Positions 1-64,000 of a stretch of 64,000 nucleotides of DNA are shown piece after piece. This DNA comes from a virus. The notes below the pieces were generated by a model that made no database searches, was not told where the DNA came from, and was given only the letters and a program-made list of their open reading frames with translations. The stretch is taken from positions 1-64,000 of the IMG/VR virus record IMGVR_UViG_3300036846_000738. The stretch is one strand, 5' to 3'. The position numbers and the translations under genes were made by a program. Numbering within the stretch: position 1 is the stretch's first letter; every line of letters starts with the position of its first letter.

Positions 1-209
1 TTCTGTCCCTGATTGCGATCTCGCGCACGACACTGTTCCGGTTGGAGCGCGAAAAACTATTCCCGCAAGGTCAGGCGATCACACCGCATAGAAAACTGTG
101 GTTCAAAGATGAAGTGATCGCTTGGCAGCGAGACTTGCAAGACGAAGACAGCGCGCTGTCGCAGAAAGTTCGGTTGCGCCCAAGGCCGAAGCGTCGGGCG
201 CATGGATGA
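1..209 (+). CDS. AlpA/excisionase-like DNA-binding protein, 3' part
   Basis: An open frame enters from the left edge (codons from base 3) and stops at TGA 207-209. The start lies outside the window. The translation carries an AlpA/MerR-like helix-turn-helix pattern (ISRTTLFRLEREKLFP, then HRKLWFKDEVIAWQ), which is the usual core of phage AlpA regulators and excisionases. It ends in a basic tail. Its position immediately before an integrase fits a role in directing excision or regulating int. Its last codons run up to the GGCNN array that follows. The family call rests on one motif in a truncated protein. Confidence 0.72.
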   Translation, partial: LSLIAISRTTLFRLEREKLFPQGQAITPHRKLWFKDEVIAWQRDLQDEDSALSQKVRLRPRPKRRAHG

Positions 210-224
210 AGATGGGGATTTGGC

Positions 225-645
225 ATGGCGTGGCGAGGCGAGCAAAGGCTTGGCATGGCTCGGCGAGACGAGGCAAGGCAGGCACGGAATGGCAAGGCAT
301 GGCGTGGCACGGCGAGGAGAGGCAGGCGCGGCTTGGCATGGTCAGGCGTGGCGTGGTGGGGCTGGGTTTGACGTGGCACGGCATGGCAGGCAGGGCAACG
401 CAGGCCCGGCATGGCGGGGACCGGAAGGCTTAGGCGCGGCCCGGTGCGGCAAGGTTTGGCGCGGCATGGCAGGCCGGGTTTGGCGGGGACTGGCACGGCT
501 AGGTGTGGCTCCGGCGCGGCTCGGCAGGCAAGGTGAGGCTGGGCTTGGCTCGACGAGGGTCCGGCACGGTTCGGCAGGCGCGGCGCGGCACGGCGTGCCG
601 GGGCGGGGCGTGGCCCGGTGCGGCGTGGCGCGGCAGGCAGGCCAA
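225..645 (+). repeat. Degenerate GGCNN pentanucleotide repeat array
   Basis: About 420 bp in which GGC recurs with a 5-bp period (units such as GGCAT, GGCGT, GGCGA, GGCTT, GGCAC), broken by occasional 1-4 bp phase slips. The plus strand is strongly G-rich and C is mostly in the GGC core. Because period 5 is not a multiple of 3, long stop-free frames arise on both strands. Those translations are Arg/Ala/Gly/His-rich and not credible proteins. The array fills the gap between the AlpA-like gene and the integrase leader. Function is unknown. Confidence 0.85.
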
Positions 646-944
646 AACGGGGCCGGAAACCCGGTCCGTTTTCCTCTACCGGTCCCATCGTTTTCGTCCT
701 AGGATTAGCCCAGCGTTAGCCCGAGATGACCAAAAAAAGTCAACTATCTGATCCAGCTATCATAATTCCGCTTGCCGCCCTGTTCATGGACGTGTATAAA
801 GGAAAATGAGACCGGTAGAAAAAAGCTAGAAACCCTTACGAAATGGGCACAACTCGCATATCGTCCGGTCTAGTTTTCCATAGCCAGTCTCGCTTTTCGC
901 GCCTGCGATTAGCCGGGGCTAACGGCGAAAAAACAGGACTCAAA
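646..944 (+). promoter_or_regulatory. Integrase leader, candidate attP/arm-site region
   Basis: About 300 bp without a credible gene. It is AT-richer than its surroundings. A 10-bp inverted repeat is visible: TCTACCGGTC at 675-684 and GACCGGTAGA at 810-819. Runs of A (730-736, 821-826) lie within it. A region between a repeat array and int is where an attachment core and integrase arm sites are expected, but no tRNA 3' end or duplicated core can be seen inside the window. The attP assignment is inference. Confidence 0.35.
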
Positions 945-2303
945 ATGCCCGTCTACATCGGCGACAAGCACCTTCGGAAAAGCGCGATGCGCAAGACCTA
1001 CAGCGACACCGACGTGAAAGGCTTCGCGCTCCGGACCACACCGCTCGGCGTGTTCAGCTTTTACTACCAGCACCTCAACGCGCGCACCGGCAAGCGCGAC
1101 TGGCATCTGATCGGCAGCTATCCGGAGTGGAGCGTTGCCAAGGCGCGCAACGAGGCGCGACGGCTCGCCGGGTTGGTGGCGGACGAAAAGGACATCAAGC
1201 AGGTCCGCCGCCAGAAAACCGAACAGGCGCGCGTCGGCGGCATCACCTTCCGCCAACTCCACGACGAGTACATCGACGATTGCCGCGAGCTGGTGATGAA
1301 GAAGTGGGGCCGGGTGCCGCGGCTGGAGAGTTGGCTCGACATCCGATCATTGCTCAAGCGCCCGCTGAAATGGTGGGGCAAGTTGCCGCTGACCGACATC
1401 ACCGACAACGAGGTCATGGCGCTCTACAGGTCTTTCGTCCGCGACGGCCATGTGCCGCAGGCCAACCGCATCCGCGGCCAACTGCACACGCTGTTCCGGT
1501 GGGCCGCTCAGCCGCCGCGCAAATACATCGCAATCAACCCGTGCTCTAACCTGCCCAAAAAGGACGACGAGCCGTCCGCCCACGATGACGGTCGCGTGCT
1601 CACCGCCGATGAAATTCGAACATTCTGGTACGGCCTCGATGATCCCGACTGTCCCGGCGATCGTCTGTCGAAATTGGCGCTCAAACTTTCGCTGGTCACG
1701 ACGCTGCGCACCGGCGAGATCGTGGCGATCGAGCGTAACGGAGTTGGACCGTCCACGGTGACGATCCCGTTGCGGGTCGTCAAAAGTCGGCGCAGCAAGA
1801 AAGCTCGCGACGTGGTGCAGCCGCTTAACTCGCTGGCACGCGAACTTCTCGGCGAGGTCTTCACCATCGGTGATACCGAGCGGCGCTACGCCTTCCCCGG
1901 CACCGGCAGACGGCAGGGCGGCTCGATGCGGCAGCAGACTCTCGCCCACCTTCTCAATCGCAAGAGTCGGGATGAGGCGGGCAAGATGGGCATCAACGAA
2001 TATCTCGGCCTCGATCACTGGACACCGCACGCGCTGCGACGCACCGCGGCCACGATCCTCGAACAGCTCGGGTTCGACGATGGCCTGATCGGCAAGGTGC
2101 TGACCCACAAGGCGCTTGGCCGCGACGCCTCGCCGGTCACGCGCCAGCACTATCTTGTCGCCAAGCCGATCATCGCGCGGCCGGTCGACAAACGGATCGA
2201 AGCGCTTGATGCGCTCGATGACGCGCTGCGCGAAATCCTCGCGCTGCGGAGCGCCAAAGTCTTGCCGAAGCCGAAGCCGCGGCTGCTGACCGAGGCCGCG
2301 TAA
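945..2303 (+). CDS. int: Tyrosine-type site-specific integrase
   Basis: A 452-residue phage integrase of the P4-like class. The N-terminus has the DUF4102 arm-binding pattern (DTDVKGFALRTTPLG and DWHLIGSYPEWSVAKARNEA), followed by a SAM-like core-binding domain and a catalytic domain. Visible catalytic residues are Arg255 (TTLRTGE), His362 and Arg365 (PHALRRTAAT), His388 (LTHK) and the nucleophile Tyr403 (RQHY). The frame is open 34 codons further upstream, but ATG945 begins directly at the conserved arm domain, preceded by AGGACT. It would integrate the phage genome and, with the AlpA-like protein, excise it. Confidence 0.95.
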   Translation: MPVYIGDKHLRKSAMRKTYSDTDVKGFALRTTPLGVFSFYYQHLNARTGKRDWHLIGSYPEWSVAKARNEARRLAGLVADEKDIKQVRRQKTEQARVGGITFRQLHDEYIDDCRELVMKKWGRVPRLESWLDIRSLLKRPLKWWGKLPLTDITDNEVMALYRSFVRDGHVPQANRIRGQLHTLFRWAAQPPRKYIAINPCSNLPKKDDEPSAHDDGRVLTADEIRTFWYGLDDPDCPGDRLSKLALKLSLVTTLRTGEIVAIERNGVGPSTVTIPLRVVKSRRSKKARDVVQPLNSLARELLGEVFTIGDTERRYAFPGTGRRQGGSMRQQTLAHLLNRKSRDEAGKMGINEYLGLDHWTPHALRRTAATILEQLGFDDGLIGKVLTHKALGRDASPVTRQHYLVAKPIIARPVDKRIEALDALDDALREILALRSAKVLPKPKPRLLTEAA

Positions 2304-2319
2304 AAACGGGACCACACCG

Positions 2320-2559
2320 ATGCGGACTGACGAGCACATATTACGGATGTGGACAATTTACGATCATCCGTCCGATTTTCCGGACAAGTATGTTGCGCGG
2401 CTTTTTGAGGTCGATGCTGGCGGTCCGCGACCGACTGACAATTTCATTGCAGTGTCTGACGTTGAAGAACTTCGCCAGATGTTTCTGGAGCATTTCGCGC
2501 TGACCTGCATTTCCCGCAGTCCAGAGGACGATCCGAAAATCGTGGAGACGTGGCTATGA
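2320..2559 (+). CDS. Small conserved phage protein (WTxYDHP family, copy 1)
   Basis: 79 residues of unknown function. It is clearly paralogous to the gene at 8891-9118: both contain WT(I/V)YDHP, a P-D-K-x-VAR stretch, and the identical end PEDDPKIVETWL. The following gene starts inside its stop codon (ATGA), exactly as in the other copy, so the two-gene arrangement seems to have been duplicated as a unit. Short acidic cytoplasmic protein with no membrane segment. Confidence 0.8.
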   Translation: MRTDEHILRMWTIYDHPSDFPDKYVARLFEVDAGGPRPTDNFIAVSDVEELRQMFLEHFALTCISRSPEDDPKIVETWL

Positions 2560-2828
2560 AGGTCGGCCGAGGTACAAGGCTCGCGAGCGAACCACATTGC
2601 CTCAACTGCAATGTGGTGGTCGACGGCGCCCGTTGCGTTGACGGAGACGGCAGCCCGAGCCCCGGCGACGTGACGATGTGCATCTATTGCGGGCACGTCA
2701 TGGCGTTCTCGGAGGGGCTTGGTATGCGCGAGCTGACCGATGCCGAGATGCAAGAGATCGCGGGCGATCCGCGGCTGGTTGCAGTCGGCAAGGCCGTCGG
2801 GTTGCTGAAGAGGAGGACAAAGCCATGA
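2556..2828 (+). CDS. Small zinc-ribbon-like protein
   Basis: 90 residues with four cysteines in a CxxC-like pair (HCLNC) and a second pair (CIYC), a likely zinc ribbon. The start is the ATG that overlaps the previous stop (ATGA); an in-frame GTG two codons earlier is also possible. The C-terminal part (ELTDAEMQEIAGDP) is common in small rhizobial phage proteins. The next gene overlaps its stop by ATGA. Precise function unknown. Confidence 0.78.
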   Translation: MKVGRGTRLASEPHCLNCNVVVDGARCVDGDGSPSPGDVTMCIYCGHVMAFSEGLGMRELTDAEMQEIAGDPRLVAVGKAVGLLKRRTKP

Positions 2829-3526
2829 CCGTTTACCAGTACAACCGCAGCGTCGACACCGGCTCGATGCCTGACAGAGTTCGCCGCCTGCCGATTTCGC
2901 CGCAAGGTTTTCCGGTGCCGTTTTTCGTGACGTGGTTCAAAGACGGCAAGCCCTGTGCGCCCGGCGCAGGCGTGCCAGACTTCCGCGTCATCGATCCACT
3001 CAAAATGGTCAAAGCCGTCCGCCAGCATCTGTGCTGGGTCTGCGGCGGCGTCATGGGCGTCCACAAATGTTTTGTGATCGGCCCGATGTGCGCGGTCAAC
3101 CGGATCAATAGCGAGCCGCCCTCGCATCGCGACTGCGCAATTTATGCGGCGCGGGTCTGTCCGTTCCTCTCCAACCCGCGGATGGTTCGCAACGACAAGG
3201 GGATGGTCGGCGAGACCGGCGAATTGCGCGACGGTTTGGTGCCGCCAGCGGGCATCCACCTCGACCGCAATCCGGGCGCGACGTGCGTCTGGATCACCAA
3301 GAGCTATCGGCCGTTCAAGGAGGGTAACGGTGTGCTGTTCAGTCTAGGGCGGCCCGAAGAGGTGCTTTGGTTTGCGCAGGGGCGGCGTGCCACGCGCCAG
3401 CAGGTGCTGGCATCGATCGAGAGCGGCTATCCGGCACTGGAGGAAATGGCCCGGCAGGATGGCGCCGCCGCAGTGACTGCGCTCGCCACCAAGCGCGAAG
3501 TGGCCATGGCGCTGGTTCCGGCGTAA
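2825..3526 (+). CDS. Conserved phage protein with Cys-rich core
   Basis: 233 residues. The centre contains CWVCG, then IGPMCAVNR, PPSHRDCA and CPFLSNPR: six conserved Cys plus a His that look metal-binding. This arrangement recurs in a widespread but uncharacterised phage family. The C-terminal helix region (ATRQQVLASIESG) is soluble. Starts in the ATGA overlap with the zinc-ribbon gene and is the last gene before the first copy of the repeated promoter. No enzymatic motif recognised. Confidence 0.82.
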   Translation: MTVYQYNRSVDTGSMPDRVRRLPISPQGFPVPFFVTWFKDGKPCAPGAGVPDFRVIDPLKMVKAVRQHLCWVCGGVMGVHKCFVIGPMCAVNRINSEPPSHRDCAIYAARVCPFLSNPRMVRNDKGMVGETGELRDGLVPPAGIHLDRNPGATCVWITKSYRPFKEGNGVLFSLGRPEEVLWFAQGRRATRQQVLASIESGYPALEEMARQDGAAAVTALATKREVAMALVPA

Positions 3527-3555
3527 CCCCCTGTTTCTGGCCATAATACGACCTA

Positions 3556-3584
3556 TTGACATATAGGCCGTAATGACCTATATT
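3556..3584 (+). promoter_or_regulatory. Repeated promoter-operator, copy 1
   Basis: TTGACA, 17-bp spacer, TATATT. The spacer holds TAGGCC followed after five bases by GACCTA, so the right half-site differs by one base from the perfect dyad. It lies 25 bp before the ATG at 3610. Best -10 match of the early-block copies. Confidence 0.85.
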
Positions 3585-3609
3585 GAGGCTGTCAGAAAAA
3601 GGACACCTC

Positions 3610-3750
3610 ATGTGGACCACCAAGCGCTTCAAGTCACTCGCCGCGCAAAAGGCGTGGATCGCGGCCAACGAAGGCCGCTGTCAGATTGTGGTGCTGTTCG
3701 TAAACAACGGCTACGCGGTCGAGTACCGCAAGCTCCGGATCGTCGGCTGA
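3610..3750 (+). CDS. 46-residue basic protein
   Basis: A short gene directly behind promoter copy 1, with AAAGGACA as ribosome-binding site ahead of ATG3610. The translation starts MWTTKRFKSLAAQ and ends YRKLRIVG; it is basic and mixed alpha/beta in character with no known motif. Its stop (TGA 3748-3750) shares one base with the start of the next gene, so the two are translationally coupled. Confidence 0.75.
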   Translation: MWTTKRFKSLAAQKAWIAANEGRCQIVVLFVNNGYAVEYRKLRIVG

Positions 3751-4268
3751 TGGCGCGGCTCTTCGAAATCCTGACCAGCAACGTCGAGAGCTGGGCACAG
3801 CTTGGCCATCCGTCGCTGCTCGAACGGTTCGTGCTGCGCAACGGCAAGCCCTACTCGCCCGGACCGCGCAAGGGCCTCAAGGGTCCGGCGAAGCAGTGCT
3901 ACATGAATGCCGCCAAGGTGGTGATGTGCGATGCTGACGCATCGGCCTATGTCGAGGGCTTTGTCGTCATAAAGGATTTGCCGATTCCGATTCTTCACGC
4001 TTGGGTCAGCTACGACGGCGAGACGGTGATGGACCCGACGCTGGACAGCGCGAACCGCGAATATTTCGGCGTCAGCTTTACCCGCAGGGAATTGGTCAGT
4101 GAGCTACGCAAGACAAAAGTTTATGGATTGCTCGATACCGGCCGCGGGTTCAACGCCGACTTGATGTTCCGGCGCGATCCAGAACTCAAGGCGATCTGCA
4201 ACGGCGTCAAGGCTGCAAGAGGTGTCGTCACCCAGCGGAAACTGGCCGAACTGCATACGACCTCTTGA
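3750..4268 (+). CDS. Conserved phage protein with possible Cys-His-Asp triad
   Basis: 172 residues. Ordered residues C (KQCYMNAA), H (ILHAWVSY) and D (VMDPTLDS) are spaced like the triad of transglutaminase/papain-like folds, and this pattern is typical of a recurrent uncharacterised phage family. Whether it is an active enzyme is inference. Starts in a TGATG overlap with the 46-residue gene; an in-frame extension upstream would run through that gene. Its stop codon is the TGA inside the -35 box of promoter copy 2. Confidence 0.8.
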   Translation: MARLFEILTSNVESWAQLGHPSLLERFVLRNGKPYSPGPRKGLKGPAKQCYMNAAKVVMCDADASAYVEGFVVIKDLPIPILHAWVSYDGETVMDPTLDSANREYFGVSFTRRELVSELRKTKVYGLLDTGRGFNADLMFRRDPELKAICNGVKAARGVVTQRKLAELHTTS

Positions 4269-4293
4269 CATATAGGCCGGAATGCCCTAGATT
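4265..4293 (+). promoter_or_regulatory. Repeated promoter-operator, copy 2
   Basis: TTGACA, 17-bp spacer, TAGATT. Left half-site TAGGCC is intact; the right half reads GCCCTA, an imperfect dyad. The -35 TTGACA supplies the TGA stop codon of the upstream gene. It drives the 59-residue gene at 4318. Confidence 0.85.
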
Positions 4294-4317
4294 GAGGCTG
4301 TCAGAAAAGGACACCAA

Positions 4318-4497
4318 ATGGCAATGATCGGCACCAAAGACAAGCCCACCTACTATCGGATCGTGGGTTCGGTCAGCAAAACGGTTTTCGCTACAGCACC
4401 GGCTTCCAAGGTTCTGCCTCTCCACAAGAAACTTCAGAAGCAATACAACGGCGAAAAGCTGGAAATCGAGCTGATCGAGGACAATACGACCTCTTGA
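4318..4497 (+). CDS. 59-residue phage protein
   Basis: Short gene with AAAAGGACACC upstream of ATG4318. The translation (MAMIGTKDKPTYYRIVG...) is a small basic soluble protein ending ...DNTTS, of which the TTS residues and stop are encoded by the conserved bases of the next promoter. No recognised family. Its own promoter on both sides suggests an independently expressed single-gene unit. Confidence 0.75.
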   Translation: MAMIGTKDKPTYYRIVGSVSKTVFATAPASKVLPLHKKLQKQYNGEKLEIELIEDNTTS

Positions 4498-4522
4498 CAT
4501 ATAGGCCGGAATGCCCTATCTT
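4494..4522 (+). promoter_or_regulatory. Repeated promoter-operator, copy 3
   Basis: TTGACA, 17-bp spacer, TATCTT. Left half-site TAGGCC, right half GCCCTA as in copy 2. The TGA inside its -35 box ends the gene at 4318. It precedes the operon starting at 4548. Confidence 0.84.
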
Positions 4523-4547
4523 GAGGATGAACAGAAAGGAACCATGA

Positions 4548-4946
4548 ATGTTAAAACTCGGAAGTCAGACCGGCAGCCTGACGAACCACCTCTACAGCCG
4601 CATGATCAAGGGTCAGCCGGAGCCGGTGGTCGGCATGGGGGCGACGCTGCTGTCGTGGACGGATCGAGAGGCCGCCACCATCGTCGAGGTCTCCAAGACC
4701 AAGGGCGGTGCGTGGCTCATCACGGTGCAGGAAGACGACGCCAAGCGGATCGACAAGAACGGCTTGTCCGAAAGTCAGGACTATAAATACACGCCGAACC
4801 CGGCGGCGCCGAAGCGGATGTTCCGCTTCGATGAAGGCAAGGGCTGGCGCGAGGTGCGGGCCAACGGCAAGGGCCGGTTGGTCCTGACCGGCGGCGCCGG
4901 GCTGCGGATCGGCGAGCGCGACAAGTATCACGACTTCAGTTTCTAA
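4548..4946 (+). CDS. Conserved hypothetical phage protein
   Basis: 132 residues. Preceded by AAAGGAACC; of two closely spaced ATGs (4544 and 4548) only 4548 opens the conserved frame. It begins LKLGSQTGSLTNHLYSR and contains MGATLLSWTDREAATI, a signature of a small family in alphaproteobacteria and their phages. Predicted soluble, beta-rich. First gene of a closely packed operon behind promoter copy 3. Function unknown. Confidence 0.82.
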   Translation: MLKLGSQTGSLTNHLYSRMIKGQPEPVVGMGATLLSWTDREAATIVEVSKTKGGAWLITVQEDDAKRIDKNGLSESQDYKYTPNPAAPKRMFRFDEGKGWREVRANGKGRLVLTGGAGLRIGERDKYHDFSF

Positions 4947-4961
4947 AAAAGGGAGCAGCAC

Positions 4962-5264
4962 TTGACCAACATCACCCAAACCCACCTTGAGGCGGCGCTG
5001 ATCGATCAGAGCGCCGCGGGCGCCTTCCATGACAAGACCTACTGTTTCGTCTCTGTCGGCGCCGAGGGAGGCGGATGGCAGCTCGGCGTCGCCGTCGCCA
5101 ACGAGCCGGGTTATCACCCGATCGCGAAATTCTTCCGCACCCATGACGAGGCCGAAGAATGGGCCACCGGGCTCAACCGCCATATCGGCCGGTCGGTCGG
5201 CGAGGCTTTCGAAATCATCGGCTCGACCATGGGCGGTCGCCGCGTCTTCGAGGTAAGCCGATGA
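4962..5264 (+). CDS. Conserved hypothetical protein
   Basis: 100 residues starting at TTG4962 with GGGAG seven bases upstream. The body (YCFVSVGAEGGGWQLGVAV... and HDEAEEWATGLNRHIG) is a small alpha/beta protein with no assigned function. Overlaps the next gene by ATGA. Confidence 0.75.
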   Translation: MTNITQTHLEAALIDQSAAGAFHDKTYCFVSVGAEGGGWQLGVAVANEPGYHPIAKFFRTHDEAEEWATGLNRHIGRSVGEAFEIIGSTMGGRRVFEVSR

Positions 5265-5443
5265 TGAGTCCGCGTCCCTGTCCCTGCGGAAGCCATCAGG
5301 ACTCGTGGTGGGAGTACGACGCGCGCGGTATTGCTTTGTGCCGGGTCTGCCCGAAATGCCGAAGCCAAAAACTGGCGCGTTATCGCCCGGAGGTGCTGGC
5401 CGATCCGAATTACTACGCCGACGAGGCAATCGAGGAGGGTTGA
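5261..5443 (+). CDS. Small zinc-ribbon protein
   Basis: 60 residues starting in the ATGA overlap at 5261. Cysteines are arranged as CPCG near the N-terminus and CRVCPKC later, a likely zinc site. The C-terminal RPEVLADPNYYADE motif is recurrent in small phage zinc ribbons. Likely a nucleic-acid or protein-binding accessory factor; role not known. Confidence 0.8.
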   Translation: MMSPRPCPCGSHQDSWWEYDARGIALCRVCPKCRSQKLARYRPEVLADPNYYADEAIEEG

Positions 5444-5701
5444 ATGGCCAAGGTCCGCAAAAGAAAGGCCAAGGTCCGCAAACGTCGCGTGATCATCGCC
5501 GCCGGTCCAATGACCCACGAGCAGTACCGGCGAGCCCTGAAAAAGCTCGGCCTGACGGTCGCGGGCAAGGCCACCGCCAAGGCGCTCGGGCTCGGCCTGC
5601 GCCAGTGCCAACGCATCGCCGCGGGCGACGGCCCGGTCCCCGCGCCGGTCGAGCTACTCTTGAGGCTGTACCTCATTTATGGGCTTCCCGACGATGACTA
5701 A
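5444..5701 (+). CDS. Small helix-turn-helix protein (EQYRxAL family)
   Basis: 85 residues: a very basic N-terminus (KVRKRKAKVRKRR), then MTHEQYRRALKKLGLT and a second helix region (GLGLRQCQRIAAGDGPVPAPV) that fit a one-domain Cro-like helix-turn-helix. It is paralogous to the gene at 45743, sharing the MTxEQYRxAL and VPxxVxxLLxL pattern. Preceded by GGAGGG. A candidate regulator for phage promoters, but its target is unknown. Confidence 0.75.
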   Translation: MAKVRKRKAKVRKRRVIIAAGPMTHEQYRRALKKLGLTVAGKATAKALGLGLRQCQRIAAGDGPVPAPVELLLRLYLIYGLPDDD

Positions 5702-6200
5702 AAAAAAGAACCACCTGACCGACCTGAAATCGCTGGTCGAGTTCGCGTCCAGACAGGCGGAGAAGATTTTCCGCCAGACCGGCGTGATCTATCCGATGTA
5801 CCACGCCATCAAACCAGACGGCGATTTTATGATCCTACCGGCGCCGGAAGGCGACAAGGACACCAGCGTCGGCTTGATCAAGGCTGCGTTCGCCATCCAC
5901 GCCATCGATCGATACGTCTTCATCGATGAAGGCTGGATTCTTGATCAACGGCTGAGCGGCGGAGCGCCGCTCGATCTGGCTCGCATCGCGCGCACAGGCC
6001 TGCGCGATCACCCCGATCGCCGGGAAGTCTTGTTGTTCTTGGCCGAGAATCGCCGCGGCGAGAGGCAGACCGGCTCGCGCTACATTCTGCGCCCCGAGCA
6101 CGGAAGGGCCTCGTTGGCGCCGCTCAAGCTCGACGACATGACCGGCCTGCAAAGCAGCGGACGGATGATTGGATTACTGAACCCACTACAAGGAGGATAA
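5694..6200 (+). CDS. Conserved hypothetical protein
   Basis: 168 residues; starts at ATG5694, overlapping the HTH gene by 8 bases. Contains MYHAIKPDGDFMILPAPEGDKD and a later LFLAENRRGERQTG stretch. Soluble, alpha/beta. The family occurs in rhizobial genomes and phages without assigned function. Followed by a strong AAGGAGGAT site for the next gene. Confidence 0.8.
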   Translation: MTKKKNHLTDLKSLVEFASRQAEKIFRQTGVIYPMYHAIKPDGDFMILPAPEGDKDTSVGLIKAAFAIHAIDRYVFIDEGWILDQRLSGGAPLDLARIARTGLRDHPDRREVLLFLAENRRGERQTGSRYILRPEHGRASLAPLKLDDMTGLQSSGRMIGLLNPLQGG

Positions 6201-6206
6201 AACACT

Positions 6207-6608
6207 TTGGCTTTCAAACTCGACAAGCAGGAATCACTGCGGCGCGCAGGACTGGTCGCCAGCCTGCAGGAAGCATGGGGCAAGATCGAGGATGCCGTCG
6301 ACGTCTACAACGACGCGGTCGCCGAACTCAAGGGACCGGTTGCGGAGGCGATTGAGGCCTACAACGAGATCGCCACCGAGGCGGCCGGTTTCGCAGAAGA
6401 CGTCGCCACCCGCGCCGAAGGCGAGTTCGACGACAAGAGCGAGAAGTGGCAAGAGAGCGAGCGCGGTCAAGCCGCCGGAGGATGGCGCGACGAATGGCAG
6501 AGTCTCGATCTCGCCACCATCGAACCGGAGTTTCCGGACGATCTGGCGATCGACGATCCCGGCCATGCGGACGCTCTGGAAGGACTGCCCGACGAGGCAT
6601 CCGAATGA
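6207..6608 (+). CDS. Acidic helical phage protein
   Basis: 133 residues starting at TTG6207 behind AAGGAGGAT. Mostly helical and strongly acidic, with long coiled-coil-like stretches (VDVYNDAVAELKGPVAEA) and the end PGHADALEGLPDEASE. The acidic, elongated character could indicate a DNA mimic or structural adaptor, but nothing specific supports this. Overlaps the next gene by ATGA. Confidence 0.8.
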   Translation: MAFKLDKQESLRRAGLVASLQEAWGKIEDAVDVYNDAVAELKGPVAEAIEAYNEIATEAAGFAEDVATRAEGEFDDKSEKWQESERGQAAGGWRDEWQSLDLATIEPEFPDDLAIDDPGHADALEGLPDEASE

Positions 6609-6859
6609 AGATCATACCGGCACTGATGCTTGCGCTGCTGACCGGCGCCGCTTCGGCGCAGCAACGCACCTTCTACGACGCAAGAGGCAACGTCGTCGGA
6701 CGGTCCGCGACCGACAGCGAAGGCTCGACGATCCGCGACGCGCGAGGCAGCACGGTGAGCCGAGAAAGCACACGCGGCAACGTCACGACGATCTATGACG
6801 CGGGCGGACGCACGATCGGACGTGTCTCAAACGGCAACGCAGGCAAGGGAAAGAATTAG
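6605..6859 (+). CDS. Small secreted protein with YD-like repeats
   Basis: 84 residues with a clear Sec signal peptide (MKIIPALMLALLTGAASA, cleavage before QQ). The mature part has about four short repeats of the form YDxxGxxxGR / IRDARGSTVS, related to the YD-repeat style of RHS-type proteins. This kind of small periplasmic protein is frequent in rhizobial prophages. Starts in an ATGA overlap. Probably acts in the periplasm or cell surface; role unknown. Confidence 0.8.
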   Translation: MKIIPALMLALLTGAASAQQRTFYDARGNVVGRSATDSEGSTIRDARGSTVSRESTRGNVTTIYDAGGRTIGRVSNGNAGKGKN

Positions 6860-6861
6860 TC

Positions 6862-7287
6862 GTGGCTTTTCTGATCATAGGCGAGACCGAACAAGCTGAG
6901 ATCGCGAAACTGATTGCCGATGCGAAGGCACATATCCTGCCATTCGACATGGTCAGGCAGGGAGCTATCGACCACACCGACGTGCTGACGCTGGATCAAC
7001 GCAGACGGATGTTGCCAGACTTCGTTCGACCGCGCAGCGCGCACATGGTCTTTCCGGGCGGCTATCGTGCCGCGTTTTCGTTCGAGCAACAGCCACCCGG
7101 TCTTTGCTCCCATCTTTCGATCAGCGTCGAAGGTCGTCCCAAAAAGGGTTCGATGCCGAGTCCGCCAGCGGTGCAAATGATCGCCGAAGCCTTCGGTGTC
7201 CCGTTTCCGGGCGATAAGGCATGGATGGAAGAATACGAGCCCGGCGAATACGCAATCAACATGGTGTCGCTAGTTGATAAGGCTTGA
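6862..7287 (+). CDS. Conserved hypothetical protein
   Basis: 141 residues starting at GTG6862, three bases after the preceding stop. Contains HTDVLTLDQRRRMLPDFVRP and a hydrophobic CSHLSISV strand; this matches a small uncharacterised family in alphaproteobacteria. Soluble. No catalytic motif seen. Confidence 0.8.
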   Translation: MAFLIIGETEQAEIAKLIADAKAHILPFDMVRQGAIDHTDVLTLDQRRRMLPDFVRPRSAHMVFPGGYRAAFSFEQQPPGLCSHLSISVEGRPKKGSMPSPPAVQMIAEAFGVPFPGDKAWMEEYEPGEYAINMVSLVDKA

Positions 7288-7348
7288 AGCGCAACCAGAC
7301 TGGCTTTAGGTTCGCGCATCGCAACAGAGCAAGAAGGGGGCAGTCCTG

Positions 7349-7996
7349 ATGCCCAAGACATTTCCAATTATGATCGAGGTCGAAGAGATTGCGCTGGGAC
7401 CGGTGCTTCGCCGACTCAACGAAATGCCGGGGATTGCAAAGCTGCATCTCGACTTGGGTCACGGCGGCGCGGGCAAGGACAGGCCCGAGCAAGGCGCGAG
7501 CCATGCGGTGGCCAAGGCTTCGGCCTCCAGCCTCGATGAGGCCGCTGTCAAGCTGCTGGCCGGTGGGCCAATGCATATCCGCGCAATCAGCGCAGGCCTC
7601 GGCGGCGCACGATCGCGCGCCTACGGCGTGATGACCCGGTTGCGCGTCAAGGGCCTCGCTCAACCCGGCGACGGTCCCGGAATGCATCAGCTCACAAGCA
7701 AGGGCGTCAAAAGCAATGGCGCCACGAACGGCGCCACGCCACCTCAAGTGACGCACGGCCCGAAAGGACGCGCCACGCCGGGCTCTGGCAACCGCGCATT
7801 GCTCGCCGGAATTGAGGCGGGTGCGGTTACGACGTCGGCGCTGCGCGATTATCTCGCCAGCGCTGGCATGTCGTCGAAGAGCATTCCCGGTGTGATCGTT
7901 CGCGCGAAACGCGACGGCCTAATCAAGATGGGCGGCGACGGTTACGAACTGACGGCGAAGGGACAAAAGACCAATGGAGTAGCGAACCATGGCTAG
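7349..7996 (+). CDS. Protein with two winged-helix-like domains
   Basis: 215 residues. Two similar segments each end with a wing-like strand (MHQLTSKGVKSNG and GYELTAKGQKTNG) after helical regions (EAAVKLLAGGPMHIRAI and LRDYLASAGMSSKS), consistent with tandem winged helix-turn-helix domains joined by a Gly/Asn/Thr-rich linker. Likely a DNA-binding regulator. GGGGG lies 9 bases before ATG7349. Overlaps the next gene by 8 bases. Confidence 0.72.
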   Translation: MPKTFPIMIEVEEIALGPVLRRLNEMPGIAKLHLDLGHGGAGKDRPEQGASHAVAKASASSLDEAAVKLLAGGPMHIRAISAGLGGARSRAYGVMTRLRVKGLAQPGDGPGMHQLTSKGVKSNGATNGATPPQVTHGPKGRATPGSGNRALLAGIEAGAVTTSALRDYLASAGMSSKSIPGVIVRAKRDGLIKMGGDGYELTAKGQKTNGVANHG

Positions 7997-8363
7997 AGGT
8001 TTTTTGCGCATCTATCGCACCTACTCCTATATCGACAAGAATCCGGTGATCGATAAGGTTCGAACGCTGGTGCAGGACGAAGGCCTGTTCAAGAAGCTCG
8101 GCATCGTTCACGAACTCTCCGGCGTCGCGGTCACGACGCTGGATAATTGGTTCAATGGCGCCACGCGCTCGCCGCAACACGCCACCATCGCTGCGGTGGT
8201 CACCTCGCTCGGCTACGAAGAACAATTCGTCAAGACAAAGAGTCTCGACATCGAAGCTGAACGCAAGGTGGCGGCGGCTTGGCTGCAAAAGCAGGAGAAG
8301 AAGAGCAAAGTGGCGCCTCCTGCAAAGACGAACGGGCACCGCAAGGCAAGGAAGAAGCGTTAA
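7989..8363 (+). CDS. Helix-turn-helix phage regulator
   Basis: 124 residues. The core GVAVTTLDNWFNGATRSPQ resembles the recognition helix of a Cro/C1-type helix-turn-helix, and the C-terminus is a Lys/Arg-rich tail. Small DNA-binding proteins of this form are common next to phage early genes in Bradyrhizobium. Candidate binder of one of the palindromes in the genome; no direct evidence for which. Confidence 0.75.
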   Translation: MARGFLRIYRTYSYIDKNPVIDKVRTLVQDEGLFKKLGIVHELSGVAVTTLDNWFNGATRSPQHATIAAVVTSLGYEEQFVKTKSLDIEAERKVAAAWLQKQEKKSKVAPPAKTNGHRKARKKR

Positions 8364-8377
8364 AAGGAGAACTGAAC

Positions 8378-8575
8378 TTGGTTACTATCGAGATGGATAT
8401 GCAAGCGCTGGACCTGCGCGAGAAGCTGGCGCACATCGATCAAATGCTCGCCGACCATGATCGCAAGCGGCAGGAAATCCGCTATGCACCATGGATGCTG
8501 CTCGCCTCCGGGATGACAACAGGAGCTGCTTTGTTCGCGTCAGGCGCTGCGTTCTTCAAGCTGTTCGGTGGATAA
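8378..8575 (+). CDS. Small single-span membrane protein
   Basis: 65 residues starting at TTG8378 with AAAGGAGAA eight bases upstream. N-terminal amphipathic helix (LREKLAHIDQMLADHDRKRQ) then one transmembrane segment (MLLASGMTTGAALFASGAAF). The cytoplasmic coiled-coil plus single C-terminal membrane anchor is seen in several phage superinfection or membrane-associated proteins; function here is not known. Confidence 0.72.
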   Translation: MVTIEMDMQALDLREKLAHIDQMLADHDRKRQEIRYAPWMLLASGMTTGAALFASGAAFFKLFGG

Positions 8576-8584
8576 TGCGTCACC

Positions 8585-8660
8585 GCGGTGATTGCCAGCT
8601 CTGTGCCTAGTGCCGGTGAAAAAGCCCGCGGGTACGGCATGCCAGTTCCAGAAATTTCAC
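8585..8660 (+). pseudogene. Remnant copy of the Cys-rich gene at 9115
   Basis: This stretch repeats, with internal deletions, bases 9128-9216 of the functional gene: both start GCGGTGATTGCCAGCTCTGT and both contain the run AAGCCCGCGGGTACGGCATG followed by CCAGTTCCAGAAATTTCAC. About 13 bases are missing and the frame is broken. It is a decayed duplicate and part of the duplication history of this block. Confidence 0.85.
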
Positions 8661-8675
8661 CGATAAGGACAGGCA

Positions 8676-8894
8676 ATGAGCAAGATTTTCACCGTCGCCC
8701 ATGTGCCGGAGGAGCTGGAGCAAAAATGGCTACAGCATCTGCGCGATTTCGACACCGCGCATCCCGGCTGCCATTTCGAGGTCGGCATCGATGGCCCGGA
8801 GACCAGCGTCGCCGACATGGTCAAGCGCATGACGGTCGAGCCGGGCCTGACCTTTACCAAGATTTTCGAGCGGGCGAAATGGAGCAAGCCGTGA
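8676..8894 (+). CDS. Small conserved phage protein
   Basis: 72 residues preceded by AAGGACAGGCA. Contains AHVPEELEQKWLQHLRDFD, common in small phage and plasmid proteins of alphaproteobacteria. Overlaps the next gene by GTGA. Function unknown. Confidence 0.78.
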   Translation: MSKIFTVAHVPEELEQKWLQHLRDFDTAHPGCHFEVGIDGPETSVADMVKRMTVEPGLTFTKIFERAKWSKP

Positions 8895-9118
8895 CAAGCC
8901 TTGCGATATGGACCGTCTACGACCACCCGCGCGATTATCCCGACAAAATTGTCGCGCGACGCTGGGATGTCGATTACGACGGTGCGAAGCCAACGTCCAG
9001 CATCATCGTCGGACCCGATCTGCAAACGCTGCGCGACATTCTCGAATTCGAGATGCACCTGACATGCCTTGCGCGCTTGCCGGAAGATGATCCGAAGATC
9101 GTGGAGACGTGGCTATGA
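8891..9118 (+). CDS. Small conserved phage protein (WTxYDHP family, copy 2)
   Basis: 75 residues starting at GTG8891 in a GTGA overlap. Paralogue of 2320-2559: WTVYDHP near the start and the identical C-terminus PEDDPKIVETWL, including the ATGA overlap into the next gene. Reading further upstream would enter the neighbouring gene, so the GTG start is preferred. Function unknown. Confidence 0.78.
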   Translation: MTSLAIWTVYDHPRDYPDKIVARRWDVDYDGAKPTSSIIVGPDLQTLRDILEFEMHLTCLARLPEDDPKIVETWL

Positions 9119-9654
9119 AACGAGAATGCGGTGATTGCCAGCTCTGTTGCAAACTGGTGCCGGTGGTGCCGCTGCAAAAGCCCGCGGGTACGGCATGCCA
9201 GTTCCAGAAATTTCACAAGGGCTGCACCGTCTACAACAAGCCAGCAATGCCTCCGGAATGTTCGCTGTGGAATTGCCGCTGGCTGATCGACGATGACACC
9301 AGCGAACTGTCGCGCCCGGACCGCTCACACTACGTGATCGATGTCATGCCAGACTTCATCACCATCTCGAACGAGGACGGCTCGACACAGAACATTCAGG
9401 TGGCGCAGATTTGGGTCGATCCGAAACATCCCGATGCCCACCGCGATCCGGCGCTGCGACGCTGGATGGTTCGCCGCGCCGAAGAGGGCATCGCCTGCTT
9501 GATCCGGTTCAATTCGCGGAATGGGTTCGCGATCTTTGCGCCGCCGTTTGATGTCAACGGTCAATGGCACGAGATCGAGAGCGGCATGAAGCCGGGGCCA
9601 ACGCATACGCTGACCGAAGTCGCGGCAGCGCTGGGCGGGAGCTTCATGCCGTGA
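9115..9654 (+). CDS. YkgJ-like Cys-cluster (Zn/Fe-binding) protein
   Basis: 179 residues. The N-terminus has CGDCQLCCKLVPV followed by CQF, KGCTVY, PPECSLWNC, which is the Cys pattern of the YkgJ zinc- or iron-chelating family. The remainder is alpha/beta with no other motif. A truncated copy of its 5' part lies at 8585-8660. Starts at the ATG in the ATGA overlap (an in-frame GTG two codons upstream is possible). Confidence 0.82.
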   Translation: MKRECGDCQLCCKLVPVVPLQKPAGTACQFQKFHKGCTVYNKPAMPPECSLWNCRWLIDDDTSELSRPDRSHYVIDVMPDFITISNEDGSTQNIQVAQIWVDPKHPDAHRDPALRRWMVRRAEEGIACLIRFNSRNGFAIFAPPFDVNGQWHEIESGMKPGPTHTLTEVAAALGGSFMP

Positions 9655-10241
9655 CTGACCGCCCATGGGAAAACGAACCGGACAGCCTCACTTTTGAGGC
9701 CGAGGGCCTGCCCTGCGCGATGCGCCGCGGCGTTTATGGTGTGTGGTGCGGCTATGTCGGCGTCGGCCCGGAGCATCCGCTGTTCGGCCTGCCCTATAAC
9801 CATCCGCTGAAATTGCCGCCGGGGTGGTTTGCGGCTCGCAAGCCATTTCCGGGCAGCGGCTCGATCGACATTATGCTTCATGCATTGGGCGGCAAGCCAC
9901 TTGAAGAGAGCTGCCAGATCAGTCTCGCCCTTGAGGTCCATGGCGGCGTCAGTTTCGCAGGCGTGCCGGAGGGCGCATCGGACGCACACTGGTGGTTCGG
10001 CTTCGATTGCGCCCATGCGGGTGACTATCTGCCCCGCGAAAACCGTGTCCAAACATTTATAAGCGAGATGATCGAGTCGATGCCGAAAGAAGCGCGCGAG
10101 ACCATGCGCAGAATCATGAACAAGCCGCGAGTTTATCGCGACCAGCAGTATGTCGTCAGCGAGTGCCAGTCGCTCGCTGCCCAACTGATCGCCATCGTCA
10201 AGGTGATCGAGCAACAGCAACACAACCAGAGGAGCCGTTGA
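9651..10241 (+). CDS. Conserved phage protein (GYVGVxPxHP family)
   Basis: 196 residues starting at GTG9651 (GTGA overlap). Contains CGYVGVGPEHPLFG, VHGGVSFAG and WWFGFDCAHAGDY, hallmark blocks of a family found in many phages and prophages of alphaproteobacteria, function unknown. The conserved His, Asp and Cys residues could form a metal site. Shares one base with the next gene (TGATG). Confidence 0.85.
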   Translation: MTDRPWENEPDSLTFEAEGLPCAMRRGVYGVWCGYVGVGPEHPLFGLPYNHPLKLPPGWFAARKPFPGSGSIDIMLHALGGKPLEESCQISLALEVHGGVSFAGVPEGASDAHWWFGFDCAHAGDYLPRENRVQTFISEMIESMPKEARETMRRIMNKPRVYRDQQYVVSECQSLAAQLIAIVKVIEQQQHNQRSR

Positions 10242-10633
10242 TGGCAAAAGCGAAACGAAAAATCGACCCGCGCACGAAAACCGACGTCGACGCCACGATA
10301 GGCGTGCGCGTGCGAACCCGCCGCGTGGAGCGCCAAATGTCACAAGACGTTCTCGGCAAGGCCCTCGGCATCTCGTTTCAGCAGGTGCAGAAATACGAGA
10401 AGGGCGCCAACCGCATCACCATGTCGCGGCTGCAGAAGATCGCCGAACTGCTGGATGTGCCGATCACCTATTTCTATGGCGACGGCAATCCGGTGCGCAA
10501 AACAGAGGTTGACACGCTACTGTCGGGGCATGACGCGGCCACGATGCGGCTGTTGCGCGCCTACGCCGACATCAAGAATCGGGACACAGCGCACGCAGTG
10601 GTGACGCTGACTGAACTGATCGCCGGTGAATGA
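10241..10633 (+). CDS. XRE/Cro-C1-family transcriptional regulator
   Basis: 130 residues. After a basic N-terminus an HTH_XRE domain is clear: GVRVRTRRVERQMSQDVL, then GISFQQVQKYEKGANRI and MSRLQKIAELLDVP. The C-terminal region (LLRAYADIKNRDTAHAV) is typical of the rhizobial phage repressor-like group with YFYGD. It is the best single candidate for a phage repressor, although it sits at the end of an operon and not divergent to one. A dyad-containing gap lies 270 bases downstream. Confidence 0.88.
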   Translation: MAKAKRKIDPRTKTDVDATIGVRVRTRRVERQMSQDVLGKALGISFQQVQKYEKGANRITMSRLQKIAELLDVPITYFYGDGNPVRKTEVDTLLSGHDAATMRLLRAYADIKNRDTAHAVVTLTELIAGE

Positions 10634-10899
10634 TGGTCAAAATCGAAACATTGGTTCACGCCGAACCCAACGAGGCGCCGATCGAGGAGCTGTTTGCCTT
10701 TCTCTCGATCGACGAGACCGGCGAAGGCATCTGCGCCGCCATCCTCCCGGAGGTTGGCTCGACGCCATTGATCACGTCGAAGGCGCGCGTCGCGGAGTTG
10801 ATGAAGGACAAGGCGCAAGAGATCGCCTCGCTGGCGGGCAAGCCGGTGCGGCTGGTCCGGTTCACGCGCGCCGATGTGGTGTGGAAAAGTCGAGCTTAA
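10630..10899 (+). CDS. Small conserved phage protein
   Basis: 89 residues; starts in the ATGA overlap with the XRE gene. Contains FAFLSIDETGEGICAAIL and PVRLVRF, the pattern of a small phage protein family of unknown function. Last gene of the early operon before a 220-bp gap. Confidence 0.78.
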   Translation: MMVKIETLVHAEPNEAPIEELFAFLSIDETGEGICAAILPEVGSTPLITSKARVAELMKDKAQEIASLAGKPVRLVRFTRADVVWKSRA

Positions 10900-11119
10900 C
10901 TGACGCAAGCTCCATTTTTGGTTGCGCACCATAATCATCGCGTCAGAGCAACTTTCAAAATTATTTTCGTCAATGATTTCGGTCGCGATCGGCGCGTAAG
11001 TCATTGACGCGCGCAACTCGCTCAGCAGTTGTATGTGTTTTATGCTAATATGTCCGTGCGAGTGGGGAAAAGCTCCACGCGCGGGTTGTTTGAAAATGTA
11101 AATCAGAAAGGACACGACA
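10900..11119 (+). promoter_or_regulatory. AT-rich control region with inverted repeat
   Basis: 220 bp without a gene. A perfect 9-bp inverted repeat (CGTCAATGA at 10968-10976 and TCATTGACG at 11001-11009) flanks a 24-bp spacer, and AT-rich TATGCTAATAT stands at 11041-11051. It must hold the promoter of 11120-11614, since the gene stands alone, but no spaced -35/-10 pair is convincing. The dyad is a candidate operator, possibly for the nearby XRE protein. Confidence 0.4.
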
Positions 11120-11614
11120 ATGGCTAAGAAGCCAACGCTCGACCATGTGACGCTTGCAATTGCACGATGGCAGACACGACTGCGACGTGCGGTTCGCATG
11201 ATCGAGAAACTTGAGAAGCAGCGAAAGCGAATCGAGAAGGCCGCCGCCGCCAATTTCACGGCAATGGTACAGTCCCGGCGCAGTCCGCCGCGACCTGCTG
11301 CCATTCGAGAGGCGGCGCACGACCAGCGGATCGGCAAGCTCATCACCGAGACGATCGCAGATCAGGGTCTGAGCCCCAAGCCCGAGCGCAAGCCAGAGCC
11401 CGCGCCGGTCGCCGCGATCGACACCTCGATCCCGGACTTCCTGCAACGCAAGAAGCTCGATCCGGTCGCGGAGCAAATCCTGCAGGAGCAGCAGGACCTC
11501 AAGCGCCGGAAGTCGGCCGGTCGCATCGCCAAGATGAAGGCGAAGGCGAAGGGCGATCTGAAAAAGATGCCGCTGACTGGCAAGGCCGCGCTCGACGCGA
11601 TCCGCGGCACATAA
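11120..11614 (+). CDS. Basic coiled-coil phage protein
   Basis: 164 residues, preceded by AGAAAGGACACGACA. The N-terminal half is a long basic helix (RAVRMIEKLEKQRKRIEKA) and the C-terminus is again Lys/Arg-rich (GRIAKMKAKAKGDLKKM), with a Pro-rich centre. It looks like a nucleic-acid-associated or structural protein; no family recognised. Monocistronic, ended by the convergent terminators. Confidence 0.8.
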   Translation: MAKKPTLDHVTLAIARWQTRLRRAVRMIEKLEKQRKRIEKAAAANFTAMVQSRRSPPRPAAIREAAHDQRIGKLITETIADQGLSPKPERKPEPAPVAAIDTSIPDFLQRKKLDPVAEQILQEQQDLKRRKSAGRIAKMKAKAKGDLKKMPLTGKAALDAIRGT

Positions 11615-11638
11615 AAAAACCCCGGAGTGATCCGGGGT
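11613..11638 (-). terminator. Intrinsic terminator for the leftward late operon
   Basis: Perfect 8-bp stem ACCCCGGA/TCCGGGGT with a GTGA loop, followed on the minus strand by a run of seven T. Orientation fits the end of the leftward transcripts that begin near 38.3 kb. Confidence 0.85.
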
Positions 11639-11675
11639 CAGAAGCGAAGTAGGATTTGAACTGACTAGCAGAAAG

Positions 11676-11707
11676 AGGCCGCTCTGGGCAACCGGGGCGG
11701 CCTTTTT
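11676..11707 (+). terminator. Intrinsic terminator for the rightward early block
   Basis: Stem AGGCCGC/GCGGCCT with a 14-base loop, followed by TTTTT on the plus strand. Together with the previous hairpin it forms a convergent terminator pair between rightward and leftward transcription units. Confidence 0.75.
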
Positions 11708-11833
11708 ATGTCTTGGGAACCCGGCGGCGGCTTCGGGTGCCTGATCCAGCGATCCAAGGCCGCCGCGATCTTCCGGCGTCGCTCCTCGCACCCCCGACAA
11801 CGGAGATTGATCTTTCTGGCCAGCGACTTACCT

Positions 11834-12112
11834 ATGCGAGTCATGAAACTGGTCTGCGCCTCCTGTCACCGCCACTGGACCCCGAAAAGGCGCCAGAAGC
11901 GGACCGATTCCTGCCCGGCCTGTCGGCACCTGCACCTGAGTGAGGCGCAGCGCCGGGTCTGGCACCGCAGGCGATTGCTGGCCCCTACAGGGCCGGTCCC
12001 GGAGCCCGGACCCTACCTAGCGGCCGATCTCGATCGGCTCATGGCGGAGGCCGACAGGGCGGCTGCCAAGGCCTTGGAGGCCGCCCTTTCGATCACCCGG
12101 CGTCGCCTCTAA
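11834..12112 (+). CDS. Possible zinc-ribbon protein
   Basis: 92 residues from ATG11834; the frame is open back to an ATG inside the T-run of the plus terminator, which is unlikely as a start. Two Cys pairs (CASCHRHW and CPACRHLH) indicate a zinc ribbon, then an Ala-rich helix. No convincing ribosome-binding site, and it overlaps the end of the convergent gene at 12093 by 20 bases. Its being a real gene is moderately supported by the intact CxxC pairs. Confidence 0.5.
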   Translation: MRVMKLVCASCHRHWTPKRRQKRTDSCPACRHLHLSEAQRRVWHRRRLLAPTGPVPEPGPYLAADLDRLMAEADRAAAKALEAALSITRRRL

Positions 12113-12299
12113 GGCGCGCTTCGGCCGCGGCGAGCTGCCGCTTCAGCTCGGCGACTTGCTGCAGCAACGCTGCCACCACGGCGGCGCTCCAAGCTGTGGA
12201 CGCGCAGGTCGTGCAAAATGGCACCGTCGATTCCGGACTGACGAATCTGCCACAGATGATGCAGTCACGCACAAGGTTGACCCCCCATTTTTCACTCAT
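12093..12299 (-). CDS. Small zinc-binding coiled-coil protein
   Basis: 68 residues. N-terminal CIICGRF and CTTCAS pairs form a probable zinc knuckle, followed by a helix ending LLQQVAELKRQLAAAEARL. Starts in an ATGA overlap with the tiny membrane protein upstream. Last gene of the leftward lysis/tail operon. Role unknown. Confidence 0.7.
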   Translation of the reverse strand: MSEKWGVNLVRDCIICGRFVSPESTVPFCTTCASTAWSAAVVAALLQQVAELKRQLAAAEARLRGDAG

Positions 12300-12385
12300 C
12301 CCCAGATCATGTTGGCCGCCAACGCCAAGAGAACCACGATCGTGACAGCTCCGGCGACCAAGATCATGTCGTGAGTCGAGAGCAT
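12296..12385 (-). CDS. 29-residue membrane peptide
   Basis: Translation MLSTHDM then a single hydrophobic span (ILVAGAVTIVVLLALAANM) and IWG. AGGGG lies six bases before the chosen ATG; an in-frame ATG two codons earlier is possible. The neighbours (holin-like protein, endolysin, anchored protein) suggest a lysis-related membrane peptide, but it is too short for a family call. Confidence 0.55.
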   Translation of the reverse strand: MLSTHDMILVAGAVTIVVLLALAANMIWG

Positions 12386-12455
12386 CAGCATCCCCTGCAG
12401 ATTGATGGCGGCCCCGGCGGCACAGGCGGCAACGGGTCGACTCTGGAGGGCCGAT

Positions 12456-12668
12456 CTACTTTCCCAAGCGAGGGACACCAAGGTCGCCGCCGACAAACTG
12501 CAGCAGCAGCAGGATCACGATCAGCACGCCGATCGCTATGATGGCGAAGCGCGCGACCCTTGCGAAGGGTTCAGGCAACGGAACCATGTCGACCAGATAG
12601 GTCAGCAACCAGACGATCAGACCGATGACGATCAGATATATGACCAGATAAACCAGTGAAGCGATCAT
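12456..12668 (-). CDS. Two-span holin-like membrane protein
   Basis: 70 residues with two transmembrane segments (LVYLVIYLIVIGLIVWLLT and IIAIGVLIVILLLLQFV) joined by a short loop containing PLPEPF. This is the form of the Thivi_2564-type small membrane proteins often placed beside phage endolysins. AGGAG eight bases before the ATG fixes the start. Likely the holin that lets the endolysin at 12691 reach the wall. Confidence 0.75.
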   Translation of the reverse strand: MIASLVYLVIYLIVIGLIVWLLTYLVDMVPLPEPFARVARFAIIAIGVLIVILLLLQFVGGDLGVPRLGK

Positions 12669-12690
12669 GACTGGACTCCTTTTCGATTTT

Positions 12691-14049
12691 TCAAACCTGC
12701 GGAGCCATCTGCTCCTGTATCGCGTAGAACATCCGATTGGCCGAGGGCAGCAGCTCAACCTCCTTGCGGTTGATTGGCCCCCAATGCTGGCGACGATTGC
12801 GCAGACCGATTGCCGTGATGTCGATATGCGCGGGCGGGCACTGCTTGCTCAAATCCTGATAGTCGAGACCTTGGCCGCTGCCATAACTATCCCAGTCCGA
12901 ACTGTCGCAGGACACGCCCTCGCTGAACGTCGACAGGTAGCATTGCGTGTACCCGCCTTTGACATCGAGTGACGGTGCCCACATCTCAAAGAGCTTTTCG
13001 ATTTCGTCTGAGCACGATGAGATGTTCCACGAGGTCTGGAATAGTCCGGCCTCGCAGGTGTCGCTCGATACATTCTCGGCGCTCATGTCGCGACCGACAC
13101 AATGCTGACCGCTGCTCTCGCGCATGCCAAGCCCGAGCATCAGCACCATAAGATGGCGCAAGGTATCGATGCCGCCCTCCTCGTCGTTCGACATGCCGAG
13201 CGCGGAAAACTCGTCGGCGTACCATGACAGTGCGTCCAGATCAGGATCGTGGCTGTCGGGCTTGGCCATTTCCCTGACGGCGGAATCCCGCAGATAAAAG
13301 CGCTGCACCAACTGCGCCCACGCCAGCGCCATGCCCATGATGTAGCCGGGCGGTGCCTGACCGCGGTCTCGCCAGTCGTAGTCGGCAATGGCGGAGTCGA
13401 CCGCGATCTCGCAAATCGCGTCGTAGGTTTGCGTATCAAACGGCGGCGGCATGACCGGAGAAGCGCCCGGAGCGACCGGCGATTCCGGTTGTTCCGGTTC
13501 GCCGATTTCCACGCCGCCGATCGTCGCCGCAATGGCGCGGCAAATGTCGTCAAAATTTTCCAGATAGCTTGCGCAATCGACCGTGCTGTCGACGAAACAC
13601 ACCTCGATCAAAATCGCTGGTTCGGTCGTATTGTTCAGAAAGAACAGATCGGTGCGCTGCTTGGGTCCGCGATCCACTAGGCCGCCCGCAAAGGCGATCG
13701 CCTCGCTGACATCGCGCGCGAGATCGTGCTGGCTGACATAAAGACATTCGGTCCCCATCGGCTTGTCGCACACTTCAAAAGCATTGAAGTGAACGCTGCA
13801 ATCAAGCTCGCGCTTCTTGCTATTATGGAAATCGACAATGGTGTTCAGATTGGTCGTCTGGTCCCGGCTGGTGTCGTCGTGAAACGTGGTCACGTCGACG
13901 CCAGCCAGCCGCAAAAATTCCGCCACGCGCTCGACCACGCGCCGCGCCTCGTCGACTTCGTCGAGCCCCCACACTTCCGGTCCGGCGGCGCCGCGTACAT
14001 AGAGCCCATGGCCTGATGAGATGACAACCGAAGGCATATTCATCCTCAC
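12691..14049 (-). CDS. Bifunctional endolysin: amidase_3 plus lysozyme-like domain
   Basis: About 450 residues. The N-terminal 190 residues form an N-acetylmuramoyl-L-alanine amidase (Amidase_3): zinc-ligand His in SSGHG, His in CSVHFNA and the catalytic Glu in AILIEVCFVDS. After a Pro-rich linker the C-terminal 250 residues contain GMRESSGQHCVG and CEAGLFQTSWN, which resemble the catalytic Glu and GLFQ motif of transglycosylase/lysozyme folds. Cys content is high. Starts at GTG14049 (GTGA overlap) or at ATG14037, which has GTGAGG upstream. It degrades peptidoglycan at lysis. Confidence 0.85.
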   Translation of the reverse strand: MRMNMPSVVISSGHGLYVRGAAGPEVWGLDEVDEARRVVERVAEFLRLAGVDVTTFHDDTSRDQTTNLNTIVDFHNSKKRELDCSVHFNAFEVCDKPMGTECLYVSQHDLARDVSEAIAFAGGLVDRGPKQRTDLFFLNNTTEPAILIEVCFVDSTVDCASYLENFDDICRAIAATIGGVEIGEPEQPESPVAPGASPVMPPPFDTQTYDAICEIAVDSAIADYDWRDRGQAPPGYIMGMALAWAQLVQRFYLRDSAVREMAKPDSHDPDLDALSWYADEFSALGMSNDEEGGIDTLRHLMVLMLGLGMRESSGQHCVGRDMSAENVSSDTCEAGLFQTSWNISSCSDEIEKLFEMWAPSLDVKGGYTQCYLSTFSEGVSCDSSDWDSYGSGQGLDYQDLSKQCPPAHIDITAIGLRNRRQHWGPINRKEVELLPSANRMFYAIQEQMAPQV

Positions 14050-14369
14050 TGTTGCTGCTGTTGCTTGCTTTTGATTTCATTGGCGTCGATCTCAGCCATC
14101 ACTCCGATATAGGCGCGCTGCGCTTGACGAAGCCCCACTCGGGCGCGCTCCGGCTGATTACTCTGGTCCTTCATCCATATCGCGATCAGATGCTTGACCT
14201 GATCAACATAGGCGTCATCGAGCGCCCGTCGATCCAGCACAAACATCTGTTCATCGTATTTCGATTTTTGGCGCGGCTCGGCCGCCGGGAAAGCAGGCAT
14301 CAATAATTGAAGCGTCAACCATATCTCCACAACGACAACAATTGCGGCGATGACGATTGCTTTCCACAT
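14046..14369 (-). CDS. N-terminally anchored protein, candidate inner-membrane spanin
   Basis: 107 residues: MWK then a membrane anchor (AIVIAAIVVVVEIWLTLQLL), a short linker, then helical periplasmic sequence (EIDANEIKSKQQQQQ at the end). The topology and the place beside the endolysin and holin fit an Rz-like i-spanin, though no nested Rz1 lipobox gene was found. GAGGGTGAG precedes the ATG. Confidence 0.65.
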   Translation of the reverse strand: MWKAIVIAAIVVVVEIWLTLQLLMPAFPAAEPRQKSKYDEQMFVLDRRALDDAYVDQVKHLIAIWMKDQSNQPERARVGLRQAQRAYIGVMAEIDANEIKSKQQQQQ

Positions 14370-14376
14370 CTCACCC

Positions 14377-14544
14377 TCACCCGGAGGGCGGCGGTAACGG
14401 TGGCGCCGGATCGGGCACACCGCCAGCCGCCAGCCATTCCAGATAGGCTTCGTAGTCGATGTTGTCGTTGTCCTTTGGTATGAAGGCGTGGTCGATGGTG
14501 CGTGTGATGCTACCCGGCCACGGTGCTAATTCATATTCAGCCAT
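14377..14544 (-). CDS. Small tail-fibre-associated protein
   Basis: 55 residues from the ATG with AAAGGTC upstream. Contains ITRTIDHAFIPKDNDN and DYEAYLEWLAAGGVPDPAPP, the pattern of short proteins encoded after tail fibre genes, probably in fibre assembly. The Pro-rich end is typical. Confidence 0.72.
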   Translation of the reverse strand: MAEYELAPWPGSITRTIDHAFIPKDNDNIDYEAYLEWLAAGGVPDPAPPLPPPSG

Positions 14545-14557
14545 GACTGACCTTTCA

Positions 14558-16129
14558 TCATATCCGTGCCGCTGCTTTCCATTGCGACAAACCATAATTG
14601 TTCACCGTTCCATCGCCGCTGACGAGATAGCTGGCACAATCACCCTCGCCGATTGTCAGGTTCGCGACGTTGCGATCCGCGACGAAAACGCCGTTGACCT
14701 GTTGTTCCCCCAGCTTGCCGCTGGCTCCGGTTTGGTATGAATACCAAGTCATGGTTGGCACCACGCGCTTGCGAACCTTGAATTTGATGGTGGGCGAGGA
14801 AAGCACAAAAATGCCACCAATAAGCGAGATGGAGGCGCCGCCAGCGTTTCCGGCAGTGCCCGGAATGACGCTGGCATCGTAAGACTTTTCAAAATATCGC
14901 TGGCTCAACTGCAACTCTTCTGGATACGGTCGCATGATGAATGGCAAGCGTTCGACACTCGGCGCAAAGCTGCCGGGAAAAATCCCGAATCCAGTGACTT
15001 GAAAATAATCGCTGGTCGAAGCGAGCCCGTTGGTCTGACCGGCAATTCCGAAATTACCCGGTCCGCCCGTCGTTGCTGTCCATGTATTCGGCGTGCCGCA
15101 GAAAGCCGAGTGCGCAGCAAAGCAAAGGATGACGCTGAGATTTGGCCCAATCCCCGGATACCAGCCGGTGCCGCCAGTATCGCCGGGGAAGGTCAGCGCT
15201 TTGAACTCGTAAGTGTTGGCAGCGTTGATCGTGAAGCTCTGCCGGTACTGTCTATTCCAGTCGCCATCATTGAGTGTGCAAGTATAATTGCCCGGCCTGA
15301 ATCCCTTGATCGAAAATATCACGGTGACCGATGAGGCGGACGCGGTGCCGAACGCTAACGGCTGAACGCGATAGCCCTCCATGCCCATATAAAAATAAAA
15401 GCCGTCGCCAGTACCCAAGGTTGGCTTCGGAGTAGTCACTTGCATTTTGAACGCGCGGATGAACCCCGGCGGCGCGTCGCTGACTTGTTGCTGGGTCCCG
15501 GCCATGCCTGAACCGGCAAACCCTCCCCACATATTGCCGTCGAGCCCAAAAACCCCACCGGCGATGCTATGAGAGGTGCCGCACCATTCCTGATCCACCT
15601 CCATCGAACCGTTGACCTGCATCCCGGTGTAAGCCAGTGCGTCATAGGGCGCGGCGTGAATGTTGGAGCGCGCCTGCTGACGCTGCGTCGCGTTGTAGGG
15701 CTGGGAGATGTCGCTGCGGACGCTGTTGTTGGTGATGAAGTTGGTGGTCGCCACTTGCGTGTCATCGGTACTGGCGGCCGGTGTGGGCGCGTGCGTAGCG
15801 GCACCGAAGGCACCACCGCCCGCCACCTTGAGCGCGGCGGCGCTGGTCGGCCCGGTCGCTGGCGTGGTGGAGGTGATCGTGACGGTGTTGAAGGACACGT
15901 CGCCGCCAGCTCCGCCCGGTGGACCGGCTGGCCCCGGCGGCCCCGCTGGCCCCGGCGGTCCCGGCAAGCTCGCGCCCGGAGGCCCGACCGGACCGGGCGG
16001 ACCAACCTCGCCGGTTTGAATGGTCTCGACGCCTTGATCGTCAGGCTGGATCACAATGGCCGGATCGTCCGGCTCGATGATGATGATTACATCATTTGGT
16101 TCGGCGATGATCTCGACGTTGCTGGTCAT
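14558..16129 (-). CDS. Collagen-like tail fibre / receptor-binding protein
   Basis: 523 residues. N-terminus with IIE/DD-rich repeats, then about eleven Gly-X-Y collagen triplets (GPPGPVGPPGASLPGPPG...), a phage fibre shaft of the ATTNFITNN type, and a globular C-terminus starting GMQVNGSMEVDQEW. The C-terminal domain is related to that of the protein at 52100 (NGxMxVDQE, YFEKSYD/YYQKSWG, TFPGDT). Starts in an ATGA overlap. Probably trimeric and involved in host binding. Confidence 0.85.
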   Translation of the reverse strand: MTSNVEIIAEPNDVIIIIEPDDPAIVIQPDDQGVETIQTGEVGPPGPVGPPGASLPGPPGPAGPPGPAGPPGGAGGDVSFNTVTITSTTPATGPTSAAALKVAGGGAFGAATHAPTPAASTDDTQVATTNFITNNSVRSDISQPYNATQRQQARSNIHAAPYDALAYTGMQVNGSMEVDQEWCGTSHSIAGGVFGLDGNMWGGFAGSGMAGTQQQVSDAPPGFIRAFKMQVTTPKPTLGTGDGFYFYMGMEGYRVQPLAFGTASASSVTVIFSIKGFRPGNYTCTLNDGDWNRQYRQSFTINAANTYEFKALTFPGDTGGTGWYPGIGPNLSVILCFAAHSAFCGTPNTWTATTGGPGNFGIAGQTNGLASTSDYFQVTGFGIFPGSFAPSVERLPFIMRPYPEELQLSQRYFEKSYDASVIPGTAGNAGGASISLIGGIFVLSSPTIKFKVRKRVVPTMTWYSYQTGASGKLGEQQVNGVFVADRNVANLTIGEGDCASYLVSGDGTVNNYGLSQWKAAARI

Positions 16130-16473
16130 CGAGTCGGCCCCGCATTGTTGGTGAAGGTGCCTGACCACAATCTGACCTTCATGCCATCGTCGCGGGTCAT
16201 GATGTTCGAATGAACGAAATCGCCGGTCGCAAGATGCTCAAGCGCGTTCTGCGTGATCAAAAGTGAGAATGTGCCCTGCAGCGCGTCAACCATCACGAAG
16301 TCGCCGGTATCACTGGCCAAGCGCAGCACCGCCGCCGCATCGTCGGCATTACGGCGCAGCATCATTTCCAGCGAAGAACCAATCAAGCTGACCGGGAAGC
16401 CATCCACCGTGACGTACTGAAACACCCGATAGAAATCCGCGTCGTTGCTGGTGGTGATATTGACAATGGCCAT
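16126..16473 (-). CDS. BppU-like baseplate/fibre adaptor, set A
   Basis: 115 residues with the beta-rich arrangement of an N-terminal BppU-type domain: AIVNITTSNDADFYRVFQYV, then MMLRRNADDAA and TRDDGMKVRLWSGTF. It parallels the 130-residue protein at 48836 in the second fibre module. Likely connects fibres to the baseplate. Confidence 0.65.
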   Translation of the reverse strand: MAIVNITTSNDADFYRVFQYVTVDGFPVSLIGSSLEMMLRRNADDAAAVLRLASDTGDFVMVDALQGTFSLLITQNALEHLATGDFVHSNIMTRDDGMKVRLWSGTFTNNAGPTR

Positions 16474-16482
16474 GATCGAACC

Positions 16483-17079
16483 CTATGCGTATGCGGCGTC
16501 GATCTGTTCGAGCGTGGTGATGGTCCCGTTGTCGATCTCGGTATTGGTGCTCGCCGAAATCGTGAAGCAGTTCTCGATATGAGTTTGTAGATCGTTGCTC
16601 ATGGCGAGGACATCGTTCGAGTTCAGTTGCACGATGCTGTCGTCGGCAAAATGCCAGAACGGATTGTAGGTCGTGGTCTTGTCGATGGCCATCAGCTTGG
16701 CGCCGTTGATCTTGGCCTGCGAGCGATCATCGGTCTTGATCGGCTGGCCTGCAGTCAGCGTCACGCCGCCCTGCTCCTTCGCCCAGCGCTTGTTTTCGGA
16801 ATAGGCTTTCAGTTGATCCGTGGTGTAGGTGGTCGGCGTCGGCTGGATGAAGGACGACGAGTTCAGCAACCATGCGGGCAGCGCCGAGCCGCGATTGCGA
16901 AGCACCTCGGCCAGCTCGCTTTCATTCAGAATTGTAGAAACCGATCCACCGGCATCCGTCCATTTTATGTAATCCGCATTGTCAACAGGCACCATCGTGT
17001 TGCTGGCGCTCTGATAGATGTCAGAGGTCGATCCGCCGATGATCCAATAGTGGTCTGCAATGTTGAGGTACAGCGTCAT
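16483..17079 (-). CDS. DUF4376-type tail fibre assembly protein
   Basis: 198 residues. The C-terminal half matches the DUF4376 pattern (ENKRWAKEQGGVTLTAG followed by TDDRSQAKINGA and NPFWHFADDSI), a family found next to phage tail fibre genes. The N-terminal part is a short beta domain. Overlaps the fibre gene upstream by ATGA. Confidence 0.82.
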   Translation of the reverse strand: MTLYLNIADHYWIIGGSTSDIYQSASNTMVPVDNADYIKWTDAGGSVSTILNESELAEVLRNRGSALPAWLLNSSSFIQPTPTTYTTDQLKAYSENKRWAKEQGGVTLTAGQPIKTDDRSQAKINGAKLMAIDKTTTYNPFWHFADDSIVQLNSNDVLAMSNDLQTHIENCFTISASTNTEIDNGTITTLEQIDAAYA

Positions 17080-18380
17080 CCGTATTGTCCTCCGTTATTA
17101 GTTGTGCCAGCAAGGGTGCCCGGCAGATACGATGCCCCGCCGCCAAAAGTCTCAACGATCCCGTTGATGTTGGCGTTGTACTTACGACCGCTGACATTGG
17201 CAGCGCCGGTGATGCTGCTGTATTTCAAGGTCACCACGCCACCATCTGAAGCGTTGGCCCAGTTTTGCACGTTAATCGGAGCTGTAATGTTCACAGTCGG
17301 CAACGTCGGAATTGGTTCGCTGAAAACAGCACCGTTGCCAGACGCAAAACAGTGGTCGCCGCCCAAGGGCGATCCGCTGACGGTGATTGGTCCCCAGAAT
17401 TGAATTTGGCCATTGTTGCCAGCGACCATGTGGCCAGCCGCGACGTTGCCGAAATTCATAGCGTCAACATCAAACTCGCCACCGTTGAAGCCCGAATAAA
17501 TCGCGTGCCCCGGATCACCACCCTGCGGACCATCGACCAGAAGTCTGAAGCCGTTGGCACGATAATGGCCACCGTTCGCGTGCATGAAGGCCGTGCCAGC
17601 GGTGGAATGAATGATGCAGTTGGCTGGCGTTGTGGGGTTGCCGGTAATGAAGATGGTGCCAGAACCGTTGGGTGTGCGTAAATTGAGTGACGTGCTGAAA
17701 TACGTTCCATCCGCAACGTGGATGGTAAAATACCAGCCGCCAAGATTGAATTTGGGTACTTGGTCGAGCGCCTTCTGAATCGTCTTGAAGGGGCCGCCCA
17801 TCACGCCGGTAATGGTCGGTGTCGTACCATCATAAAGCGTATCGCTGCCGATGGCGTCATTGACGTATAGGTCACGCGGCTGCGTCAAACTCACGATCGT
17901 GCCGGGCGGCCCGCCGGAGATGAGTTGGAAGCGGGTGCCGTCATAGGCAACCTCGATCATTTCCCCGGCCAGCAATTCCCACGGATTTAATGGCGTGAGG
18001 TCGAGATGCACCAGCGGCTTCGCGCCAAGCCCGCTGACGTTGAGCGTCACTTGCGAGGTGTTGGGATAAGTCATCTTGATAATGAAGCGCTGGCCCAGCG
18101 CATAAGCCGCAATCGGCTGTGTCGGGGTTATCGCAATCGCGTTGATGGCGCCGACATCGAGGCCGTAGTTGACGATGCCGCTCTGCACCGCGCGCGTGAG
18201 CTGAAAGAGGTCGGCATTTGTTGGCGTGAAATTGTTTCGCGTGATGAAATTGACGATCTCACGCTGCGGATACTCAATCGATGCGGCAGGCGGAATCGAT
18301 CCCATCGTGCCAGTCGATGGATTGCCGTTGATATACGGAGCATTTGGGTCAGATACGCCGTAAGGTTGGTTGTAGAGCAT
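17076..18380 (-). CDS. Tail fibre with pectate-lyase-like beta-helix
   Basis: 434 residues. N-terminal 130 residues are typical of phage fibre attachment domains (NFITRNNFTPTNADLFQL). The centre (DLYVNDAIGSDTLYDG, GPFKTIQKALDQVP, YFTIHVADGTYF) is the start of a right-handed parallel beta-helix seen in fibre and tailspike proteins. Catalytic residues cannot be assigned. Likely receptor-binding. Confidence 0.8.
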   Translation of the reverse strand: MLYNQPYGVSDPNAPYINGNPSTGTMGSIPPAASIEYPQREIVNFITRNNFTPTNADLFQLTRAVQSGIVNYGLDVGAINAIAITPTQPIAAYALGQRFIIKMTYPNTSQVTLNVSGLGAKPLVHLDLTPLNPWELLAGEMIEVAYDGTRFQLISGGPPGTIVSLTQPRDLYVNDAIGSDTLYDGTTPTITGVMGGPFKTIQKALDQVPKFNLGGWYFTIHVADGTYFSTSLNLRTPNGSGTIFITGNPTTPANCIIHSTAGTAFMHANGGHYRANGFRLLVDGPQGGDPGHAIYSGFNGGEFDVDAMNFGNVAAGHMVAGNNGQIQFWGPITVSGSPLGGDHCFASGNGAVFSEPIPTLPTVNITAPINVQNWANASDGGVVTLKYSSITGAANVSGRKYNANINGIVETFGGGASYLPGTLAGTTNNGGQYG

Positions 18381-18410
18381 GGAACAGCCCTCTTCAGGTT
18401 GTAAAGACTT

Positions 18411-19289
18411 TTAAGGTGTGCCAGCAAACTCGCCGCCGGTTTGCAGCCCGCTATAATCGAAGATGATTTTGGTATGGGCTGGTTTCCAACGATTCAGCAG
18501 GCATTCGAGATCGTCAGCGACACCGATGCGTAAATGCGGATCGACACCGCATTGACCTGACGTGCAGCGAAACCAGACCAGCTTCGCCAGCGCGACATAC
18601 ACAGTCCAGTAACAGCGGTTCTCGGGTGGCCCCAAGCCGTAGGACGCCCATTCCGACTCCGTGCCATCGGTCGGCACATAAGCGTCGCCCTTGACGTCCA
18701 TGACGTACTGACCCCAGACAGTACGCATCGGCGCTGGCGGAGCGCCATAAACGCGACTGTCGCCGCAACAATCGATGCCAACCACCCAGACCCGATATTC
18801 CTTGATGGTGATGGTGTAGCCAATCGAAGCCGCGACCCCGATGAAGAACTCGCGCGAGGCGCCGCCAATCATCGTCATCCGCTGCAGCAGCGCTTGCTGA
18901 CGCTCGCCAATGGTCAACGGCGCGGTATAGCAGGGATCAGGCAGGCCCCAGTTGCGTTCCCAGTCGGGCAGCAGGCCGTAAAGCTGGGTTGGCGGTTGTG
19001 GCGGCAACGTCAGGCGCGGATCGCTCTCGCGCTCCAGCAGATCGGCGGCGACACCATCGACGTCGCCCCAGTAGTCGGAAAGGCCGCGGCAGGTGAGATC
19101 GAGCGTGGTGCCGGGGTCTTTTGGCCATGCCTGCCCCTGCGGCAGCAAAGTCAGGAAGACGGTGCCGTAGTCGTCGCCATCGCGGCGAATGTGGCGATCG
19201 CCCTGTTTAATGGTGGGCGGCGCAGGCGGAAGAGGGTCTAGCTGAAAGACATTGAACTGAAAGACAGTTGGTTGAAAAATACCGGCCAT
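18411..19289 (-). CDS. Mu gp48-like baseplate protein (DUF2313/YmfQ)
   Basis: 292 residues. Contains LLPQGQAWPKDPGTTL, LLERESDPRL and LLPDWERNWGLPDPCY, characteristic of the DUF2313/YmfQ family that follows the gp47 baseplate protein in Mu-like phages. It forms part of the baseplate wedge. Separated from gp47 by an inserted 269-residue tail gene. Confidence 0.88.
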   Translation of the reverse strand: MAGIFQPTVFQFNVFQLDPLPPAPPTIKQGDRHIRRDGDDYGTVFLTLLPQGQAWPKDPGTTLDLTCRGLSDYWGDVDGVAADLLERESDPRLTLPPQPPTQLYGLLPDWERNWGLPDPCYTAPLTIGERQQALLQRMTMIGGASREFFIGVAASIGYTITIKEYRVWVVGIDCCGDSRVYGAPPAPMRTVWGQYVMDVKGDAYVPTDGTESEWASYGLGPPENRCYWTVYVALAKLVWFRCTSGQCGVDPHLRIGVADDLECLLNRWKPAHTKIIFDYSGLQTGGEFAGTP

Positions 19290-19295
19290 CTGAGC

Positions 19296-20105
19296 TTATG
19301 GGATGTCGTCGGCGATCAGGTAGCTGCCACGCTTGGCAGTCGTTGCTGTACCGTTGCTGGTATTTTGCGCCATCCGAACGGTGAGAGTTCCTGCCAAGTT
19401 GACCGTGATGGTGCCGGAAATGCGGACGACAATGCCTGCCGTTTCCGTGGTGAGCGTCGAGCCGACTGCAGTCCCCAGCGCCGTGGCATTGCCCTTACCC
19501 TTGATTGCGTTGTCGGCAATCGTGTAGCCGGTGTACTGGATCGCCGTGGCGGTGCATGTGCCGCCGATAGCGGCTTGCACGCCGCCCGCCGCCGCATCGG
19601 TGACGAACAGCTCCGCCACGAATGTGTAGGTTCTGCCTGCTGCGACGTTGATGCTCAGACCTGTGACGTCGACGAGGGCGGTTGAAGACGTAACGGGGAA
19701 ATCGCTCGCGACGCGGGCTTGGGTCGCATCGCCGGGCGCTGCCCATGTGCCGTCACCTCGCCAGTAGGTCAGCGAGGATGCGCCTGCCCCACCGTTGAGA
19801 TTGCCAACGGGCAGATTGCCGCTGACGTGAGTCGCAAGACCGATCTTGCCCCATGACGGCGGCACACCGACACCGCCGGAAATCAGCGCGTTTCCGGCGA
19901 CGACATCCGGCAGAGAAGTCAATGCAGCAGCCCCGCTGGCAACAAGGAGATCGCCAATGGTGTAGGACACCAGTCCCGTACCGCCTTGCGCTACTGATAG
20001 CGCGCCGCTCAAAGTATGCTGGGCGTTCCATTCATCCGAGCCGATCGGATATGTTGGGTCATCGGGGACAGCGACAACAGTCGCATGTGTAATTGAAAGC
20101 GGCAT
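19296..20105 (-). CDS. Tail structural/fibre protein
   Basis: 269 residues, Gly/Ala/Thr-rich beta protein. N-terminus ([21 protein letters not shown]) is a common phage fibre start, and the C-terminal domain ([23 protein letters not shown]) resembles a jelly-roll-like fibre tip. It interrupts the usual gp47-gp48 order. Confidence 0.75.
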
Positions 20106-20113
20106 CAGGTCAC

Positions 20114-21181
20114 CTATTCAAACAACAGCGTACCGAGCACAGCCATGGTCCCAAGATTGGGCATGACCGCGTCGTCGGTTGTCACCAGCGTGAAGGACTC
20201 GACGCCGGGCGTGTTCATGACCGCGTAGGAAATCCACGCCGCATAGATGGTCTGGCCGGGATGCGCCAGCTCGCGCAGCATGGTGCGAATACTGGCCTCG
20301 GCGGCAGCTTGGGCTTCGGCAGTGTCCGGCATCAGGTCTTGGATGGTGACGTCGACGAACTGCTTGATCGGCGCCAGCACATAGCAATCCTTGACCGTCA
20401 CCGGCCGCTTTTGGTCTATGTAGTCCTGCACCGCGTAGACGTCCGTCTGGATCGGCCAGCCGTCGTCACTGGCGCGCAGCTCGTCCATCAGGAACCGCAC
20501 GGTGATGGTGCCGAGACCCTGCTCCGGCGCCGCCCATGCCCGCGTCACACCGGGCACTGCCAGCGCCCAAGTGATGTAGTCGGCTTCCGAGCCACCCATC
20601 GCCGGATTGCGAATCCGGTGCAGGATGCGGGCGCGCAGATCGTCGTCGTTTTCGGTGTCGGTGCCGCCGATCATCTCCACAACTGTGACCGCGGCATCGG
20701 CGCCGGGGACATTCACGCCAAGTGTGTCGCCCAGTTGGAGATTGCCGAGGGCGCCGGGGTCAAGCGCGCGCGCGGAAGCGTTGGTCGGACCGCTGCCAAT
20801 CGTGATCGCGGCGGTGGTTTCGTAGCCGACCTGCTGCCCAGTGAGCTGCGTGAATATTGGAACGACGGTGCCGTTGATCCCGGTAAAGGTCACCATGCCT
20901 TGCGCAAAGGTGGCCTGCTTGCGGCCGAGAGAATTATCGGAATTGACCAGCCAGATTGCGCCGTGCCGGTCGAGCCATTCGGTCTCCGCCGTATCGGGCA
21001 GCAACTGCAACGCCAGCCAGTCGATATACTGCAGCGTGAGATGGCATAGTCCTCCCTGCGCGTCGGAAATTACGCGCAGCACCGAATTGGGCACACTGGC
21101 ATCGGCTCCGGGGAGCCTGCCGCGCACGTTGTCGCGGACAATGCCGCGAACATCTTTTAGAGTAGGAGTGGACCATGGCAT
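20114..21181 (-). CDS. Baseplate J-like protein (Mu gp47)
   Basis: 355 residues. N-terminal blocks [20 protein letters not shown] and [14 protein letters not shown], central [19 protein letters not shown] and [20 protein letters not shown] are those of the Baseplate_J/gp47 family, which links the central hub to the tail fibres. Length is normal for the family. Confidence 0.93.
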
Positions 21182-21208
21182 CGCTGTTCCGAAACCTTTC
21201 TATTTTTT

Positions 21209-21715
21209 CTAGGCCGCCGCCTCGATTTCGTCCCACAGCACCTGAAAGCGTAACTCGACGGGGTTTTTGGGGCCGCGATAAAGCACGACGTAAGCGTCGA
21301 TCCGTTCAATCCCGACGCGCGCCACCTGCACATCGAAACTGCTGGCGATTTTCATATCGATGAACGGCTGAATGGATTCCCGAATGTAGTGTTCGACACG
21401 AGCGACGGTCGCGCCTTCAACGTCTTCGGGTCCCACGATCTTGGTGCGTTTGAGCAGCCACAGCCGCGTCCCGATCGGCCAGCCGTCGAACAGCTCCTCG
21501 GCATCCAGATCACCCCACCAGCCCGCGCGGTCGGTCGAATCCGGGTCCGGCAGAATGTCGTCAGGCTGCGCCAGCCGATCAGTGCCGAGCGCCACGATCA
21601 CAGCGCTCGCCAGCGCCTGCGAATCGTCCAGCGTGCCGTCGTTTAACAGGGACCAGTCGACGCTGATCGAATAGCGCGGCCAGCGCGTGTCCTGTATGAG
21701 CCGGATGTCCGGCAT
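21209..21715 (-). CDS. Baseplate protein, phage GP46 family
   Basis: 168 residues from MPDIRLIQD. Contains ALASAVIVALGTDRLA, DRAGWWGDLDAEE and GSRLWL-like GTRLWLLKRTK, the conserved blocks of Mu gp46. Begins just after the stop of gp45. Functions in the baseplate with gp45 and gp47. Confidence 0.92.
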   Translation of the reverse strand: MPDIRLIQDTRWPRYSISVDWSLLNDGTLDDSQALASAVIVALGTDRLAQPDDILPDPDSTDRAGWWGDLDAEELFDGWPIGTRLWLLKRTKIVGPEDVEGATVARVEHYIRESIQPFIDMKIASSFDVQVARVGIERIDAYVVLYRGPKNPVELRFQVLWDEIEAAA

Positions 21716-21716
21716 T

Positions 21717-22586
21717 TTAGGGTTCTTGATCCAGCGAGGTCGGCGGTCCCGGATTCGGCGCATTGACCAGCACCGCACCGTCGCCGGATGATTGCGTGGT
21801 CATGCCGACGCCGCCGTTGACACCGTAGACCGGGTGCGAGGCGTTCTCGCTGCCCACCCTGACCTCGCCGATGAAAACCCACCGCTTGGCCTGCTTGTCG
21901 TAGTAGCCGACCACGTCGTCGCCGGAGCGAAACTCGATCCGCTTCTTGCTGACGCGCACTTCGAGGTTGACGGTATCGCCCTCGTGCTTGAAGTCCTGCG
22001 CGCTCTGGCCGCCGCTTTGCTGCCCGGCCGCTCCGGACGAGCCACCTGCCTGCCCTCGCTTTTTGCGCTCCTGCTTTTTCTTCTCGACGTGTCGCAGCGA
22101 GACGAAGCGCTCGGTCTGCTGTTGACCACCGCTGCTATCGCGCGCGCTTGCACCACCGCCGCCGCTCTGGCTCTGTTGCTTGTCTTCCGGATTGTCGTTG
22201 GTCAAGACGTAGACGCCGGTGCGTCGCAGCAGCGTCATCTGGGCGAGATCGTCATACTGCGCATTCTCGCCGGGCTTCAACCCCATCGGCCGATAGCGCC
22301 GATCGTCCATCACCGCACAAAAGTTCGACGTGCGGTTGCCGCCGAAATACGACATGAAGCCTTCGGCGCAGTCCTCGATCTCGCCGTTCTGGCCCTTGGT
22401 CGCGGGTCGCACCACGCTTGAAAAGCCGTAGTTTTGTGGGCACTCGACGGCCTCCCGGCCTTCGCCCAGTTGAGAGCCCTTCATCTGCTGCATCATCTTG
22501 TCGTCGTCGATGGTGTCGATCAGCGAGCGCGCGCCGCCGCTGGTGTAGCCAACAAAACCTGCCGTCAACGGTGTCTGTCTGTACAT
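21717..22586 (-). CDS. Baseplate assembly / spike protein, Mu gp45-like
   Basis: 289 residues. N-terminal gp45 blocks (QNYGFSSVVRP, EDCAEGFMSYFGGNRT, NAQYDDLAQMTLLRRTG) are clear. The C-terminus (GDTVNLEVRVSKKRIEFRSG, DVVGYYDKQAKRWVFIG) is a short beta-helical tip. A Gln/Ser/Gly-rich linker of about 80 residues is unusually long for the family. Central puncturing device of the contractile tail. Confidence 0.9.
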   Translation of the reverse strand: MYRQTPLTAGFVGYTSGGARSLIDTIDDDKMMQQMKGSQLGEGREAVECPQNYGFSSVVRPATKGQNGEIEDCAEGFMSYFGGNRTSNFCAVMDDRRYRPMGLKPGENAQYDDLAQMTLLRRTGVYVLTNDNPEDKQQSQSGGGGASARDSSGGQQQTERFVSLRHVEKKKQERKKRGQAGGSSGAAGQQSGGQSAQDFKHEGDTVNLEVRVSKKRIEFRSGDDVVGYYDKQAKRWVFIGEVRVGSENASHPVYGVNGGVGMTTQSSGDGAVLVNAPNPGPPTSLDQEP

Positions 22587-22606
22587 GGCTCTCTCTTTTT
22601 AGGTTT

Positions 22607-23722
22607 TTACATCGGCTGAACTTGCGTGATGTCCGGCGCAACGGTCACGGGATCGGCGTCGGCCGGATTGCCTATTCCGGCAAATGGCTTGTCCGACAGC
22701 ATCCACGGCATCACCAGTTCAAGCACCGTCGTCGTGCCGCCCTGATTGTCCTGCTGGAATGTCGCGGTCTGGATTTTCATGACGAACTTGAGCATCGCCA
22801 TTGGCGCGTTGACATTGACGTCGTCTCCGGTGCGCCACAGATTGACGCCGTCGCGCAGCCAGCCCTGCACGGTGACGAAGGCGCGGACCAGCGTCCCGTC
22901 GCGGAATTTCAACTCGTGATAAACCCGCCGCTGCACTTCGGTGATATTCATCACCGGGTGCTCCAAAACCGTCTGAACGAATTTGTAATAGCCCTTGTAG
23001 TAACCGCTCTTAACCTCGGCTTCCATCTTGGCTGCTTGAGCCGGGCTGAGTTCTTCAGCGTTGGAGCCTTGACCGACGGCGTTGTAGATGGCCGCCATCA
23101 TCTCGTTCGAGATGATGCACTGCATCTTCTTGATGTTCTTGCCCTCGACCAAATCCTGATTCGGACTATAGGAATGGTCGCCGATCAGCAGCATATTGCC
23201 GAGTTCATCCGAGCCGAGTGTGGCGCCGCGCATTCGGCACAACTTGTCACAAAAGTCGAACACCGTTTCGCCCGGCTGCGCCTGACACTTCGGGAACGGC
23301 GTCGGATCAGCAGTGCCAACCGGCAGCACGGCCACGCCGTATTCTCCATAGGCCTTGCTACACGCCCCCTGCACCGTCATGCCGTCGAAATTCGCTTTCT
23401 TGACGGGAACGCTCGACGTGCCAGCCGCCCACGTTCTGCCAGCGCCAGACAGCTCAACCTGATGGTTGTTGGCGTCATAGGCGGTCTGTCGCGTGAGAAT
23501 GATTCCGGTGACCCCGAGCTGACCGCCGAGTTTGATCGTGCAAGAGTCTCCGGGCTTGAATTGCAGCGCCCCCCATTGCGCGGGAACGGGCGAGTATTCC
23601 GCGGCGGTAAAGCGAAACAGCGGCCAGCCATCGGACCAGCGAGTCTGGACCCAGACCGTTTCCCAGTCCTCGAATATACTGTCGTTGACTATGAGCTGCG
23701 CGACTTCCTGTGGATTCGGCAT
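22607..23722 (-). CDS. Baseplate hub protein, Mu gpP-like
   Basis: 371 residues. Starts EVAQLIVNDSIFEDWETVWV; later ETVFDFCDKLCRMRGATLGS and YHELKFRDGTLVRAFVTVQG follow the gpP (gp44) order. The usual role is the hub that links tail tube and gp45 spike. Confidence 0.88.
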   Translation of the reverse strand: MPNPQEVAQLIVNDSIFEDWETVWVQTRWSDGWPLFRFTAAEYSPVPAQWGALQFKPGDSCTIKLGGQLGVTGIILTRQTAYDANNHQVELSGAGRTWAAGTSSVPVKKANFDGMTVQGACSKAYGEYGVAVLPVGTADPTPFPKCQAQPGETVFDFCDKLCRMRGATLGSDELGNMLLIGDHSYSPNQDLVEGKNIKKMQCIISNEMMAAIYNAVGQGSNAEELSPAQAAKMEAEVKSGYYKGYYKFVQTVLEHPVMNITEVQRRVYHELKFRDGTLVRAFVTVQGWLRDGVNLWRTGDDVNVNAPMAMLKFVMKIQTATFQQDNQGGTTTVLELVMPWMLSDKPFAGIGNPADADPVTVAPDITQVQPM

Positions 23723-23725
23723 AAG

Positions 23726-24400
23726 CTAAAACGACAGGGCTCGCCCTTGACGAGGTGGAAATGCGGGATGCACGACCTTGTTTTCTGCGCGGAGCTGATC
23801 GGCGCGACTGGCGTCGGCATAGAGACGGTAAGACTGGACCAGCGTCGGACGGATTGCCGCGAACTTGAAATCGAGCATCTGCGGCAATGGTCGTGCGGTC
23901 TCGTACAGGAAAAACAGCACCGCGGCGTGCAACGCGATCAGCGTTCGATAAGCCAGCAGCGCCATCGCGTCCGCAGCCACCTCTTCGGCGGCGAGGAACG
24001 CATCGTTTAGCTGCAGCCGAACGCTATCGACATCCTCGCGGCTGGTGAATGTGGCGGCGATTACCGCCAAGCTCATTTGCTGCAGGCTGAACAAGATGCA
24101 GGACTGCGCCATCAACACGGCGATCAAGGACACCGGAGTTTCGGCGACAAGCGCCTCGTAGATTCTGTTGAACTCATCCAGCGTGGCCCCGGTGACTCTG
24201 GCCTGATCAAAGCAATAGGCGAGCTTGGGGGCAATGATGTTGGCGATGATGTAATTCTCGGCGTTGCTGACCATGTCGCCGCAGGCGCGCCGCAAATCGG
24301 AGCCGGAACGACCGACTTGTTCGTTTGATGTCGCGACCAGCATTTCAGTCGCGACGCGGACAATATCGGCGGCTTCGGTGACCTCATGAATTGGGATCAT
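23726..24400 (-). CDS. Tail protein, probable C-terminal partner of DNA-circularisation protein
   Basis: 224 residues, almost entirely helical (IVRVATEMLVATSNEQVG, GDMVSNAENYIIANIIAP, ALLAYRTLIALHAAVLFFL). It occupies the place of the C-terminal half of Mu gpN and overlaps the DNA_circ_N gene by ATGA, so gpN appears to be encoded as two proteins here. Confidence 0.7.
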   Translation of the reverse strand: MIPIHEVTEAADIVRVATEMLVATSNEQVGRSGSDLRRACGDMVSNAENYIIANIIAPKLAYCFDQARVTGATLDEFNRIYEALVAETPVSLIAVLMAQSCILFSLQQMSLAVIAATFTSREDVDSVRLQLNDAFLAAEEVAADAMALLAYRTLIALHAAVLFFLYETARPLPQMLDFKFAAIRPTLVQSYRLYADASRADQLRAENKVVHPAFPPRQGRALSF

Positions 24401-25014
24401 ACCGACGTCCCCTCATTGATCGCCTTGGTCCCGTCGGTGATGCCCGCCTGTGTGGCGTTGCCAAGGCTCTGGGCGGCGTATTGCACGCCCGCTTTGCTGT
24501 CCCGAGTACCTGTCGCTGGCGCCTGACCGTATTCGACGAACGACATGTCAAACACACAGTAGCCGCCAAACCTGTCCTCTTCGGTAATTCGATAGCGCGT
24601 ACACATGACATTGAGAATGCCAAGCAGCGGCAGTTGCAGGTTGCCCGGACCCTCGGTCTCCAGTGCCACGATCAGGCTGTCACGCGCCGGAATGTAATTC
24701 TTTTTCTTGAGAGGATCGTTCGGAAACATCGTCTCATTGCCAAAAACGATGATGTAGCCCCGAACCGTGAACTCAACAGCGCGACGACCCATGTCCTCGG
24801 CGTAGGGCACGTCGCGTTTGGGAAATTCGTGCGTCACGACGCGGCGGGCCGATTCGCGAACGCCGGTGTCCACATAAAACGCGCCCGTGTTGCGGTCGCG
24901 AAAATAAGCGCGCTGGAGTTGGCCCCGCCACTCCTTGCCGAAACTGGTAATGGTCGTGGCTTTGCCGGGATCGAGGTTGACGGGAAACTGCTGCGGAATG
25001 AGCGACAGTGGCAT
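24397..25014 (-). CDS. DNA circularisation N-terminal domain protein (Mu gpN-like)
   Basis: 205 residues. Conserved blocks EWRGQLQRAYFRDR, RRVVTHEFPKRDVPYAED and RAVEFTVRGYIIV define the DNA_circ_N family. Despite the name, members are tail/baseplate components between tape measure and hub. Start codon shares one base with the tape measure stop. Confidence 0.9.
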   Translation of the reverse strand: MPLSLIPQQFPVNLDPGKATTITSFGKEWRGQLQRAYFRDRNTGAFYVDTGVRESARRVVTHEFPKRDVPYAEDMGRRAVEFTVRGYIIVFGNETMFPNDPLKKKNYIPARDSLIVALETEGPGNLQLPLLGILNVMCTRYRITEEDRFGGYCVFDMSFVEYGQAPATGTRDSKAGVQYAAQSLGNATQAGITDGTKAINEGTSV

Positions 25015-27626
25015 CAGTTGTCTCCTCCCCTCATATAGCTGCGCGCAGTATCGGCCGTGCTGGGACCGGTGTCGGTTGGCATCATCGTCGTCTGCCGCTG
25101 CATCGAAGTGGCCCGCAGCAGATTGTTGCCGTTGTAATCGACCTTGGTGCCCGGCGGCGCGCTGACATCGACGCTTAATTTGCCGGTCGAGTTGATGCTG
25201 GCGCCGTTCTGCCGATCGATGGCACTGCGGTCGATCGCCCCTCGATCAACACGCAGACGCGGCTCGCCGTAAGACCTCGGCGACAACAGGCTGTTGTCTT
25301 GCGGCAGTCCTCCCGAGAAGGCGCTGGAGTGCCCGGCCATCGACTCGGGGCTGAAATAATTTTCGCGGCGCCGCTGTATCCGCTCTCCAGCCTCTTTCAG
25401 CGACTCGGCGGTAAGACTCGGCCGCGTCGTTCCAACCTGACTTGGATCGAGGCTCGCAACTTGGGGCGGACCATCACGCGACTCGGTGCTCTTGGCGGCA
25501 GCCAGATCACGCTCGCGCTGCCGCGTAGCCCAACGGCGACCTTGCTCTCCATGGTATGAGAACCACGCACCTTGAACCTTGTGCATGTTGTAGTAGGCTC
25601 TGTTCCCCATGTACTTGGCGAAGTTAGGATCGCCCGCCATACCTTGATCGGTCGCGTAGTCGGTAATGTTTGATCCGGCTCCCACCTTTTCGAGCGCCGC
25701 TATCCCCCTGCTCCTCTGAGCTTCTGAAATCCTCCCGCTGACCATGTGGTGTTTGACGGGACCATATTGTCCAGAATGCAATGCCTGATTTATCGTCATG
25801 CCGTGCATGCTGGCGTAGTTAAACAGTTGCTCCAAATTGGATTGGACACCGCCTTCATGCTGCATGGCGTCGATTGCAAAGTCCCTTAGTTTAGGATTGT
25901 CTTGCAGCTCCTTGATGTGTTGCTGGCGTTGCGCAGCTAAACTCCCGCTGGCGTCACCGCCCTGCGCGCCAGTTATCGCCTCGCTGCTCGTCTCTGCCGG
26001 ACGACGACCGCCCGGCGCCGTTCCAGCCTTGCCACCAAGCCCGCCGCCGCCTTTCTTCGCCCAACCCGGCATGAATTGTTCAAGGTCTCCTTGCGCCGGG
26101 CTACCACCACCAGCACCCGCTGCAGCTCCGCCGCCGCCACCACCACCACCGCCGCCACCACCGCTCAGAGCGCCCCTCCATGCGTCCGGCGTGCCCGCTC
26201 CTGCCGCGGCTGCGCCTGCCGAGCCGCCAAACGAGGCCGCCTGAAAGCCACCTTTCCCCGCGCCGCCGGTTTGGAGAAAGCCGTAGAACTGAACCAGCGC
26301 ATCGTACACGCCGCCCTTGATGATCTCTTGTGCAGCACCACTGCCACTGCCGCCGCCGAACCCCTCGACATTGTCGTTGGCGCCGCCGAATGAGATCGGC
26401 CTATAGCCGCCCCTCAACTGCTCTGCGTGAGACCCAAGCAGTTTCTCACGCTGCGCTTCCTTCAATCGCTCTAATCGTTCTTCGCGCAGTTTGTCCGGTC
26501 TCTCCCCTTTGAGAAGAAGCCCCGATGCGCCAAGGTCGGTTGCCGCCGCGCCGATCGGGTCCTTGTGATAGCGCTCGGGGAGCATTTTTTCGAACTTGAT
26601 GATCGCATCGACCGCTTGCCCAATGCCTTCAAGACTTCCCTTGATGCTGTCCAAGATCGGTTGCATCTCGTGCAGCACGCTTTTTACTTTGTCGAAATTC
26701 GGACCCAGTTTGTCCAATGCCGCCGACACCTGCGGCAGGCCCCACGCCAGAATTTCATCCTTGATGTCGGAGGCCTTCTTGTAAATTTCCGCCCACTGGA
26801 GAGCGATGCTGCGGCTCAGCTTTTCGATTCTGTCGGCCTCCTCCAGCATTTCCTTGGTTGGTGGTTTCGCCGCCGGGAGGTCCATCAGATTTGTGGACTG
26901 GCCCAACTGCCCCATGAGCCGGTTGGCTATGCCGCGGGCGACCTCGGGCGCTTTGCCCTGCTTGAGCCAGTATTCGTTGAGGTCGATCTGCGCCTGTCGC
27001 GCCATGTTCTGTCGCTTGATCGCATCGGTTTCCAGCGTGTACCGATCAAGCCAGTTCGCCGGGAGTCCCTGCCCAAGCAAGGATTGCCGCAGCTTCGAAC
27101 CGTTCAGATTGAGATCGACCAATGCCTCCTGCATCCGGCCAAGCTGCGCAGCCGTGGTTTCGGCGGAGATGCCAAGCGCTTCATTCTGCGTGGTGATGTC
27201 CTTCAATTGACCATAGGTCATGCCCAGCGCTCTCGCGGTCTGACTGAGCTGGAACACCTCGCGTGAGAACTTGAATACCGAGATGCCATAGGCCGCGAAG
27301 GCGGCACCGACAGCCGCGACGCCAAGGGCAAGACTACCAAGGCCAACAACCGCCAATCGCGTTGCGGGCGCGAGCGCGGCCATGCCTTCATTGACGCCCT
27401 TCAAACCTTGGCTCGCCTCGCGGAAGCCAAGCGCAAGCTCCGGAAACGCCTCTAAGCCGCGCCGCGCCGCGAGGCCCATCTGCAGCATGCCGCGGGTCGT
27501 CTCCTCGGCCGAACGGCTCAAATCCTTGAGCGCCCTCTCCACGCTCGTGACTTGCGGCGCCGCCTGCGCCGTTGCCGTGCCAGCCCGCTGCACGCTTGTC
27601 GCCACATTGCCGAAGGCGGTCGTCAC
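25014..27626 (-). CDS. Tail tape measure protein
   Basis: At least 870 residues. Long amphipathic helices, a membrane-like stretch (LAVVGLGSLALGVAAVGAAF), Gly-rich linkers, and a compact domain near the C-terminus (FAIDAMQHEGGVQSNLEQ, QVEGAWFSYHGEQG-like QGAWFSYHGEQGRRW) that may act on the cell wall. Sets tail length and is ejected at infection. GTG27626 is the first usable start in this frame, but conserved tape-measure N-terminal sequence continues in frame to 27737, so the true start is further upstream. Confidence 0.92.
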   Translation of the reverse strand: MTTAFGNVATSVQRAGTATAQAAPQVTSVERALKDLSRSAEETTRGMLQMGLAARRGLEAFPELALGFREASQGLKGVNEGMAALAPATRLAVVGLGSLALGVAAVGAAFAAYGISVFKFSREVFQLSQTARALGMTYGQLKDITTQNEALGISAETTAAQLGRMQEALVDLNLNGSKLRQSLLGQGLPANWLDRYTLETDAIKRQNMARQAQIDLNEYWLKQGKAPEVARGIANRLMGQLGQSTNLMDLPAAKPPTKEMLEEADRIEKLSRSIALQWAEIYKKASDIKDEILAWGLPQVSAALDKLGPNFDKVKSVLHEMQPILDSIKGSLEGIGQAVDAIIKFEKMLPERYHKDPIGAAATDLGASGLLLKGERPDKLREERLERLKEAQREKLLGSHAEQLRGGYRPISFGGANDNVEGFGGGSGSGAAQEIIKGGVYDALVQFYGFLQTGGAGKGGFQAASFGGSAGAAAAGAGTPDAWRGALSGGGGGGGGGGGGAAAGAGGGSPAQGDLEQFMPGWAKKGGGGLGGKAGTAPGGRRPAETSSEAITGAQGGDASGSLAAQRQQHIKELQDNPKLRDFAIDAMQHEGGVQSNLEQLFNYASMHGMTINQALHSGQYGPVKHHMVSGRISEAQRSRGIAALEKVGAGSNITDYATDQGMAGDPNFAKYMGNRAYYNMHKVQGAWFSYHGEQGRRWATRQRERDLAAAKSTESRDGPPQVASLDPSQVGTTRPSLTAESLKEAGERIQRRRENYFSPESMAGHSSAFSGGLPQDNSLLSPRSYGEPRLRVDRGAIDRSAIDRQNGASINSTGKLSVDVSAPPGTKVDYNGNNLLRATSMQRQTTMMPTDTGPSTADTARSYMRGGDN

Positions 27627-27744
27627 CTGACCTGCCGTCTGAGTCAGTTGCGTGAGCTGAGTGCGAATGTTGGCCAGCCCCGCCGACGCATTGTCGACGA
27701 GGTTGACGGATAATTTTAGTTCTTCAAAGTCAGGAATTTTTCAT
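27627..27744 (-). other. In-frame N-terminal extension of the tape measure gene lacking a normal start
   Basis: The tape-measure frame stays open for 37 codons upstream of 27626 and reads IPDFEELKLSVNLVDNASAG, a typical tape-measure beginning, but has no ATG, GTG or TTG. GGAG (27746-27749) is correctly placed for an ATT start at 27737. Alternatively ATG27744 is one base out of frame; one A fewer in the A5 run after it would give MKIPDFEEL. Start codon use, frameshift or a sequence error are all possible. Confidence 0.6.
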
Positions 27745-27772
27745 TCTCCGCAGATTAAAGCGGTGCATAATT

Positions 27773-27943
27773 TCAGCCATCGTCTGAAGCTGCTCGTTCC
27801 TGCTCCATTATGCGCGCAAGCTCACCGGTCCTCGCCATGTGGACGTCAACCTCGGTCAAGCCCATCTCAAGGAAGACTGTTGGCGAGACGTGAAAATACC
27901 GCGCCAGCCGGTAGCAATCGAGAACCAGATCGTTTCCTACCAT
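27773..27943 (-). CDS. Tail assembly chaperone, downstream frame
   Basis: 56 residues from ATG27943 (VGNDLVLDCYRLARYFHVSP...). The frame is -1 to the gene at 27937 and remains open upstream through the slippery T7 run, so it is most likely expressed mainly as a C-terminal extension of that protein. Corresponds in position to the second chaperone gene between tube and tape measure. Independent initiation at the ATG overlapping the upstream stop is also possible. Confidence 0.8.
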   Translation of the reverse strand: MVGNDLVLDCYRLARYFHVSPTVFLEMGLTEVDVHMARTGELARIMEQERAASDDG

Positions 27944-28344
27944 GCCGCCGGATCGGGAAGAAAAAAACCGCGCAACCGATAAGCGCACGAATTCCAGTCT
28001 CGCGGGTCCATCATCTCAATGAACGGCTGTAAGACGCCCGAGAGCACGGCAATCATCGTCGTCATCTTGCGATCGATGATAATCACGTCGCCATTCTGAT
28101 CGATGTGACACGGATTGCCGTAGCGGTTGATGTCGCCGCCGGTCGGCTCACGAAACGACAGCTCCTTCACCATGTCGCCCTTGGGACCGCGCACCGGCTT
28201 GTGCAACAGCCGCACCTTGATCGGCCACGTCTCCGCGACCGGCTCGCTCGGAGCGGACTCGTGGTCGATCACCGGGCCAGTTGGCTTCTCGTCATCGACT
28301 GGCTCGGTGGCGACGAAACCTTCTCTCTTGTCTGGTTTGTTCAT
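27937..28344 (-). CDS. Tail assembly chaperone (Mu gp41-like)
   Basis: 135 residues. VKELSFREPTGGDINRYGNP and MTTMIAVLSGVLQPFIEMMD are the conserved parts of the gp41/gpE-type chaperone. Ends LPDPAAW with a stop overlapping the ATG of the downstream frame. With frameshifting a longer product of about 195 residues would form, the usual two-form chaperone system for tape-measure folding. Confidence 0.88.
   Translation of the reverse strand: MNKPDKREGFVATEPVDDEKPTGPVIDHESAPSEPVAETWPIKVRLLHKPVRGPKGDMVKELSFREPTGGDINRYGNPCHIDQNGDVIIIDRKMTTMIAVLSGVLQPFIEMMDPRDWNSCAYRLRGFFLPDPAAW
27959..27969 (-). promoter_or_regulatory. Slippery sequence for programmed -1 frameshift
   Basis: On the minus strand GGTTTTTTTC reads GGT TTT TTT C in the frame of the upstream chaperone, a T-TTT-TTT slippery heptamer. 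A -1 slip continues as SSRSGGMVGND into the downstream frame. Such slips between the two chaperone genes are conserved in long-tailed phages. Confidence 0.8.
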
Positions 28345-28376
28345 GTTCTCTCCACGCTATCAAAAGGCAACGCTGA

Positions 28377-28799
28377 TCAGAAGGCGACGCCAGCCGTTTG
28401 GATGTTGGTTTGCTCGGTGAGCGTTGGCGGCGAGCTGCCGAGGATTTCCTCGCACCAGATTCCCTCCCAGCGGACTCGCACCTGACCGTCACGGGTGTTG
28501 GCCTCCAGCGCGGCTTTGCATGCCGCACCGACCAGCGAATAGGTGTGGCCGTTGGCGAGCTGGGCGACCACGGTCACGTCGGTCATGCCATCCAGATTTT
28601 CGAGCTGCATATCCGGCGTGGTCGAAATATCGCCCTCGATGTAGGGCACGCGCGGCAGCTCCTGAAACCCGTGAACGCCATCCTGTCCGGCGATCATGGT
28701 CCGCTCGATCGGCGACGAGCTGACGGTGAAGTTGCCGCGCAACCGCAGTTGGTTTCCAGCGACCTGCAGGAAGGCAATTCCGGCAAATTTTTGTGCCAT
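28377..28799 (-). CDS. Tail tube protein (Mu gpM-like)
   Basis: 140 residues. Begins QKFAGIAFLQVAGNQLRLRG and contains SPIERTMIAGQDGVHGFQE and VPYIEGDIST, the Tail_tube family blocks. It forms the inner tube surrounded by the sheath, and lies directly after the sheath gene as in Mu. Confidence 0.93.
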   Translation of the reverse strand: MAQKFAGIAFLQVAGNQLRLRGNFTVSSSPIERTMIAGQDGVHGFQELPRVPYIEGDISTTPDMQLENLDGMTDVTVVAQLANGHTYSLVGAACKAALEANTRDGQVRVRWEGIWCEEILGSSPPTLTEQTNIQTAGVAF

Positions 28800-28851
28800 C
28801 TTGATTTACTCCTGTGTGTTTTGAAGTTGGGGAAAGAGCGACGTGGGGCTA

Positions 28852-30411
28852 TTACGCCCCGCCGCCCGCGGCGATCTGAAGACCGGTGATGCTGGCATCG
28901 ACACCGCGGTTGTACTGCAGGCGGAACTGAGCCAGCACGGCAAACACCCGGAGCTGGTTGATCAGATCGGGCGGATACAGCACGTTGACGCGGTTCGGGT
29001 TGTTGATGTCGCGCTCAACCAGCAGGTTGGACTTGAAGGCGGCGATGTTCTCCACCAGACCGTTGAACATGTCGACCCGGTATTCCGCGACCAGCTCCGC
29101 CTTGATCAGGCTCGGCGTGACGATGGCCTGACCCGGACCGAACCGCGTCCCGTCATCGGCGAGCTTGTGCCGCGGGAAGGCCGACGTGATCGCCTGCTTT
29201 TGATTGCGCAGCAGCCGCGCCAGCGTCGCCAGCGTCGTCACCAGCTCGTAGGCATCGTCGCCCTGACCATACAGATTGAGCTGATAGGTCGTGGTCTCTC
29301 GCAGGATCATCGGCAGATTATTGGCGTCGGCTTCCTGCGTCGCGATTCCCGTGCCAGCCAGCGTGTTCAGCTCCGGCCGGTTGAAGCGCTGATAGAGCGG
29401 CGCGGTCAAAATGCCAGTGAGTTCGAGCGTTTGCAGCGGTCGCGCCGGATCGTTGATCAGAGCGCGCTGCGCCTTGGCAGCGTAGGCGGCTGCCCACTCA
29501 TAATTCGGCGATGGCGATGCTGGCTCGACGGCCATGATCGAGGTGACCCCGCTGTTGCGGGTTGCACCGAATGTGATCAATGTCGGGTAGTCGCCACGTT
29601 TCGCCGAGAAGATGTGACCAAAGAGTTGACGCATCCAGCCCCATCGTCCGGTGTCGGTGAAGCCGTATTCCAATTCCCACGCCAGCAGCGTCGTCGAATC
29701 GGTCCATGGCAGCGCCACATACTCGAAAATTTTCTCGCCGAGATTGGCAATCGCATTGGTGAACACCGGAACACCAACGCCGCCGCTCAGCATGCCCAAG
29801 CCGGAATAGGTCATGGTGATGCCGGTCGGGAGTTCTTCGCTGCCGATGCGCCCGTAGTAGCTGTCGCTCATGGTGATGTCGTTGCCGCTGGCGCCCTTCC
29901 AGTTGCACGTCACCGTCACCGCGGTCGCGGTCGCAACCGCACTCACCGGGAAATCAAACTCGGCATTGATCGCCGCCGCAATCGCCGTGCAAATCGCGGC
30001 AATCGTATCGGACGCCCCGATGTTGACCGGCAGATGGTGGCCTCCGATGTAAAGATCGATGGTGCCAGCCTCATGGCTCCCGGCCGCCGTCGGCGTGATC
30101 GTGCCGAAAGCCGCGACGCCCGCGACCGGCTCCGCGACCGGCAGTCCCCAAACCTCATTCGCAAAATTGTTGGCGAAGAACGCAGCGAACATGTTCGAAA
30201 GCATCGAGCCTTCGCCGAATTGTTTGTCGGCCTGCGCCTGCGTCCCGATCGGAATGGCGACATCCGGCAGAGCGACGCCAGTCGTTAGCTTGATGCCGAC
30301 GAGCAGCGCGGGCTGATGAATGGTCCAGAGACCAGCCTTTGATGGGTCGACTTCGACCCAGTAAAGCGGGAGCCTCCAGTCGGCAGGTATGTTGGCAAAG
30401 CTAATTGGCAT
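28852..30411 (-). CDS. Contractile tail sheath protein (Mu gpL-like)
   Basis: 519 residues. N-terminal MPISFANIPADWRLPLYW and ALLVGIKLTT, the central PWTDSTTLLAWELEYGFTD block and C-terminal RVDMFNGLVENIAAFKSNL follow the Mu-like sheath family. Its presence shows the phage is a myovirus with a contractile tail. Confidence 0.94.
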   Translation of the reverse strand: MPISFANIPADWRLPLYWVEVDPSKAGLWTIHQPALLVGIKLTTGVALPDVAIPIGTQAQADKQFGEGSMLSNMFAAFFANNFANEVWGLPVAEPVAGVAAFGTITPTAAGSHEAGTIDLYIGGHHLPVNIGASDTIAAICTAIAAAINAEFDFPVSAVATATAVTVTCNWKGASGNDITMSDSYYGRIGSEELPTGITMTYSGLGMLSGGVGVPVFTNAIANLGEKIFEYVALPWTDSTTLLAWELEYGFTDTGRWGWMRQLFGHIFSAKRGDYPTLITFGATRNSGVTSIMAVEPASPSPNYEWAAAYAAKAQRALINDPARPLQTLELTGILTAPLYQRFNRPELNTLAGTGIATQEADANNLPMILRETTTYQLNLYGQGDDAYELVTTLATLARLLRNQKQAITSAFPRHKLADDGTRFGPGQAIVTPSLIKAELVAEYRVDMFNGLVENIAAFKSNLLVERDINNPNRVNVLYPPDLINQLRVFAVLAQFRLQYNRGVDASITGLQIAAGGGA

Positions 30412-30462
30412 TTGGGTTTACTCCTATTGGGTTGTTGGTTTTGAAGCAGAGCCGATGCGCGG

Positions 30463-30876
30463 CTAGGCCGCGGGCGGCGGTTGCTGCTGCGATTTTGATT
30501 TCGAACCATTATCCTTCGGCTCGACCTTTCCTCTGCGGGCCGCAGCCTGTTCGCGGGCATTGAGCGACGGATCATCCGGAGCTGCATCGCCGGAGCCCGG
30601 ACCATCGGTCCGCACCGAGCCATCCGCGATACGACGCGCGGTGAAGCTGTCGTTGGGCCACTCGACCGCCTGATCGATGGTGTCGCGGAAGCGTGTCCCG
30701 TTGGCGTGCCGCAGCACTTCGCGCATGGTCTCGTTGGCAGCCCATACCTTGATCGTCGCGGAACGACCTTCCGCAACGACCCGTAATCGGCGTTGGCGTG
30801 CCTCGCGCAGCTTCGCGCGCGGATCGACTGGGGTCTGGTTGTTCTGATTCTGGTTGTTCTGATTATTGTTCGTCAT
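30463..30876 (-). CDS. Small pre-sheath structural protein
   Basis: 137 residues. N-terminus is a low-complexity Asn/Gln stretch, then KLREARQRRLRVVAEGRSAT and WAANETMREVLRHANGTRF, and a charged, Gln/Pro-rich end. It occupies the site of Mu gp38 (DUF2635) but is larger; true relation uncertain. Confidence 0.75.
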   Translation of the reverse strand: MTNNNQNNQNQNNQTPVDPRAKLREARQRRLRVVAEGRSATIKVWAANETMREVLRHANGTRFRDTIDQAVEWPNDSFTARRIADGSVRTDGPGSGDAAPDDPSLNAREQAAARRGKVEPKDNGSKSKSQQQPPPAA

Positions 30877-31549
30877 GGTCCTCGTCCTTTCGTTTGGTTT
30901 GCGCCGCCGTGAATAGATATTCCGCTCCGGTCTGGAGCCGCTGAGCCATTTCGTCTGCGGTGTCGCCCGCCTTGACGCCGGTCCGCACACCGATTTGCAA
31001 CAGATCGTCGGTGATGATCGGCGCGTAGTCGGCGCCGTACTTCACGGTGGCGTCGTACTGCATTTCGCCGATCGGCAATTCGTTGTTGAGCCCGGCGTTG
31101 CCGTAGACATGCCGTCGCGTTCCGCGCGAGACGCCTTCGATGCGGACATTGTCCGGGGTGCCGATGCCGCCGGGATAGGAGCGGGTGTCGAAGAAGTTCG
31201 TCAGGTAGGGATCACGCCACAACGTGTTCATGATGGTCCAGAACGCCTGATCGAGCTTGGCCTCGCAGGCCACCGGATCGTTGTTGACGACGATGACCGA
31301 GAACCCGAGCTTCAATAGATGCGTGAAGCGAATTTCGCCCGCGTTCAGATCGCCGTCCGGCGTCATGTCCTCGTTGACAAAGTAGACGCCGAGATACGGC
31401 AATTGCGCCGCCTGAATTTGCAGCGCCTTGTTCTTGCGCGCGGTGAATCCGGCAAAGAATGGCGTGCCGACCAGCTTGTCGAAAAACACGTCGCGGATCA
31501 CAAAGCTGAAACTTTGGACCTCCGTGATGGTGGGCGGCATCGCGTTCAT
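30863..31549 (-). CDS. Tail terminator/completion-type protein
   Basis: 228 residues. ITEVQSFSFVIRDVFFDKLV and the later LGFSVIVVNNDPVACEAKLD with DPYLTNFFDTRSYPGG resemble minor tail/terminator proteins (gp37-like) encoded before the sheath. Overlaps both neighbours (ATGA upstream, 14 bases downstream). Confidence 0.7.
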   Translation of the reverse strand: MNAMPPTITEVQSFSFVIRDVFFDKLVGTPFFAGFTARKNKALQIQAAQLPYLGVYFVNEDMTPDGDLNAGEIRFTHLLKLGFSVIVVNNDPVACEAKLDQAFWTIMNTLWRDPYLTNFFDTRSYPGGIGTPDNVRIEGVSRGTRRHVYGNAGLNNELPIGEMQYDATVKYGADYAPIITDDLLQIGVRTGVKAGDTADEMAQRLQTGAEYLFTAAQTKRKDEDHDEQ

Positions 31550-31911
31550 GATGGCCGCGCCGTCAACACCTTGCGCACCACCAATGTGGTTTCACCGCCT
31601 CCGTTAGGTTCGACGTTGATCACCTCGTAGATGCCAAGGTCGGGGCCGCCATCGGGATCGGCCGGGACGTGGATTTGATCAAGCTGCGATGGGATCACCG
31701 CGAATTCCTCGTCGCGCACATCGATGATGGTTTGCGCGTCGGAGACGATCGAGCCGTCTTCCGCCTGCACGTCGATCGGTCGGGTGCCATAAATGCCGCG
31801 CGCGGTGTAGGCAGGCAGTCCCATCTGCGAGGCCAGCGGCATCACAGTGATCGGGCGCGCAAACATGTCGTAATTCGGCAGATAGACCAGCGTCGAAAAA
31901 TTTACAGCCAT
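31546..31911 (-). CDS. Head-tail joining protein
   Basis: 121 residues from MAVNFSTLVY. Contains GLPAYTARGIYGTRPIDV, DEEFAVIPSQLDQIHVP and GIYEVINVEP, which fits a small beta-barrel head-tail adaptor. Overlaps the previous gene by ten bases. Confidence 0.72.
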   Translation of the reverse strand: MAVNFSTLVYLPNYDMFARPITVMPLASQMGLPAYTARGIYGTRPIDVQAEDGSIVSDAQTIIDVRDEEFAVIPSQLDQIHVPADPDGGPDLGIYEVINVEPNGGGETTLVVRKVLTARPS

Positions 31912-32261
31912 GTCATGGCCTCCCCGCACATTTCCACCATGCGGTCTCGCAGTTGCTGGAATAATTCCGGGCGCAGGATCGGCCGGTGGTGACCGCCCGG
32001 CCGCCCGGCCGCGATGCGGGCTCGCCTGCGAACTGATTTGCGAGCTTCGGGCTTGTCCCTGCGCAATCGCGACCGCGGATAAATCGTGGTCGAGACCGAC
32101 AGCCCGCTGCCTTCAACCTTCGGGAAGTGACGATGCAGGTCGTCCCGCTGCCACACGAGGAAGGTGTTCGAGGTTTGCTGTTCTAAATCCGCCAATCGCC
32201 GCGCAATCTCGTCGAGCTGCTTCAGCGCCCCGTCGGCGTCGACGGTGATCTCGAATGGCAT
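31902..32261 (-). CDS. Minor head-tail/tail completion protein
   Basis: 119 residues from MPFEITVD. N-terminal helical segment (LKQLDEIARRLADLEQQTSN), then an Arg/Lys-rich RRDKPEARKSVRRRARI. Matches the size and place of HK97 gp10-like proteins, although the motif match is weak. Confidence 0.65.
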   Translation of the reverse strand: MPFEITVDADGALKQLDEIARRLADLEQQTSNTFLVWQRDDLHRHFPKVEGSGLSVSTTIYPRSRLRRDKPEARKSVRRRARIAAGRPGGHHRPILRPELFQQLRDRMVEMCGEAMTWL

Positions 32262-32269
32262 GGGGCTCT

Positions 32270-32884
32270 TTAGACCCAGTACCGGGTGAAGGCCGACAGC
32301 ACGGCCTCGACCGACGCGGGCACGCCGAGGCGATTGGCGGCGGTCCCGCCCAAGGTCGGCGTGTGGAACATGACGCGGCTTTCCTTGTGCGAGATCATGC
32401 GAACGCCGGTGACCTGAACCATCGCCAGTTGCGCCTTCCACGACGCCGCCATCAGGGTCAGGGCTTGCTTGAGCGCCAGCGGCGCATCATCGGGCAATTT
32501 ATAGCCGCCGGTGTAATGCACGATGATCGGCTCGTTACGGGCGGTGAAGATCGACAGCTTGCCGGAGGCTTCCTCCAGCTCATAATCAATCCGGTCTTCG
32601 CCGTTGGTCGTGACGCTCACAATGTCTTCCGCGAGGACCGGCCAATGCGAGAGATAAACCCGGCGGCTGCCAAGACAGCGCCACGTCTCTTCGACTTCTT
32701 CCTTGGCGAATACCCGATTGCACCACTCCGAGATCGTTGCCGAGTTGGCTTCGATTATCCATGTCCACTGATCGTCGGTGGCCGGAGTGCCGGTCGGCGC
32801 GCCGAGCGCTGTCTTCAGCTCGGCGAGCGTCATCAGTGCGAAGCTGTCCGCTGGCGTGAGAATTTTTACGCTGACATCCGCCAT
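32270..32884 (-). CDS. Head-tail connector (gp6-like)
   Basis: 204 residues. LAELKTALGAPTGTPATDD and ANSATISEWCNRVFAKEEV followed by DIVSVTTNGEDRIDY and HYTGGYKLPDDAPLALKQAL are the classical gp6-like/DUF3199-style connector pattern. It would sit below the portal. Confidence 0.85.
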   Translation of the reverse strand: MADVSVKILTPADSFALMTLAELKTALGAPTGTPATDDQWTWIIEANSATISEWCNRVFAKEEVEETWRCLGSRRVYLSHWPVLAEDIVSVTTNGEDRIDYELEEASGKLSIFTARNEPIIVHYTGGYKLPDDAPLALKQALTLMAASWKAQLAMVQVTGVRMISHKESRVMFHTPTLGGTAANRLGVPASVEAVLSAFTRYWV

Positions 32885-32888
32885 GCGC

Positions 32889-34286
32889 TCACCTCACCTC
32901 CATCTGGAACTGTTCGAACAGCGAGCGCAGCTCCAGCGGCGGGCCTTCGCGGCCGTCCGACATGACTGGCACCGCGATGTAGTTGTCGCGGTCGAGCTGC
33001 CATTTCATGATCGTCACCGGAATGCCGGAGGTGCCTTGCAGGCCGCGTTCACCGCGCTCGCCCTTCGGGCCGCTCTTGCCCTGCGAGGCAATCAACTGCC
33101 ACCCGTCGCCCGGACATGGTCCCGGATTGTCGCGCTTGGCGATGAAGCTGCCGCCGTTGAGCGCCACGATGCTCAGCTTGCGATAAGTCGTGGTGTCCTT
33201 GAACAGGCCGCAAATTTCCGGCGAGCGCCCGTCCTCACCATCCGCGCCTGCGCGCGCGATGCAAACCCAGTCCTTGCTGCTGACCGGCGCGTCCGCCGTG
33301 TCGCGCACCGCCTGATAGGTGGCACCGCCATCGGTCACCACGTCGTTGGCGTAGTGAACACCGGGCTCCCAGATTTTGACGCGCGGGAGCGCTCCCATCA
33401 GGCCGCGCTCGCCCCGCTCACCGGGCTGGCCCGGCTCACCGCGTGCTCCGGGTACCCCCGGCTCGCCACGTAGTCCCATTTTTCCGATCTCGCCGGGCAG
33501 ACCGCGCTCGCCACGTTCACCGCGTTCGCCGCGCTCGCCCTTGATGCTCAATCCTTGCTCGCCGTGGTCGCCCTTCTCGCCGCGTTCGCCGCGTTCGCCG
33601 ACGTCGCCGGGCAGACCGCGCTCGCCTGTAAGTCCGATCGGTCCGGTTGCACCGGGAACACCGGGTGATCCGGGAACACCGGGCGATCCGGGTTCGCCAG
33701 CGGGGCCGGGCTCACCGACGTCGCCGCGCTCACCGCGTTCGCCTGTAAGTCCGATCGGTCCGGCCGCGCCGGGTTCACCAGCAGGACCGGGTTCGCCAAT
33801 GGGACCGCGCTCACCGGCGGGGCCGGGCTCACCATCCTTGCCGGGCTCGCCAGCGGGGCCGGGCTCACCATCCTTGCCATCCTTGCCGTCCTTGCCGGGC
33901 TCGCCGATTGGGCCGGGTGGTCCGGCGAAGCCGGGCGGCCCGAGCGGTCCGGGCTGGCCAGCCGGACCCGCCTTGCCGATCTCGCCCTGCAGGCCACGTT
34001 CGCCGCGCTCACCGCGTTCACCGGCCGGACCAGTCGCCCCGTCGCGCAATTCGGACAGTCGGTCGCCAACCATTTTCTCGACCATGGCGCGCAGCTCGAC
34101 GATCTGCGCACGCAGCTCGGCGATCGTGAGCTTGCCCTGCGTTTCCATCAGCTCGCGCTCGCGCGTCCACTGCTTGCGACTCGACGAAATTACCTGCCCG
34201 AGGGCATCGCGAAGCGCGTCAAGGGTTGCTTCGGTCATGATGGTCTGCGCGGGCGAGAAGGGCTCGATATTCGCTGGCAACGACAT
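32889..34286 (-). CDS. Collagen-like virion protein with CBM-like domain
   Basis: 465 residues. Start chosen at ATG34286 (AAAGGA nine bases upstream), overlapping the portal gene by 68 bases. N-terminal helical segment, then roughly 200 residues of Gly-X-Y triplets rich in GER/GEP/GPA/GDV, then [19 protein letters not shown]... DWVCIARAG, a chitin/cellulose-binding-like (CBM5/12-type) module, a second short [10 protein letters not shown] run and a C-terminal beta region. Position between portal and connector suggests a head decoration or neck fibre that helps adhesion. Confidence 0.85.
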
Positions 34287-35646
34287 CGCTGTAGTCCTTT
34301 GCCGAAGTGGGCGGCTGTGGCAGCTTTGGCGGCGGCTTCTCTGTCGCGGCGCCCGGTGGTTGAGGTGGTGCGCCCGGCGACGCTGGTGCCGCGGGAATAG
34401 CGGCGGCAGCCGACAGCGGAACCACCTGTTGCTGGACGCGGGGTTCGTCACCAAACTTGACCTCGTCCAAACTCTCCGAGGCCCGCGCTTCATTCGGCGA
34501 GAAGATGCCGCCCTGCACCGCGCGCGCCAGACCTTCGATGCGGTCCTTGAATGCAGATCGGAGCAGCGCCTTGGTATCGAACTCGACATACTCGTCGGGC
34601 TGGCCGTCGAGATTGAACAGCAGGCCGAAAGCGTCCTCGATATGATTGAGCGCAAAGCCGAGGCCGGAGGCGACCCACGACTGCATCAGCGCCTCGGTCG
34701 ATCCAAACGGCGCGCCACCAATGCCAAGAATTTGCAGCGGCACCCGGAACGCCAGCGCAATGCGCTGCTCGGTCATCTTCATGACCTCGGCCAGCTCGGC
34801 ATCCTTGGGCGCCGTCGATAGCGGCAATGGTTTGAGCCCCGCCGTCAGGATCGGCGTGCCGCCCTGCTTGAGGCCTTTTGATTGCTCGTCCCAGCGGTCA
34901 CGAACAAACTGCAATTGATCCTTGTCGAGTACGAGGTCGGTGCCGAGCACGAACGAAGGTCTCGCTTGGTTCAAGTAGAACGCAAGCTGTTGCGCTGTCA
35001 TCGCCGTCGACGCCGCGATGTCCTGCAGCGCCGCTCCGACCGGAGTGTCGCCAACGAGTGGGAATGGATAGCGGCGCCGGGTCGCGTTCAGCCTGACATG
35101 CAGCACGTCGCGCTGCGGCACCAGCAGTTGTTCCTTGACCTGCCTGTCGATGACGGAATTGCCGCCGAGATAATAAAATACATCGCCGGTGACCGCGATC
35201 TGCGGATGACTCTGGCGCGGGTCCATCAGATGCAATTCATCGATCTCAAAGCGGTCGTTGCGCAGGGCGAGCGCGTAGGCATTGCCTTCCGAGTACAGCG
35301 AGCGCGTCAGGTTCAGCATGAAGTCTGACGGCGACTGGTAGCTGTTCGGGTAGCGCAGGATGCGCGCCAGCGCCGAATTGGTGACGCGATCGCGACCGTT
35401 CTTCTTGTTCAGCCGCCAATGATCACCGGGGCACATCGCCACCGTCTGCGCATAGGCCGACAAACACGCCTCGACCATCGCCGAGCTATCGAGCCCGGTT
35501 TGAGGGACGGTGCCTTCCTGCCACCAATTCCACGGCGATCCGGCGGGCAACCACCCGCCGGTCACCGGGAGATAGTAGGGGCCGGGATTGACCTCGCCCT
35601 CGCCCTTGGTCAGGAGCGGGCGAAATATCCGCGACAGCAAACCCAT
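34219..35646 (-). CDS. HK97-type portal protein
   Basis: 475 residues. [56 protein letters not shown] and [19 protein letters not shown] are portal signatures; [20 protein letters not shown] and [17 protein letters not shown] follow. The C-terminal 60 residues are Pro/Ala-rich and overlap the collagen-like gene in another frame. Confidence 0.95.
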
Positions 35647-35964
35647 TCAGGTTGTCGTCGCTGGCTTTGGCGTCGAGGCTCGCGTGGCGTAGCCGCCACT
35701 CGACGGCTTCGCCGCTTCCGACTGCCGGGTGACCTGCATCCGAAATTCCGGCTGCGGTCCGCTGCCGTCATCCTCGTGCTGTTCAAACGGCACGCCGAGC
35801 GCAGCGAGATCGTTTTCCTCCTGCGTCGGGGTTGGCCTTCCCTGATGGGCATAGGCCTCCTCGACTGACTTGGCTTTTGCTTCGGCGCTTTGCTTGACCT
35901 GCTCTTTGGCGTGCGCGGTCGCCTGCTCACGGTTCTGTGCATTTGGGTCTTTTGGGTCCGCCAT
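35647..35964 (-). CDS. Small hydrophilic head protein
   Basis: 105 residues from MADPKD, with AAAAGGA upstream. Highly charged, Gln/Glu/Ala-rich helix (REQATAHAKEQVKQSAEAKA), then TPTQEENDLAALGVPF and a Thr/Pro end. Lies between capsid and portal; could be a scaffold or minor head component. Its family is common in rhizobial phages. Confidence 0.75.
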   Translation of the reverse strand: MADPKDPNAQNREQATAHAKEQVKQSAEAKAKSVEEAYAHQGRPTPTQEENDLAALGVPFEQHEDDGSGPQPEFRMQVTRQSEAAKPSSGGYATRASTPKPATTT

Positions 35965-36040
35965 AGGATGTTCCTTTTCGGGTGTCTGTAGAGTTGAAGG
36001 GGTGAAGCCCGGCGCGCGGCCGGGCTTCGGGTTTGTCAAC

Positions 36041-38290
36041 TCACCAAGTAACGCCAGCGATCCACGCCACGACGCCGGAGCGCCGCATCGTCCAGTTCAG
36101 CGGCAGAATGAGCCGCAACGCCAGCGAGTCGGTCTGGAACATCGACATGGCCGGAGCTGCTACAACTGGCGGAGTGCCAACCGAGGCGAGCTGCAGCGGG
36201 TTGGTGTCTTCCATGTGCAGCGTGGCCTGATCACTGATCTCGAACCGCGGAGCATCGCCCGCGACCGAGACGTAGTCGGCCGCATCAAGACAGATCACTG
36301 TGCCAAGCGGCACCGTGCCGGACTGGATCAGCGGCCTGCCATTCAGTTTGCCCGCGTTGATTTCCTCCCGGAACGGGAACAGCCCGGACGGATTCGGCGG
36401 CTGAATGAACCCGATCGAAAGCGCCTGTTGCGGGTTCATGATGAAGACCATGTTGCGGATGTTTCCGTTGGTGGCCGTCAGAATGGCGCCGCTCAGTTGC
36501 TTGAGATCGCCGACGAGGGCAGCGAAGGCCCCGTTCGTGATCGGCGTGGGTGTCAGACCAGACACGCCGTTGCGCAGACCGGGCGGCCGAATCGCGGTCG
36601 CTGGGTTGACATCGAGCAAGACGGTGTCGATCGAGACCGCGGTGTCCTGCTGAATGGCGTCACGCAGCAGTCCTTCAATGGCGGGCACAGAGTGCTCATC
36701 CATCTCCCTAGTCCACGTCGATATGACGGCCATTTTCTTGGGCGTCAGCGTCTGGCTGGCGAACCCCGCCTGACGCACCGGAATCGGCGCGCCTTCGCCG
36801 ACGAACGATCCGGCGACGGTGGGGGTCAGATTGCGGGTCGGAATGATGATCCGACCATTGCGCCCGAAGCTGAGCTTCAGCCCCAGCGCCGACAGCGACG
36901 GGAAAACCGAAGCCGGGAGCAGGGTCGGCATCAGATCGGTGACAATCTGCTGCACCAGTTCCGCGGCCCAGCCCGAGACCGTGGTCATCGCCGGAGCGGA
37001 TGCCGCTTTCAGGGTCAGGTCGCAAACCGCCTTGGTGGCTTCGTCGTCGCCATAGATTTTCTGGCGGGCTTCGTCGATCGAGACGTTCATCGAGCGCGCC
37101 ATCGCGCGAACGGTGCCCGCCCGAACCAGAAACTCAAGCGGCTCCAACTTCTTCGGCGGCAGACTGAACGGCCGACGCTCGCCGTTCCGGAGGACGACGC
37201 TGTGGGTCGGCTGATGCTCATCGTCTTCGATGGATTTCGCCGCCCGGAGTTCGGATTGCTTCAGCGTGGTGTAGAGTTCGTCCTGATCGGCAATCCTCTT
37301 GTTGATTTCCTTGGTGGTTTCGAGATCGGCGTCGGTGACGTTGGCATCGTCAACCGCTTCCAGATGCGCCATCAACTGATCGCGCAATTGGACTAGCCGC
37401 TGTTCGCATTCCTGTATTCTTTTCGTGAGGGGTGACATTGTCCTGTTCTTTCTGACAGGAGACGTTTCGGCTTGCCCGCCGTTCGAACCGCGGCGACCGA
37501 CGACGCTTAGGTCTTTTTTGTTGCCTTGCTCGGCAAAGACCCTGTCGATGGTGTCACGGGAGATGTTGAGCGACTTTGCAATCGCTAATGCATTCGGATT
37601 GGCCGGGATCGCGACCAGTGAGGTCTCGACCAGTTCGGTTCGCTTGAAGCGCAGACCGTCGCCGTTCTTGGTCAGCGGCTCGGATTGCTTCGGCACAAAA
37701 CCGACCGACACGGCGCGCAGCACGTTCTGCTCGACCAGCGAGATGATCTCGTTGATCCGGGCCGACGTTCCTTTCTTGGCGAGCTGCAGATGGCCGCGCA
37801 GTGCGCCGTTGACGGTCCGCAAATTGCGCCATGTGCCGATCGGGAAATCGCTGCGGTGATTAAACAGCGCCACCGGGTTTTTCTTGAAATTTTCCAAATC
37901 CCAACCCTCGGCCTCGATCACATCGCCCATCCGATCCGGCGTCGCGTCGGACAACACAAATTCGAGACCGTTGCCTTCGGAGACGTGGGTCTTGTGCAGC
38001 ACCGCGCGGGCGCCAGTGCGCTCCTCCCATGCCAGTTGGCAGGCGTCCTCGTCGCCATCTTCGGCCATGCAACGATCCATGAAGTCCTCTTGGCTTTCGT
38101 CATCTTCCGGCGTGCATTGCTTGGTCAGGGCCTTGTCCTTGTTGCGCCAGATGTCGAGACAGATCGCGACCGCCTGATCCTGCGGACGCTTGCTGTCGCC
38201 GGTGCCGATCATCTCGGGCACACACCTCGCGCTGAACTCTGATTGGCTTTCGCCCGGCTTCGGTTTCATTGGCATCGCAAATTCCTCCAC
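36041..38290 (-). CDS. Prohead protease - major capsid protein fusion (HK97 fold)
   Basis: 749 residues. The N-terminal part has ESQSEFSARCVPEMIG and then the HK97-family serine protease with catalytic His in LFNHRSDFPIGTW and Ser in LRAVSVGFVP. After a coiled-coil delta-like segment (QECEQRLVQLRDQLMAHLEA) comes the HK97-type capsid domain (GSFVGEGAPIPVRQAGF, TPKKMAVISTWTREMDEHS). Protease and capsid are usually separate genes; here one open frame encodes both, so self-cleavage must release the shell subunit. Confidence 0.93.
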   Translation of the reverse strand: MEEFAMPMKPKPGESQSEFSARCVPEMIGTGDSKRPQDQAVAICLDIWRNKDKALTKQCTPEDDESQEDFMDRCMAEDGDEDACQLAWEERTGARAVLHKTHVSEGNGLEFVLSDATPDRMGDVIEAEGWDLENFKKNPVALFNHRSDFPIGTWRNLRTVNGALRGHLQLAKKGTSARINEIISLVEQNVLRAVSVGFVPKQSEPLTKNGDGLRFKRTELVETSLVAIPANPNALAIAKSLNISRDTIDRVFAEQGNKKDLSVVGRRGSNGGQAETSPVRKNRTMSPLTKRIQECEQRLVQLRDQLMAHLEAVDDANVTDADLETTKEINKRIADQDELYTTLKQSELRAAKSIEDDEHQPTHSVVLRNGERRPFSLPPKKLEPLEFLVRAGTVRAMARSMNVSIDEARQKIYGDDEATKAVCDLTLKAASAPAMTTVSGWAAELVQQIVTDLMPTLLPASVFPSLSALGLKLSFGRNGRIIIPTRNLTPTVAGSFVGEGAPIPVRQAGFASQTLTPKKMAVISTWTREMDEHSVPAIEGLLRDAIQQDTAVSIDTVLLDVNPATAIRPPGLRNGVSGLTPTPITNGAFAALVGDLKQLSGAILTATNGNIRNMVFIMNPQQALSIGFIQPPNPSGLFPFREEINAGKLNGRPLIQSGTVPLGTVICLDAADYVSVAGDAPRFEISDQATLHMEDTNPLQLASVGTPPVVAAPAMSMFQTDSLALRLILPLNWTMRRSGVVAWIAGVTW

Positions 38291-38336
38291 GCTTTCAGTG
38301 GGTTGGTATCATGTGCGAAAAGTCTGATATGACCCC
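38291..38336 (-). promoter_or_regulatory. Divergent promoter gap of the late head operon
   Basis: A 46-bp gap separates the leftward capsid operon from promoter copy 4. GGAGGAATTT-like bases for the capsid gene lie at its left. The leftward promoter must overlap this gap or the rightward promoter, so the two may be coordinately controlled. No unambiguous -10/-35 pair was found. Confidence 0.35.
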
Positions 38337-38365
38337 TTGACGTATAGGCCGAAATGGCCTACATC
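38337..38365 (+). promoter_or_regulatory. Repeated promoter-operator, copy 4
   Basis: TTGACG, 17-bp spacer, TACATC, with a perfect TAGGCC-GAAAT-GGCCTA dyad. It drives the block from 38385 and lies divergent to the capsid operon. Confidence 0.85.
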
Positions 38366-38384
38366 AGGGTTGAAAGGAAACCTG

Positions 38385-39182
38385 ATGACGCTGTTCAATC
38401 GCCACGGCCAAGAACATCACGGCCCGCACGCGCTCGACGCCAAGGGCGCCGCCTACATCGTTCGCGCCCGGCTGTGCAGGCGGTGCGGTGGCGCTGGCGG
38501 CTCCGAGGCTTGGCGCCACACCGGCTACACCTGCTACGATTGCGGTGGCCGCGGGTCCTGCGGCACTGAAACCGTCAAGCTCTACTCGGCCGAGCAACTG
38601 GCGAAGCTGAACGCCCGCAAGGCCAAGGCGGACGCCAAGCGCGCCGCCGCCGCCAAGGCCAAGGCCGACAAGGCCGCCGCGGAAGCCGCGGCCAATGCGG
38701 AAGCCTTCCGCGCCGCGCACGCCGAGCTGATCGCCAAGTCGGCGCCTCACATGGCCAACGAGTTCATCGGCGACGTGATGGGCCGGGCGCTGGCGAAAAA
38801 CGACATCAGCGAAAAACAGGAGGCCGCGGTCCTCGCTGCGGTTGAGCGGATCGAGGCGCGGGCGGTCGTGGCCGCCGCATCCAACCATGTCGGCACGGTC
38901 GGCAAGCGGTTCGATGTCGCGGTCACGGTCGACCGGGTCGCCTCTTTCGCCCGGCCCGCGTTCCGCGGCTACGGCGCCATGGAAACGGTCTGGATCGTCA
39001 CCATGCGCGACGCCGACGGCAACGCGATCGTCACCAAGTCCTCGGTGTTCTCTCCGGAAAAGGGCGAGCGGTTCACGCTGCGCGCCACGGTCAAGGAGCA
39101 CTCCGAGTACAACGGCGAAAAGCAAACCATCGTCAACCGGGCAAAGATTATTGAGCCCGCAACAGGAGGAAGTGTGAAGTGA
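38385..39182 (+). CDS. Protein with DnaJ-like zinc finger and long helical region
   Basis: 265 residues from the ATG with AAAGGAAACC. N-terminal CRRCGGAGG and CYDCGGRG form a half DnaJ-type zinc finger. An Ala/Lys-rich helix of about 60 residues (LNARKAKADAKRAAAAKAKA) follows, and the C-terminal part (TVGKRFDVAVTVDRVASFA, KGERFTLRATVKEHSEY) is a beta domain that recurs in phage proteins. Overlaps the next gene by GTGA. Confidence 0.82.
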   Translation: MTLFNRHGQEHHGPHALDAKGAAYIVRARLCRRCGGAGGSEAWRHTGYTCYDCGGRGSCGTETVKLYSAEQLAKLNARKAKADAKRAAAAKAKADKAAAEAAANAEAFRAAHAELIAKSAPHMANEFIGDVMGRALAKNDISEKQEAAVLAAVERIEARAVVAAASNHVGTVGKRFDVAVTVDRVASFARPAFRGYGAMETVWIVTMRDADGNAIVTKSSVFSPEKGERFTLRATVKEHSEYNGEKQTIVNRAKIIEPATGGSVK

Positions 39183-39472
39183 TCAAGGTCAAATATTCCA
39201 GCGTCGACGGCTACCGCAAAGTGAAGTCATTCAAGACGCTCAAGGGCGCGCGCAAGTACGCGCAATTTATGATCGGCAAGAACCCCGACATGGGCAGCAG
39301 CTATGCCGTCAGCAACGACGGCATCGGCAAAATCGAAATCGGCGCCGGGGCCGCGCTGGCCGATTTGTTCGGCGACGAGCGCGAGGGCGAAGAGGCTCCC
39401 GGTTTCGACAGCCCGCGGGCGCCGGAATGGACTGGCTTCGATAGTTCCGAAATCGACATCACGGAACCGTGA
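39179..39472 (+). CDS. Conserved small phage protein
   Basis: 97 residues starting at GTG39179. IKVKYSSVDGYRKVKSFKTL and GARKYAQFMIGKNPDMGSS mark a conserved small family of alphaproteobacterial phages. The C-terminal 35 residues are acidic. Function unknown. Confidence 0.8.
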   Translation: MIKVKYSSVDGYRKVKSFKTLKGARKYAQFMIGKNPDMGSSYAVSNDGIGKIEIGAGAALADLFGDEREGEEAPGFDSPRAPEWTGFDSSEIDITEP

Positions 39473-39483
39473 TATACGTCCTC

Positions 39484-39512
39484 TTGACGTATAGGCCGAA
39501 ATGGCCTACATT
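39484..39512 (+). promoter_or_regulatory. Repeated promoter-operator, copy 5
   Basis: TTGACG, 17-bp spacer, TACATT; perfect TAGGCC-GAAAT-GGCCTA dyad. Located 51 bp before the 52-residue gene at 39563. Confidence 0.85.
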
Positions 39513-39562
39513 AGGCCTGTTGGGAACGGGCGATTAGCGCCGGTTCCCGGAAAGCCCCAACC

Positions 39563-39721
39563 ATGAAACACGCCGTGATGACCCTCGCCGCCCTCGAAGC
39601 CGCGCTCTACGCGCTCTACGCCACGGCCAGCCTTGAAGAGGCGGTGCTCGCCTACCGCGCCGAGCTGGCCCACGAATACCGCGCCCGGACCGGAACTTGG
39701 TTTGCTGCCCGTTATTACTGA
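39563..39721 (+). CDS. 52-residue helical protein
   Basis: MKHAVMTLAALEAALYALY... ending FAARYY. An Ala/Tyr/Glu-rich amphipathic helix protein. GGAAAGCCCC precedes the ATG. It has its own copy of the repeated promoter on each side, so it forms a one-gene unit. No known family. Confidence 0.72.
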   Translation: MKHAVMTLAALEAALYALYATASLEEAVLAYRAELAHEYRARTGTWFAARYY

Positions 39722-39730
39722 TACGACCTC

Positions 39731-39759
39731 TTGACATATAGGCCATAATGGCCTACATT
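39731..39759 (+). promoter_or_regulatory. Repeated promoter-operator, copy 6
   Basis: TTGACA, 17-bp spacer, TACATT; perfect TAGGCC-ATAAT-GGCCTA dyad. Followed by the gene at 39811. Confidence 0.85.
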
Positions 39760-39810
39760 GAACCTGTAGGGATCGCGATGGTCGCGGCCCCGGAAAAACG
39801 AAAGGACCCC

Positions 39811-40251
39811 ATGTCCGAGTATGGAAGCCTCCGCGAAAAGATCGCGGCAGAATCGGAAGCCCGCAAGATCAAGTACGCGGCTTTCGAGGTGGCTTACGCA
39901 AAGGCCGCCGCGGCGGGCAAGGCCGCCGGTGAGGCCGCGATGCCTTGCCCGATGATCGTCCAACAGCGCGCGTCGCCGCTCAATGACAACTCGGTGGTGG
40001 TGCAGCAGTGGCGCGTGCCCGAGGGCATGTGCGGCTTTGCTTGGGTCACGGTCTCTCCCGGCAACTGCGCGTTCGCGAATTGGCTCAAGAAGAACAAGTT
40101 CGCCAGCAAGGCCTACGGTGGCGGCGTCCAAATCTGGATCAACGCCTTCAATCAGTCGGTCGAGCGAAAGGAAGCCTGCGCCAACGCGATGGCTGCGGTG
40201 CTGCGCGAAGAACTCGGCGTCAAGGCCTTTAGCGGTTCGCGATTGGACTGA
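39811..40251 (+). CDS. Conserved phage protein (CGFAWVTVxPGN family)
   Basis: 146 residues with AAAGGACCCC upstream. The invariant blocks CGFAWVTVSPGNCAFANWLK, GGGVQIWINAFNQSVERKEA and the C-terminal SRLD identify a very widespread phage/plasmid family of unknown function. Soluble alpha/beta. Followed by the second pentanucleotide array. Confidence 0.87.
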   Translation: MSEYGSLREKIAAESEARKIKYAAFEVAYAKAAAAGKAAGEAAMPCPMIVQQRASPLNDNSVVVQQWRVPEGMCGFAWVTVSPGNCAFANWLKKNKFASKAYGGGVQIWINAFNQSVERKEACANAMAAVLREELGVKAFSGSRLD

Positions 40252-40282
40252 CCCGACCCGTGGGGCGGCGGCGGCGAGCCCA

Positions 40283-40363
40283 CCTAAAGCCTCGCCTGCC
40301 TAGCCTCGCCAAAACCCGGCCGAGCCCCGCCGCGCCTATCCGCACCTTGCCTCCGCCATCTTG
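40283..40363 (-). repeat. Second pentanucleotide repeat array (GCC side)
   Basis: Units such as AGCCT, CGCCT, AGCCT, CGCCA, CGGCC, GAGCC, GCGCC, TATCC, TTGCC repeat at a 5-bp period with CC/GCC at a fixed position. On the minus strand this is the GGCNN pattern of the array at 225-645, about 16 units. It is in the intergenic gap between two plus-strand genes. Confidence 0.75.
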
Positions 40364-40393
40364 CACGAAAGCTCGTAGAAACTGAAAGGAAAA

Positions 40394-40741
40394 ATGAAAA
40401 TGAAAGTCTACTCAAGCCCGATCCCGGCGCCGGAATATGACTACGCCAATTACGACCGCGACAAGGTCATGGCGGCAGAGGACGAGCATAGCGTCAAGCT
40501 CAAGGCGTGGCTGCTGGCCAACGGCTACAACGGCAAGCGCACCGGCGAGATCGCCAGCTTCCCGATCGCCGACGGCTACGCCTCCTACATGCTCGGCGAC
40601 GGCAAGAAGTCCTGCCTGATCCACCTGCCCTATGGCGACGCCTACAACTATCCCGACGTGCGGTTCCTGCCGAAGGCCGAAGTGCTCAAGCGGATCGACT
40701 CCAGCAAGCGCATGGCGGCCCTGTTTGCCAAAAAATCGTAA
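40394..40741 (+). CDS. Conserved phage protein
   Basis: 115 residues, preceded by AAAGGAAAA. IASFPIADGYASYMLGDGKK and LPKAEVLKRIDSSKRMAALF are typical of a small phage family. Hydrophilic, no motif of known function. Its stop lies directly before promoter copy 7. Confidence 0.82.
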   Translation: MKMKVYSSPIPAPEYDYANYDRDKVMAAEDEHSVKLKAWLLANGYNGKRTGEIASFPIADGYASYMLGDGKKSCLIHLPYGDAYNYPDVRFLPKAEVLKRIDSSKRMAALFAKKS

Positions 40742-40750
40742 TACGACCTC

Positions 40751-40779
40751 TTGACGTATAGGCCACAATGGCCTAGCTT
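40751..40779 (+). promoter_or_regulatory. Repeated promoter-operator, copy 7
   Basis: TTGACG, 17-bp spacer, TAGCTT; TAGGCC-ACAAT-GGCCTA dyad. The weakest -10 of the set. It precedes the operon 40833-42059. Confidence 0.82.
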
Positions 40780-40832
40780 GAACTTGCAGGGACCGCGGTA
40801 GTCGCGGTTCCGGGAACCTCGAAAGGACCCGA

Positions 40833-41036
40833 ATGTCTTGGAAATCGGAAGTGATCGCTGATAGCAGCGGCAAGTGGGCAGGCAACGCGCTGCGCTTCGC
40901 CACCAAGGAAGAGGCAGAGCGCTACGTCGGCGACCTCTCAATGCGCTGGCTGGCGGTGCGCGAAACCCGCGCGGTCGAGAGTGACGAGCCGGTCAACTAC
41001 GCCATCGTCGAAAACGTCCTCACGGCGCTGAGCTGA
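40833..41036 (+). CDS. Conserved small protein
   Basis: 67 residues, AAAGGACCC upstream. WAGNALRFATKEEAERYVGD and RWLAVRETRAVESDEPVNY match a family very common in phages and rhizobial genomes; unknown function, predicted alpha/beta. Confidence 0.82.
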   Translation: MSWKSEVIADSSGKWAGNALRFATKEEAERYVGDLSMRWLAVRETRAVESDEPVNYAIVENVLTALS

Positions 41037-41039
41037 TCG

Positions 41040-41234
41040 ATGGCCAGAAAACCGAGTGCAAAGAAACTGGCAGAGGCGCGGATCAACCGCGCCGTCGTCG
41101 GGTTCCAAATCCCGATGCTGTCAATCCCGAAACTGTATCGGGCGCTGGAAGCGGCGATCGCTCTCAACATGTCTGACGCTGAATTGAAGGCGGTGGTCGC
41201 CGCCTTCCCCCGCGTGATCACACTGGAGCAATGA
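41040..41234 (+). CDS. Small conserved phage protein
   Basis: 64 residues, three bases after the previous stop. Contains GFQIPMLSIPKLYRALEAA and SDAELKAVVAAFPRVI. Basic helical N-terminus, no motif of known activity. Confidence 0.76.
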   Translation: MARKPSAKKLAEARINRAVVGFQIPMLSIPKLYRALEAAIALNMSDAELKAVVAAFPRVITLEQ

Positions 41235-41235
41235 A

Positions 41236-41859
41236 ATGGGCTGGACCTTCTATCACAAGCCGAAGGGCATCAAGGCGATCGACGCGATCACGCGCGAGCT
41301 AGGCCCCGCCTTTATGGCACAGCGTTTCGTCGTCGCCTCGGCCACGATCAACGCGGTCCATATCGTCGCGAAATATCATGAGCCGGACAGCAAGGTCTAT
41401 GTCCCCGACGCCGACGGCATGGTGCGCGCAATCCTCGTGTTCAGCATCCGGAGCGTGCCAAAGGCCAAGGACGGCCACAACTTCGGCTACAAGGACATGG
41501 ATGAAGCCATGGGTCCTTACGGCTGCGAGTGCGCGCCCTCGATCATCGCCGCGGCCTCGCCGCTGCGCGATCCGATCGGACCGGAGCCGGAGTATTCGAG
41601 CCTGCGATCGGCGCGGGACTACCGCGAGCGCTCGCTGGCGATGTCCAAGGCCAAGGCCGCCAAGCGCGGCTTGAAGGTTGGCGCCAAGATCAAGCTGCCG
41701 AAACCGCTCTCGTTCTCCGGAATCCTGCTCGACGAGTTCGTCGTCGATCGCTGCCGGGTGCGCGGCCGGAAGGGCCAATCGACCGTGTTCCGGTCGGTCA
41801 AGACCGGCGGCCTGTACGGCCTGTCCGCCCGCGATCTGGCGGAGGCGGTGGTCTCGTGA
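41236..41859 (+). CDS. DUF6927-type phage/mobile-element protein
   Basis: 207 residues. Starts GWTFYHKPKGIKAIDAI; central DMDEAMGPYGCECAPSIIA and YRERSLAMSKAKAAKRGLKV are the hallmark of a family found on phages and large plasmids. Function unknown; the C-terminal region looks like a small beta-barrel that could bind nucleic acid (inference). Confidence 0.82.
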   Translation: MGWTFYHKPKGIKAIDAITRELGPAFMAQRFVVASATINAVHIVAKYHEPDSKVYVPDADGMVRAILVFSIRSVPKAKDGHNFGYKDMDEAMGPYGCECAPSIIAAASPLRDPIGPEPEYSSLRSARDYRERSLAMSKAKAAKRGLKVGAKIKLPKPLSFSGILLDEFVVDRCRVRGRKGQSTVFRSVKTGGLYGLSARDLAEAVVS

Positions 41860-42059
41860 CCGACAATCTCGAAACCGAACTTGAAGCGCTGATCGACCGT
41901 CACGGCCTGACGCACGTTGTCAACACCCTGTCGGTGATCTGCGCCGAGAAGGCCGACCACCTGATCGGCAATTGGCAGGACAAGAACGCTGCGAAAGTTT
42001 GGGCGGCTGACAGCCGCGTGCTCGACAAGGCCGCCCGCGCCATCCGATCCGATGGCTAA
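41856..42059 (+). CDS. Small conserved protein
   Basis: 67 residues starting at GTG41856 in the GTGA overlap. The motif LIDRHGLTHVVNTLSVICAE followed by KADHLIGNWQDK is a frequent accessory helical protein in rhizobial phages and plasmids. Function unknown. Confidence 0.8.
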   Translation: MTDNLETELEALIDRHGLTHVVNTLSVICAEKADHLIGNWQDKNAAKVWAADSRVLDKAARAIRSDG

Positions 42060-42068
42060 TACGACCCC

Positions 42069-42097
42069 TTGACATATAGGCCGGAATGGCCTATATT
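42069..42097 (+). promoter_or_regulatory. Repeated promoter-operator, copy 8
   Basis: TTGACA, 17-bp spacer, TATATT: the copy closest to consensus sigma70, with perfect TAGGCC-GGAAT-GGCCTA dyad. It drives the HD-domain gene at 42120. Confidence 0.88.
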
Positions 42098-42119
42098 GAG
42101 GTTGTCAGGAAAGTAAGCC

Positions 42120-42650
42120 ATGACCCACTACCTAGTTACCAAAGCCCTCGCGTTCGCCACCAAGGCGCACGAGGGCATGTTCCGTAAATGGTCCGGCGAG
42201 CCCTACATTGAGCATCCCAAGCGGGTTGCCGTGCGGCTGTCGGCGCTGGGCTTCGGCCCCGAGGTGATCGCCGCCGCCTTCCTGCACGACGTGGTCGAGG
42301 ATACCGCGACGACCGGCGCCGAGCTGGCCGCCGCGTTCGGCCCGGCCGTCGCCGCGCTGGTCGCGGAGGTCACCAAGCCCATCGTCCCCGGTGGCAACCG
42401 GGCCGCCCGAAAGGCCGCCTTCCGGGCGCATCTGGCGGGCTCGTCCTACGCTGGCGCCTCGATCAAGCTGTCCGACGAGATCGACAACTCAAGCGACGTC
42501 GCGGAGATGAACCCGCGCTTTGCCAAGGTCTATCTGCCCGAAATGTGCGCGGAACTTGCGGTGCTGGGCCACGGTCATCCCGAGCTGGTCACCAAGCTGA
42601 CCGCCAACATCACCGCCGGATTGGCCAAGATCGCCGCTATGACGGCTTGA
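42120..42650 (+). CDS. Small-alarmone-hydrolase-type HD protein
   Basis: 176 residues. The N-terminus KALAFATKAHEGMFRKWSGE PYIEHP with AAAFLHDVVEDT carries the HD-domain metal ligands and substrate-pocket order of MESH1/SpoT-type (p)ppGpp hydrolases. IKLSDEIDNSSDV supplies the later Asp. The length suits a stand-alone small alarmone hydrolase without synthetase. It might lower host (p)ppGpp during infection (inference). It has its own promoter copy. Confidence 0.85.
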   Translation: MTHYLVTKALAFATKAHEGMFRKWSGEPYIEHPKRVAVRLSALGFGPEVIAAAFLHDVVEDTATTGAELAAAFGPAVAALVAEVTKPIVPGGNRAARKAAFRAHLAGSSYAGASIKLSDEIDNSSDVAEMNPRFAKVYLPEMCAELAVLGHGHPELVTKLTANITAGLAKIAAMTA

Positions 42651-42675
42651 CATATAGGCCACAATGGCCTACATC
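42647..42675 (+). promoter_or_regulatory. Repeated promoter-operator, copy 9
   Basis: TTGACA, 17-bp spacer, TACATC; TAGGCC-ACAAT-GGCCTA dyad. Its -35 contains the TGA stop of the HD gene. Confidence 0.85.
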
Positions 42676-42700
42676 GGGAGCGCAAGCAGAAAGGACCCCC

Positions 42701-42925
42701 ATGCCACGATATTACGACGACGACTATTACGACCGGGACTATGACAGCGAAATCGAGTTCGCCGATCCCGGCGGCCGGTCTGCCTTGCGCGCCGCCAGCA
42801 AGACCAACCCGCGCAACCTGCCCTGCCCCAACTGCGGCGCGAAGAACCGGCTGACGCCAGCCGATCGCGCGCTGGGCTACCAGTGCGATGCCTGCGCCGA
42901 TCGCGCCGAACGGGGACACGACTGA
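42701..42925 (+). CDS. Small zinc-ribbon protein
   Basis: 74 residues with AAAGGACCCCC upstream. N-terminus is Asp/Tyr-rich (PRYYDDDYYDRDYDSE); the C-terminus has CPNCGAKNR and CDACADRA, a zinc ribbon. Family frequent in phages. Possibly DNA- or RNA polymerase-binding, unproven. Confidence 0.82.
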   Translation: MPRYYDDDYYDRDYDSEIEFADPGGRSALRAASKTNPRNLPCPNCGAKNRLTPADRALGYQCDACADRAERGHD

Positions 42926-42926
42926 C

Positions 42927-43154
42927 ATGAGCGGTAAAATCAAAACCATCAAGCTGTCCTACCCGACGCCGAACTGGGCTCGTGATTTCGATCCCAAGGC
43001 GCCCGGCGCCGAGCCCAACGTCTACACAATTTTGCAGGTCACCGACTCGATCGAGTTCTCGCCCAAGCAGCAACTGCGCAAGGCACAGGTCGAAAGCCTG
43101 TGCGCCAGTCGCGAGTGGAAGGTGACCATCGTCCCGCCGCCGCCGAAAATATGA
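42927..43154 (+). CDS. Small hypothetical phage protein
   Basis: 75 residues beginning one base after the preceding stop. Contains SGKIKTIKLSYPTPNWARDF and KQQLRKAQVESLCAS; mixed composition, no family assignment. Ends PPPPKI, directly before promoter copy 10. Confidence 0.75.
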   Translation: MSGKIKTIKLSYPTPNWARDFDPKAPGAEPNVYTILQVTDSIEFSPKQQLRKAQVESLCASREWKVTIVPPPPKI

Positions 43155-43156
43155 CC

Positions 43157-43185
43157 CCTTGACATATAGGCCACAATGGCCTATA
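43157..43185 (+). promoter_or_regulatory. Repeated promoter-operator, copy 10
   Basis: TTGACA, 17-bp spacer, TATATC; TAGGCC-ACAAT-GGCCTA dyad. Heads the operon 43213-45614. Confidence 0.85.
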
Positions 43186-43212
43186 TCAGGATTGAAAGAG
43201 AGAAGGACCCGA

Positions 43213-43572
43213 ATGAAGATTTTCACCAAAGACGTTGTGGCGCGACTGGCCGCCAATGGTCGCGCCACCCGACTGGCGCAGCAAGCTGGCGAGAGCGAGC
43301 CGGACCACAATCCGGTGCTCAAGGTGTTCAACCCGGCCGGAGCCGCCACATGGCTGCTGACCGAGTCCGACCCCGGTGATCCGGATTGCCTGTTCGGCCT
43401 CTGCGACCTCGGCATGGGCTCGCCGGAGCTGGGCAACGTGCTGCGCTCCGAGCTGGAAACCGCCAAGGGCCGCTTCGGTCTCGGCATGGAGCGCGACCGC
43501 TGGTTCAAGGCGGATAAGCCGCTGTCGGCCTACACCGCCGACGCCAGCCGCAAGCAACGGATCGACGCATAA
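43213..43572 (+). CDS. DUF2958-family protein
   Basis: 119 residues. LAANGRATRLA, PVLKVFNPAGAATWLLTESD and DCLFGLCDLGMGSPELGNV define the DUF2958 family, commonly carried on plasmids and mobile elements next to anti-restriction-type proteins. The start ATG43213 has AGAAGGACCC upstream. Shares one base with the next gene (TAATG). Function not established. Confidence 0.87.
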   Translation: MKIFTKDVVARLAANGRATRLAQQAGESEPDHNPVLKVFNPAGAATWLLTESDPGDPDCLFGLCDLGMGSPELGNVLRSELETAKGRFGLGMERDRWFKADKPLSAYTADASRKQRIDA

Positions 43573-43796
43573 TGGTCCCGAGCAAAACACTTGAAATCGT
43601 CGGCACCGGTCAGGCTGCCGCTCAAATCAGGTTCAAGGCGCACGAGAGCTACGCGCTCGACGGCATCGACTTGAACGACCTCGCCATCCTCGCCATCCGG
43701 CTCAACTCCCGCATGGTCGATGGCGACGAATTACGCGACTGGCAGAACAGGATCAACCTGATGCTGTCGAACGTCGCAACACAGGAAGGCAAATAA
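43572..43796 (+). CDS. Small conserved phage protein
   Basis: 74 residues. LDGIDLNDLAILAIRLNSRM and DGDELRDWQNRINLML recur in rhizobial phage proteins. Helical, cytoplasmic, unknown role. Abuts the next ATG. Confidence 0.78.
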   Translation: MVPSKTLEIVGTGQAAAQIRFKAHESYALDGIDLNDLAILAIRLNSRMVDGDELRDWQNRINLMLSNVATQEGK

Positions 43797-44159
43797 ATGG
43801 AACTGCGCGAACCAAACTACCACGAGTTCACCCATCTGCCGCAGTGGACCCAAGCCATTTGGATCGGCAAGTCAGGCGACGGCAAGCTCGCGAATGAGTT
43901 CGACCCCTACAAGTGGTCGGGCGACAAGCCGCCGCCCGCGATCGGCGAAAAGATCAAGGTGCTGTGCAACGGCTTGGGCAAGGGCACGGTGCTGCGCTAC
44001 TTCGCCGAATATGGCTGGCTCGGCATGATCGTCCAGTTCGACAAGCCGCCGAAATGGTATCGGCAGCAGAACGGCGACAAGCCCGGCCACGTTTTCGGTA
44101 TCGACCTCAACCCCCGCAGCAAACTGCTGCCTCAACCTGCAAAGGAATCCCGTGTCTGA
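43797..44159 (+). CDS. Conserved phage protein with SH3-like beta barrel features
   Basis: 120 residues. IGEKIKVLCNGLGKGTVLRY and GWLGMIVQFDKPPKWYRQQN suggest a small beta-barrel. Family unknown. Overlaps the next gene by eight bases. Confidence 0.76.
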   Translation: MELREPNYHEFTHLPQWTQAIWIGKSGDGKLANEFDPYKWSGDKPPPAIGEKIKVLCNGLGKGTVLRYFAEYGWLGMIVQFDKPPKWYRQQNGDKPGHVFGIDLNPRSKLLPQPAKESRV

Positions 44160-44715
44160 ATATCTCTCCTGTGCCGAGACCGCCAAGCTGGTGCGTGCAG
44201 CACTCAAGAAGGCCTTCCCCGGCATCAAGTTTTCGGTGCGCTCACACGTCTACTCTGGCGGTGCCTCGATCAATGTCCGCTGGACCGACGGTCCATCGAG
44301 CAAGGCGGTCAAGGCGATGGCCGGGGCCTACTCCGGCGGCAACTTCGACGGCATGATCGACATGGCGTTTTCGAACTCGTCGTGGCTGATGCCGGACGGA
44401 TCGGCGGCGCTTGCTTCCTCGCCGGGCTCCACTGGCTCGATGGGCGTCTATGCGCCGTATGACCACAAGGCCCCGGCGCCCGGCGCCCGCAAGGTCCGCT
44501 TCGGAGCGGACTTCGTGTTCTGCGACAAGGACTGGTCGATCGAGACCTACACCACCGCGGCGAAAAAGGTCTGCGCCGATTACGGCGTCGAGCTGCCGGA
44601 GATCAAAATCAGCGGCGGCCCCTACATCGCCAACGTCTGGAGCATCAAGGTGCCCAACGCCGACACCGATCTCGGCACCCTGATCAACCGCGAATTGCAG
44701 CAGGAGAACGCATGA
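44152..44715 (+). CDS. LPD29-type protein
   Basis: 187 residues from GTG44152. YLSCAETAKLVRAALKKAFP, SVRSHVYSGGASINVRWTDG and NFDGMIDMAFSNSSWLMPDG are the blocks of the large polyvalent protein-associated domain 29, usually found in proteins of conjugative or phage origin that may enter the recipient cell early. Stand-alone form here. Overlaps the next gene by ATGA. Confidence 0.85.
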   Translation: MSEYLSCAETAKLVRAALKKAFPGIKFSVRSHVYSGGASINVRWTDGPSSKAVKAMAGAYSGGNFDGMIDMAFSNSSWLMPDGSAALASSPGSTGSMGVYAPYDHKAPAPGARKVRFGADFVFCDKDWSIETYTTAAKKVCADYGVELPEIKISGGPYIANVWSIKVPNADTDLGTLINRELQQENA

Positions 44716-45239
44716 CGCCGAACAATGACTACGGGCTGTTGATCGAGCCGATCAACCGCTACGGCGCCGAATATATCGATGCGCGCGTCGTGCGCCGCGA
44801 CCCGAAATACGAACACCCGATCGGCTGCCCCAGCGACGGCGATGTTTTCTTGGGCTACGGCACGCCGAAACATTTGCTTGGCTTGGTGCTGGACGGGCTC
44901 GGCATGTACGGTTTCGTCACCGACGGCAACGATCCCACCTTCATCGGCACTGAGATCGAATTTCGCGAGACCTACGGCATCAACGAACCCAAGCTGCGGC
45001 GGATGCTGAAAACGATGCGGCGCGTCAACGCCCGAATCGCCAAGGATCAAGCGCGCGAGCCGGGCGACAAATTCACGTCACTGGCCGCGGCGCTAAAGCT
45101 CTCGTTCGCGGTCGAGCGGATCGCCCGGCGCGGCGATGGCCGTGACTGGCGCTGGATGTCAATCGCCGAAGGCCGCAACCGCTACCGCGCCCTGATCGAC
45201 ACCGCGGTCGCCGCCGCCGTGTCGCGGAAGATCGCTTAA
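44712..45239 (+). CDS. Conserved hypothetical phage protein
   Basis: 175 residues; contains YGAEYIDARVVRRDPKYEHP and RETYGINEPKLRRMLKTMRR. Basic helical C-terminus. No family recognised beyond resemblance to other rhizobial phage genes. Confidence 0.78.
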   Translation: MTPNNDYGLLIEPINRYGAEYIDARVVRRDPKYEHPIGCPSDGDVFLGYGTPKHLLGLVLDGLGMYGFVTDGNDPTFIGTEIEFRETYGINEPKLRRMLKTMRRVNARIAKDQAREPGDKFTSLAAALKLSFAVERIARRGDGRDWRWMSIAEGRNRYRALIDTAVAAAVSRKIA

Positions 45240-45257
45240 CCCATGGAGAATACAGGA

Positions 45258-45614
45258 ATGACCAAATTCAAAATAATGCTGGCGGCAGCTTTGCTCGCTG
45301 CCAGCTCGCTCCACGCGCTTTCTGCTTCGGAGAAAGAGGAAGAGGTCGCCAGCCGATCTGCAGCAATCCTGCTACTGGCCATCAACAAGTGCGGTCCAAG
45401 CAAGTTCGACAGTCTTCGCGCGATGGACCAACTCGACACCGTGTACAGCGCGACCGGCGTCAACCCGGCCAACTATCCCGAGGGCGAGTGGACGCGGAAG
45501 ATTTTCTTCACCATGAGCCAGACGGATTTCCTGCGGAAAGTTCGCGACGACGATCCGCCGATGGTGAAAGCCTTCTGTAGTTCCATCGCCGAAAGGTTTC
45601 CAAACAAAGACTGA
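45258..45614 (+). CDS. Small secreted protein
   Basis: 118 residues with a signal peptide (MTKFKIMLAAALLAASSLHA). Start at ATG45258 because GGAG lies nine bases upstream; an in-frame ATG at 45243 is possible. The mature part has two Cys (INKCGPSK and KAFCSSIA) that could form one disulphide. Periplasmic role unknown; last gene of the operon from promoter copy 10. Confidence 0.75.
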   Translation: MTKFKIMLAAALLAASSLHALSASEKEEEVASRSAAILLLAINKCGPSKFDSLRAMDQLDTVYSATGVNPANYPEGEWTRKIFFTMSQTDFLRKVRDDDPPMVKAFCSSIAERFPNKD

Positions 45615-45634
45615 CAACACGGGCGCCAACCGCC

Positions 45635-45665
45635 GGGGCGGGTTGATCTCAGGATCGCCCGCCCC
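45635..45665 (+). terminator. Strong hairpin, possible terminator
   Basis: Perfect 8-bp stem GGGGCGGG/CCCGCCCC with a 15-base loop, shortly after the end of the operon. No T-run follows on either strand, so it may be a Rho-independent-like pause or an RNA-stability hairpin rather than a classical terminator. Confidence 0.4.
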
Positions 45666-45705
45666 AAACCTTATTTGCCACAACCCCTTAACCCACGGCC
45701 CATTC

Positions 45706-45734
45706 TTGTCTTTTTTGACAGAATGGCCTAGATA
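45706..45734 (+). promoter_or_regulatory. Divergent, half-operator variant of the repeated promoter
   Basis: TTGTCT, 17-bp spacer, TAGATA. The right half GGCCTA and the preceding AAT of the repeated element are kept but the left TAGGCC is replaced by a T-run and GACAG. It lies directly before a helix-turn-helix gene, so this regulator may escape, or differ in, the control of the other promoters. Confidence 0.55.
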
Positions 45735-45742
45735 AGTGATTC

Positions 45743-45946
45743 ATGATGACCGCCGAACAATATCGAGCCGCGCTAGAGCGACTGCAAATGACTCAGGTCG
45801 CCGCTGGCGAGCTGTTTCGCGTTGGTGCGCGAACCTCCCGGCGCTGGGCGCTGGACGAGGCTCGCGTTCCCTTCGCCGTAGCCGCATTGCTGCATTTAAT
45901 GCTAAAGAAGCGACTCAAGCCGCGGGATTTACTCGCGCTGGAGTAA
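45743..45946 (+). CDS. Small helix-turn-helix protein (EQYRxAL family)
   Basis: 67 residues (or 66 from the adjacent ATG45746). TAEQYRAALERLQMTQVAAG then GARTSRRWALDEARVPFAV form a one-domain helix-turn-helix, paralogous to the gene at 5444. Location behind a half-operator promoter makes it a candidate regulator of the repeated promoters. Confidence 0.78.
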   Translation: MMTAEQYRAALERLQMTQVAAGELFRVGARTSRRWALDEARVPFAVAALLHLMLKKRLKPRDLLALE

Positions 45947-45953
45947 GCACACC

Positions 45954-46127
45954 ATGGCCAAGGAAAAAGAGGCCGCTCCCAAAATTCCGCCGACTGAGAT
46001 TCGCGACGGCAACGGCAACCTGATTCCGCCGGAGCATTTCGATGACGATCAGCGCCCGACTGGCGACGTCGACAAGTCGCCCGGCTCGCTCTACGACCAT
46101 CTGGTCCAGCGCGACAAGAAAAAGTAA
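45954..46127 (+). CDS. 57-residue charged protein
   Basis: MAKEKEAAPKIPPTEIRDG... ending LVQRDKKK. Charged and Pro-rich, no motif. GGAG precedes ATG45954 by ten bases. Its stop (46125-46127) abuts the stop of the convergent gene at 46128, marking the end of the plus-strand block. Confidence 0.7.
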   Translation: MAKEKEAAPKIPPTEIRDGNGNLIPPEHFDDDQRPTGDVDKSPGSLYDHLVQRDKKK

Positions 46128-47258
46128 TCACTTGCTCCGCGCGTGCAGCTTCGGCGACGAGCCCATGTTGTCGTAGACTTCCCAGTAATCCATGTCGTTG
46201 CGGTGACTGTCGAAGGTGTGTTCGTTGCTCACCGAACTCAGGGAATATTCCGGCGCCACGAACCGGCCCTTGCCGTTCTTCTCGTTGCCGTGGACGAAGC
46301 GCCCCAGTGCGCGCTCGGCGGCGGTCGCGGGACTGGCGTACATGTAGTGGCCTGAAATCTTGTAGCCCGCCGCCTTGTACTGCGCGATCCGCTTGGCGAG
46401 CGAGGTGTTGCTTTTCAGCGTCGCGTCGACGATGACGTTCAACTTGTTGTCGCGCGCGTACTGTTCCATCACCTCGCCGACGTGGCTCGCTTCCTCGTGC
46501 AGCAGCGAGGCGTTCCAGCCCTTGTATTCCGGCAGGCTTTCCTTGACGTCGTCGTTGTTGATGTACGCCGCCTTGCTGGCATCGACGGTGCCATTTTTGC
46601 CGGTGAACCAGCCCTTGCCGGAGCCGCCCCGGCCGCCAAGAATGTAGAGCGTTGGCTTCTCGCCCGCCGCTGGCGCCGCCGCCTTGACCACTTCCGGCGA
46701 CATCAGCTTGTCGACGATCTGCCGGTGAACCGGCAGACGGTCCGGCGCCCAGTGCCCGTTCGGCAACTTGTAGCCGCCCGCGCTTTGCTGACCGTCGGTC
46801 GGGAAGTCTTCGGACAATTTCTGGCGTGCCGCGGCGTCCTGCTCGCGGGAGCCCGGCACTTTCGCGTAGAGATCATCGAGCGTCACATCCTCGATCTTCA
46901 GCAGCGACGACGCCGAGGTCGGATCGCTGGCATGATCCTCACCGCCTCCGCCACCACCATCGCCGCTACTGAACTGGCCACCTTGCGGGCTGCCGCCGGG
47001 CTCGTGATGCGGATTGAACTTTTGCAGCAGCGCCTGCGACCGGCTCTTGGTGCGCGCCCATTGGCTCTTGAGCCGGGCCGCTTTCTGTTCGGCCTGCTGT
47101 TCGGCGAGCCACTTCGCGCGGTTGCGCGCGCGAATCGGCGTCATGATCTTTTGGTCGATCGGATAGTCGACCGGGCCGATGATCGCCGCGTGCAGATCGG
47201 CGTCCTGCATTGTGCCGTCCTCGTCGAGATAGAAAAATTCCTGACCTTTAGGCGGCAT
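46128..47258 (-). CDS. Zeta-toxin-domain protein, candidate virion cargo
   Basis: 376 residues from ATG47258 (AGGAG seven bases upstream; an in-frame start at 47276 is weaker). N-terminal helical region, then LLQKFNPHHEPGGSPQGGQF and a Gly-rich linker. The C-terminal 230 residues are a zeta-toxin-type kinase: Walker A GGRGGSGKGW, then INNDDVKESLPEY, NVIVDATLKSN and RFVHGNEKNGKG. Zeta enzymes phosphorylate UDP-N-acetylglucosamine. No epsilon antitoxin gene was seen beside it. Placement in the structural operon suggests packaging into the virion. Confidence 0.85.
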   Translation of the reverse strand: MPPKGQEFFYLDEDGTMQDADLHAAIIGPVDYPIDQKIMTPIRARNRAKWLAEQQAEQKAARLKSQWARTKSRSQALLQKFNPHHEPGGSPQGGQFSSGDGGGGGGEDHASDPTSASSLLKIEDVTLDDLYAKVPGSREQDAAARQKLSEDFPTDGQQSAGGYKLPNGHWAPDRLPVHRQIVDKLMSPEVVKAAAPAAGEKPTLYILGGRGGSGKGWFTGKNGTVDASKAAYINNDDVKESLPEYKGWNASLLHEEASHVGEVMEQYARDNKLNVIVDATLKSNTSLAKRIAQYKAAGYKISGHYMYASPATAAERALGRFVHGNEKNGKGRFVAPEYSLSSVSNEHTFDSHRNDMDYWEVYDNMGSSPKLHARSK

Positions 47259-48834
47259 GCTGTCTCCTGCCGACATACTGATCGAAGCGCTTCATGGACT
47301 CCTTGTCCTTCAGATCGAGCACGCCATCCCAGCTCTTGCCCAGCAACAGCTCCTTGCCGCGGGCGGAGTCGGCAATCTTCCAGATCGATTTCGGGTCGCT
47401 GGAGCGCACCGCGGCCAGCAACGGATCGGCTTCAGCCTTCGGCAGCTCCAGTTGCTCCGGCTCTTCCGGCGGCTCAATCGCAATGTCGGCCATGCCGTAG
47501 TCGCGGGCGTGACGCAGCCTCTCGCTGTCATCCATGCTGTCCCAGTATTCGTCCTGATATTCGCTGACGCTGTCCGCCAGATAGCTCGGCGCGTCTATCC
47601 GGGAAGCCTTGTCCTCGGCTTCCTTGTCGAAGGCGGCGATCAGGCGCTTCTCAATTCGCTTGCGCATGTCTTCGGTCAGGCGCTGCGATGGGTCCTCCGG
47701 CTCGATGCCCGGCAAGGTGCCTTGACTCGGATCGTAGCCGACCGGCTCCTTCAGCATGTTGTCGTCGAAGCCGATGTCCGGATCATCCTCGCCGTCGCCC
47801 CTGCGTGAATCAAACGTCAGCTCAACAGCATCGTACAATTGCCTGTTGGTGTACGGGATCGGCGGCTGGCCTTTGTCCTCGCGATATTGCCGCGCGCCGT
47901 CGAGCGCTTCGTTGACCCACGCCGGGACGTCTGCGGTGCTGACTTGGTCGTTGGTGAACTCATCGGCCAGCTCGCGCTTGGCGTCATCCTTGGCCTGTCC
48001 GCTGTCGCGCCAGTTTTGCTCCTCGCTCCTCAAGAACTCATCGTGGCTTTCGCGCATCCACCGATCGCGAACGTCGGACTGCACGTCGCTCGTCAGCATG
48101 TCCCAATCATCGGCCTCGATGACATTATCGCGTGCTGAGCTGCTGCTGCTGCTTTCTCCCGTCAACTTTCGCTCCAGCCCACGCCGCAGCTCCGCCCACG
48201 CCGCCGCCTCGGGCACATAGCCGTACTTCGCCCACGCATAACCGCCGACGTCGATATTGGCGAAGACCTTGACCTTCTCGACGCCAAGCTCTCGGTAGGT
48301 TTCGACGTTGCCCGCGAGCAGGTTCTTGCCGATGTCGGAGCCGCGCGTCGATTTGTCGAGCGCGAAGTAGGCGCTCTTCGCCACCTTGTTGTCGAGATCG
48401 ATCTCGCGGGCGAAGCTGCCGACCGCCGTGCCCGCGTCGGTGCGGATCGAGCCGGTGATCTCGATCGCCGAGCCGCTGCCACTGAGCTTCATCGTACCGT
48501 CGAGGCCGCCCATGAAACTCTTCTTGAACTCCGCGGGGTCTTCGCCGACCTTGTCGTTCCACTTGTCGATGAACGGCTCGATATTGGAGCTGATCATCGA
48601 CAGCTCGACGTCGGCCTTTTCGAAATCCTCCCGCTTGACCTTTTTCTTGCCCTTCGGCTTCGCGGTCGATGTCGCGCCGCCGCCGCCTTCACCGAACTGG
48701 CCGCCGTCCGGGCCGCCTGCGGGCACGCGCGGATGCTTGCCCTCGTCCCATTCTTTCTGCAGCAGTCGGCGCGATCTTGCCTTGGCAATCTGGAAGCGCT
48801 GCGCGGTGCTGAGCTGGGTCTCGTCAAGCCGCAT
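47248..48834 (-). CDS. GNAT-like multidomain protein, candidate virion cargo
   Basis: 528 residues. Near the N-terminus LLQKEWDEGKHPRVPAGGPD then GGQFGEGGGG repeats the tag of the neighbouring zeta protein. Residues of about 60-230 carry a GNAT-fold pattern: YFALDKSTRGSDIGKNLL (acetyl-CoA-binding motif A), then ETYRELGVEKVKVFANIDV and YAWAKYGYVPE. The C-terminal 300 residues are acidic and helical without a known domain. Overlaps the zeta gene by 11 bases. Confidence 0.75.
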   Translation of the reverse strand: MRLDETQLSTAQRFQIAKARSRRLLQKEWDEGKHPRVPAGGPDGGQFGEGGGGATSTAKPKGKKKVKREDFEKADVELSMISSNIEPFIDKWNDKVGEDPAEFKKSFMGGLDGTMKLSGSGSAIEITGSIRTDAGTAVGSFAREIDLDNKVAKSAYFALDKSTRGSDIGKNLLAGNVETYRELGVEKVKVFANIDVGGYAWAKYGYVPEAAAWAELRRGLERKLTGESSSSSSARDNVIEADDWDMLTSDVQSDVRDRWMRESHDEFLRSEEQNWRDSGQAKDDAKRELADEFTNDQVSTADVPAWVNEALDGARQYREDKGQPPIPYTNRQLYDAVELTFDSRRGDGEDDPDIGFDDNMLKEPVGYDPSQGTLPGIEPEDPSQRLTEDMRKRIEKRLIAAFDKEAEDKASRIDAPSYLADSVSEYQDEYWDSMDDSERLRHARDYGMADIAIEPPEEPEQLELPKAEADPLLAAVRSSDPKSIWKIADSARGKELLLGKSWDGVLDLKDKESMKRFDQYVGRRQHAA

Positions 48835-48835
48835 C

Positions 48836-49228
48836 TCAGGCGACCCGATGCAGCTTGTAATTTCGCGCCACCGCGACCGAGGCCGCGGCCCGCCATGGAT
48901 TGGCCGCCACGTAGATCAGGCCGTAGGACAAGGTCGAGGTGATGCCGCCGGTGATGATGCGGATCACGTCGCTGTAGCGTCCGGCCGCCAGCGGTGCGGT
49001 TTTGGCCGCCGGGATTTGGATCGCGCACTGCCCGGCGAGCGCATCGGTGATGGCGATGCCGACGTCGTTTTCATCGAGCGCGCGCTGAAAGTTCGCGGTC
49101 ATCAGCGCCCATTGGATTTGCGGCGATCCGCTCAGATCGAACGGGTCGCCGTTTTCGTCCAGCAGCGTGGCGTTGATCTGCCAATCGTCGCCCGCGCTCC
49201 AATACACTTGCTCGTGGGTGGTGGTCAT
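48836..49228 (-). CDS. BppU-like baseplate/fibre adaptor, set B
   Basis: 130 residues from MTTTHEQVYW. DDWQINATLLDENGDPFDLS, ALMTANFQRALDENDVGI and AAGRYSDVIRIITGGITSTL form the beta pattern of an N-terminal BppU-like domain, parallel to the protein at 16126. Starts in an ATGA overlap with the repeat protein. Confidence 0.72.
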   Translation of the reverse strand: MTTTHEQVYWSAGDDWQINATLLDENGDPFDLSGSPQIQWALMTANFQRALDENDVGIAITDALAGQCAIQIPAAKTAPLAAGRYSDVIRIITGGITSTLSYGLIYVAANPWRAAASVAVARNYKLHRVA

Positions 49229-51774
49229 GGTGGGGCATCCCGGTTCGACGGTATCGATAGCGGGCCGCTGCGCTGGGCTATGAAGGCGGCCGGTGAGGTC
49301 TTTCGCGCGGTGACGGCGGACGGTGGTTGCTTCTGCGCCGTCATATCGAACAGCGGCGTGTCCATCCCAATGATCGCCGACGGCGGAGTCTTCTTGGCGA
49401 CGATGTCGTAGCTCTTGTGAATTTTGCCTGCGTTGAAGCGGGCAATGTCGGGCGCCTCTTGCGCCACCAAAATCATGCCGGTGATCGGCACCAAGAAGCC
49501 TTGCAGCAACGCACTGTCGGCGGCTTCGGTGGCGGCCAGATTGCCGTCGATGCGAACCGAGCCGTGCAGGCTCGCGCTGTCCGGCGCCTCGATCGCGGCG
49601 AGGATGCCGACGTTGCGCGCGGTGACGTTGATCGCGACAATGTCCGGCGCCTCGTTGGCGGCGAGGACGGCCAAGTTGCGCACGGCGCCCGCGAAGACCG
49701 CGGTGTCGGCCGTCTCGGTTGCGGCCAGTGCCCCGGTCCAGCTCACCACGGCGCGGAGGTTCGCTGCGTCGGGCGCCTCGCTCGCGGCAAGGTCGCCGGT
49801 GGCGACGGCGCCACCCGAGATCAGCGCAATATCGCCAGCCTCGATCGCCGCCAGTGTCGCGATCCAATGGACCGTGGCCGCACTCGCCGCACTGTCCGGG
49901 GCTTCGGTGACGGCCAAGATGCCGGTGGCAACAATGCCGCCCGAGATCGCCGCGCTATCGGCCGTCTCTGTGGCCGCCAGTGTCGCGATCCAGCGGGCCA
50001 GCGCATTGATCGCTGCCGCATCCGGCGCTTCCGTTGCCGCCAGTGTCGCCAGCACCGCCGTCAGGCCGGTCAGGCTCGCGGTGTCGGGCGTTTCGGTGGC
50101 CGCCAGATTGGCCTGCCAAGCCAGCGTCGCCGTCAGGCTCGCGCTGTCCGGCGCTTCCGTTGCGGCCAAGGTGCCGAAAGCGGCGCCGCCGGTGATGATG
50201 AAGGCGGTGTCCGGGGCCTCGATCGCCGCCAGCACCGCGGTGGCATAAATGCCGCCGGAGATCGCCGCGGTGTCGGCCGCCTCGATCGCGGCGAGTGTTG
50301 CCAGCCAGCGCACCAGACCGGTGGCTGCGGCGCTGTCCGCGGCTTCGGTTGCCGCCAGATCGGCAATCCAGCGTGTCGTCGCCGTCAGGCTCGCGGTGTC
50401 CGGCGCTTCCGTCGCAGCCAGTGCGAGCCGCCACTCGACGAACGCCGCGAGCGCTGCGGTGTCGGCCGCTTCGGTGGCGGCCAGTGCGAGCCGCCACTCG
50501 ACGAACGCGGTGAGCGCGGCGCTGTCAGGCCCCTCGGTCGTCGCCAGTGCGAGCAGCCAGCGAACGAGGCCCGCGCCTGCCGCAGCATCCGCGGCTTCCG
50601 TGGCAGCCAGCGCGCCAGCAACGCCGGTCACCTGTGCGGCGAGAGCTGCCGTATCCGGGGCCTCGATCGCCGCCAGATTGGCGCCGATCCCGGCACCGAT
50701 CACCGACCCGGCGCCTGCAAAGCTGTCCGCGGCTTCCGTCGCGGCCAGCGTGGCGGTCGCCACAATTCCGCCATTGATGGCGGCGGTATCCGGAGCCTCG
50801 GTCGCCGCCAGATCGGCCGTCCCATAAATGCCGCCCGAGATCGCCGCGGTGTCGGCGGCTTCGGTCGCGGCAAGTGTCGCGATCCACACGATGGTGGCGG
50901 TCAGAGCTGCGCTGTCTGGCGCTTCCGTCGCAGCCAGTGTCGCGAGCCAGCGCACGGTCGCAGCGAGGCTCGCGGTATCAGCCGCTTCGGTCGCCGCCAG
51001 TGCCGCCAGCCATGTGACGTTGCCGGTGGCCGCCGCGCTGTCGGCGGCTTCGGTGGCGGCGAGGTTTGCGATCCAGCTAACCGAACCTGTCGCCGCGGCG
51101 CTGTCGGCGGCTTCGGTCGCCGCCAACGTGCCGAGCAGGCCGACCAGCCCACTCAGTGCCGCCGTATCGGCCGCTTCCGTTGCCGCCAGCGTCGCGATCC
51201 ACGCCGCATTGACGTTGATGACGGCAGCATCGCCCGCTTCAGTCGCGGTCAGCGTCAACAGCCAGCGGACCGAACCCGTGGCCGCGGCGGTGTCTGCAGC
51301 TTCCGTCGCGGCGAGGGTGCCGAACGCGGCGGTCAGACCCGAGAGGCTTGCCGTATCCGCGGCTTCCGTTGCGGCTAGATTGACTAGCCAGCTAACCAGA
51401 CCCGTGCCAGCGGCAACATCAGGCGCTTCCGTGGCTGCTAGATTGCCGGTGGCGTAAATGCCGCCCGAGATCGCCGCCGTATCCGCTGCTTCCGTCGCCG
51501 CCAGATTTGCGATCCAGCGAACCAGACCCGTGACAGCGGCGCTGTCGGCCGCTTCCGTTGCGGCCAGATCGCCACTGCCATAAATGCCGCCCGAGAGTGC
51601 CGCCGTATCCGCGGCTTCGGTCGCCGCGAGGTTCGCGGTCCAAGTCGTCGTGGCGGTCAGAGCAGCGCTATCTGCCGCCTCCGTTGCCGCCAGATCGCCA
51701 GTGATGACAGCGAAACCGGCCCGCTGCCCAACAGCCAGCAGATCGAGAGCGCCAGAATAAATCAGGACTGTCAT
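49225..51774 (-). CDS. Giant 21-residue-repeat protein, probable fibre shaft
   Basis: 849 residues, of which about 740 are some 35 tandem copies of a 21-residue unit with consensus LAATEAADTAALSGxVxWxA (variants EAPDSA, ETADTA). One or two units are 22-24 residues. N-terminus MTVLIYSGALDLLAVGQR; C-terminus has a second short repeat (KTPPSA, QPPSAV, TSPAAF). Regular 21-residue units with alternating small and hydrophobic residues suggest a beta-solenoid or stacked fibre. Neighbours are fibre genes. No known enzymatic role. Confidence 0.85.
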   Translation of the reverse strand: MTVLIYSGALDLLAVGQRAGFAVITGDLAATEAADSAALTATTTWTANLAATEAADTAALSGGIYGSGDLAATEAADSAAVTGLVRWIANLAATEAADTAAISGGIYATGNLAATEAPDVAAGTGLVSWLVNLAATEAADTASLSGLTAAFGTLAATEAADTAAATGSVRWLLTLTATEAGDAAVINVNAAWIATLAATEAADTAALSGLVGLLGTLAATEAADSAAATGSVSWIANLAATEAADSAAATGNVTWLAALAATEAADTASLAATVRWLATLAATEAPDSAALTATIVWIATLAATEAADTAAISGGIYGTADLAATEAPDTAAINGGIVATATLAATEAADSFAGAGSVIGAGIGANLAAIEAPDTAALAAQVTGVAGALAATEAADAAAGAGLVRWLLALATTEGPDSAALTAFVEWRLALAATEAADTAALAAFVEWRLALAATEAPDTASLTATTRWIADLAATEAADSAAATGLVRWLATLAAIEAADTAAISGGIYATAVLAAIEAPDTAFIITGGAAFGTLAATEAPDSASLTATLAWQANLAATETPDTASLTGLTAVLATLAATEAPDAAAINALARWIATLAATETADSAAISGGIVATGILAVTEAPDSAASAATVHWIATLAAIEAGDIALISGGAVATGDLAASEAPDAANLRAVVSWTGALAATETADTAVFAGAVRNLAVLAANEAPDIVAINVTARNVGILAAIEAPDSASLHGSVRIDGNLAATEAADSALLQGFLVPITGMILVAQEAPDIARFNAGKIHKSYDIVAKKTPPSAIIGMDTPLFDMTAQKQPPSAVTARKTSPAAFIAQRSGPLSIPSNRDAPP
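49507..51699 (-). repeat. 63-bp tandem repeat array within the fibre gene
   Basis: About 35 tandem copies of a 63-bp unit coding for the 21-residue repeat. Copies differ by several bases (mostly third positions and the EAAD/EAPD choice), so the array is old but still in frame. Such arrays can lengthen or shorten by recombination, altering fibre length. Confidence 0.82.
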
Positions 51775-51844
51775 GGCTCAGTCCTTACGGCCAACTTACC
51801 GCGCCGCCCCTTATCTTGCTGGATGAATGCGCCACCATATTGAT

Positions 51845-52096
51845 CTAGTCCGGCTTGAGCATGCTTTCGAGAACTTTGATGCGCTGTTCAAGGTCTGCAA
51901 TGCTCGGAGGATCGGGAGGCGGAGGTGGTGGCGCGACATAGGGGTCCGGCTGTGGCGAGCCTTGCTCTCGCCAGCGGTGACCGATCCAACCGCCAATGTC
52001 TTCTGGCTGGCTTGCTGTTTTGTCCCAGTTGATCCACTCCTGAGTGTCGACATTTAGCACGAGGGACGAGTCCGGCTTTTGAAAAATCAGATGCAT
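51845..52096 (-). CDS. Small fibre-associated protein
   Basis: 83 residues. SLVLNVDTQEWINWDKTASQ, a Pro-rich linker (VAPPPPPPDPP) and a short coiled coil (IADLEQRIKVLESMLKPD). Similar to small proteins encoded beside phage fibres, perhaps in trimer assembly. Confidence 0.75.
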   Translation of the reverse strand: MHLIFQKPDSSLVLNVDTQEWINWDKTASQPEDIGGWIGHRWREQGSPQPDPYVAPPPPPPDPPSIADLEQRIKVLESMLKPD

Positions 52097-52099
52097 TTT

Positions 52100-53287
52100 T
52101 CACATCCTCGCATCGGCGACCCAGTGAAAGATCACATTGGCATTAGCAGTCGTGTCACTTGTTCCAAAAACCGCGCCTTGATTGGTTGAGGTTTCCTGTA
52201 GACCGCAAGCCTTTCCAGCGCCGCCGCGATAGCACTTTCCGACCGCGCCAGCAGTGTCGTAGAGTGTCACGGTTGGAGTTGCCCTCATAAGGGGACCAAA
52301 TCGAAATGGAAAGGCAAGCGGTGATGTTGTAGTGCTGCCAAGATTGTATTCGATCGGTCCGTTGAAACTCGCGGTTCCTACCGCCTCGCTATATCCCCAT
52401 GATTTTTGATAATATCTCTGGCAAAAATTCCACTCTTCCGCGAACTCACGCACCATGTAACGCGACAAGTCCGACGGGATCGGGGATGATCCGGGGATGA
52501 TAGAGACGCCGGTGATCTGGAAGGTGTCGGTCGTTGCGGCCACACCATTTATCGTTCCAGTAACGCCTGTAAAATCGCTACTAACCCACGCTCCCGCGGT
52601 GCCCAGCCACGTCGTCCCCGCAGCCAAGGTAACGCATAATTGCCATGCTTGAACGTTAGTGTTGGCCCATGTTGACGTTGTATCTCCGGGAATAACAACG
52701 GTTTTATATTCCCACGTATCTGCCACACTGATCGTAAAGCTAAAGGGATATGATCTAGAGGCGGACCAATTACGAATGCTTGCGGAATATGTGCCGGTCC
52801 TATGTGCCTTGACCCAGAAACCAATGGCGATCGAATTGGCTCCGGCGGCTCCCCATCCAAGCCTAGCAACACGGTAGCCTTCAACCGGAACAGCAACGGT
52901 GTACTTATCACCAGCCGCAAGCGACGTGGCCGCAGTCGTCACGCTTACCTTCGCGGAATTTGTAAAACCAGCAGGAGCATCCGTCACTTGTTGAAGAGTG
53001 AAAGCACCGGTGCCTGTAGCTGAGAAGGAAAAACAATCTATATGGTATCTCGAAACGGCAGTAACGCCAGTCAAAGCGGCGCCTACACGTTCTTGATCGA
53101 CTAGCATCGCACCATTGATGACGAGATTTGCATAGCGCATTGCCGCGATGCCATCGAACGGCGTGATCAATCCTGATGGCGAGCGATAAAAGAACTGATG
53201 ATCGGCTTCGTTGATCGCGATCTCGCCAGCCAGCAGCGACGCCGGGATGTTGCCGCTAGTAGAGCTGCGCTTGAGCTGGATCGTCAT
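52100..53287 (-). CDS. Tail fibre / receptor-binding protein, set B
   Basis: 395 residues from MTIQLKRS. N-terminal domain (SSTSGNIPASLLAGEIAINE) is a generic phage fibre start. From about residue 65 (YANLVINGAMLVDQERVGAA) the sequence is related to the C-terminal domain of the set A protein at 14558. It begins one base from the upstream gene's stop. Host-binding role expected. Confidence 0.85.
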   Translation of the reverse strand: MTIQLKRSSTSGNIPASLLAGEIAINEADHQFFYRSPSGLITPFDGIAAMRYANLVINGAMLVDQERVGAALTGVTAVSRYHIDCFSFSATGTGAFTLQQVTDAPAGFTNSAKVSVTTAATSLAAGDKYTVAVPVEGYRVARLGWGAAGANSIAIGFWVKAHRTGTYSASIRNWSASRSYPFSFTISVADTWEYKTVVIPGDTTSTWANTNVQAWQLCVTLAAGTTWLGTAGAWVSSDFTGVTGTINGVAATTDTFQITGVSIIPGSSPIPSDLSRYMVREFAEEWNFCQRYYQKSWGYSEAVGTASFNGPIEYNLGSTTTSPLAFPFRFGPLMRATPTVTLYDTAGAVGKCYRGGAGKACGLQETSTNQGAVFGTSDTTANANVIFHWVADARM

Positions 53288-53288
53288 A

Positions 53289-54083
53289 TCAGAACGTTCC
53301 ACCAGTAATGGTTGCCATGCCAGCATCCACATAGGCCGTGGTCGCGATCTGCGTGGAGTTGTTGTTGGCAGCCGCTGTCGGTGCCGCAGGCACACCGGTA
53401 AATGTCGGTGATGCCAACGGAGCGCGCGAAGTATCAGTAGGATGAATATGATCTTGTCGGGCGAAGCGTGTGGAGGTGCCTACCGTCGCGGCCCCGTCAA
53501 TCAGTGGTGCGACAGATGCCGCCTGCGCCAACACCATCGCTGTCGTGGCAAGCTGAGTAGTGTTTGTGTCTACAGCCGCTGTCGGTGCCGCAGGCACACC
53601 GGTAAATGTCGGGCTGGTTAGGTTCGCCTTCAGTGCCGCGATTGCGTCGGCATAGGCCGTGGTCGCGATCTGCGTGGAGTTGTTGTTGGCAGCCGCTGTC
53701 GGTGCCGTTGGTGTACCGGTCAACGCCGCCGAGACCAAAGGAGCAAAGGCTCTCAAATCTTCCGCGAGACAAACGACCTGCACCTGCGGCACTGTGCTGA
53801 AACTTATTTTGGTTCCTGCACCGGTCTGGCCCGCGCCGGTGCCGGTGCCGCTGGAATTGTACAGCACCGTGGTGCGCGCGAAGGTGCCGGTCGCAGAGTT
53901 ATAATTTCCCTGCGAGTCCTCCCACTGCGTTCCGTCCGCCGACTCGGCGCGCACGCTGTAGGGCAAGGCGTTGGTCGCACCTGCCGCCGCCGGACTTTGA
54001 AATCCCGGCACGACGGCGCTGTAGGTCCAGTCGGTGGTGCCGCCCGCCGTTGGCGTGAAGCGGCAGCTATTGACAAACGCCAC
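53289..54083 (-). CDS. Tail fibre protein with phage-tail repeats
   Basis: 264 residues starting at GTG54083. N-terminal beta domain (TDWTYSAVVPGFQSPAAAG), then three copies of a repeat with SPTFTGVPAAPTAA and STQIATTAY, the common phage tail repeat. Length of repeat units about 43 residues. Likely a fibre shaft attaching the protein at 52100. Confidence 0.85.
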   Translation of the reverse strand: MAFVNSCRFTPTAGGTTDWTYSAVVPGFQSPAAAGATNALPYSVRAESADGTQWEDSQGNYNSATGTFARTTVLYNSSGTGTGAGQTGAGTKISFSTVPQVQVVCLAEDLRAFAPLVSAALTGTPTAPTAAANNNSTQIATTAYADAIAALKANLTSPTFTGVPAAPTAAVDTNTTQLATTAMVLAQAASVAPLIDGAATVGTSTRFARQDHIHPTDTSRAPLASPTFTGVPAAPTAAANNNSTQIATTAYVDAGMATITGGTF

Positions 54084-54089
54084 GGCTTT

Positions 54090-54500
54090 TTACGGCGAGT
54101 GAGTGATGGTGCCGCTATTGACGGTGATGGTCTGGCCGTTGGTGATGACGGTCGAGTTCAGGATGATGTCGGTGCCGGAGGTGCCGACCGTCAAGCCGCT
54201 CACGACTGTGGCCCCGGCGTTGTTTCTAAATTCGGCCAGCGCCGCGGTGCCGGAGGCCGACGCGACGGCAGACAGCGGCACGCCCTGCAGGGTGGCGACC
54301 GCGCCCGACACCGTGAGCGGGGTGGTGGGCAGCGCGATGGTGGCGAGCACGCCGGTGGCGCCCGACAGCGAGGCGGTGCCGATCACCAACTGACCGGCGG
54401 TGGCGGTGCCGGTCGACGCCGCGGCGACCTTGGAAGCGATCAGATCGGGCACCAACTGCATGCGGTTGGTTTTGAGCGTCGCGTTGTAACTGACGGTCAT
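54090..54500 (-). CDS. Small beta-rich virion protein
   Basis: 136 residues, Thr/Ser/Val-rich, with NGQTITVNSGTITHSP at the end and MQLVPDLIASKVAAA near the start. Similar small proteins precede fibre genes in rhizobial phages. Predicted extracellular beta structure; exact role unknown. Confidence 0.72.
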   Translation of the reverse strand: MTVSYNATLKTNRMQLVPDLIASKVAAASTGTATAGQLVIGTASLSGATGVLATIALPTTPLTVSGAVATLQGVPLSAVASASGTAALAEFRNNAGATVVSGLTVGTSGTDIILNSTVITNGQTITVNSGTITHSP

Positions 54501-54503
54501 GGG

Positions 54504-55472
54504 TCACCTCTTTGCCACGTTGAGAGTTTCGTTGAGGCGCGCGAATGGAGCTGACCAGTTTTGCGCCGTGGTCTGCCGATAGGTCTGCAGGGTCGGATAC
54601 CAATTTTTCGCGTGCCACCAGCGCCAGTCCATCAGGTGTGGCAGCAGCAGATGCGCGGATGGGTGCCCCATCGCGCCTGCAAGATGCGCGCACGCGGTGT
54701 CGACAGTGACGACGTGATCCATCTCGGCGATGCGCTGTTGCAGATCGGCGAAGTCGCCGTCGGGCAGCGCCTGCACCTGATCGTTGGTTGCACCGGGCTG
54801 CAGGCTGTGCAGCGAAAAGCCTTGGTGCTCGAGTCCGCCGCAGAACTGCTCCAGCGAAAATTCGGTCTGCGTGCGACCTGACCATGCGAGGCCGATGCGG
54901 CCACCGCCAAAGCGCCACGGCACCGTGAGGTAGGGCGCGTTCGGGATGGTATCGAGCGTCTGGTCGAGTGCCGTCATCACCGAGAACAGCGGCAAGCGCG
55001 CGTCGAACGCCGTGAGATCATCGGGCACGCGCGGCACCACCTCGATCTCGAAGCGCTGCGCCAGCCGGACCAGCGCCGGGTCGATCACCAGCGTGATGGC
55101 GGCGCAGCGGCGCAGCAGCTCGGGCAAAAACCGCAGCGCCATGATGGCGTCGCCGAACCCGAGTTCGTGATACAGCAACAGCGGCCCGGTCTCGCCCTGC
55201 CACAGCGGCAGCGCCGCTCTCAGCCGGTTGATGTCCTCGCGCACCGGACCAAAGCCGCGCCAGTGAAACAGCCGCCATGCCACCTCATGCTGTGCGAAGC
55301 CTTCGGCATAGGCGCCGAGCGACAGCAATGCAGTGGCCCGGTTCCAGCGCGCGTAGTTGTTGTCGGGTTCACTCGCCAGCACCGCGTCATAGTCGGCGAT
55401 CGCTTCGAGAAACCGGTTGTTGCGGGAGTGCTCGATGCCGCGCAGCAGCGTCATCGCGGTATCGAGCCTCAT
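54504..55472 (-). CDS. TPR-glycosyltransferase (GT-B, heptosyltransferase-like)
   Basis: 322 residues from the ATG in an ATGA overlap. N-terminal TPR-like helices (NNRFLEAIADYDAVLASEPD), then a GT9/GT41-like fold: LPLWQGETGPLLLYHELGFG DAI, GGGRIGLAWSG and VVTVDTACAHLAGAMGHPS then DWRWW. These are the sugar-nucleotide-binding region and acceptor pocket of TPR-linked glycosyltransferases. Could glycosylate virion proteins or host surface glycans. Coupled to a methyltransferase gene. Confidence 0.85.
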   Translation of the reverse strand: MRLDTAMTLLRGIEHSRNNRFLEAIADYDAVLASEPDNNYARWNRATALLSLGAYAEGFAQHEVAWRLFHWRGFGPVREDINRLRAALPLWQGETGPLLLYHELGFGDAIMALRFLPELLRRCAAITLVIDPALVRLAQRFEIEVVPRVPDDLTAFDARLPLFSVMTALDQTLDTIPNAPYLTVPWRFGGGRIGLAWSGRTQTEFSLEQFCGGLEHQGFSLHSLQPGATNDQVQALPDGDFADLQQRIAEMDHVVTVDTACAHLAGAMGHPSAHLLLPHLMDWRWWHAKNWYPTLQTYRQTTAQNWSAPFARLNETLNVAKR

Positions 55473-56032
55473 CGCAGCTCGTAGACCAGCCACGTCCCGA
55501 TGACATGGATCAGCTCGCGGCCTTCGCGCTTGAGCTGGTGCAGCACCTCGGTGACTTCAACGGTGGGATTGCCGTAGTCGTGCCAGATCACCATGCCGCC
55601 CTCGCGGGTGACCTCGGCGGCCCATTCGCTGTCCTGCCGCACCGCATGCGCGCCATGGTCGCCGTCGATGAACACCACGTCGGCGACGAGCTTGCCGAGA
55701 TCGGTGTCGCGATCGCGCAGCAATAATTTGAAGCGCGGATCGTCCTTGACCAGCAGGCCCGGCGTGGAGGGTCGTTCGATTTGCTGCGCCGTGACCTCGA
55801 ACTGGTATTCGGCGACGACGTCGATGCCGATGTAGCGTTCGATGCTGTCGATCTCGCGCAGCACCGCCTGCGCGGTGCGGCCGACATTGACGCCGATCTC
55901 GACCATCACCTTCGGCTTGACCTGCGCCAGCAGCGTGAGCAGCACCTCCTGCTCGCCGGGCTGCATGTAGGGGCGCGCCGTGCCGCTGCCGTTGATTCCA
56001 AGATCGCCCTTGGTGGTGGAGTTGAGGATCAC
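55469..56032 (-). CDS. Class I SAM-dependent methyltransferase
   Basis: 187 residues starting at GTG56032. The SAM-binding motif VMVEIGVNVGRTAQAVL followed by YIGIDVV and ADVVFIDGDHGAHAV fits the Methyltransf_24/cephalosporin-hydroxylase-like class. Substrate unknown; the neighbouring glycosyltransferase suggests sugar or fibre modification. Overlaps the terminase stop by one base. Confidence 0.84.
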   Translation of the reverse strand: MILNSTTKGDLGINGSGTARPYMQPGEQEVLLTLLAQVKPKVMVEIGVNVGRTAQAVLREIDSIERYIGIDVVAEYQFEVTAQQIERPSTPGLLVKDDPRFKLLLRDRDTDLGKLVADVVFIDGDHGAHAVRQDSEWAAEVTREGGMVIWHDYGNPTVEVTEVLHQLKREGRELIHVIGTWLVYELR

Positions 56033-57588
56033 TAGCCGATGATGGTGGAAACGTCGACCGGCCGTACCTGCTGGGCGACCCCGATCGCCATCGCCAGTGC
56101 GACGAGGCCGTCGATCCGGCCCGAGCTTTTGTTCTTGCTGAGACGGCGGTTGGCGTCATCCTTGCCCTCGACCACCGCGCAGGCCGCGCACATCGCCAGC
56201 ACCGGGTGATCGCCATGGGCGATCAGCTTGTCGCGCAGCAGCTCCTCCAGACTGCGCAGCGCCGGGCTCATCGACTGGGTGCCCTGCCCGAACTCGACGA
56301 AGCGGTCCTCGATCATGTTGGCGCCGAAGCCCGCCTTCTCCAGCCACGGCTTCAAGTGCGTCATGTTCCAGCGATCGAACGCCAGCTTGCGGATGTTGTA
56401 CTTGTCGAACAGGTCACGAAGAATGTGCGCGACGTATTCGTACTTGATCGAGGAGCCGTCAGTGGTCTGCAGCAGGCCCTTGTCGGCCCACATGTCATAC
56501 GGCACCCGATCGAGCCGGGCCTTCTCGACCAGACCGTCCTTTGGCAGCCAGAACGTCGGATGGACGTGCCATGTCTTGCCGCCGTCGGGCTGGCCGATCA
56601 GCACCAGCGCGGTGAGGTCGGCGACGCTCGACAGATCGAGCCCGGCATAGAGCGGGGTGGTCGAGGCGAACGGCAGCGGCTTGGCACCGCAGGCCTTCCA
56701 GATCGAGGGCGACACAAACGGGTTCGAGGCCTCGACCCGCTGGTTCAAAACCAGATTGCGAAACTCGGCCTCGCGCGACGGCAGCCGCCGGGCGTCGTGG
56801 GCCATCGCCAGCACTTCGGCCTTGTTCATGAAAATGTTCAGCGCCGGGTTGGCCTTGGCGATCGTCGCCTCGATCAGCGGATCATCGTCCATCGGCGCCG
56901 TGTTGAAGCGCAGCACCGTGCGCGGATCGGCGCCCGACAGCGCGTCGTCGATCAGCATCGACAACAGGTCGCTGTCGCTCGGCGCCTGCGTCGAGATCAC
57001 CACGGTCAGCGGCTCTTCCTGCGCCGCGGTCGCGGTCTCCATCGCCTCGTACAGCGGAAAGCGCGGCCCCCTCACCTGCCCGAGTTCGTCATGGATCGTC
57101 AGCACCGGCGACAGACCGAACGCGGTGGTGGTCTCCGCGCTCAGCGCCTTGTACGAGGTGCCGACGCCCGGACACTGCAGCTCCTTGGCGCTCTCCCTGA
57201 TCTTGACCACCCGCCGCAGCACCGGCGACAGCCGCACCATCTTGCTCGCCAGCCGGAAGATGATCCCGGCCTGATCGCGGCTCTGCGCGCAGGAATAGAT
57301 CGTGCCATTCGGCCGATACTCCGGCCCGCACAGATGCAGCAGCACGATCGAGGCGCACTCGACCGACTTGGCGTTCTTGCGCCCGCGCGAGATGATCGCC
57401 CGCCGCGTCCCGGCCGGGTTGCCGTAGATCGCGCGAAAGTCGTCCTTCATGAACTCGGCCATCCGCATCGGCTTGCCGACGTCCTTGCCCTCGGGCAGGA
57501 ACAGAAACCGCTCACACCACTCGATGTTCTCCTCGGCGCGCTCCGCCGGGATGCCGCGGTCCCAGACCCGCTCGCGGGTTTCGCTCAT
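56032..57588 (-). CDS. terL: Terminase large subunit
   Basis: 518 residues. Walker A in IISRGRKNAKSVECA, Walker B VLTIHDELGQ, coupling region TVVISTQAPSDSD, and the nuclease part begins PLYAGLDLSSVADLTALV with later Asp in KLAFDRWNMTHL. This is the HK97-type TerL that packages DNA into the prohead. Starts in the ATGA overlap with the small subunit. Confidence 0.95.
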   Translation of the reverse strand: MSETRERVWDRGIPAERAEENIEWCERFLFLPEGKDVGKPMRMAEFMKDDFRAIYGNPAGTRRAIISRGRKNAKSVECASIVLLHLCGPEYRPNGTIYSCAQSRDQAGIIFRLASKMVRLSPVLRRVVKIRESAKELQCPGVGTSYKALSAETTTAFGLSPVLTIHDELGQVRGPRFPLYEAMETATAAQEEPLTVVISTQAPSDSDLLSMLIDDALSGADPRTVLRFNTAPMDDDPLIEATIAKANPALNIFMNKAEVLAMAHDARRLPSREAEFRNLVLNQRVEASNPFVSPSIWKACGAKPLPFASTTPLYAGLDLSSVADLTALVLIGQPDGGKTWHVHPTFWLPKDGLVEKARLDRVPYDMWADKGLLQTTDGSSIKYEYVAHILRDLFDKYNIRKLAFDRWNMTHLKPWLEKAGFGANMIEDRFVEFGQGTQSMSPALRSLEELLRDKLIAHGDHPVLAMCAACAVVEGKDDANRRLSKNKSSGRIDGLVALAMAIGVAQQVRPVDVSTIIG

Positions 57589-58070
57589 TGCGTCCGCTCA
57601 CCGCGGCCCGGCGTCCCGCTCGCCCACGGCGCCACCTCGACATACTCCTGCTTGACCCGCTCCCGCGTGCGATCGGCCACATCGGCATCGGGTATCCGCT
57701 GCTGGCTGGTCAGCCGCAGCCGCACCATCAGCGCCGTCATCGCCCGGCCCTCGCGGTCGTGCAAATGCTGCAGCACCCGGAGCCGGTCCAGTGCGTCGTC
57801 ATCGGTCGGGTCCAGCAACCCGGCCCGAACCTCCTGCAAACACTGCCCAACCCAGCGCGACTGGCAGATGTGTCGGCACAACTGCGCCAGCATCGGCCAC
57901 GTCTCCGGCGGGAACCAGTCCGGTGGCATCCGATTGGTAAATTTGTACCACTCAACCCGCTCCTCTGCGGCAAGCTCCTCCAGCGGTTCCGGTTGAGTGC
58001 CCGGAACCATCGGTGGAACCGACACATCTTCCGGTTGTGTTTTTTTGGAAGCATTAGATACCGGCTTCAT
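57585..58070 (-). CDS. Terminase small subunit (probable)
   Basis: 161 residues; start at ATG58070 with AAAGGA upstream, although the frame is open further. WYKFTNRMPPDWFPPETWPM and LAQLCRHICQSRWVGQCLQE form a helical DNA-binding-like region, and the gene is coupled to TerL. Sequence motifs for the family are weak; placement makes the call. It would recognise the packaging site. Confidence 0.8.
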   Translation of the reverse strand: MKPVSNASKKTQPEDVSVPPMVPGTQPEPLEELAAEERVEWYKFTNRMPPDWFPPETWPMLAQLCRHICQSRWVGQCLQEVRAGLLDPTDDDALDRLRVLQHLHDREGRAMTALMVRLRLTSQQRIPDADVADRTRERVKQEYVEVAPWASGTPGRGERTQ

Positions 58071-58531
58071 TTGGCATGTCCTTTCACAAAAACCCAAGTT
58101 CCTAGAAGGATTTGCTTTTGTTCCCGTTGCGCCGCCGCGCGGGAATATCATACCGCCGGAAAAAACCGCGGGTCCCCCCCGCCCCTGATGGGGCTTGGAC
58201 GGGCTTGGCGAGGCCGCTGGTGCGGTAATCCCCCTGTTCTGGCACTTTCCCTGCGCTCCCGGCACCCCAACCCATCCACGGGCTTCCTATTGGGTCCCCC
58301 CTTAAACCTCATAAGTGCTTGATGCCATTGCCTTATCCGCTCTCGACCTCGACCAGTTAAGTGCTTGATATGATTGGCTTATTCGGCGTTCCGACGAGGC
58401 CATATCGGCCTAGAATGCCCTTCTCTTGGCGCGTTGTTTCAGGTTGTATCGTGGGGAACGCTATTCTCACCACACACACGGAGGTTGCATTGAGCGGGTG
58501 TGTGGTTGTGGGTTTAGGACTGCAGGAACAG
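58071..58531 (-). promoter_or_regulatory. Gap before terminase with direct repeats and an operator-like dyad
   Basis: 460 bp with no credible gene. Two 24-bp direct repeats, TAAGTGCTTGAT with a shared ATTG(C/G)CTTAT end, lie at 58312-58335 and 58358-58382 (46 bp apart). At 58397-58411 an AGGCC-ATATC-GGCCT dyad has the spacing of the repeated promoter's operator, followed by TAGAAT. Candidate packaging (cos/pac) and control region. Confidence 0.5.
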
Positions 58532-58924
58532 TCACTTATAGACCGGATGCTTGGGATCGATGGGCCAGCCGTCCTCGCCGATGTCGGATCGATAGCCGCG
58601 GATGTCCTGATATTTCTTGCCGCTTTCGTGGCAGGTCCGGCACAGCGACTGCAGATGCCCGAGCCAGAACTCGTTCCAGTCACCACGGTGGGGACGGATG
58701 TGGTCGGCGATCACGGCGGGCGCGACAAGGCCCTTCTGCAGGCAATGGGCGCAGAGCGGATGCTGGCGCATCTGGAATCGGGCGCGCTTCTTCCAGCGCC
58801 CGAGGCCGTACCAGTCACGCGGATTGGCGGGATGCAGCATGGGCAAAGCCGTTGTTGGTGGGGTGAATTGGTTGCCGCCAGAAACCAAGCTCCGAAGAGC
58901 TTTGCCGCCGATCGAGGAAGGCAT
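58532..58924 (-). CDS. HNH endonuclease
   Basis: 130 residues (or 102 from the internal ATG58840, where the conserved WYGLGRWKK block begins). HPLCAHCLQKG, VIADHIRPHRGDWNEFW and LQSLCRTCHESGKKYQDIRG give the two Cys pairs and HNH catalytic His/Asn. Such genes beside the terminase often stimulate packaging cleavage. No clear Shine-Dalgarno sequence for either start. Confidence 0.9.
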   Translation of the reverse strand: MPSSIGGKALRSLVSGGNQFTPPTTALPMLHPANPRDWYGLGRWKKRARFQMRQHPLCAHCLQKGLVAPAVIADHIRPHRGDWNEFWLGHLQSLCRTCHESGKKYQDIRGYRSDIGEDGWPIDPKHPVYK

Positions 58925-59021
58925 TCAAATATCGGAGTTTCTGGCGGCGTTCGCGTTCGGGAAGGAGGCACCCGAAAGCGAATTGGGACTAGCTCCGCCA
59001 TTTCGGCTAGGTCACTTTGAC

Positions 59022-59576
59022 CTACCAATGGCTGCGCGATGAACTGGTCTGTGAATCGCGTCTAAGTGTTTCGCTGTGCGAACGCAATCTATTTCTGGGG
59101 GGTAGCTTGATCTCGGGCGCTAGGTCTGTGGTGGCTACCAGCAGGGTGACGTTCTGGCCGAGCATTTCGATCAGGACGCGCTCGCGGTCGCGGCCGGACA
59201 TTCCGGCGTAGATCACGACGCGGTGCTTGAGTGAGCCGCGCAGGATGGTGAGGCGCTGGCCGGGCGCGAAGCGCGGTGGCGGCGGGAGCTGGACCAGACC
59301 GCCGCGTTCCTTGGCGCGCCAGTTGGCGATGACCCCTCCGGAAATGCATGCCGGTTGGTCGCCGGTCTTGAGCAGGCAGCGGACGCCGACCGTGTTGGTG
59401 ATCGGGCTCCAGTCCCGCATTTTGGGAACAAAGAGGTATCCAGCGAATAATGCTGCGATGCGGCCTTTGGTGGTTTTGAAGCGAGGCAGGTAGGGATCGA
59501 GGGCTTTCAGGCGCTCGCTGACGAAGTTTTCGCGCTGCGGATGGGTCTGAACGATAAACCATTGATCTTGCAGCAT
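59022..59576 (-). CDS. NusG/RfaH-like transcription factor
   Basis: 184 residues from ATG59576 (AGGGG upstream). The NGN domain is clear: QWFIVQTHPQRENFVSERLK, GYLFVPKMRD, NTVGVRCLLKTGDQPA. A KOW-like segment follows (FAPGQRLTILRGSLKHRVVI, LGQNVTLLVATTDLAPEI). Specialised NusG paralogues suppress termination on long operons. It lies upstream of the terminase genes and the long leftward late operon. Confidence 0.9.
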   Translation of the reverse strand: MLQDQWFIVQTHPQRENFVSERLKALDPYLPRFKTTKGRIAALFAGYLFVPKMRDWSPITNTVGVRCLLKTGDQPACISGGVIANWRAKERGGLVQLPPPPRFAPGQRLTILRGSLKHRVVIYAGMSGRDRERVLIEMLGQNVTLLVATTDLAPEIKLPPRNRLRSHSETLRRDSQTSSSRSHW

Positions 59577-59579
59577 TCC

Positions 59580-60020
59580 GCAAATCCCCTGTCCCTCGTT
59601 TGAATTGCGGAAAATCGCTCTTTTCGTGAGAAACCCAATAGAACAAGGCACTTTTGACATTTCGGAATTTTCAAATCGGCACTTTTTCTTGAAATCGCGA
59701 TTTTGGCCAAAATGCTAAGTGTCTGATCTTGCTGCAAAGCCGCAATTCCGCAATTGATTCTGACGTTTTTTCCGCATTTGAAAAAACTCGCGTGAAATTT
59801 GAAACCTCCGGAAATTCTGCAAGGAATGCTTTTCCCGCAAATAGCGGAAAAGCATTTGCGGTCGCTTTTCCGCAATTGCAGTAATTTCCGGAGGAAATTC
59901 ACGCTCGTCAATTGCGGAAGGCGTTTCCGCAATTGCCGCAAATGGCCAAAATCAATTGCGGAGCTTTGAGCGCAGCGCAAAAATTATTTTTGCCGCAATC
60001 CATTTTGGGCAATCGCGGAG
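59580..60020. promoter_or_regulatory. Palindrome- and repeat-rich region, candidate origin or operator array
   Basis: About 440 bp without a gene. Around ten copies of TTGCGGAAA/TTCCGCAATT in both orientations (e.g. 59748-59760, 59871-59877, 59911-59935, 59953-59960). A 30-bp inverted repeat joins 59790-59820 and 59878-59906 (both hold CCTCCGGAAATT). GCTTTTCC/GGAAAAGC lies at 59828-59852 and an AT-rich 15-bp palindrome CAAAAATTATTTTTG at 59979-59993. Iterons, dyad and AT tract resemble a replication origin. Confidence 0.55.
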
Positions 60021-60160
60021 CTTTTGCGGCCGTCTTTTGACCCGGATGAAATCACGCACTCTATGCAGATGCATGGTTCGACCGGCGGCCGGACGTCCCG
60101 GATCGCTTGGAAATGCCGGTCCCGGAGCCTTGCGGTCAGCGCATGGCTTGGCGGTATTGT

Positions 60161-60194
60161 CGTGGGACAAAAACACCTCCGAAAATGTCTCACG
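60161..60194 (+). repeat. 34-bp palindromic element, left copy
   Basis: CGTGGGACAAAAAC, six variable bases, GAAAATGTCTCACG. The ends GTGGGACA and TGTCTCAC form an imperfect palindrome. Inverted copy at 60568-60601, 28 of 34 bases identical. Confidence 0.85.
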
Positions 60195-60208
60195 AAAATT
60201 AGTGAGCG

Positions 60209-60241
60209 CAAAAAAGAGGCCGCCAAACTGAAGCGGCCTCT
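60209..60241 (-). terminator. Intrinsic terminator for the small Cys-rich gene
   Basis: Perfect 8-bp stem GAGGCCGC/GCGGCCTC with a nine-base loop, followed on the minus strand by six T. It ends the transcript of the gene at 60319-60459. Confidence 0.85.
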
Positions 60242-60318
60242 CGAAGTCCTTAAACCTCGCAATGTTGATTTTTGGACCCCTACAGGATGGGAGAAAAAAT
60301 CAACATCGCGTGCAGAGA

Positions 60319-60459
60319 TCAGTAGCAGCTACGGGTGCAGGTGCGCTGTCCGGGCGGGCCACTGCAGGTGCTGGTGCAGGTCTTGCCTGATTGAGCAAAA
60401 GCTGGCGCGACGGCCTCCATGACGAAGAACGTCGCAATCGCGATAAACAGAACTTTCAT
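60319..60459 (-). CDS. 46-residue secreted Cys-rich peptide
   Basis: MKVLFIAIATFFVMEAVAPA followed by FAQ (signal peptide, cleavage likely after AFA), then about 24 residues with four Cys in a CTSTC...CTRSC pattern, Arg/Thr/Ser-rich. AGGAAGGA lies about ten bases before the ATG. The mature part could form two disulphides. Its own terminator and flanking palindromes suggest a self-contained moron. Antimicrobial, signalling or surface role would be speculation. Confidence 0.75.
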   Translation of the reverse strand: MKVLFIAIATFFVMEAVAPAFAQSGKTCTSTCSGPPGQRTCTRSCY

Positions 60460-60567
60460 ATTGTACGATCCTTCCTTCACGTCCGATGAAGTTTAGACGC
60501 GAGGCACCCTTAACCAGTCACGCTCGGGTTGCAAGCCCCATATAGGCCACTTAGGCCTTGCCTTTTT

Positions 60568-60601
60568 CGTGAGACATTTTCAGCCCGGTTTTTGTCCCAC
60601 G
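60568..60601 (-). repeat. 34-bp palindromic element, right copy
   Basis: Inverted copy of 60161-60194. Between the two lies the terminator and the Cys-rich gene, so the pair could be operators or recombination remnants bounding the unit. Confidence 0.85.
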
Positions 60602-60621
60602 ACTTTGCTGGTGGGCAGCCT

Positions 60622-61320
60622 TTATCGATCCGCAAACCGCTTGCAGAGCCACCGCCAGATCGATCTGGCTTCGGCCGTGGTGATCTGGTTGAAAAACTGT
60701 GTGCGCTCTTCTGGGCTCGTCCTCTGCCACCAATGCTGGAGCTGATCGAGTGACGTCTTGGTCTTGACGATGCCAGCTTCGATGGCGGCAGCTCGCACCG
60801 ATCGAAATTCACCGTTGGCCAACCGCTCCGCGATCTCCTTGTGGTCGCGCTGCAGAACTCCCTTGAGATAATCAGCGCTATTGCCTCGCTCGGAACTATT
60901 CAAGGTTACATTGTCACCTTGATTAGTTCCATCTTTCTCATCGCCAAATTTTGGTCGGCCAGCGCCGGGACGTTTCCCGCCGTGCGATCCCAGCACATCA
61001 CCAAGCAGCTCAGCATCGTTGACCGCGTCGATGACCGTCTGTGCGCTCTCGGGCGGCATGCCGAGACCATTCGGCTCCGGATGCCGGACGTAGGCCTCCC
61101 ACGATTTAAATGGATGGTTCTTGTTGTCATAGAGCTGACGCCAGCGCTCGTCCCGCTTGAACTCAAGCAGGCCATACTTCAAATGCCGCACCTCCCAGTC
61201 GAGCTTCCGTTTTGCCGCGCACAGTTCGACGTGCGATGCTTTACACCACGGCTGCGAACCGATCGGCGCACTGGCATCACCAACATCGACAAAATCCTTG
61301 ACAGCAGTGCGTTTGATCAC
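60622..61320 (-). CDS. Conserved helical phage protein
   Basis: 232 residues starting at GTG61320 (GTGA overlap with the helicase). KYGLLEFKRDERWRQLYDN, a basic GSHGGKRPGAGRPKFG segment and the end EARSIWRWLCKRFADR; the middle region NGEFRSVRAAAIEAGIVK then TSLDQLQHWWQRTSPEER is a known C-terminal motif of phage DNA-associated proteins. Likely nucleic-acid-binding, working with the helicase. Confidence 0.78.
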   Translation of the reverse strand: MIKRTAVKDFVDVGDASAPIGSQPWCKASHVELCAAKRKLDWEVRHLKYGLLEFKRDERWRQLYDNKNHPFKSWEAYVRHPEPNGLGMPPESAQTVIDAVNDAELLGDVLGSHGGKRPGAGRPKFGDEKDGTNQGDNVTLNSSERGNSADYLKGVLQRDHKEIAERLANGEFRSVRAAAIEAGIVKTKTSLDQLQHWWQRTSPEERTQFFNQITTAEARSIWRWLCKRFADR

Positions 61321-63260
61321 TGCTTCATCCAGATGTGCCGCATCTCAAACACCGTCTGCAATTGCGGCTCAGTCAGCTCTTCCAGCCGCTTATTGAAAAT
61401 TTTCCACATTGCCTTTCCTCGCAGCTCGATCCGTTTTGATGTTTCTGGATCATGAGGATTGTATCCGCTGCGGTGTAGCTTACTGATTTGCTTTCTGAGT
61501 TTGTCCTCGCGCTTGCTTGGCGGTTCGATGTCCTCAACGACCGCCAATTGCTCTGGAGCTATCTCCGGAGACTGTTGACCTGTCATGGCTTCGAAAAATC
61601 TCTGGGCTGCCGTTGTCGAAATGGCACCATGAATGTCGGCGAGCTTCAACGCAGTGGTAAGTTGCTCATGAGTGCCGCCAGTAATTGGAGGGTCGTTGAA
61701 AGTTGCCGCAGTGCTTTCCGTCAACGACGATTCACGCGGACGCACTCGTGTGGGGCCACCGCCTCCACCACCCGGTCCGGGTGGACCTATATTGAGATCG
61801 TCGGTTACGAACGGCGCCTGCTCAGCCTTGATCTCGGCCATGATGTCGCAGAAAAATTTATCTTTTGGCGCGAAGATCGTCGCAAATTGGTTATCCCAAG
61901 ACAGTGAACTCTTGGAATCATAGCGCGTGACACGATGGATCATCTGCTCGATCCAGCCACGCGATCTGATATGTGTCAGCGCCACCAAGACGTCTGCTTG
62001 CGGAGCATCCATACCCTCATAAGCCATCGCAACAGTCACCAGCGCATCGAGATACGGTCTTTCCTTGCGACGGAAACGCTCAATTGATGTTTGTGCCTCG
62101 TCACCATCATCGCTCGTCGCGATCCCAGCGTTGACTCCCATTTTTTTGAGAATGCCAAGAGCCCATTGGGCTTTTTTAATCGATCGGGCCACAATCAGGA
62201 ATGTCGATCTAGGATTGTGCTTGCGACGATTGCGCCAGAATTCAGTGGCCTCGATCAGCAACGATTCCGCAAACTCAGTATTCAATGCAGTGTACAATCC
62301 CTTGTGAGTATCTTTGACGGAAGCTCCATCGAAACTCTCGATCTTGCCGTTGCCAAAGAAGTCGTCGTTATCGTCAACCTCGTCCCAAGCGGCGGCGCAG
62401 TCGCGCAGCTCGAAATTGATCTTGATGATTGCGTGCTCGCGCGTGGCGTCAGCTAAACCGTATTTAATCGTCGCCACCGTAGAACTAGGATTGAGGTCAA
62501 CCAAACAATGCCCACTGGTGTCCCGATCGAGATAGTTTAGAAATGCAATCCTCTTATTGTCGTGACGCGAGAGTGATCCGCTCATGACCGCAACGACCGC
62601 CGCCGATTGCACCAACGGCCGAAGCGCCAAGTCAAATTCACCGTCCTGATAGGCGTGCTGCACCTCATCCAAAAACAGGATCATCCGACGTCGCTTGAAA
62701 AGCTCGACATGCGGATTGATCCGATATGTGCTCGCGACCGAGAGCGCCTGATAAGTTGTCGCGTAACCAACCTTGTCGCGCAGCAAATCGACTTCATTGA
62801 CCATCGCCCGAATTTCATGGTTATGCCCAATGATGCCGCGCAACCATCCATCGGTAAAAGCCGATTCGGCCTGATTGCGCAGATTGGTGCGTGGAGCAAT
62901 CCAAGCGATTGCGTCGCCGACATATGGAATCAACTCTTTCGCCGCAATAACCGGCAACGCACTCTTGCCACCACCCGGCACTATCGACGCGACCACCTTG
63001 CGCAACTCTTTTCTTGTTTTGATCAGGCGACAGATTTCCAGAAACTCCTGCTGATGTTGTCGCAGCATATTCGCTCCCTTCTTTAAACTACACCGAGGGC
63101 AAAGCGCTTGCCCGTTTGCGGTGTCCGTAGCCCCACCTTTGCTCCACGGCTCTTTATGATCTGCGTGATAGCTCGCTCCTAACGGGCCACCGCAAAGCGC
63201 ACAATTACCGTTGCTCGCGAGGCCAAGTTCAGTTCGTTCGCGCGAAGTGAAACGTCGCAT
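61317..63260 (-). CDS. HNH nuclease - SF2 helicase fusion
   Basis: 647 residues from ATG63260 (AGG at suitable distance). N-terminal HNH zinc finger: CALCGGPLGASYHADHKEPW and NGQALCPRCSLKKG. Then a DEAD/DEAH-type helicase: motif I VPGGGKS, motif II LFLDEVQHAY, motif III SGSLSR, motif V AYEGMDAP, motif VI MIHRVTRYD. Residues near the C-terminus include a Gly/Pro-rich linker and a basic tail. An HNH joined to an SF2 helicase could act in phage replication or as a host-DNA or defence nuclease; which is unknown. Confidence 0.87.
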   Translation of the reverse strand: MRRFTSRERTELGLASNGNCALCGGPLGASYHADHKEPWSKGGATDTANGQALCPRCSLKKGANMLRQHQQEFLEICRLIKTRKELRKVVASIVPGGGKSALPVIAAKELIPYVGDAIAWIAPRTNLRNQAESAFTDGWLRGIIGHNHEIRAMVNEVDLLRDKVGYATTYQALSVASTYRINPHVELFKRRRMILFLDEVQHAYQDGEFDLALRPLVQSAAVVAVMSGSLSRHDNKRIAFLNYLDRDTSGHCLVDLNPSSTVATIKYGLADATREHAIIKINFELRDCAAAWDEVDDNDDFFGNGKIESFDGASVKDTHKGLYTALNTEFAESLLIEATEFWRNRRKHNPRSTFLIVARSIKKAQWALGILKKMGVNAGIATSDDGDEAQTSIERFRRKERPYLDALVTVAMAYEGMDAPQADVLVALTHIRSRGWIEQMIHRVTRYDSKSSLSWDNQFATIFAPKDKFFCDIMAEIKAEQAPFVTDDLNIGPPGPGGGGGGPTRVRPRESSLTESTAATFNDPPITGGTHEQLTTALKLADIHGAISTTAAQRFFEAMTGQQSPEIAPEQLAVVEDIEPPSKREDKLRKQISKLHRSGYNPHDPETSKRIELRGKAMWKIFNKRLEELTEPQLQTVFEMRHIWMKQ

Positions 63261-63280
63261 CCAACACCTCACACACAAGC

Positions 63281-63380
63281 GGCGGCCCGGACCGCCCCTG
63301 TCAGGGAGAAGCCGGGCCGCCTACCTTCGTTGCGCGCGCACAAAGGGTCAGAAAAATGGTTTTGAAGGCCTGACAGGGGC
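63281..63380. repeat. Nested palindromes upstream of the HNH-helicase
   Basis: GGCGGCCCGG (63281-63290) pairs with CCGGGCCGCC (63312-63321). Inside, GCCCCTGTCAGG (63294-63305) recurs inverted as CCTGACAGGGGC (63369-63380); each is itself nearly palindromic (CCTG-W-CAGG). Either a structured mRNA leader of the helicase or operator pairs. Confidence 0.6.
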
Positions 63381-63508
63381 AGCGCAAACCAGATTCCAAA
63401 ATTGCGCTTCTGACAAGCGGTGAGTTGTTTCTGTCTTTCCTTGAGCTTTGAAAGGTGCGGACCCCGGCCTTAGCTGGCGAGTGCGGTTGCAAGGCAAGCC
63501 TCGCCAAC
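63381..63508 (-). other. Intergenic leader, no gene seen
   Basis: 128 bp between the small phage gene at 63509 and the palindromes. The bases just after that gene's stop (GGCAAGGCCTAAGT) and a CTTGCAACC run reappear in a similar order at 60528-60560, on the same strand, so the two spots share ancestry. No promoter pair identified. Confidence 0.45.
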
Positions 63509-63787
63509 TTAGGCCTTGCCCTGCATTTCCGCTTGTCCCTCGAACCGAGCCAACTGCTCTTTCAGGAGGGTGACGACGTCCTCGCGCTTGGCGTTGGACA
63601 CGTAGTTGGCGCGGCCATCGAACCCGGCAAACGGAAACACCATCAGGCAAAAACCAAACTTCTTGTCCTTTGGCTCGGTGTCTTTGCCGTTGATGATCTC
63701 GTCGAGGCCGTGCGCGAGCGCATTCATCGTGCCGTGTAGCTCGGGCTCGATCGGTGCGTCGCCAAGTCCTCCGGTGTGCTGGCTCAT
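63509..63787 (-). CDS. Conserved phage protein (GFCLMVFPF family)
   Basis: 92 residues. MNALAHGLDEIINGKDTEPK, KKFGFCLMVFPFAGFDGRAN and YVSNAKREDVVTLLKEQLAR are nearly invariant in a phage family found across proteobacterial phages and prophages; function unknown. Overlaps the upstream gene by ATGA. Confidence 0.87.
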   Translation of the reverse strand: MSQHTGGLGDAPIEPELHGTMNALAHGLDEIINGKDTEPKDKKFGFCLMVFPFAGFDGRANYVSNAKREDVVTLLKEQLARFEGQAEMQGKA

Positions 63788-63981
63788 TTGGTTTCTCCTA
63801 AACGCTCCGTTTCTTTTGTACGCGGTTCAGTTACCCATATGGCCATTTCGCCGCACCGAGGGCAGGGCCGATCCCATAGACCGGGTTCTTGAGGAAAATG
63901 CTCAGGCGGTGTGAAGCCCACCAAGAAGCATTTCGTGCAGCCCATCACCTGCTCATGTGTTTCTGCGGTCATCCTACTCAT
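63784..63981 (-). CDS. Small zinc-ribbon protein
   Basis: 65 residues. CTKCFLVGF and CPRCGEMAIWVTE form a zinc ribbon common in phage early operons. The start ATG63981 lies close to the window edge; sequence upstream is not available. Coupled by ATGA to the next gene. Confidence 0.75.
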   Translation of the reverse strand: MSRMTAETHEQVMGCTKCFLVGFTPPEHFPQEPGLWDRPCPRCGEMAIWVTEPRTKETERLGETK

Positions 63982-64000
63982 TCTGCCTCTCGATCGGTTG

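Follow-up and report, generated by a model that had tools for sequence, protein, structure and literature searches.

Encapsulins take up cargo through a loading peptide, a short disordered stretch on a flexible linker that docks enzymes inside an HK97-fold shell. In phage T4, a short conserved address known as the capsid targeting sequence (CTS) is present on diverse defence proteins that reside inside the head and are ejected from it (PMC3012670); how other phages choose the enzymes that enter their heads is largely open. Polyvalent proteins were proposed as an injected class (PMC5512222), and the same source notes fusions of MuF with both zeta and RelA/SpoT domains (Iyer et al.). The payloads of MuF toxins include (p)ppApp-synthetase-type and zeta-type domains (PMC5576092; PMC12226406), and domains of the alarmone-synthetase type are established MuF payloads (PMC12226406).

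In this work we analyzed two overlapping phage genes whose products share a tag ending in GGQF, together with the proteins in which this tag recurs. Capsid targeting and ejected effectors are already known as concepts; what appears to be new is this family of motifs and the range over which it occurs, given that the motif is not described in the open-access literature searched, nor in those parts of the polyvalent-protein and MuF-toxin papers returned by term searches.

Two overlapping genes in a phage head module

The window, that is, the whole stretch of 64,000 nucleotides analyzed, comes from a virus record of 76,615 bases that belongs to a contractile-tailed soil phage. The genes for the terminase, the portal, a protease-capsid fusion and the tail sheath are all on one strand. 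The large terminase (56032..57588, minus strand; phrog_9, E 7e-118) is the upstream border of the module and is 85% identical in L118 and in a prophage of Bradyrhizobium sp. SRL28 (L149) that is syntenic with the head module of the window. The two tagged genes follow, on the same strand, between the terminase and the genes for the fusion and the portal, and therefore lie within the head and packaging module. The next head gene in this direction encodes an untagged fusion of prohead protease and major capsid protein (36041..38290, minus strand; phrog_617, phrog_80; PF04586), and the portal protein is also untagged (34219..35646, minus strand; phrog_12, E 2.9e-74; PF04860, E 9.9e-66); each of these two proteins is 78% identical in the SRL28 prophage. 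Two other features of the region were recorded. Between 38327 and 43215 seven close copies of CTTGACRTATAGGCCNNAATGGCCTAYAT (at 38336, 39483, 39730, 40750, 42068, 42646 and 43158, with a degenerate copy at 45705) precede small plus-strand genes; this sequence includes a −35-like TTGACA and, in the spacer, the palindrome TAGGCC..GGCCTA, and resembles a promoter set under one repressor. Between 49225 and 51774 there is an ORF of 849 aa without a PHROG match, which consists of a long series of LAATEAADTAAxxG-type repeats.

The tagged genes encode a zeta-toxin-type kinase of 382 aa (46128..47276, minus strand) and a GNAT-like protein of 528 aa (47248..48834, minus strand), and overlap by 29 nt; the coordinates, the adjacency and the overlap given in an earlier sequence-only reading of this DNA were all correct, as was its naming of the kinase, since the Pfam search assigns a zeta domain (PF06414) at E 1e-24 (87.5 bits against a cut-off of 22.3). 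The kinase domain spans residues 202-350 (46227..46673, minus strand), and in the PDB profile alignment both its Walker A motif, GGRGGSGK, and the Asp that aligns with that of DNDTFK in zeta are kept. A profile of the orthologues matches the zeta toxin, PezT, Pnkp1 and the effector AvrRxo1 in the PDB; given the presence of AvrRxo1 among these matches, homology does not fix the substrate of the kinase. No gene for an epsilon- or PezA-like antitoxin was recognized by eye among the ORFs of the window. When cultured phages were searched, the sole matches to the zeta protein were in haloviruses and the GNAT-like protein had none.

For the GNAT-like protein, the designation in the earlier reading holds for the predicted fold and lacks support from Pfam. 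The AlphaFold2 model of approximately residues 76-225 (48160..48609, minus strand) has a pLDDT mostly of 60-90, and the top PDB matches that Foldseek retrieves for it are essentially all from GNAT acetyltransferases, with a probability of 1.00 and a best E of 3e-3. In contrast, there is no Pfam GNAT match even at E 1, and the best hit in the PDB profile search, also an acetyltransferase, has an E value of 0.15; we therefore name the protein GNAT-like by its fold only. Orthologues are present in L118 (64% identity) and in the SRL28 prophage (57%), and also in L002, L089, L093, L103, L014 and L052. An acidic helical domain lacking a Pfam name follows at approximately residues 240-450 (47485..48117, minus strand), and by tblastn it recurs in about ten other phage proteins, all of them tagged (L087, L023, L098, L012, L100, L003, L040, L025, L011 and L096).

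A GGQF motif on head proteins and candidate ejected enzymes

In both proteins the order LLQK, GGQF tag, Gly-rich linker is present as had been proposed. The GNAT-like protein reads LLQK-EWDEGKHPRVPAGGPDGGQF-GEGGGG, and its tag, WDEGKHPRVPAGGPDGGQF (residues 29-47; 48694..48750, minus strand), is of a long form that an HMM of the tag detects at E 1.1e-12. It lies in a region, residues 1-62, that AlphaFold2 predicts to be disordered (pLDDT approximately 27-41), and in the alignment of the orthologues the columns E31, H34-R36, P38-G40 and G44-F47 are at least 90% conserved. The zeta protein reads LLQK-FNPHHEPGGSPQGGQF-SSGDGGGGGG, and its tag (residues 87-102; 46971..47018, minus strand) is a shorter-spaced variant without HPR; the same short spacing is found in L038, L116 and L120.

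The degenerate consensus of the long form is [W/F][D/N]ExxHPRxPxGxxxGGQF followed by a Gly-rich linker. An exact DNA pattern for HPRxxxGxxxGGQF, used to scan the viral contigs of IMG/VR, matched at least 120 stretches, against 3 in the whole collection for the reversed pattern; the forward count is a lower bound, and the counts are no census, as the searches were seeded with one motif spacing. Among the 114 tags in the matches listed, W or F is present at position −5 in 96%, which the pattern did not impose, E at −3 in 76% and P at +4 in 68%, and a Gly-rich run follows. The third codon positions of the tags vary freely, and hence selection acts on the peptide. For the same reason, and given that the same residues are coded differently, a mobile DNA insertion similar to the palindromic elements was discarded as the origin of the motif.

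At the site of the tag the zeta orthologues have NPHHEPGGSPQGGQF (window), HPREPAGGPGGGQF (L008), HPRDEHGRW (L103) and HPRDEEGKF (L002), and among the GNAT orthologues QPRDEDGKW replaces the GGQF form in L052. As judged from these aligned sites, the orthologues show GGQF to be interchangeable with a short form, HPRDxxG[R/K][F/W], and the tag is a family of motifs. The short form HPRDxxGRW is common on its own, in 96 stretches; 52 of the 108 matches to it have W, F or Y at position −5 or −4. With a general pattern, 153 viral records yield 265 tags; in 62 of these records there are at least two, and in one there are 12. In a phage record of 87,892 bases (L269/L305/L332), 12 short-form tags of the type LHPRDRxGRW are distributed over several large ORFs.

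The tagged proteins align with each other on the tag alone (mean column identity 5-6%). A Pfam tally of 113 tagged proteins that are not near-identical, in which the 25 commonest families of each tally were considered and rarer categories could exist, includes on the head side the S78 prohead protease, several families of portals, capsids and MuF. On the side of the enzymes it includes ADP-ribosyltransferases (ART), zeta, 2'-5' ligase/2H, NUDIX, inorganic pyrophosphatase (InPase), topoisomerase IB (TopIB), GNAT, SNF2, LPD1 and a weak match to an anthrax-lethal-factor-like (ATLF) peptidase. By their domain assignments, the annotated tagged proteins are mostly head proteins or enzymes of classes already proposed as head-packaged effectors (PMC5512222 and PMC9503650). 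The tag is a modular element; the architectures include portal-TAG-PG_binding-MuF (L078), portal-InPase-TAG (L036), portal-TAG (L003 and L117), ATLF metallopeptidase-TAG-protease-capsid (L009), TopIB-NUDIX-TAG-ART (L020) and TAG-ART-ART (L024). It is a short conserved sequence common to otherwise unrelated candidate head-internal proteins, as a capsid-targeting sequence would be. Matches to PG_binding and "endolysin" PHROGs were considered as counter-evidence and set aside, because in most of the proteins examined this domain lies inside protease, capsid or portal polyproteins.

In the 22 records with a detectable portal, all 41 strong tags are on the strand of the portal, an agreement that is weak when taken alone because most phage late genes share one strand. 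In the same records the nearest tag lies at a median of 6.3 kb from the portal, compared with 12.8 kb when the tag set is rotated (7 of 2000 rotations).

The sequence-only reading depended on the occurrence of the tag in other phage proteins; it is abundant there, on head proteins and on candidate injected enzymes, and the fusions to other toxin domains that it had suggested searching for include those with ADP-ribosyltransferases and alarmone-synthetase-like domains, among others. In other phages, as that reading stated, minor head proteins do have similar motifs; in this phage they do not, since GGQF is present in no other ORF of the 64-kb window. Regarding cultured phages, the short tag gave no match as a tblastn query, for which low-complexity filtering is a possible cause; the tag is absent from the head proteins of phage Mu and from the Gordonia phages GMA6 and DalanDe, and the cultured phages examined offer no proteomic precedent.

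Payload exchange behind the leader and the tag

The zeta protein begins with a leader (EFFYLDEDGTMQDADLH..; 47097..47276, minus strand) that is 54-56% identical over 85-86 aa to proteins of L118 and L149 whose C-terminal part is not a zeta domain. In both, the slot occupied by zeta in the window keeps the leader and the tag and has instead a payload similar to the alarmone synthetase Tas1. The model of this domain, which was predicted from two sequences and has a moderate local confidence, resembles small alarmone synthetases as well as the (p)ppApp synthetase Tas1 (6ox6, E 2.4e-5). In L103 the tag, a zeta domain and a homologous alarmone-synthetase-like domain (40% identity over 209 aa, E 4e-47) are found together. 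This series of exchanges between zeta and alarmone synthetase constitutes a natural experiment within one phage group for which a sequenced lysogen exists.

A gene for an HTH-like protein of 67 aa (45743..45946, plus strand) is convergent with the tagged effector gene, and copies that are 64-71% identical are located beside zeta in L002 and beside the alarmone-synthetase payload in L118 and L149. This gene was considered as the zeta antitoxin and rejected, because it also accompanies payloads other than zeta.

Proposed function and comparison with known systems

On balance, and with some reserve, we favor the view that the GGQF element, a short linear motif of modular use within a disordered tether rich in Gly, places proteins in the prohead of many tailed phages. 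The tag would act in cis where it is built into head proteins (portals, proteases or scaffolds, and capsid precursors), and in trans where it precedes stand-alone enzymes. According to this model, the zeta-type kinase and the GNAT-like enzyme of the window would bind the prohead, enter the head as it is assembled, leave it together with the ejected DNA, and act early on the next host, probably by phosphorylating cell-wall precursors and by acylation, respectively. By analogy with T4, the tag may be removed during maturation. The exchange of payloads behind a conserved leader and tag, and the synteny of the head module, fit a loading tag; the untagged portal and capsid-protease of the window count against this reading. 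If the tags bound a receptor specific to each phage, they would be expected to resemble each other within one phage. For all tags the resemblance within phages is 0.51 against 0.396 ± 0.015, a value reached by none of 500 permutations, in a comparison that the use of two seeding patterns confounds in part; for the long form only, it is 0.513 against 0.482 (32 of 500 permutations). The co-variation is strong over all tags, and the weakness of that within the long form counts against a phage-specific receptor.

The sequence-only reading had proposed a packaging or cleavage tag, and of the two halves of this idea it is loading that agrees with the occurrence on head proteins, the payload exchange and the synteny. 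We consider it unlikely that the tag is a processing site at which the prohead protease, or else an encoded metallopeptidase, would cut polyproteins into their effector, scaffold and structural domains. In favor of such a site, tags lie at domain boundaries, several of them in one polyprotein, and a Gly-Gly followed by a disordered linker would be accessible; moreover, polyvalent proteins often have zincin peptidases (PMC5512222), and some tagged proteins have weak matches to ATLF peptidases. However, in the fusions examined (L009, L047 and L048), in which a processing site would be expected between protease and capsid, the long-form tag is upstream of the protease and capsid parts instead of between them, which makes a role in cleavage less likely; in L009, for instance, the tag is at 809, the protease at 1032-1140 and the capsid at 1415-1599. 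In addition, many tags are near N-termini or before a single payload, and the recognition of W/F, HPR and GGQF over 19 residues would be long for a protease.

A flexible hinge, spread by recombination among the multidomain proteins of phages and having no specific receptor, would account for the Gly-rich flank, the predicted disorder and the very promiscuous domain partners. A hinge would not call for W/F-D/N-E-xx-HPR...GGQF to be conserved among unrelated proteins while the third codon positions vary freely; furthermore, the tag is conserved in orthologues that are 40-60% identical and is enriched on head and injected-effector proteins, and for these reasons we regard this explanation as improbable.

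The pattern matches in bacterial genomes are mostly due to chance and in wrong frames; only about 11 of 119, with W/F and a sensible frame, look real, and a wide cellular use of the tag was discarded on these grounds. Of 100 Bradyrhizobium genomes, two score with the tag HMM, and in each of them a portal gene shares the contig and the strand of the tag. In Cellulosimicrobium sp. Marseille-Q4280 there are 33 tagged ORFs, with the tag mostly near the N-terminus, in approximately 59 kb sampled from two large contigs, and a PF04860 (HK97-type) portal is absent from this genome; it is the one genome that scored out of 31 from its family, the other 30 giving no match. The tags of this array are of the type RVPAGVxTGGQFxTxARxEA (L255, L256 and L257; contigs C9 and C3). 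An ORF of a Methylocystaceae MAG (L200) encodes a P-type ATPase with a clear tag, WIESRHPRAPAGSPEGGQF, and an efflux-adaptor-like region, its translation having one ambiguous residue. Given this array and the ATPase ORF, the motif does not serve as a head signal only. That it binds instead a factor of the host or of the element (a chaperone, the transfer machinery or DNA), in phages and in some chromosomal elements, is suggested by the Cellulosimicrobium array and by a match in an Arthrobacter plasmid that covers only the N-terminal tag region, and is quite improbable given the rarity of true tags in bacterial genomes and the portals that accompany both Bradyrhizobium tags.

Returning to the loading motif, its broadest version, in which a portable family of head-loading motifs serves to load exchangeable ejected enzymes in many tailed phages and has been reused in large chromosomal arrays, is put forward tentatively. 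With a recognizable motif, injected effectors could be predicted among many phage ORFs that are now anonymous; the motif would also be a handle for new toxin and counter-defence domains, and would provide a short peptide for testing the loading of proteins into HK97-fold phage heads.

Like the T4 CTS, the GGQF tag is a short conserved sequence on otherwise diverse proteins, a likeness that we take as analogy and not as homology. In contrast to the CTS, the GGQF tag, whose role in packaging is putative, may be located at either terminus or internally, often in several copies; it is embedded in Gly-rich tethers and is also carried by portal, protease and capsid proteins. With respect to the cargo-loading peptides of encapsulins, the tag differs in sequence and its docking is putative. 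The polyvalent proteins described by Iyer et al. in 2017 (PMC5512222) share with the tagged proteins the ART, zeta, RelA/SpoT, 2H, InPase, GNAT and peptidase domains and the context of head genes. That work, in the passages searched, names domains and fusions, whereas here we describe a linear motif and also stand-alone proteins with a single payload; polyvalent proteins have at least two disparate catalytic domains per polypeptide, and each protein of the window has one recognized catalytic domain. Finally, the MuF polymorphic toxins (Jamet et al. 2017, PMC5576092; Apk2, PMC12226406) resemble the present system in having a head-linked carrier and exchangeable toxic payloads; unlike them, both proteins of the window lack the MuF domain (PF04233) in Pfam searches, and the carrier would be a motif of 16-19 residues together with a leader.
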